From the NCBI GenBank assembly GCA_958372035.1, contig CATXML010000012.1, positions 1-15,329 of the forward strand: 15,329 nucleotides of DNA. Reading direction: 5' to 3'. Positions 1 through 15,329 of this stretch are shown here, one piece after another; position 1 is the first letter of the stretch; every line of letters begins with the position of its first letter. This DNA is from an uncultured Collinsella sp. (GTDB lineage Bacteria > Actinomycetota > Coriobacteriia > Coriobacteriales > Coriobacteriaceae). The notes under the pieces are model-generated. The model was given only the letters and a program-made list of their open reading frames with translations. It did no database searches and was not told the origin of the DNA. The position numbers and the translations under genes were made by a program.

Positions 1-708
1 GGCGATATTCACGGCGGCCTCGACATGCAAAAGCTGCGCGATTGGGATCTTGGGGAAAGCCTGACGAGCGACGACTATCTCATCATTGCCGGCGACTTTG
101 GCTTTCCGTGGGATTTCTCTGCCGAGGAGTGCGCCGACATCGCTTGGCTGGAGTCGCGCCCCTATACCGTGCTGTTCGTCGACGGCAACCACGAACGTTT
201 CGACCACTGGGCGGAGCGACCCATGGAGTTGTGGCACGGCGGACTGACACAGCGCCTGTCGGACACCTCGCCCATACGGCGCCTGACGCGCGGCGAGGTT
301 TTTGAACTCGACGGCTCAACGGTCTTTATCATGGGCGGCGCCACGAGCGTGGACAAGGAATACCGCATTCCGTATTCCAGCTGGTGGCCGCAGGAGTTGC
401 CGGACGAGCGCAACTTTGAGGAGGCACGGACGAAGCTCGACAGCGTGGCCTGGAAGGTCGACTACGTGGTCACCCACACCTGCTCTACGCGCATGCTTTC
501 GCCCACGCTCTATCCGGCGCCCGGCTGGAATTGCCCCGCCGTCGATCGACTTACGGCATTTTTTGACGAGTTGGAAGACCGCTTGGACTACAAGCGCTGG
601 TACTACGGGCATTTTCATCGGGATGCCAACCCGACCGAGCGCCATACCGTGCTCTACGACTGCATCGTTCGCCTGGGCGACGAACTCCAGCCTTGGGATG
701 TTGCGTAG
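1..708 (+). CDS. Metallophosphoesterase, 5'-truncated by the window edge
   Basis: This is the 3' part of a calcineurin-like metallophosphoesterase gene, encoding a hydrolase that uses two metal ions to cleave phosphoesters. The reading frame is open from base 1. The first eight codons read GDIHGGLD, which is the first metal-binding signature (GDxHG), so the first ATG inside the window (position 25) is internal and the true start lies upstream. The other family signatures follow in order: GDFG at about 91-102, GNHE at about 184-195, a THTC histidine around 471, and GHFHRD at about 607-624. All expected metal ligands are therefore present, and the visible 235 codons cover nearly the whole domain. 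The gene ends 17 bases before the convergent synthetase gene, with no hairpin terminator between them. The substrate (nucleotide, nucleic acid or protein phosphate) cannot be read from the sequence. Confidence 0.88.
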   Translation, partial: GDIHGGLDMQKLRDWDLGESLTSDDYLIIAGDFGFPWDFSAEECADIAWLESRPYTVLFVDGNHERFDHWAERPMELWHGGLTQRLSDTSPIRRLTRGEVFELDGSTVFIMGGATSVDKEYRIPYSSWWPQELPDERNFEEARTKLDSVAWKVDYVVTHTCSTRMLSPTLYPAPGWNCPAVDRLTAFFDELEDRLDYKRWYYGHFHRDANPTERHTVLYDCIVRLGDELQPWDVA

Positions 709-725
709 GGGTGGGGCGTATTTGG

Positions 726-1730
726 CTACTCGGCCGTTACAGCGATGTTCTCTCGGTGCGCGCGGATAACATCCCAGCTAAAGTGCTCGACCAGCCGCTC
801 GGCAGAGCGCGGCGTGGTGTCCGGCGCGATGCCCGTTTGCCCGGCGAGCCAGCCCAGCAGCGCTTCGGGCGTGCCAAAGCGGGCGCGGAGTTCGCCCAGG
901 TCCAGATCGCGGTCTCGTTTGGAAAGGCGGCGGCCGTCCGGTGCCATGAGCAGCGGAATATGTCCGTAGTGCGGCGTGGGCAGTCCCAACAGGTGCTGCA
1001 GATAGATCTGGCGCGGTGTGGACCCCAGCAGGTCGCATCCGCGCACGACCTCGGTGACGCCCATGGCAGCGTCGTCGACCACCACGGCTAGCTGATAGGC
1101 AAACACGCCGTCGCTGCGGCGCACCAAAAAGTCGCCGCACTCGGTGGCGAGTGCTTCGCATTGGGCGCCGTACGTGCGATCCACAAATTCGATCACGTCG
1201 TCTGCGAGGTCGTCGACGGTGGGCACGCGCAGACGTGTGGCCGGGGCGCGCAGGGCGCTGCGGCGGGCCACCTCCTCGGCCGAAAGACTTCGGCAGGCGC
1301 CACGGTAGATGGGCGTGCCGTCGCTCGCGTGCGGTGCACTCGCGGCGTGGAGCTCGGCGCGTGTGCAAAAGCAGGGATAGGTGAGGCCGGCGTCTTTCAG
1401 CCGGCGCAAGGCGCTCTCGTACAGGTCTAGGCGGTCGTGCTGGTAGTAGGGGCCTTCGTCCCACTCGAGTCCCAGCCAGGCCAGGTCGTCAATCAATTGG
1501 GCGGCAAGTTCCGGGCGCTTGCAGCGATCGTCCAGGTCCTCAATGCGTAACACGATGCTGCCGCCCTGGCTGCGGGCCGAAAGCCATGCGCACAGGCAGC
1601 TGAACACGTTGCCCAGGTGCATACGGCCCGAGGGCGACGGGGCGAAGCGCCCCACGACGGGCGCGGGAGCGGCCGGCGTCGTTGGCGCGTCGGCGGCGGT
1701 TGTTGCTATGTTGCGTGCGTTGATGTCCAT
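726..1730 (-). CDS. gluQ: Glutamyl-Q tRNA(Asp) synthetase (GluRS-like, no anticodon domain)
   Basis: GluQ-RS activates glutamate and attaches it to the queuosine base of tRNA(Asp), a tRNA modification step. From the ATG at 1730 the protein has 334 residues, against about 300 for the family and about 470-500 for GluRS. It ends after the catalytic domain, so the anticodon-binding domain is missing. Visible motifs are the HIGH-like HLGN (residues 38-41, within FAPSPSGRMHLGN), the LRIEDLD segment, and the KMSKS-like RRLSKRD (267-273). A zinc site of the form C-x-C...Y-x3-C lies at C120, C122, Y142 and C146, matching the ligand pattern of E. coli GluQ-RS. The frame stays open to a TTG at 1844, adding 38 low-conservation residues. 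I prefer 1730 because the family core starts near residue 25 and a TATACT box sits 7 bases upstream of the ATG. The gene is convergent with the metallophosphoesterase and divergent from the DUF2207 gene. Confidence 0.88.
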   Translation of the reverse strand: MDINARNIATTAADAPTTPAAPAPVVGRFAPSPSGRMHLGNVFSCLCAWLSARSQGGSIVLRIEDLDDRCKRPELAAQLIDDLAWLGLEWDEGPYYQHDRLDLYESALRRLKDAGLTYPCFCTRAELHAASAPHASDGTPIYRGACRSLSAEEVARRSALRAPATRLRVPTVDDLADDVIEFVDRTYGAQCEALATECGDFLVRRSDGVFAYQLAVVVDDAAMGVTEVVRGCDLLGSTPRQIYLQHLLGLPTPHYGHIPLLMAPDGRRLSKRDRDLDLGELRARFGTPEALLGWLAGQTGIAPDTTPRSAERLVEHFSWDVIRAHRENIAVTAE

Positions 1731-1737
1731 GCGGACG

Positions 1738-1743
1738 AGTATA
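1738..1743 (-). promoter_or_regulatory. Possible -10 box giving a leaderless gluQ transcript
   Basis: On the minus strand the hexamer TATACT ends 7 bases before the ATG at 1730. Transcription would therefore begin at or next to the A of the start codon, giving a leaderless mRNA, which is common in actinobacteria. No convincing Shine-Dalgarno sequence precedes this ATG, which fits. The expected -35 position, 17-19 bases upstream, reads roughly GTCTCC and is a poor match to TTGACA, so the call rests on the -10 alone. Confidence 0.35.
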
Positions 1744-1867
1744 GCGCGGGGCGCGGTGGGGGAGACGCTGCCGTGGCCTGCAAGTTGCTGAGGCCACACG
1801 TTGCGCGTGCCGGACCACCGGCTCGGCGCCTTAATCGTCGTCAATCAATCTAGCCCTCAAACGACAG

Positions 1868-1901
1868 AAACCCCGGCAGCTCTTCGCAACTGCCGGGGTT
1901 T
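1868..1901. terminator. Orphan terminator-like hairpin between divergent genes
   Basis: A perfect 12-bp inverted repeat, AAACCCCGGCAG (1868-1879) and CTGCCGGGGTTT (1890-1901), encloses a 10-base loop. It lies between two divergently transcribed genes and so follows no gene visible here. Read on the minus strand it is followed by a T-rich run (TTTCTGTCGTTT) and then by the upstream TTG option of gluQ. It could be an attenuator for a longer gluQ transcript, or the terminator of a lost or very small gene. Confidence 0.55.
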
Positions 1902-2239
1902 CCGCGGAAAAGGGGGGCATGATCCTCAAGCGGACGGCAAAGGGGCAAACCGTTTTCGCTCAACTGCTTTATGCCCCTCAACTGGCGGCTCAATCAGCGC
2001 ATGCCGCGCCCACACAAAGCCGCTACACCTGTGATGGAGCTATGAAGTGGTATCTATTGCCGGAGCGGGCTATGCCAAGGAGTGTCCCAGATTGCCGGCA
2101 GATAAGGAACGTCCCCAGGTGCCGGCGGCGGGCGTGACTTTTGTCCCGTTTTGACGCTCCGCTGACCTAGATGTTCGTCACATGAACTCGCAAACGTGGG
2201 ACAATGACGCTACTGGTACCACAGACAAAGGATGTGCCT
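1902..2239. other. Divergent intergenic spacer, no supported gene
   Basis: This stretch lies between the orphan hairpin and the DUF2207 start codon. Short open frames exist but have no ribosome-binding site and no recognisable protein features. The only structure I see is a degenerate direct repeat at 2085-2130: TGTCCCAGATTGCCGGC recurs as CGTCCCCAGGTGCCGGC, with GGAACGTCCCC in the second unit. This resembles the GGGGACGTTC core of the palindromes at 4551-4620. The promoter of the DUF2207 gene must lie here, but I could not identify a convincing -35/-10 pair. Confidence 0.5.
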
Positions 2240-4183
2240 ATGAACGCCCCCGTTGCCCAGCCCTGTCGGCAGCGCCGCCTGTTTGCGCGGTTCGCTTCCG
2301 TCTGCGCACTCGTCGCGCTTGCGTTGTTGCTGCTGCCTGCCGTCGCGCACGCCGACGGCTACTCTATGAGCCAAACCTATATCGGTGCCACGGTTGAGGC
2401 CGATGGCTCGCTGACCGTTGTCGAGGGACGCCAGTTCGATTTCGACGATGACATTAACGGCGTGTATTGGGATATCAATACAGGCTCTAACCAGCAAGGC
2501 GGCTCGGTGGTCGTCAATGTGCTGAGCGTCGAGGAAGACGACACTGCGTTTAACAAGGTCGACAGCGCAAATAAAGGCGACGACGGCGTTTACACGGTGG
2601 AGCAGTCCGACGACGGCGTAAAGATTAAGGTGTTCAGCCCTCACGAAAGCGGCGACAGCGCAATCTACTACGTGAGTTATTCCATGACCGGTGCGGTTAT
2701 GAACTGGGCCGATACCGCCGAGCTCTACTGGAAATTTGTGGGTGACGGCTGGTCTGCGGACTCCGATGACGTCGAGATGGAAGTCTACTTTGCAAATGCC
2801 GCTGCCGGGACGGCTGCCGTCAAGGGCGATAACTTCCGCGCATGGGGCCACGGCCCGCTGACGGGCGACGTGTCGCTCGATGCGGACGAGCCCATGGTCA
2901 CCTATACCATTCCCTGCGTGCATGAGGGCGAATTCGCCGAGGCACGCATCGCCTTCCCCAGCGACTGGGTGCCGCAGCTTGCCGTCTCGGGCGAAAAGCG
3001 CATGTCGACGATTCTGAGCGAAGAGAAGGAATGGGCCGACGAGGCCAACGCTCGCCGCGCTCACGCTCGCATGATTGCCAATGCGCTTGCCGTGCTAAGT
3101 GTTGTCGCGGCGGTGGCCTTTACCGGCACAATCGTTGTGCTCAAGCTGCGCCGCCGCAAGCCCAAGCCGCTTTTCCAGGACGAATATTTCCGCGATGTGC
3201 CTTCGGCCGACCATCCCGCCGTGCTTTCGGCCCTCATGAGCTGGAACGAGGTGCCCGATCAGGCATATATCGCCACGCTCATGAAGCTCACCGACGACCG
3301 TGTGATCAAGCTGGAACAGGCGACCGTGACCAAGGCCAAGAAGGGTCTGTTGGGGCGCGAAAAAGAAGAGCAGACGTATCGCGTGACGGTGAGTGATGTG
3401 GGCTGGAAGTCGGCCAAGGGCATTGACCGCATGGTGCTCAAGGTCTTCTTTGCCGGTGCTAAGCCCGACGAGAACGGTGATCGCTCGCGCACGTTTGACG
3501 AGCTGCAGCACTACGTTAAGCAGCACGCTACGCCCGTGGGCGACAAACTCGAGGACTATCAGAACACCGTTAAGGGCAAGCTGGCCGATAGCGAGTACGT
3601 TGCCTCGGACGGCATTGTCGCAATGGTGTTTTGTCTGGTTCTTGGTATCCTGATCGCCTTTGTTCCCGTGGGATCCATCTTCTTTACCGACGGCGCACAG
3701 GCGAACATTATCGCCGCGGTTATCTCGGTGCCGATTGTGCTGGTGGGTATTGGCGTGGGCCTTACGTTCCGCCGCTTTACGCCGGAGGGCGCCGAGGTGG
3801 CGGCTCGCTGCAAGGCGCTCAAGCATTGGCTCGAGGACTTTACGCGTCTGAAGGAGGCCGTCCCCAGCGACCTGATCTTGTGGAACAAACTGCTGGTGAT
3901 GGGCGTTGCCCTGGGCGTTTCGAAAGAAGTGCTGCGACAGCTGGCCGAGGCCGTGCCTGCGGACCTGCGCAACAGCGACGATTTCTACGACAACTACCCC
4001 TGCTACTGGTGGTATTACCATCACTACGGCAACGAGTCCCCGCTCGATTCGTTCAACGATGTGTACCACGAGACCATCCACGAGCTGGCTTCGAGTTCCG
4101 ATAGTTCGAGCGGCGGCAGCGGCGGCGGCTTTTCCGGTGGCGGCGGTGGCGGCGTCGGCGGAGGCGGCGGCGGAACGTTCTAG
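2240..4183 (+). CDS. DUF2207 family exported/membrane protein with Gly-rich C-terminus
   Basis: This is a predicted membrane protein of the DUF2207 family; its biochemical role is unknown. The 647-residue product begins with an Arg-rich n-region and a hydrophobic core (residues about 18-37) ending AHA/DG, a typical signal peptide. An extracellular all-beta-looking domain (about 40-260) starts with the family pattern GSLTVVEGRQFDFDDDINGV. A transmembrane helix (about 280-302) and a basic stop sequence (RRRKPKP) follow. Next come a cytoplasmic region, a pair of helices (about 459-481 and 489-509), and the DUF2207 C-terminal signature RRFTPEGAEVAARCKALKHW...LLVMGVALGV. The tail is SSDSSSGGSGGG plus almost uninterrupted glycine to the final TF, common in this family. 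The frame opens at 2204, but I chose the ATG at 2240 because AAAGGATG lies just upstream and the signal peptide then starts normally. The gene stands alone and is closed by its own terminator. Confidence 0.87.
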   Translation: MNAPVAQPCRQRRLFARFASVCALVALALLLLPAVAHADGYSMSQTYIGATVEADGSLTVVEGRQFDFDDDINGVYWDINTGSNQQGGSVVVNVLSVEEDDTAFNKVDSANKGDDGVYTVEQSDDGVKIKVFSPHESGDSAIYYVSYSMTGAVMNWADTAELYWKFVGDGWSADSDDVEMEVYFANAAAGTAAVKGDNFRAWGHGPLTGDVSLDADEPMVTYTIPCVHEGEFAEARIAFPSDWVPQLAVSGEKRMSTILSEEKEWADEANARRAHARMIANALAVLSVVAAVAFTGTIVVLKLRRRKPKPLFQDEYFRDVPSADHPAVLSALMSWNEVPDQAYIATLMKLTDDRVIKLEQATVTKAKKGLLGREKEEQTYRVTVSDVGWKSAKGIDRMVLKVFFAGAKPDENGDRSRTFDELQHYVKQHATPVGDKLEDYQNTVKGKLADSEYVASDGIVAMVFCLVLGILIAFVPVGSIFFTDGAQANIIAAVISVPIVLVGIGVGLTFRRFTPEGAEVAARCKALKHWLEDFTRLKEAVPSDLILWNKLLVMGVALGVSKEVLRQLAEAVPADLRNSDDFYDNYPCYWWYYHHYGNESPLDSFNDVYHETIHELASSSDSSSGGSGGGFSGGGGGGVGGGGGGTF

Positions 4184-4197
4184 CGAGCGCTTGCTTT

Positions 4198-4246
4198 GGG
4201 GTGGATCTTTCTGGGCGGTTGCCAGGGAAGATTCATCCCATTTTTG
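4198..4246 (+). terminator. Rho-independent terminator of the DUF2207 gene
   Basis: GGGGTGGATCTT (4198-4209) pairs with AAGATTCATCCC (4228-4239) through 12 pairs, two of them G-U. An inner CTGG/CCAG stem (4211-4214 with 4222-4225) extends the helix. The run ATTTTT follows immediately at 4240. It begins 14 bases after the DUF2207 stop codon. Confidence 0.72.
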
Positions 4247-4296
4247 TGCATCGAAACGGGTCAAACTTTCCGCTGAGGACCTTCGCACAAGGGGCA

Positions 4297-4526
4297 GTGG
4301 ACAAAAAATACCAAATATGAGTACTGTTGCTGCGTTGGTCACATATGTTTGCACATAATAATGGGCTCCTAATGAGAGTACTCCTCGTTAGGAGCCCATT
4401 TTATTGAACATTTGGGGAGTTACGTCAGCTCGTGCAGCTGGTCGTCATGCCTATAAGCATCAAAAATGCCCCGAATCGCTGCTACTAAAAAGGTAACAGT
4501 ACTCATATTTGATGTATTTTGACCAC
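4297..4526. repeat. Inverted-repeat-bounded element of about 230 bp (MITE-like candidate)
   Basis: The outer ends form an imperfect inverted repeat of about 32 bases. The innermost part is exact: CAAATATGAGTACTGTT (4312-4328) and its reverse complement AACAGTACTCATATTTG (4495-4511). The outer 15 bases on each side match at 11 positions, ending in GTGG (4297-4300) and CCAC (4523-4526). The interior is more A+T-rich than its surroundings, carries no reading frame of interest, and contains a perfect terminator hairpin (4360-4400). Terminal inverted repeats, small size and absence of a gene suggest a non-autonomous mobile element. I see no clear target-site duplication, so a regulatory palindrome pair remains possible. 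Confidence 0.5.
4360..4406. terminator. Strong bidirectional terminator hairpin inside the inverted-repeat element
   Basis: AATGGGCTCCTAA (4360-4372) and TTAGGAGCCCATT (4388-4400) form a perfect 13-bp stem around a 15-base loop, followed by TTTATT on the plus strand. The minus-strand exit, TTATTATGTGC, is also T-rich. It would stop transcripts arriving both from the DUF2207 gene and from the acetyltransferase gene, whose 3' end is at 4636. Confidence 0.75.
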
Positions 4527-4550
4527 GGCTATCTACAAACCCCCTAGGCC

Positions 4551-4620
4551 ACTCATTGGGGACAGACTTAAATGACTAGTTGTTGGGGATCAGTCATTGG
4601 GGACGTTCTTAAATGACTAG
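4551..4620. repeat. Two tandem REP-like palindromic units with GGGGAC core
   Basis: Two 29-base units, 4551-4579 and 4592-4620, agree at 25 positions and are separated by 12 bases. Each has the layout A(C/G)TCATT - GGGGAC(AGAC or GTTC) - TTAAATGACTAG. The second has perfect 7-base inverted arms, AGTCATT (4592-4598) and AATGACT (4612-4618); the first has one arm mismatch. The spacer repeats TTGGGGAT. Such GGGGAC palindromes resemble intergenic repeats associated with REP-associated tyrosine transposases (RAYT, Y1_Tnp). No such transposase is encoded in the window. Confidence 0.6.
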
Positions 4621-4635
4621 GTGTGGCTGCTTGGG

Positions 4636-5277
4636 CTAGGCTGTTAGGTCGAGTTCGTAGAGAAAGCTTTCGCGCGGCATGTCGTGACGACGCTCTTCGC
4701 GGTTGGCGCGGTGCGTGGCCGTGCGCTTAAAGCCGTGCAACTCGTAGAACTTCCACGAGCAGTTGGAGTCGGTGTACAGGTGCGCCCTTGTCGCCCCGCG
4801 CGAGGACAGGTACGAGACCGCGGCATCGAGCAACACTGAGCCTACACCCAGGCCGTGGACATCGGGATCGACGGCGAGCAGCGTGACTTCGTTGTCGTGC
4901 GGCAACGGGCTGCTCTCGAGCAGGCGGTTGTTGGTTCGGATGGTTGCGCGCACAAACGAGAGATACTCGGCGCAGACATCGGGCTCCAGCTCGCGCATCT
5001 GCGAAAGCAGCGCGCGTTCGGTATCCATCCAGTGTTCCTTAACGGTGGCGCCGGAACTCTGTCCCGCGCGCGCGAGCGCAATGCCACGCGCCTGACCGTC
5101 GATTACGGCAACCTGCGAAAACGTCGATGACGAAAGGCAATGGGCGAGGTCGCACGCGGCCTCGAGGCGGTTGTACTCATCGTTATCCGAATTGTTATGC
5201 CAAAGCTGCTGCAGAATCAGCGCGATGGCGTCGAAGTCTTCGGTATCAAACGGTCGGTAGAGAACCCGCGAGACCAT
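4636..5277 (-). CDS. GNAT-family N-acetyltransferase
   Basis: The product (213 residues) is a GCN5-related acetyltransferase, which would move an acetyl group from acetyl-CoA to an amine; the substrate cannot be read. The acetyl-CoA binding motif is clear: VTLLAVDPDVHGLGVGSVLL (residues 131-150), with HGLGVG where the family consensus is Q/R-x-x-G-x-G/A. The following helix and the C-terminal motif B region FYELHGFKRT (177-186) are also typical. The N-terminal half (to about residue 125) is variable and probably forms the substrate side. The ATG at 5277 is supported by AAAGAGG five or six bases upstream. The gene stands alone, divergent from purH, and its 3' end runs into the REP-like repeats and the bidirectional terminator region. 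Confidence 0.85.
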   Translation of the reverse strand: MVSRVLYRPFDTEDFDAIALILQQLWHNNSDNDEYNRLEAACDLAHCLSSSTFSQVAVIDGQARGIALARAGQSSGATVKEHWMDTERALLSQMRELEPDVCAEYLSFVRATIRTNNRLLESSPLPHDNEVTLLAVDPDVHGLGVGSVLLDAAVSYLSSRGATRAHLYTDSNCSWKFYELHGFKRTATHRANREERRHDMPRESFLYELDLTA

Positions 5278-5554
5278 GGTGCCTCTTTCTTTTGCGGATG
5301 CATATCGAGCACAGTTCTACCACGCTATTGGCATCTAATTATGGTGCCCCTGTGTTCCATGAACTCACCGTGCCCGGTGCCGTGCCCATCCCCTCTGCTC
5401 GCAAACTTTTTCTGCACATGCGCCCGTTGCGGGGTGCATCGATGCGCTCGATGCGCTACATTGAATCAGTATTTTCAATGCCGCTGCGCGAGCGCTGCAG
5501 ATCGACGTATCACCGACTCACAGAGCACGGCGGCGTACCAGACAGGAGGACTGC
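5278..5554. other. Divergent spacer upstream of purH with a small hairpin
   Basis: This 277-base region must carry the promoters of both the acetyltransferase gene and purH. I see a hairpin CATTGAA (5459-5465) / TTCAATG (5474-5480) with an 8-base loop, and directly before it a 9-base tandem duplication of TCGATGCGC (about 5440-5457). Either could be an operator. I looked for a ZTP or purine riboswitch and found no convincing match. No open frame here has coding character. Confidence 0.4.
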
Positions 5555-7162
5555 ATGGGATCTGATGTGAAGATCGCGCGCGCGTTGATCTCGGTTACCG
5601 ATAAGACGGGCGTCGTCGATTTCGCACGGACGCTGGTCGATGACTTTGGCGTCGAGATCATCTCTACGGGCGGCACGGCTCGTGCCATCGAGGACGCGGG
5701 CGTTCCCGTAACCCCCATCGAGGAGTTCACGGGCTATCCCGAGATGATGGACGGCCGCGTTAAGACCCTGCACCCCAAGGTTCACGGCGCGCTGCTGGCC
5801 CGCCGCGATTCCGAGCAGCACATGCAGGAGGCCGCCCAGCACGGCATTAAGCTGATCGACCTGGTCGTCGTCAACCTGTACGAGTTCGAGAAGACCGTCG
5901 CCAACCCCGAGGTCACCTTCGCGGATGCCATCGAGCACATCGACATCGGTGGCCCCTCCATGTTGCGCTCTGCCGCCAAGAACGCCGCGAGCGTTACCGT
6001 CATCTCCGACCCGGCCGACTATGATGCCGTCCTGGCCGAGATGCGCGAGACCGGTGGCTGCACCACGCTTGCCACCCGTCGTCGCCTGCAGGTGAAGGTC
6101 TACCAGACCACCGCCGCCTACGACACGGCTATCTCCCGTTGGCTTGCCGCCCAGGCAAGCGACGTGGCGGACACCTCTGCCAAGCTCGAGATTTCGCTGG
6201 AGAAGGTCGACGACCTGCGCTATGGTGAGAATCCTCAGCAAAAGGCTACGGTCTACCGCTTTGCCGAGGGCTGCGAGAACACCGCGAGCTCTCAGTTCCC
6301 GCTTGTGGGCTCCGAGCAGATCCAGGGCAAGCCGCTCAGCTACAACAACTATCTGGACGCCGATGCCGCCTGGAACCTGGTCCGCGAGTTCGACGAGCCG
6401 GCCTGCGTGATCCTCAAGCATCAGAACCCCTGCGGTTCCGCCGTTGCCGAGGGCATCACGGCCGCCTACGACCGCGCTTTCGCCTGCGATCCCAAGAGCG
6501 CCTTCGGCGGCATCATCGCCTGCAACCGCGAGGTTCCCTTTGAGCTGGTTGAGCACTTTGCCGATCAGAACAAGCAGTTCGTCGAGGTCATCATCGCCCC
6601 GGGCTACACCGCCGAGGCGCTCGAGCGCATGGCCAAGCGCCCCAACCTGCGCGTGCTGGCTACCGGCGGCGTGGACCACGGTGCCCAAGTGGAGCTGCGC
6701 TCCATCGACGGCGGCATGCTGGTGCAGGAAGTCGACCACGTGACCGAGGATCCCGCGACCTTTACGTTCCCCACCGACCGCAAGCCCACCGATGCCGAAA
6801 TGGCCGAGCTCGAGTTTGCCTGGAAGGTCTGCAAGGGCGTCAAGTCCAATGCTATCCTGGTCTCCAAGGGCAAGGCCGGCATTGGCATGGGCCCGGGTCA
6901 GCCTAACCGCGTTGACTCTGCACTGCTTGCCTGCGAGCGTGCCGAGGACTTCTGCGAGCGCGAGGGCGTGGAGAAGGGCGGCTTTGCTTGCGCAAGCGAC
7001 GCGTTCTTCCCGTTCCGCGACAACGTCGACGTGCTTGCCGCGCACGGCGTGACCTGCATCATCCAGCCCGGCGGCTCCAAGCGTGACGACGAGAGCATCC
7101 AGGCCTGCAACGAGCATGGTATTGCGATGGTCTTCACCGGAGCCAGGCATTTTAGGCACTAG
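5555..7162 (+). CDS. purH: Bifunctional AICAR transformylase / IMP cyclohydrolase
   Basis: PurH carries out the last two steps of IMP synthesis: formylation of AICAR using 10-formyltetrahydrofolate, then ring closure of FAICAR to IMP. The 535-residue length is normal. The N-terminal MGS-like cyclohydrolase domain shows [10 protein letters not shown] (10-19), [14 protein letters not shown] (37-50) and [18 protein letters not shown] (67-84). The transformylase domain shows LRYGENPQQ (221-229), [12 protein letters not shown] (262-273), the catalytic KH within KHQNPCG (288-294), [13 protein letters not shown] (312-324), the KGVKSNAI segment (427-434), [10 protein letters not shown] (447-456) and the C-terminal ending TGARHFRH. 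All key residues are present. The ATG at 5555 is preceded by a strong AGGAGG six bases away. No other purine gene adjoins it, so it appears monocistronic. Its stop codon runs directly into a structured element. Confidence 0.97.
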
Positions 7163-7264
7163 AGGCTTTCCCAAGCACCCGACCTTGCCCCTCAAACCGT
7201 CGCTTGCGTACATTTAGTACGCGGCGCTCCTCTTTCGGGGCAATCTCGGGCACTTGGAAAACCC
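7163..7264 (+). repeat. Structured 3'-flanking element, copy 1 (after purH)
   Basis: One base after the purH stop, an approximately 100-base multi-stem hairpin begins. Outer stem: GGCTTTCCCAAG (7164-7175) with CTTGGAAAACCC (7253-7264), 10 of 12 paired. A CA/CA internal loop follows. Second stem: CCCGA (7178-7182) with TCGGG (7246-7250). A CC/TC internal loop follows. Third stem: TTGCCCC (7185-7191) with GGGGCAA (7237-7243). A large internal loop has TCAAACCGT on the left and CTCCTCTTTC (7227-7236) on the right. Apical stem: GCGTAC (7206-7211) with GTACGC (7217-7222). The same architecture with different stem bases follows pcrA (15125-15225). No U-run follows, so it is not a classical terminator. 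Whether RNA or DNA carries the function is unknown. Confidence 0.75.
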
Positions 7265-7292
7265 TTAATGGGATGTTTCTCTATCCCATTAA
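7265..7292. repeat. Perfect 10-bp hairpin adjoining the post-purH element
   Basis: TTAATGGGAT (7265-7274) and ATCCCATTAA (7283-7292) form a perfect stem with an 8-base loop (GTTTCTCT). It abuts the structured element. It lacks a T-run, so it is probably not a stand-alone terminator. Confidence 0.6.
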
Positions 7293-7333
7293 ACTGTTCG
7301 GTCGCCTGACCATATCGTCAAAATAATCTCTGC

Positions 7334-7369
7334 AAAAGACGGCTGCTCCGTTTGGAGGGCCGTCTTTTT
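7334..7369 (+). terminator. Rho-independent terminator between purH and the next gene
   Basis: AAAAGACGGC (7334-7343) pairs with GCCGTCTTTT (7359-7368). An inner CTCC/GGAG stem around GTTT continues the helix, and the right arm merges into a run of five T. It ends only 16 bases before the next start codon, so it terminates purH transcription or works as an attenuator for the next gene. Confidence 0.85.
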
Positions 7370-7385
7370 GGTATAAGAGGACGGA

Positions 7386-8117
7386 ATGACTAACACGAAA
7401 GGTACAACCATGCCCCAGATTGATGATGCCGAGCTGTTTGGCAATGCCGAGGATCAGCGTGCGTACGAGGACTTTTGCGCCAATCAGGAGGCGGTCGAGA
7501 AGTTCACGCTCGACAAGCCCGCGCTTGTCTGCCGTTGGCGCATGTCCAACAAAAAGGTGCCCATGCTCAACCGTCACATCCGTGCGCTGTCCGAGCGCCT
7601 GGTGCAGGGCGAGCTACTTACCCATAACATGCTCAGCTGGGCCAAGCAGCACGTTGAGTGGTCGCTAGCCGAGGGCGATTACACCGCACACGACGGTGTG
7701 CTCATGCTGGTGATCGACATCAACGGCAACGCCGCCATGACAGTGGGGGAGTACGAGCCGCTCGCCGATACGTCGGCCAAGGCGCTGCGTGCCCGCTCCG
7801 CCGAGGCCCGCTCCGAAGCCGACGAGACCGGCGTGGCGCCCGAGCTGCTCGCCGCCGTCAACAACGGCGAACTCGCCTTTGTGGCGCCGGCGGACGAGTG
7901 CCTGTGCGGCACGGCGACGCTCATCGAGCAGCTGGCCCAGACCAAGGGCATCCCGGTCACGCGCGTAGATATTCCCGCGCAGCTTAAGGGCGCGCTGTTC
8001 CTGGTGAGCGACGAGCACGGCGTGGTCCCCGCAACCGAGACGGACGCCGCCGAGGCCGACGCCGCCACGGTCGCCTTCTTTGTCGACGGCTACGAAAAGC
8101 TTCGCGCCCGCCGCTAA
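7386..8117 (+). CDS. Uncharacterised protein, family not recognised
   Basis: I do not recognise this family. The product is 243 residues from the ATG at 7386 (SD-like AGAGGA four bases upstream) or 235 from the ATG at 7410 (GAAAGG seven bases upstream). It has no signal peptide or transmembrane segment and looks like a soluble cytoplasmic protein. The N-terminal half (to about residue 130) is mixed alpha/beta with a conserved-looking stretch LVCRWRMSNKKVPMLNRHIR followed by LLTHNMLSWAKQHVEW and GVLMLVIDINGNAAMTVGEY. A Glu/Ala-rich linker leads to a C-terminal half with ADECLCGTATLIEQLAQTKG and a final VAFFVDGYEKLRARR. Codon use matches the neighbours, so it looks like a genuine native gene. 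A TATAAG box at 7372-7377 could be its -10. It is flanked by the purH terminator and a REP-like palindrome that begins at its stop codon. Confidence 0.8.
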   Translation: MTNTKGTTMPQIDDAELFGNAEDQRAYEDFCANQEAVEKFTLDKPALVCRWRMSNKKVPMLNRHIRALSERLVQGELLTHNMLSWAKQHVEWSLAEGDYTAHDGVLMLVIDINGNAAMTVGEYEPLADTSAKALRARSAEARSEADETGVAPELLAAVNNGELAFVAPADECLCGTATLIEQLAQTKGIPVTRVDIPAQLKGALFLVSDEHGVVPATETDAAEADAATVAFFVDGYEKLRARR

Positions 8118-8152
8118 ATGATTATTCTGGGACGGGGATTAAAGAATCATTT
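8116..8152. repeat. REP-like palindrome at the stop codon
   Basis: AAATGATT (8116-8123) and AATCATTT (8145-8152) are exact 8-base inverted arms enclosing TCTGGGACGGGGATTAAAG-type sequence. Its layout (xATGATT, a GGGAC core, then AATCAT) parallels the units at 4551-4620. It overlaps the TAA stop of the preceding gene and is the only structure I see in the 179-base spacer before the response regulator. Confidence 0.5.
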
Positions 8153-8296
8153 TGGTTCCCGCCACCGCTGCGAGTGCGAGGCGGACAAAACGCCCCCGCT
8201 CGCGAACAATTCTGTCACCTTGGCGACGTGCGTGGCGCGCACCTGCAGTTTCGCAGCCATAATGGTGGCAAGACAATCAAGAGGGGAGCGGAATCC

Positions 8297-8968
8297 ATGG
8301 CGCTAATCTATATCGTTGAGGACGACGAGCCCATTCGTCGTGAGCTTGTCGACATCCTTGCCCGCGCCGGGTTTGAAATCGAGGCCTGCGAATCGTTCGA
8401 GCATGTCTCGCGCGATATTCTCGCCGCCGCGCCCGACCTGGTGCTGCTCGACCTCACGCTTCCCGTCAAGGACGGCCAGCATATCTGCCACGAGGTTCGC
8501 CGCGAATCCGAGGTCCCCATCATCGTCCTCACCTCGCGCACGACCGAGATCGACGAGGTCATGGCCATGACGCTCGGCGCGGACGACTTTGTTCCCAAGC
8601 CCTATAGCGCGCGCGTGCTCGTGGCGCGCATCAACGCACTGCTGCGTCGCACCGCGGCGTCAGGCGAGCGCAGCACGCTCGTCCACAAGGGGCTGGAACT
8701 CGACCTCGCCCGCTCCGCGGTCACCAACACGCAAACCGGCGACAGCACCGAGCTCACCAAAAACGAGCTGCGTATCCTCTCGCTGCTTCTGAGCCGCGCG
8801 GGCAAGATCGTTTCGCGCTCGGCCATCATGCAGGACCTGTGGGACTCCGATGCCTTCGTGGACGACAACACGCTCACCGTCAACATCAACCGTCTGCGTA
8901 CCACGCTCGAAAAAATCGGCATCAAGGGGTATTTGACCACGCACCGCGGCCAGGGCTATTCGGTCTAG
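8297..8968 (+). CDS. OmpR/PhoB-family response regulator
   Basis: This is a DNA-binding response regulator that acts as the phospho-acceptor for the kinase encoded 9 bases downstream. The product has 223 residues. The receiver domain (1-118) has acidic pocket residues E8, D9 and D10, the phosphorylation site D52 in LVLLDLTLPVKDG, S80 in VLTS, and K101 in FVPKPYSARVL. The winged-helix output domain (about 125-223) shows the family signature ELTKNELRILSLLL, the recognition-helix region DDNTLTVNINRLRTTLEKIG, and the C-terminal hairpin LTTHRGQGYSV. The frame opens earlier (8174), but the ATG at 8297 begins exactly at the receiver fold (MALIYIVEDDE) and is preceded by AGAGGGGAG. Pairing with a BceS-like kinase suggests a BceR-type role in sensing envelope stress or antimicrobial peptides; that is inference. 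Confidence 0.95.
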   Translation: MALIYIVEDDEPIRRELVDILARAGFEIEACESFEHVSRDILAAAPDLVLLDLTLPVKDGQHICHEVRRESEVPIIVLTSRTTEIDEVMAMTLGADDFVPKPYSARVLVARINALLRRTAASGERSTLVHKGLELDLARSAVTNTQTGDSTELTKNELRILSLLLSRAGKIVSRSAIMQDLWDSDAFVDDNTLTVNINRLRTTLEKIGIKGYLTTHRGQGYSV

Positions 8969-8977
8969 GGGTCGGCT

Positions 8978-10021
8978 ATGTCGTTTGCCAAATTCTTCAA
9001 AGATGCGCTGCTTTCCGTCGCCGTGTGGACGTGCGGCGTGCTGCTGAGCTGCTTTGTGCTGGCGGTCGCCGGAGCCCCGGCATCTATCGTGGTCGTGGCG
9101 GTCGGCGTGTCCTTTATCTTTGGCATCCTGGGCATCGTGATTGAGTATGTGCGCCGCCGCCGCTTCCTGCATCAGCTGGAGCGGGCGGCCGAGGAACTGG
9201 AGAGCCCTGCGTGGGTGCAAGAGATGGTGCAATGCCCGACCTATGCCGAGGGCGAGCTCGAGTACGAGGTCTTGCGCCGGGTGGGCAAAGCCGCCTGCGA
9301 CGAGGTTGCCGAAGGCCGGCGCCAGACCGATGACTATCGCGACTATATCGAGAGCTGGGTCCACGAGGCCAAACTGCCCCTGGCTGCAGCCCATCTGATT
9401 TTGGAAAACCTGGACGGCAGCGAAGATGACCTGTCGCGTGTTGATGACCTCGGTCGCGAGCTTGCCCGCGTGGAGCGCTATATCGACCAGGCGCTCTACT
9501 ATGCGCGCTCGGAAGTTGTGGAGCGCGATTACCTGATTCGACGTTGGAACCTCAAGGCCCTGGTGACGGGCGCGATTAAAGCCAACGCGCGCGAGCTCAT
9601 CGCGGCGCACGTGGCGCCGGTGTGCGAGAATCTCGACTTTGAGGTGTTTACCGACGAGAAGTGGCTCGAGTTTATCTTGGGTCAGCTCATTCAGAACAGC
9701 ATTAAATACGCGCGCGAGGACGGCGCGAAGATCGTGTTTTCGGGCGCGTTGCTGGACGAGGGCCTGGCGAGTGAGCGCATCGAACTCACCGTTGCCGATA
9801 ACGGCTGTGGCGTGAACGCGGCAGATCTGCCCCGCGTGTTCGAGAAGGGCTTTACCGGTGACAACGGCCGTGCCACCAAGCGCGCAACGGGCATCGGCCT
9901 CTATCTGGTGGCGCGCCTGTGTTCCAAGATGGGCATCGACGTCACCGCGGCATCGGAGCCGGGCGAAGGCTTCGTCGTCACGTTTGCCTTCTCAACGAAT
10001 AAGTTTCAGTATTTCGAGTAG
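8978..10021 (+). CDS. Sensor histidine kinase, BceS-like intramembrane-sensing type
   Basis: This is the membrane histidine kinase partner of the preceding regulator. The product has 347 residues. Two transmembrane helices (about 9-31 and 35-57) are separated by only a few residues (AGAPA), so there is no extracellular sensor domain, the hallmark of intramembrane-sensing kinases. A basic RRRR follows the second helix. The phospho-acceptor is H129 in YIESWVHEAKLPL, close to the WVHxIKxP form of BceS-type kinases. The ATPase domain shows the N-box QNSIKYAR (N240), DNGCG (274-278), an F-box-like VFEKGFTG, and ATGIGLYL (303-310). All catalytic boxes are intact. The ATG at 8978 follows AGGGG overlapping the regulator stop region, so the two genes are translated from one message. 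BceS kinases usually rely on an adjacent BceAB-type ABC transporter, and none is present in this window. Confidence 0.93.
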   Translation: MSFAKFFKDALLSVAVWTCGVLLSCFVLAVAGAPASIVVVAVGVSFIFGILGIVIEYVRRRRFLHQLERAAEELESPAWVQEMVQCPTYAEGELEYEVLRRVGKAACDEVAEGRRQTDDYRDYIESWVHEAKLPLAAAHLILENLDGSEDDLSRVDDLGRELARVERYIDQALYYARSEVVERDYLIRRWNLKALVTGAIKANARELIAAHVAPVCENLDFEVFTDEKWLEFILGQLIQNSIKYAREDGAKIVFSGALLDEGLASERIELTVADNGCGVNAADLPRVFEKGFTGDNGRATKRATGIGLYLVARLCSKMGIDVTAASEPGEGFVVTFAFSTNKFQYFE

Positions 10022-10047
10022 CACACGCGGCAGACATTCGTCCAAAC

Positions 10048-10088
10048 AAAACGTGCCACCCCAAACAGGCGGCACGCCATCTTTTATC
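10048..10088. terminator. Bidirectional terminator between convergent kinase and usp genes
   Basis: CGTGCCACC (10052-10060) pairs with GGCGGCACG (10068-10076) with one A-C mismatch. On the plus strand CCATCTTTTATC follows. On the minus strand the stem exits into TTTTGTTT, a stronger U-tract. It lies 30 bases after the kinase stop and can serve both the kinase operon and the convergent usp gene. Confidence 0.72.
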
Positions 10089-10099
10089 AGCCAACTCGC

Positions 10100-10230
10100 T
10101 GAAGTAAGGCTGCGAAGGCCGCGGAGCCGGGAGGGGTTTCCTAAGGGCACATCCCACAGCCGCAGCGCGGCGAGGACGTGCCCGTGGAAACCCCGCAGGC
10201 CCCGCGGCCGGTGGGAGCAACGCTACTTCA
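10100..10230 (-). repeat. Long nested hairpin starting at the usp stop codon
   Basis: Four nested inverted pairs are visible. The outermost is TGAAGTA (10100-10106) / TACTTCA (10224-10230), which includes the usp stop codon and last Lys codon. Inside it are GGCCGCGG (10117-10124) / CCGCGGCC (10202-10209), GGGGTTTCC (10133-10141) / GGAAACCCC (10186-10194), and GGGCAC (10145-10150) / GTGCCC (10178-10183). The apex is a GCCGC/GCGGC stem with unpaired ATCCCACA and GAGGAC on either side. In the usp sense the element occupies the 3' untranslated region ahead of the terminator. It shares GGTTTCCA / TGGAAACCC-type ends with the elements after purH and pcrA but has a different stem plan. Confidence 0.7.
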
Positions 10231-10660
10231 CGACCAAAATGTCGCAGTCCGTATTGCGCAGCAGGAACGTCGAAATCGAGCCGAGTAGCGCGTACTTAAT
10301 TGAGGACAGGCCGCGGGCGCCGCAGAGCACCAGATCGGGCTTGACCACGTCGAGCATCTCATCCTTGAGCGTCTCACGAATGCGGCCGGTACGAATCATG
10401 ACCTCGACCTCGGGAATGTCGGGATTGGCCTTGGCCTCCTCGAGCTGCTTGGCGATAGAGTTGTTAAAGGCCTCCTCCAAGCCGTTGACCAGGTCGACCG
10501 GATAGGAACCGGCGCTCTCGAGCGCGGTGGAGTCGATGACGTGGCCGATGATCAGCTTGGCGCCGTTGTTCGCGGCGACCTTGATGGCGCGTGCGAGCAC
10601 AAAATCCTGCTGCTCAGTACCGTCGAGTGAAACAAATACCTTGGTGTAACCCTCGTTCAT
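10223..10660 (-). CDS. Universal stress protein, UspA family, ATP-binding type
   Basis: This is a small cytoplasmic stress protein of 145 residues, the normal size for a single Usp domain. The fold order is visible: first beta strand TKVFVSLDGTEQ with D13, KLIIGHVID (35-43), and VEVMIRTGRIRETL (85-98). The nucleotide-binding signature G-x2-G-x9-G-S is met exactly by G114, G117, G127 and S128 in GARGLSSIKYALLGSIS, and the protein ends CDILVVK. It therefore belongs to the ATP-binding subgroup; the family is linked to survival under starvation and stress, and the specific role here is unknown. The ATG at 10660 has an excellent AGGAGG a few bases upstream. The gene is divergent from uppP and convergent with the kinase gene. 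Confidence 0.94.
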   Translation of the reverse strand: MNEGYTKVFVSLDGTEQQDFVLARAIKVAANNGAKLIIGHVIDSTALESAGSYPVDLVNGLEEAFNNSIAKQLEEAKANPDIPEVEVMIRTGRIRETLKDEMLDVVKPDLVLCGARGLSSIKYALLGSISTFLLRNTDCDILVVK

Positions 10661-10842
10661 GGTTTCCTCCTTGGTCTATCGCACGGGCGCGGGGCTCGTG
10701 CGTCGGGCGGGCGCGGGTGCGTTGGCCGCCGGACACTTTATCTTGTTGCAGTTATACCCAAGGATTTCGGTTTGACCGCTCGCAATTCTGTGAACGGGCG
10801 AGTTTTTTGGTAAGGGTAGGCGCGGTCGCACCGCCAACGGTT

Positions 10843-10848
10843 GATAAT
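10843..10848 (+). promoter_or_regulatory. Possible -10 box for uppP
   Basis: GATAAT at 10843-10848 is a good -10 match about 60 bases ahead of the TTG start at 10910. The -35 region is weak. If it is used, the frame upstream of the TTG (open to 10841) is untranslated leader. Confidence 0.3.
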
Positions 10849-10898
10849 GGGACATCGCCCGCATCGTCCGCAGAACATCTACCGGCGGGTGTCTAACG

Positions 10899-10904
10899 AG
10901 GGGG
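10899..10904 (+). promoter_or_regulatory. Ribosome-binding site that fixes the uppP TTG start
   Basis: AGGGGG lies 5 bases before the TTG at 10910. No ATG fits the family N-terminus, so this site supports the TTG as initiator. Confidence 0.6.
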
Positions 10905-10909
10905 TCCCT

Positions 10910-11890
10910 TTGGATATTATCGAGCTTCTAAAATCTGCCTTCATGGGCCTGGTCGAGGGCATCACCGAATGGCTGCCCGTTTCGTCGACGGGTCACATGA
11001 TCTTGGTGGACGAGTTCGTCAAGATGAACGTGAGCGAGACGTTCTGGAATATGTTCCTGGTCGTGATTCAGCTCGGCGCCATTCTGGCCGTCTGTGTGCT
11101 GTTCTTCCATGAGCTCAATCCGTTCTCGCCCAGCAAGGGCAAGGAGGGCCGCCGCGACACCTGGGTGCTGTGGGGCAAGATTGTGCTCGGCTGCATTCCT
11201 GCGGCGGCGATCGGCCTGCCGCTCAACGACTGGATGGAGGAGCATTTCTACAATGCCCCCGTCGTGGCGCTGGCGCTCATTGTGTACGGCGTGCTGTTTA
11301 TCGTGATCGAGAACTGGCGCGCGAGCAAGCGCGAGGAAATGGCCGTTGCCGGTTCGTTTGGTTCGCGTGCTGTGGTGTCGGGTGGACGTCCTGCCGGTGC
11401 GCACTTTGCGGCGTCCGCCGCGGCTACCGCCGAGGATGAGGACGATGACGATAACCTGGACTTTGGCTCCATCACTACGCTCGAGGACCTGAGCTGGAAG
11501 ACTGCGCTGGGTATCGGCTGCTTCCAGGTGCTTTCGCTGGTGCCTGGTACGTCTCGTTCCGGTTCTACCATCATCGGTGGCCTGCTTTTGGGCTGCACGC
11601 GTTCGGTGGCGTCTAAGTTCACGTTCTTCCTGGCTATTCCCGTTATGTTTGGCGCAAGTGCGCTCAAGCTGGTCAAGTACTTCATCAAGGGCGGCACGTT
11701 CGGCACCAACGAGATCGCCATCTTGGGCGTGGGCTGCGTTGTGGCCTTTGTGGTTTCGCTCATCGCCATCAAGTGGCTCATGGGCTTCGTTCGCCGTCAC
11801 GACTTCAAGTGCTTCGGCGTCTACCGCATCATCCTGGGTATCGTGGTGCTTGCGTACTTCTTTGTCCTGGAGCCCATGCTCGGCCTGTAA
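10910..11890 (+). CDS. uppP: Undecaprenyl-diphosphate phosphatase
   Basis: UppP (BacA) is an integral membrane enzyme that dephosphorylates undecaprenyl diphosphate, recycling the lipid carrier for peptidoglycan and conferring bacitracin tolerance. From the TTG at 10910 the protein has 326 residues and starts MDIIELLKSAFMGLVEGITE, the usual family beginning. The frame is open upstream to a TTG at 10841, but those 23 residues are polar and atypical. Both catalytic signatures are present: EGITEWLPVSSTGH (16-29) and PGTSRSGSTI (212-221). Several hydrophobic helices fill the rest. It is about 50 residues longer than typical (roughly 270-280). The excess lies at about 138-188, between a helix and the LSWKTALGIG segment, as an Ala/Gly-rich stretch ending in a strongly acidic EDEDDDDNLD. 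A very strong terminator follows. The gene stands alone. Confidence 0.95.
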   Translation: MDIIELLKSAFMGLVEGITEWLPVSSTGHMILVDEFVKMNVSETFWNMFLVVIQLGAILAVCVLFFHELNPFSPSKGKEGRRDTWVLWGKIVLGCIPAAAIGLPLNDWMEEHFYNAPVVALALIVYGVLFIVIENWRASKREEMAVAGSFGSRAVVSGGRPAGAHFAASAAATAEDEDDDDNLDFGSITTLEDLSWKTALGIGCFQVLSLVPGTSRSGSTIIGGLLLGCTRSVASKFTFFLAIPVMFGASALKLVKYFIKGGTFGTNEIAILGVGCVVAFVVSLIAIKWLMGFVRRHDFKCFGVYRIILGIVVLAYFFVLEPMLGL

Positions 11891-11934
11891 CTTGGTTGAC
11901 GCTGCACGGCGACCGGAGCGACAACTTGTCATTC

Positions 11935-11977
11935 AAAGGGGGCGGCATGACCAAAAGGTCTATGCCGCCCCCTTTTC
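11935..11977 (+). terminator. Strong terminator of uppP with bulged apical stem
   Basis: AAAGGGGGCGGCAT (11935-11948) pairs perfectly with ATGCCGCCCCCTTT (11962-11975), followed by a further T. Inside, GACC/GGTC (11949-11952 with 11957-11960) closes an AAAA loop, with one bulged T at 11961. The apical part recurs almost unchanged at 15165-15187. Confidence 0.9.
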
Positions 11978-12223
11978 ATGCCAATTTGTTCGCCCTGGCC
12001 GCCGCTCGCTGCTGCTGCCATGACATCGGCGGTTTCGTGATTGTCGATAGATTGGTTCAAAGTAACCTGACACCTTTGCACCAAATTCGCTGGGGTGGGC
12101 CTGACGGCGGCGCACGGAGTCGTGGTGTGATTTGCGTCGGTGTCCGCGCGGCTCGGTATACTGATACGGCTCAAACTATGGCGCTGCCCGCAGGCGCGCC
12201 GTCCGTCAGATGAGGAGTCGCCC
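11978..12223. other. Spacer upstream of pcrA with REP-like palindrome and promoter candidate
   Basis: No gene is supported here. At about 12057-12078 the sequence TTCAAAGTAACCTGACACC followed by TTTGCA forms an imperfect palindrome with arms CAAAG and CTTTG. On the minus strand it reads AAAGGTGTCAGGTTAC, a form seen in RAYT-associated repeats of many bacteria. A TATACT -10 candidate lies at 12157-12162. Confidence 0.45.
12132..12162 (+). promoter_or_regulatory. Candidate pcrA promoter
   Basis: TATACT at 12157-12162 is a near-consensus -10 box. TTGCGT at 12132-12137 is a moderate -35 with a 19-base spacer. Transcription would start near 12169, giving a leader of about 55 bases before the ATG at 12224. 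Confidence 0.4.
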
Positions 12224-15124
12224 ATGACCCAGTCCCTGCCCTGGGAAAAGAACACTGCCGCGCCCGTGTCGCCCGCGCCGGAGCCCGTGCCGCTCGATGC
12301 GTACACCGTCCCCGCCGCGCCGGAACCCGAGCTCGTTCCGCTCGACATCTACGACGCCCCGGCTCCGGCGCCCAAGCCCGCCAAGCCGTTCGTCGATATC
12401 GATAGCCTGAACCCCGCCCAGCGCGAGGCGGTCCTGACCACTGAGGGCCCACTGCTGGTCCTTGCCGGTGCTGGCTCGGGCAAGACCCGCGTCCTGACCT
12501 TCCGCATCGCACATATGCTTGGCGACCTGGGCGTTAAGCCCTGGCAGGTCCTGGCCATCACGTTTACCAACAAGGCCGCGGCCGAGATGCGCGAGCGTCT
12601 GGCAGCACTCATCCCCAGTGGCACCCGCGGCATGTGGGTGTGCACCTTCCACGCCATGTGCGTGCGCATGCTGCGCGAGGACGCCGACCTGCTGGGCTAC
12701 ACCGGTCAGTTCACCATCTATGACGACGATGACTCAAAGCGCATGGTGCGTGACATTATGCAGGCGCTCGGCATTGAGCAAAAGCAGTTCCCCATCAACA
12801 TGATCCGCAGCAAGATCAGCTCGGCCAAAAACGCCATGATTGGGCCCGAGGACATGCTCAAGAGCGCCGATAGCCCCAACGACAAAAAGGCCGCGCAGGT
12901 CTACCTGGAGCTGGAGCGCCGCCTGCGCGCCGCCAACGCGATGGACTTTGACGACCTGCTCGTGCGCGCTCTCGAGCTGCTGCGCACCCGCCCCGAGGTG
13001 CTCGATAAGTACCAGGAGCGCTTCCGCTACATTAGCGTCGACGAGTATCAGGACACCAACCACGTCCAATACGAGATCGCCAACCTGTTGGCCGCCAAGT
13101 ACCAAAACCTTATGGTCGTGGGCGACGACGACCAGTCCATTTATAGCTGGCGCGGCGCCGACATCACCAATATCCTGGACTTTGAGAAGGACTTTAAAAA
13201 CTGCAAGACCGTCAAGCTGGAGCAGAACTACCGCTCCACGGGTCATATCCTGAGCGCCGCCAACGCCGTGGTGCGTCACAACTCGCAGCGTAAAGAAAAG
13301 CGCCTGTTTACGGCCGAGGGCGACGGCGAGAAGATCCAGGCCTTCCAGGCAAGCGATGAGCGCGACGAGGGCCGCTGGATTGCCGGCGAGATCGAAAAGC
13401 TGCATGCCAAGGGCACGAGCTACGACGATATCGCTGTGTTCTACCGCACCAACGCCCAGTCGCGTATTCTCGAAGATATGTTCCTGCGCGCGGGCGTGCC
13501 CTACAAGATCGTCGGCGGCACGCGATTCTTCGACCGCGCCGAGATCCGCGACGTCATGGCCTACCTCAAGATGATCGTGAACCCGGCCGACGAGATGAGC
13601 GTCAAGCGCGTCATCAACACGCCGCGTCGCGGCATCGGCTCCACCTCGATTCAAAAGATCGAGCAGCTGGCGCGCGACAACCGTTGCTCGTTCTTCCAGG
13701 CCTGCGAGATTGCGTGCGCCGAGACGGGCATGTTTAGCGCCAAGGTCCGCAATGGCCTGTCGAGCTTTGTGTCGCTGGTGCGCGAGGGCCGCCGCATGGA
13801 CGGCGAGCTCAAGGACGTTGTCGAGATGATTGTCGATAAGACGGGCCTGCTGCAGGCGTTTCGCGCCGAGGGCACCATGGAATCCGAGAGCCGCGCCGAG
13901 AACATCCAGGAATTCCTGGGCGTGGCCGCCGAATTTGAGGAGACGCACGAGGATATCGAGGGTACGCTCGAGAGCTTAGAGGAGCTGCGCGCGGCCGGTG
14001 TTGCCGACGTGCCTGCCGGCGCCGAGCCCGAACCCGTCGTGGTGAGCGCACCTGCGCCCGAGCCGGGACCGTCTGCCCCGGTATCCTCGTTTGAGGCGCT
14101 CGTTGGCGCGCGTGATGCCGCAGGTTCCAATCCGCTCGATAGCCTAGCCGCCCCGGCGCTCTCGCCGCAGGATGCCCTGGCCGCCGCCATTGCGGGCAAC
14201 GCGTATGCCGCGCCGACGGAGATGCCGGCGGGTGCCGTGCATGTCGACGAGATCGAGCGCACCTACGGTCCGCTCACCTGTAAGGCGCTTCCTGCTCTCA
14301 TGGAGTGGCTGGCCCTGCGCTCCGACTTGGATTCCCTGGCCGGCGAGACGCATGCCATCACCATGATGACCATCCACTCCGCCAAGGGCCTGGAGTTCCC
14401 CGCGGTGTTCGTGGCCGGTATGGAGGAGGGCATCTTCCCACACGTGCATGACTTTGGCGGCAGCGATGATCCGGGCAAGCTCGAGGAGGAGCGTCGCCTG
14501 GCCTACGTTGCCATCACGCGTGCCCGCAAGCGCCTGTTCCTGACCTATGCGGCCACGCGTCGCACCTACGGCTCGACCTCTGCCAACCCGCGCTCGCGCT
14601 TCCTTAACGAGATTCCGTTTGAGGATATCGAGTTTAGCGGCATCGGTTCTGCCGGTTTTGAGGGCACGGGCTGGGAAAAGCGCGGCGACCGTCACGGCAC
14701 CTTTGGCTCGGGCATGGGCTCGGATATGTATGGCGGCAAGGTGTTTGGTTCGCATACGCGCTCGACCGGCGGCTCCGGCTCGCGCGGCGGGTCGAGCTTT
14801 GACGACTTCTTTGGCGGCAGCAGCTATGGGACCGAGCGCCATCGTGGGGTTTCGCCTGACGCCGGCCGCGTTGCCTCGACCTTTGGCTCGGGCGCGCCGC
14901 GAGCCAAAAAGCCGTCGTCCAAGGTGTCGCCGACGGTGGAGCGCAAGGTCGATCGCACCAGCGCGTCGCAGGACTTTGCCGCGGGCGATACCGTGAGTCA
15001 CAAGACCTTTGGCACGGGTACCGTGATCTCGGTCGCCGGAGACATGATCGAGGTTCAATTCGAAAAGACCGGCCAGACCAAAAAGCTGATGAAGGGCTTT
15101 GCGCCTATAGTGAAACTGACCTAG
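12224..15124 (+). CDS. pcrA: ATP-dependent DNA helicase PcrA/UvrD
   Basis: This is a superfamily 1A 3'-5' helicase for DNA repair and clearing of replication or transcription conflicts. From the ATG at 12224 (GAGGAG seven bases upstream) it has 966 residues, well above the usual 720-780. Motifs: Walker A AGAGSGKT (81-88), Ia FTNKAAAEM (114-122), Ib TFHAMC (141-146), II VDEYQDT (272-278), III GDDDQSIYSWRGAD (300-313), IV QNYRSTGHIL (334-343), V MTIHSAKGLEFP (715-726), VI YVAITRARKRL (761-771). The C-terminal AGDTVSHKTFGTGTVISV (920-937) begins the small Tudor-like domain that binds RNA polymerase in PcrA. Three additions explain the length: a Pro-rich N-terminal arm (1-56) with a repeated PLDxYxxPA motif, an Ala/Pro-rich insert (about 590-690) just before motif V, and a Gly/Ser-rich linker (about 805-890). 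The frame opens at 12140, but upstream codons lack a binding site. Confidence 0.96.
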   Translation: MTQSLPWEKNTAAPVSPAPEPVPLDAYTVPAAPEPELVPLDIYDAPAPAPKPAKPFVDIDSLNPAQREAVLTTEGPLLVLAGAGSGKTRVLTFRIAHMLGDLGVKPWQVLAITFTNKAAAEMRERLAALIPSGTRGMWVCTFHAMCVRMLREDADLLGYTGQFTIYDDDDSKRMVRDIMQALGIEQKQFPINMIRSKISSAKNAMIGPEDMLKSADSPNDKKAAQVYLELERRLRAANAMDFDDLLVRALELLRTRPEVLDKYQERFRYISVDEYQDTNHVQYEIANLLAAKYQNLMVVGDDDQSIYSWRGADITNILDFEKDFKNCKTVKLEQNYRSTGHILSAANAVVRHNSQRKEKRLFTAEGDGEKIQAFQASDERDEGRWIAGEIEKLHAKGTSYDDIAVFYRTNAQSRILEDMFLRAGVPYKIVGGTRFFDRAEIRDVMAYLKMIVNPADEMSVKRVINTPRRGIGSTSIQKIEQLARDNRCSFFQACEIACAETGMFSAKVRNGLSSFVSLVREGRRMDGELKDVVEMIVDKTGLLQAFRAEGTMESESRAENIQEFLGVAAEFEETHEDIEGTLESLEELRAAGVADVPAGAEPEPVVVSAPAPEPGPSAPVSSFEALVGARDAAGSNPLDSLAAPALSPQDALAAAIAGNAYAAPTEMPAGAVHVDEIERTYGPLTCKALPALMEWLALRSDLDSLAGETHAITMMTIHSAKGLEFPAVFVAGMEEGIFPHVHDFGGSDDPGKLEEERRLAYVAITRARKRLFLTYAATRRTYGSTSANPRSRFLNEIPFEDIEFSGIGSAGFEGTGWEKRGDRHGTFGSGMGSDMYGGKVFGSHTRSTGGSGSRGGSSFDDFFGGSSYGTERHRGVSPDAGRVASTFGSGAPRAKKPSSKVSPTVERKVDRTSASQDFAAGDTVSHKTFGTGTVISVAGDMIEVQFEKTGQTKKLMKGFAPIVKLT

Positions 15125-15225
15125 GCGGCTTTCCCAGGCACGGCACCTCGGCCTTCAATCGTCGGGCATGACCTCAAGGTCTATGCCCTCCTCTTTCAGG
15201 CCGATCTGCCGCACCTGGAAAACCC
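15125..15225 (+). repeat. Structured 3'-flanking element, copy 2 (after pcrA)
   Basis: This copy starts two bases after the pcrA stop. Outer stem: GGCTTTCCCAGG (15127-15138) with CCTGGAAAACCC (15214-15225). CA/CA loop. Second stem: CGGCA (15141-15145) with TGCCG (15207-15211). CC/TC loop. Third stem: TCGGCCT (15148-15154) with AGGCCGA (15198-15204). Internal loop: TCAATCGT on the left and TCCTCTTTC (15189-15197) on the right. Apical stem: GGGCAT-GACC (15164-15173) with GGTC-T-ATGCCC (15178-15188). Stem lengths and loop sequences match the post-purH copy while most paired bases differ, which is compensatory variation. Confidence 0.75.
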
Positions 15226-15285
15226 GTACATCCGGCTAGGCGGGCGCGCCGGGGGCTTTGGTCGCCTGCTCGGGCAGTCCTGCTC

Positions 15286-15329
15286 GCACGGAGAGCACAT
15301 TAAGTGCTCTCCGGCTCGTGCGGAACTCG
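15286..15329. repeat. Inverted repeat at the right edge, incomplete
   Basis: CGGAGAGCAC (15289-15298) and GTGCTCTCCG (15304-15313) form a perfect 10-bp stem around ATTAA. Flanking GCTCGCA and GCTCGTGCGG suggest further outer pairing that continues past the window end. No T-run follows within view, so its role as a terminator is undecided. Confidence 0.55.

Follow-up and report, generated by a model that had tools for sequence, protein, structure and literature searches.

The 15,329-nt stretch analyzed here, called the window, comes from an uncultured Collinsella sp. (assembly GCA_958372035.1, contig CATXML010000012.1) and carries purH, uppP and a pcrA/uvrD-type helicase gene, each followed by a copy of a palindromic element of about 100 nt (Table 1). 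The copies behind purH and pcrA had been recognized in a preliminary description of the window, and both structures are real, with boundaries corrected from 7163-7264 to 7164-7264 and from 15125-15225 to 15127-15225. As it had stated, they stand right after stop codons, at +1 nt from the purH TAG (7160-7162) and +2 nt from the pcrA TAG (15122-15124), and the loops and ends that it listed agree with our reading (GGCTTTCCCA/TGGAAAACCC, CA/CA, CC/TC and TCAAnCGTC/TCCTCTTTC). Two features had been overlooked: a third, degraded copy behind uppP (36.0 bits, E 1.7e-6 with the covariance model R1, described below), and the better fold of the strand opposite the gene.

Table 1. Features of the window that bear on the palindromic element.
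Feature	Position	Strand	Evidence or remark
purH, gene upstream of copy 1	5555-7162	+	TIGR00355, 626 bits (cut-off 528)
Copy 1 of the element (101 nt, type A)	7164-7264	- (better-folding strand)	R1 110.2 bits on - vs 43.0 on +, the model having been built on the - strand
Copy 1, outer helix, 5' arm	7164-7182	+	Partner 7246-7264; fold, pairing diagram
Copy 1, internal loop, side TCAAACCGTC	7192-7201	+	Opposite side 7228-7236 (TCCTCTTTC); pairing diagram
Copy 1, apical hairpin	7202-7227	+	Fold
Terminator-like inverted repeat with T run	7334-7371	+	About 70 nt past copy 1; read from the letters
Flank box GACGCTGC	11898-11905	+	Same box as in type B and f3 elements, 5' of their large hairpin
Degraded copy 3, type B/C	11907-12004	-	16 nt past the uppP stop (11888-11890)
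pcrA/uvrD-type helicase gene, upstream of copy 2	12140-15124	+	Best family TIGR01073, 849 bits, below its cut-off of 911; start at 12224 by the codon-score gene finder
Copy 2 of the element (99 nt, type A), 3' of pcrA	15127-15225	-	R1 105.4 bits; fold

An intrinsic terminator was considered and rejected, as neither copy 1 nor copy 2 has a T/U run after its stem. Copy 1 is probably not itself the terminator, since a terminator-like repeat lies beyond it; a rule that took only loops of 3 to 8, and thus did not score this repeat, returned 0 terminators in 7050-7500. Between copy 1 and the repeat there is a perfect 10-bp hairpin at 7265-7291 (TTAATGGGAT...ATCCCATTAA), and a sequence related to it (GGGATGTTATCTCGTCCC) comes after the type A' version of the element in other strains.

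A scan of species genomes with an exact-end pattern returned 59 stretches, 47 of them from Collinsella or near kin; the other 12, from unrelated organisms, were judged by eye to be chance matches. The covariance model R1, made from 24 copies including both of the window, matched 24 places in G001, the nearest genome examined (25 rows, one place being matched on both strands). Matches were present in 35/39 genomes of Collinsella, the highest total for one genome being 35 rows. Among Coriobacteriia as a whole, 57 of 158 genomes and 21 of 80 genera were positive. All but one of these genomes (56) belong to families f1, f2 and f3 of the order, and one single match falls in f6; we take f3 to be Eggerthellaceae, and the assignment of f2 is likewise presumptive. 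In a sample of the phylum, R1 was found in 8/197 genomes, 8/8 in the same order. Copies are thus many genome-wide; only two would have refuted the preliminary description. The element apparently constitutes an undescribed family of dispersed, shape-conserved sequences of about 100 nt in several families of one order.

In its complete f3 form, the element is ordered as small hairpin, CGACGCTGC, 100-nt hairpin and TCGCTGAC tail. Type B copies of Collinsella have this plan in common with f3, and in both it starts at the stop codon: the small hairpin, about 27 nt long (GTTnCG...CGnAAC), lies within about 6 nt of the stop, a short spacer leads to CGACGCTGC and the large hairpin, and the tail after TCGCTGAC is often TTACTACGCCAACCTG. 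In type B and f3, CGCTG repeats stand on both flanks of the large hairpin. The small hairpin is missing from some copies. Type A, the form of copies 1 and 2, mostly consists of the large hairpin by itself. At one locus in each of two genera (L333 at G115 1445580, L358 at G152 421826), the small hairpin has the stop codon in its loop, and the last four codons thus belong to the structure. Tandem arrangements 3' of purH, made of two or three complete or partial elements, occur in other Collinsella species (L226 in G028, L219 in G008). A 12-kb interval of G115 (C1 545001-557000, L385) has 50% G+C, as against 63-71% in the other 19 sampled, and is probably foreign DNA.

Both window copies fold far better than shuffled sequences, none of 200 shuffles folding as well for each copy and strand (7163-7264, 15125-15225). 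For copies 1 and 2, respectively, the RNA fold z was -6.0 and -6.5 on the + strand and -8.1 and -10.3 on the - strand, with energies of -45 and -50 kcal/mol on + vs -61 and -70 on -. Folded as DNA, copy 1 gave -30.9 (-) vs -23.5 (+) kcal/mol and copy 2 -32.5 (-) vs -25.7 (+). The compensatory stem differences noted in the preliminary description were borne out in 24 related sequences, in which 13 of 36 pairs are changed on both sides. In the same set, 0/500 shuffles reached four of five covariation measures, 5/500 reached the remaining one, which counts further pair types, and with partners slid the paired fraction falls to 32-50%, vs 96% in the true register. RNAalifold was run on 21 f3 copies, taken from the only 24 of 125 elements that passed a complete-element pattern with the tail at fixed length; it found 47 pairs on the - strand, 28 doubly changed (-90 kcal/mol), and 42 on the + strand, 24 doubly changed (-67 kcal/mol). 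Between subfamilies, the stems differ almost completely while the pairing stays. Selection on base pairing is supported.

Which strand folds cannot be told from the loop letters alone, because C.A on one strand is G.U on the other. Read on the - strand, the C.A mismatches of the + loops become G.U and the C.T mismatches tandem G.A; the CA/CA loop is then a tandem U.G/G.U and another C.A of the outer stem a U.G. The 9x9 loop of the copy-2 type reads, by inspection of this strand, G.A A.G A-U A-U G.A A.G G-C G.A A.G, with three tandem G.A pairs. Loops of the copy-1 type are longer by a single base on one side; in copy 1 itself, the - strand reading gives steps of G.A, A-U and G-C. Variable stem positions, by contrast, do tell the strands apart, and we compared them in an arm alignment that scored every mismatch alike. 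Isolated mismatches read on the - strand were G.U in 77 cases vs A.C in 16 among 52 f3 elements (52 of the 55 in G115 and G152, three having no locus; G117 and G111 were left out), and 65 vs 15 without the conserved wobble site at arm positions 12-15, though such counts are not independent events because the copies are related. Counted by arm position instead of by copy, the excess was smaller (23 with G.U, 14 with A.C). The 21-copy f3 alignment gave 18 vs 6 distinct column-by-type cases (p 0.023) on a structure that had been predicted on the - strand, and its small hairpin was without strand bias (4 vs 5). In Collinsella and its near relatives (123 distinct sequences), G.U outnumbered A.C by 55 to 30; outside stem positions 4-7 the excess was gone (28 vs 27). 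In f3 the mismatches thus point strongly to the - strand; in Collinsella they do so weakly. On the same strand, the apical loop is UUCG in 9/21 f3 sequences.

Placement right after stop codons, described at first for the window copies, holds well beyond them. Of 125 elements from five genomes, 84 have the end of an ORF between -6 and +20 nt from their 5' boundary, as against 29 of 125 in a mirror control; the count took ORFs of at least 70 codons and codon-score gene calls, and the small-hairpin finder misplaced a few boundaries. In three Collinsella genomes, 55 of 73 elements are within 60 nt of an upstream sense gene, 5 are reversed and 13 unclear. Targeting of the stop codon itself was not upheld: the adjoining stops (TAG 45, TAA 32, TGA 7) show a weak preference only relative to sampled genes (274, 197 and 118).

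The element is also oriented with replication. In the complete f3 genomes G115 and G152, whose replication arcs were taken from GC skew, the gene-sense strand of the element is the leading strand in 32/33 and 21/22 cases, whereas 73/139 and 30/44 sampled genes lie on that strand (p 5e-7 and 0.013). This bias does not rest on genes alone, since among the 52 elements of both genomes with context, 20 of the 21 without a detected sense stop are leading, as are 30 of the 31 with one. The bias is modest in the three Collinsella genomes (57/73 elements vs 303/502 genes, p 0.004, the origin of G023 being uncertain); being strong only in G115 and G152, it led us to reject a strict orientation by replication alone. 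These counts imply that the weakly folding strand is mostly the lagging-strand template and the strongly folding one the leading-strand template.

The preliminary description had offered a mobile palindrome as one possible reading, and comparisons of orthologous sites speak on both sides of it. Gain and replacement at single sites favor mobility. The element behind pcrA is carried by the window alone among 20 genomes and is missing in the 19 nearest relatives examined; farther away, it is present in G020, and an R1 match lies about 10 nt beyond pcrA in G024. When the window is counted together with the 19 genomes resembling C. aerofaciens, the purH 3' flank has four states, with 8 empty, 6 of type A (including the window), 4 of type A' and 2 of type B; in 11 more distant Collinsella, there is an element in G008, G028 and G020 (degraded) and none in the other 8. 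Three places in G001 (L075, L076 and L077) hold identical 100-mers. On the other side, the type B version of purH carries a different terminator and looks like a swap of the whole intergenic haplotype, so allele exchange is at work, and no target-site duplication was seen at purH or pcrA, the two sites examined.

Persistence and low divergence stand against pure mobility. Five orthologous gene pairs carry the element at the same spot in two genera, as seen from 22 upstream ORFs of G115 and 16 of G152. In one of them (1445580/421826), at least 3 base pairs are changed on both sides in the alignment as read by eye, and in another (G115 1108931/G152 722407), behind a gene that we take from its protein end to be frr, the large hairpin differs throughout and the adjoining small hairpin is identical. 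Five purH copies are identical over 101 nt and differ by 8-9% in their 60-nt flanks, though their selection by exact ends lowered the apparent divergence. The upstream gene families common to Collinsella and f3 number 4, which is suggestive only.

We tentatively read the element, at somewhat below even probability, as a dispersed, slowly mobile and partly domesticated palindrome of Coriobacteriia, recognized by shape on the strand opposite the upstream gene. Its stems could take almost any paired sequence, while the loops, flank boxes and apical hairpin would be kept. Where a genome has a clear bias, the gene-opposite strand, which would form the shape, is the leading-strand template; the folded molecule would be single-stranded DNA rather than RNA. 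The orientation may be kept because a fold-competent strand on the lagging-strand template would form hairpins in every round of replication, as reported for the attC sites of chromosomal integrons (PMC5371416). A recombinase or transposase would move the element, and a copy, once settled, may be of use to the gene before it, in the simplest case by marking a boundary behind the stop codon. No transposase could be tied to it among 20 RAYT loci and the Y1 hits in the genomes examined. Constraint on shape, folding of one strand, that strand's absence from the lagging-strand template and a place after genes together make up the attC pattern, which favors a DNA hairpin element that would be slow to move or be exchanged and would be retained at gene ends. 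Nothing in the data separates DNA from RNA folding, and the apical UUCG would suit RNA.

The main rival, which we hold to be unlikely, is a noncoding RNA of the - strand, or a structure in antisense transcripts, with a role in protecting or silencing the gene's 3' end. The G.U excess on the - strand, the tandem G.A loop and the UUCG apical loop all speak for it. Set against it are the lack of a promoter-like site around copy 1 (scored against the sigma-70 consensus only) and the little room at G014 337966 and G023 1660956, where the next co-directional gene is 38 nt away, and it leaves the orientation with replication unexplained. A structure in the 3' UTR of the sense mRNA appears slightly less likely still; it would act in 3'-end stability, a reading offered in the preliminary description, as an RNase III site or in the insulation of cistrons. 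It would agree with the sense position after stops, the divergence below that of the flanks and the + strand fold z of about -6. However, mismatches tend to break the pairs of the + strand and keep those of the - strand, which the consensus fold also favors, and 20 of the 21 elements without a detected sense stop still follow replication. This sense reading is weaker than the antisense one because its own strand's pairs tend to be broken.

It is quite unlikely, in our estimate, that the copies are chromosome-wide, replication-oriented and strand-specific DNA hairpins at gene ends, on the leading-strand template, serving either as attC-like recombination sites scattered over core genes and used by a recombinase, or as sites of leading-strand restart. 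The CGCTG repeats and the swapped large hairpin beside an unchanged small one (1108931/722407) would fit a swappable module. Movement by RAYT (Y1 HUH) transposases, as for REP/BIME-like elements, is very improbable and largely refuted as a general agency, even though R1 matches number 0 to 7 in the six Collinsella genomes that lack a Y1 hit. None of the 20 RAYT loci (about 3.6 kb each) has an R1 match at E 1, several of the 14 RAYT flanks inspected bear other repeats, Y1 is missing from at least five genomes for which 8 to 26 matches are listed (G082, G097, G101, G117, G048), and the element has no GTAG tag and is 100 nt long rather than 20-40. On these grounds we rejected RAYT as the general mover. 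Neutral palindromes whose pairing is kept by template switching are scarcely credible: whole arms do differ among copies and among relatives, but quasipalindrome correction would erase the conserved + mismatches (C.A, CC/TC, the large internal loop), which persist in copies of many genomes.

Families of the YPAL/ERIC type are made up of members with a consensus sequence in common, unlike the present element, the stems of which are almost free and only the loops, boxes and pairing of which are kept. It may also differ from them in its strong orientation with replication in f3, and no target duplication was found at purH/pcrA. The end boxes of attC sites, RYYYAAC...GTTRRRY, are missing from the window copies, and membership in attC is rejected; copies are moreover dispersed singly, with no cassette array. 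The likeness to attC lies in a site that is poor in sequence and rich in structure and of which one strand folds, clearly in f3 and more weakly in Collinsella; PMC5371416 reports the attC bottom strand on the leading-strand template in 25/30 chromosomal integrons. YPAL/RU-2, ERIC and NEMIS are described as dispersed intergenic palindromes of about 100-200 bp in enterobacteria and neisseriae, with empty and filled sites known for YPAL (PMC2229807), and the present element resembles them in its long imperfect stem-loop, intergenic place, many copies and empty sites. Like GTAG/CGTC REPs, which are tagged palindromes of 20-40 bp mostly downstream of coding regions (PMC3733652), it is a palindromic repeat mostly downstream of genes; unlike them, it has a core of 99-101 nt with ends GGCTTTCCC/GGAAAACCC and no GTAG tag. 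According to the same source, GTAG REPs often supply the stop codon, and RAYT genes are flanked by GTAG or other inverted repeats.

With gathering scores, no Rfam 15 family was found at the elements in the window and seven further loci, in agreement with the preliminary description, which knew of no named motif with this plan. The sole match over cut-off was Ref55 in L248 (4619-4670, 43.2 vs 43), about 220 nt past pcrA in a flank without the element. The comparison with Collinsella-1 RNA (RF01700) that had been recommended shows the two to be distinct. This RNA has the same host genus and 196 positions (PMC2864571); it had no match at E 1 in the window or at 0.5 in the seven loci, and in five genomes its only strong copies (G014 980022, G023 3652) are away from R1 places, the remaining four rows being below cut-off. 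Our search of the literature, including Collinsella palindromic repeats and Collinsella-1, showed no paper on the element among the titles and abstracts listed; the motif may already stand in the tables of PMC8040213, in which human microbiomes are reported to have yielded 250 palindromic candidates (of 3161).

Dispersed palindromes of bacteria are usually described as families of sequence, whereas here a shape is conserved across several families of one order. The element has a strand polarity; its orientation follows the genes and, within a single family, also the replication fork. An old question thereby becomes testable in cultivable gut bacteria, namely, why such repeats are found where genes end and whether RNA or single-stranded DNA is the form in which they act. 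Annotation gains a compact family with strong covariation.

Other repeats accompany the element in the window. A second palindromic element lies directly 3' of the pcrA copy at 15226-15329, where it runs off the end, and 3' of pcrA also in L231, L232 and L248; its interior is constant (CCTGCTCGGGCAGTCCTGC...GGAACTCGCGAT), and its 20-nt arms change wholesale, both sides together, among close relatives. REP-like repeats (TCATTGGGGACAGACTTAAATGACTAG) at 4550-4624 and an inverted repeat at 4294-4328/4495-4529 resemble the RAYT-flanking repeats in L269.
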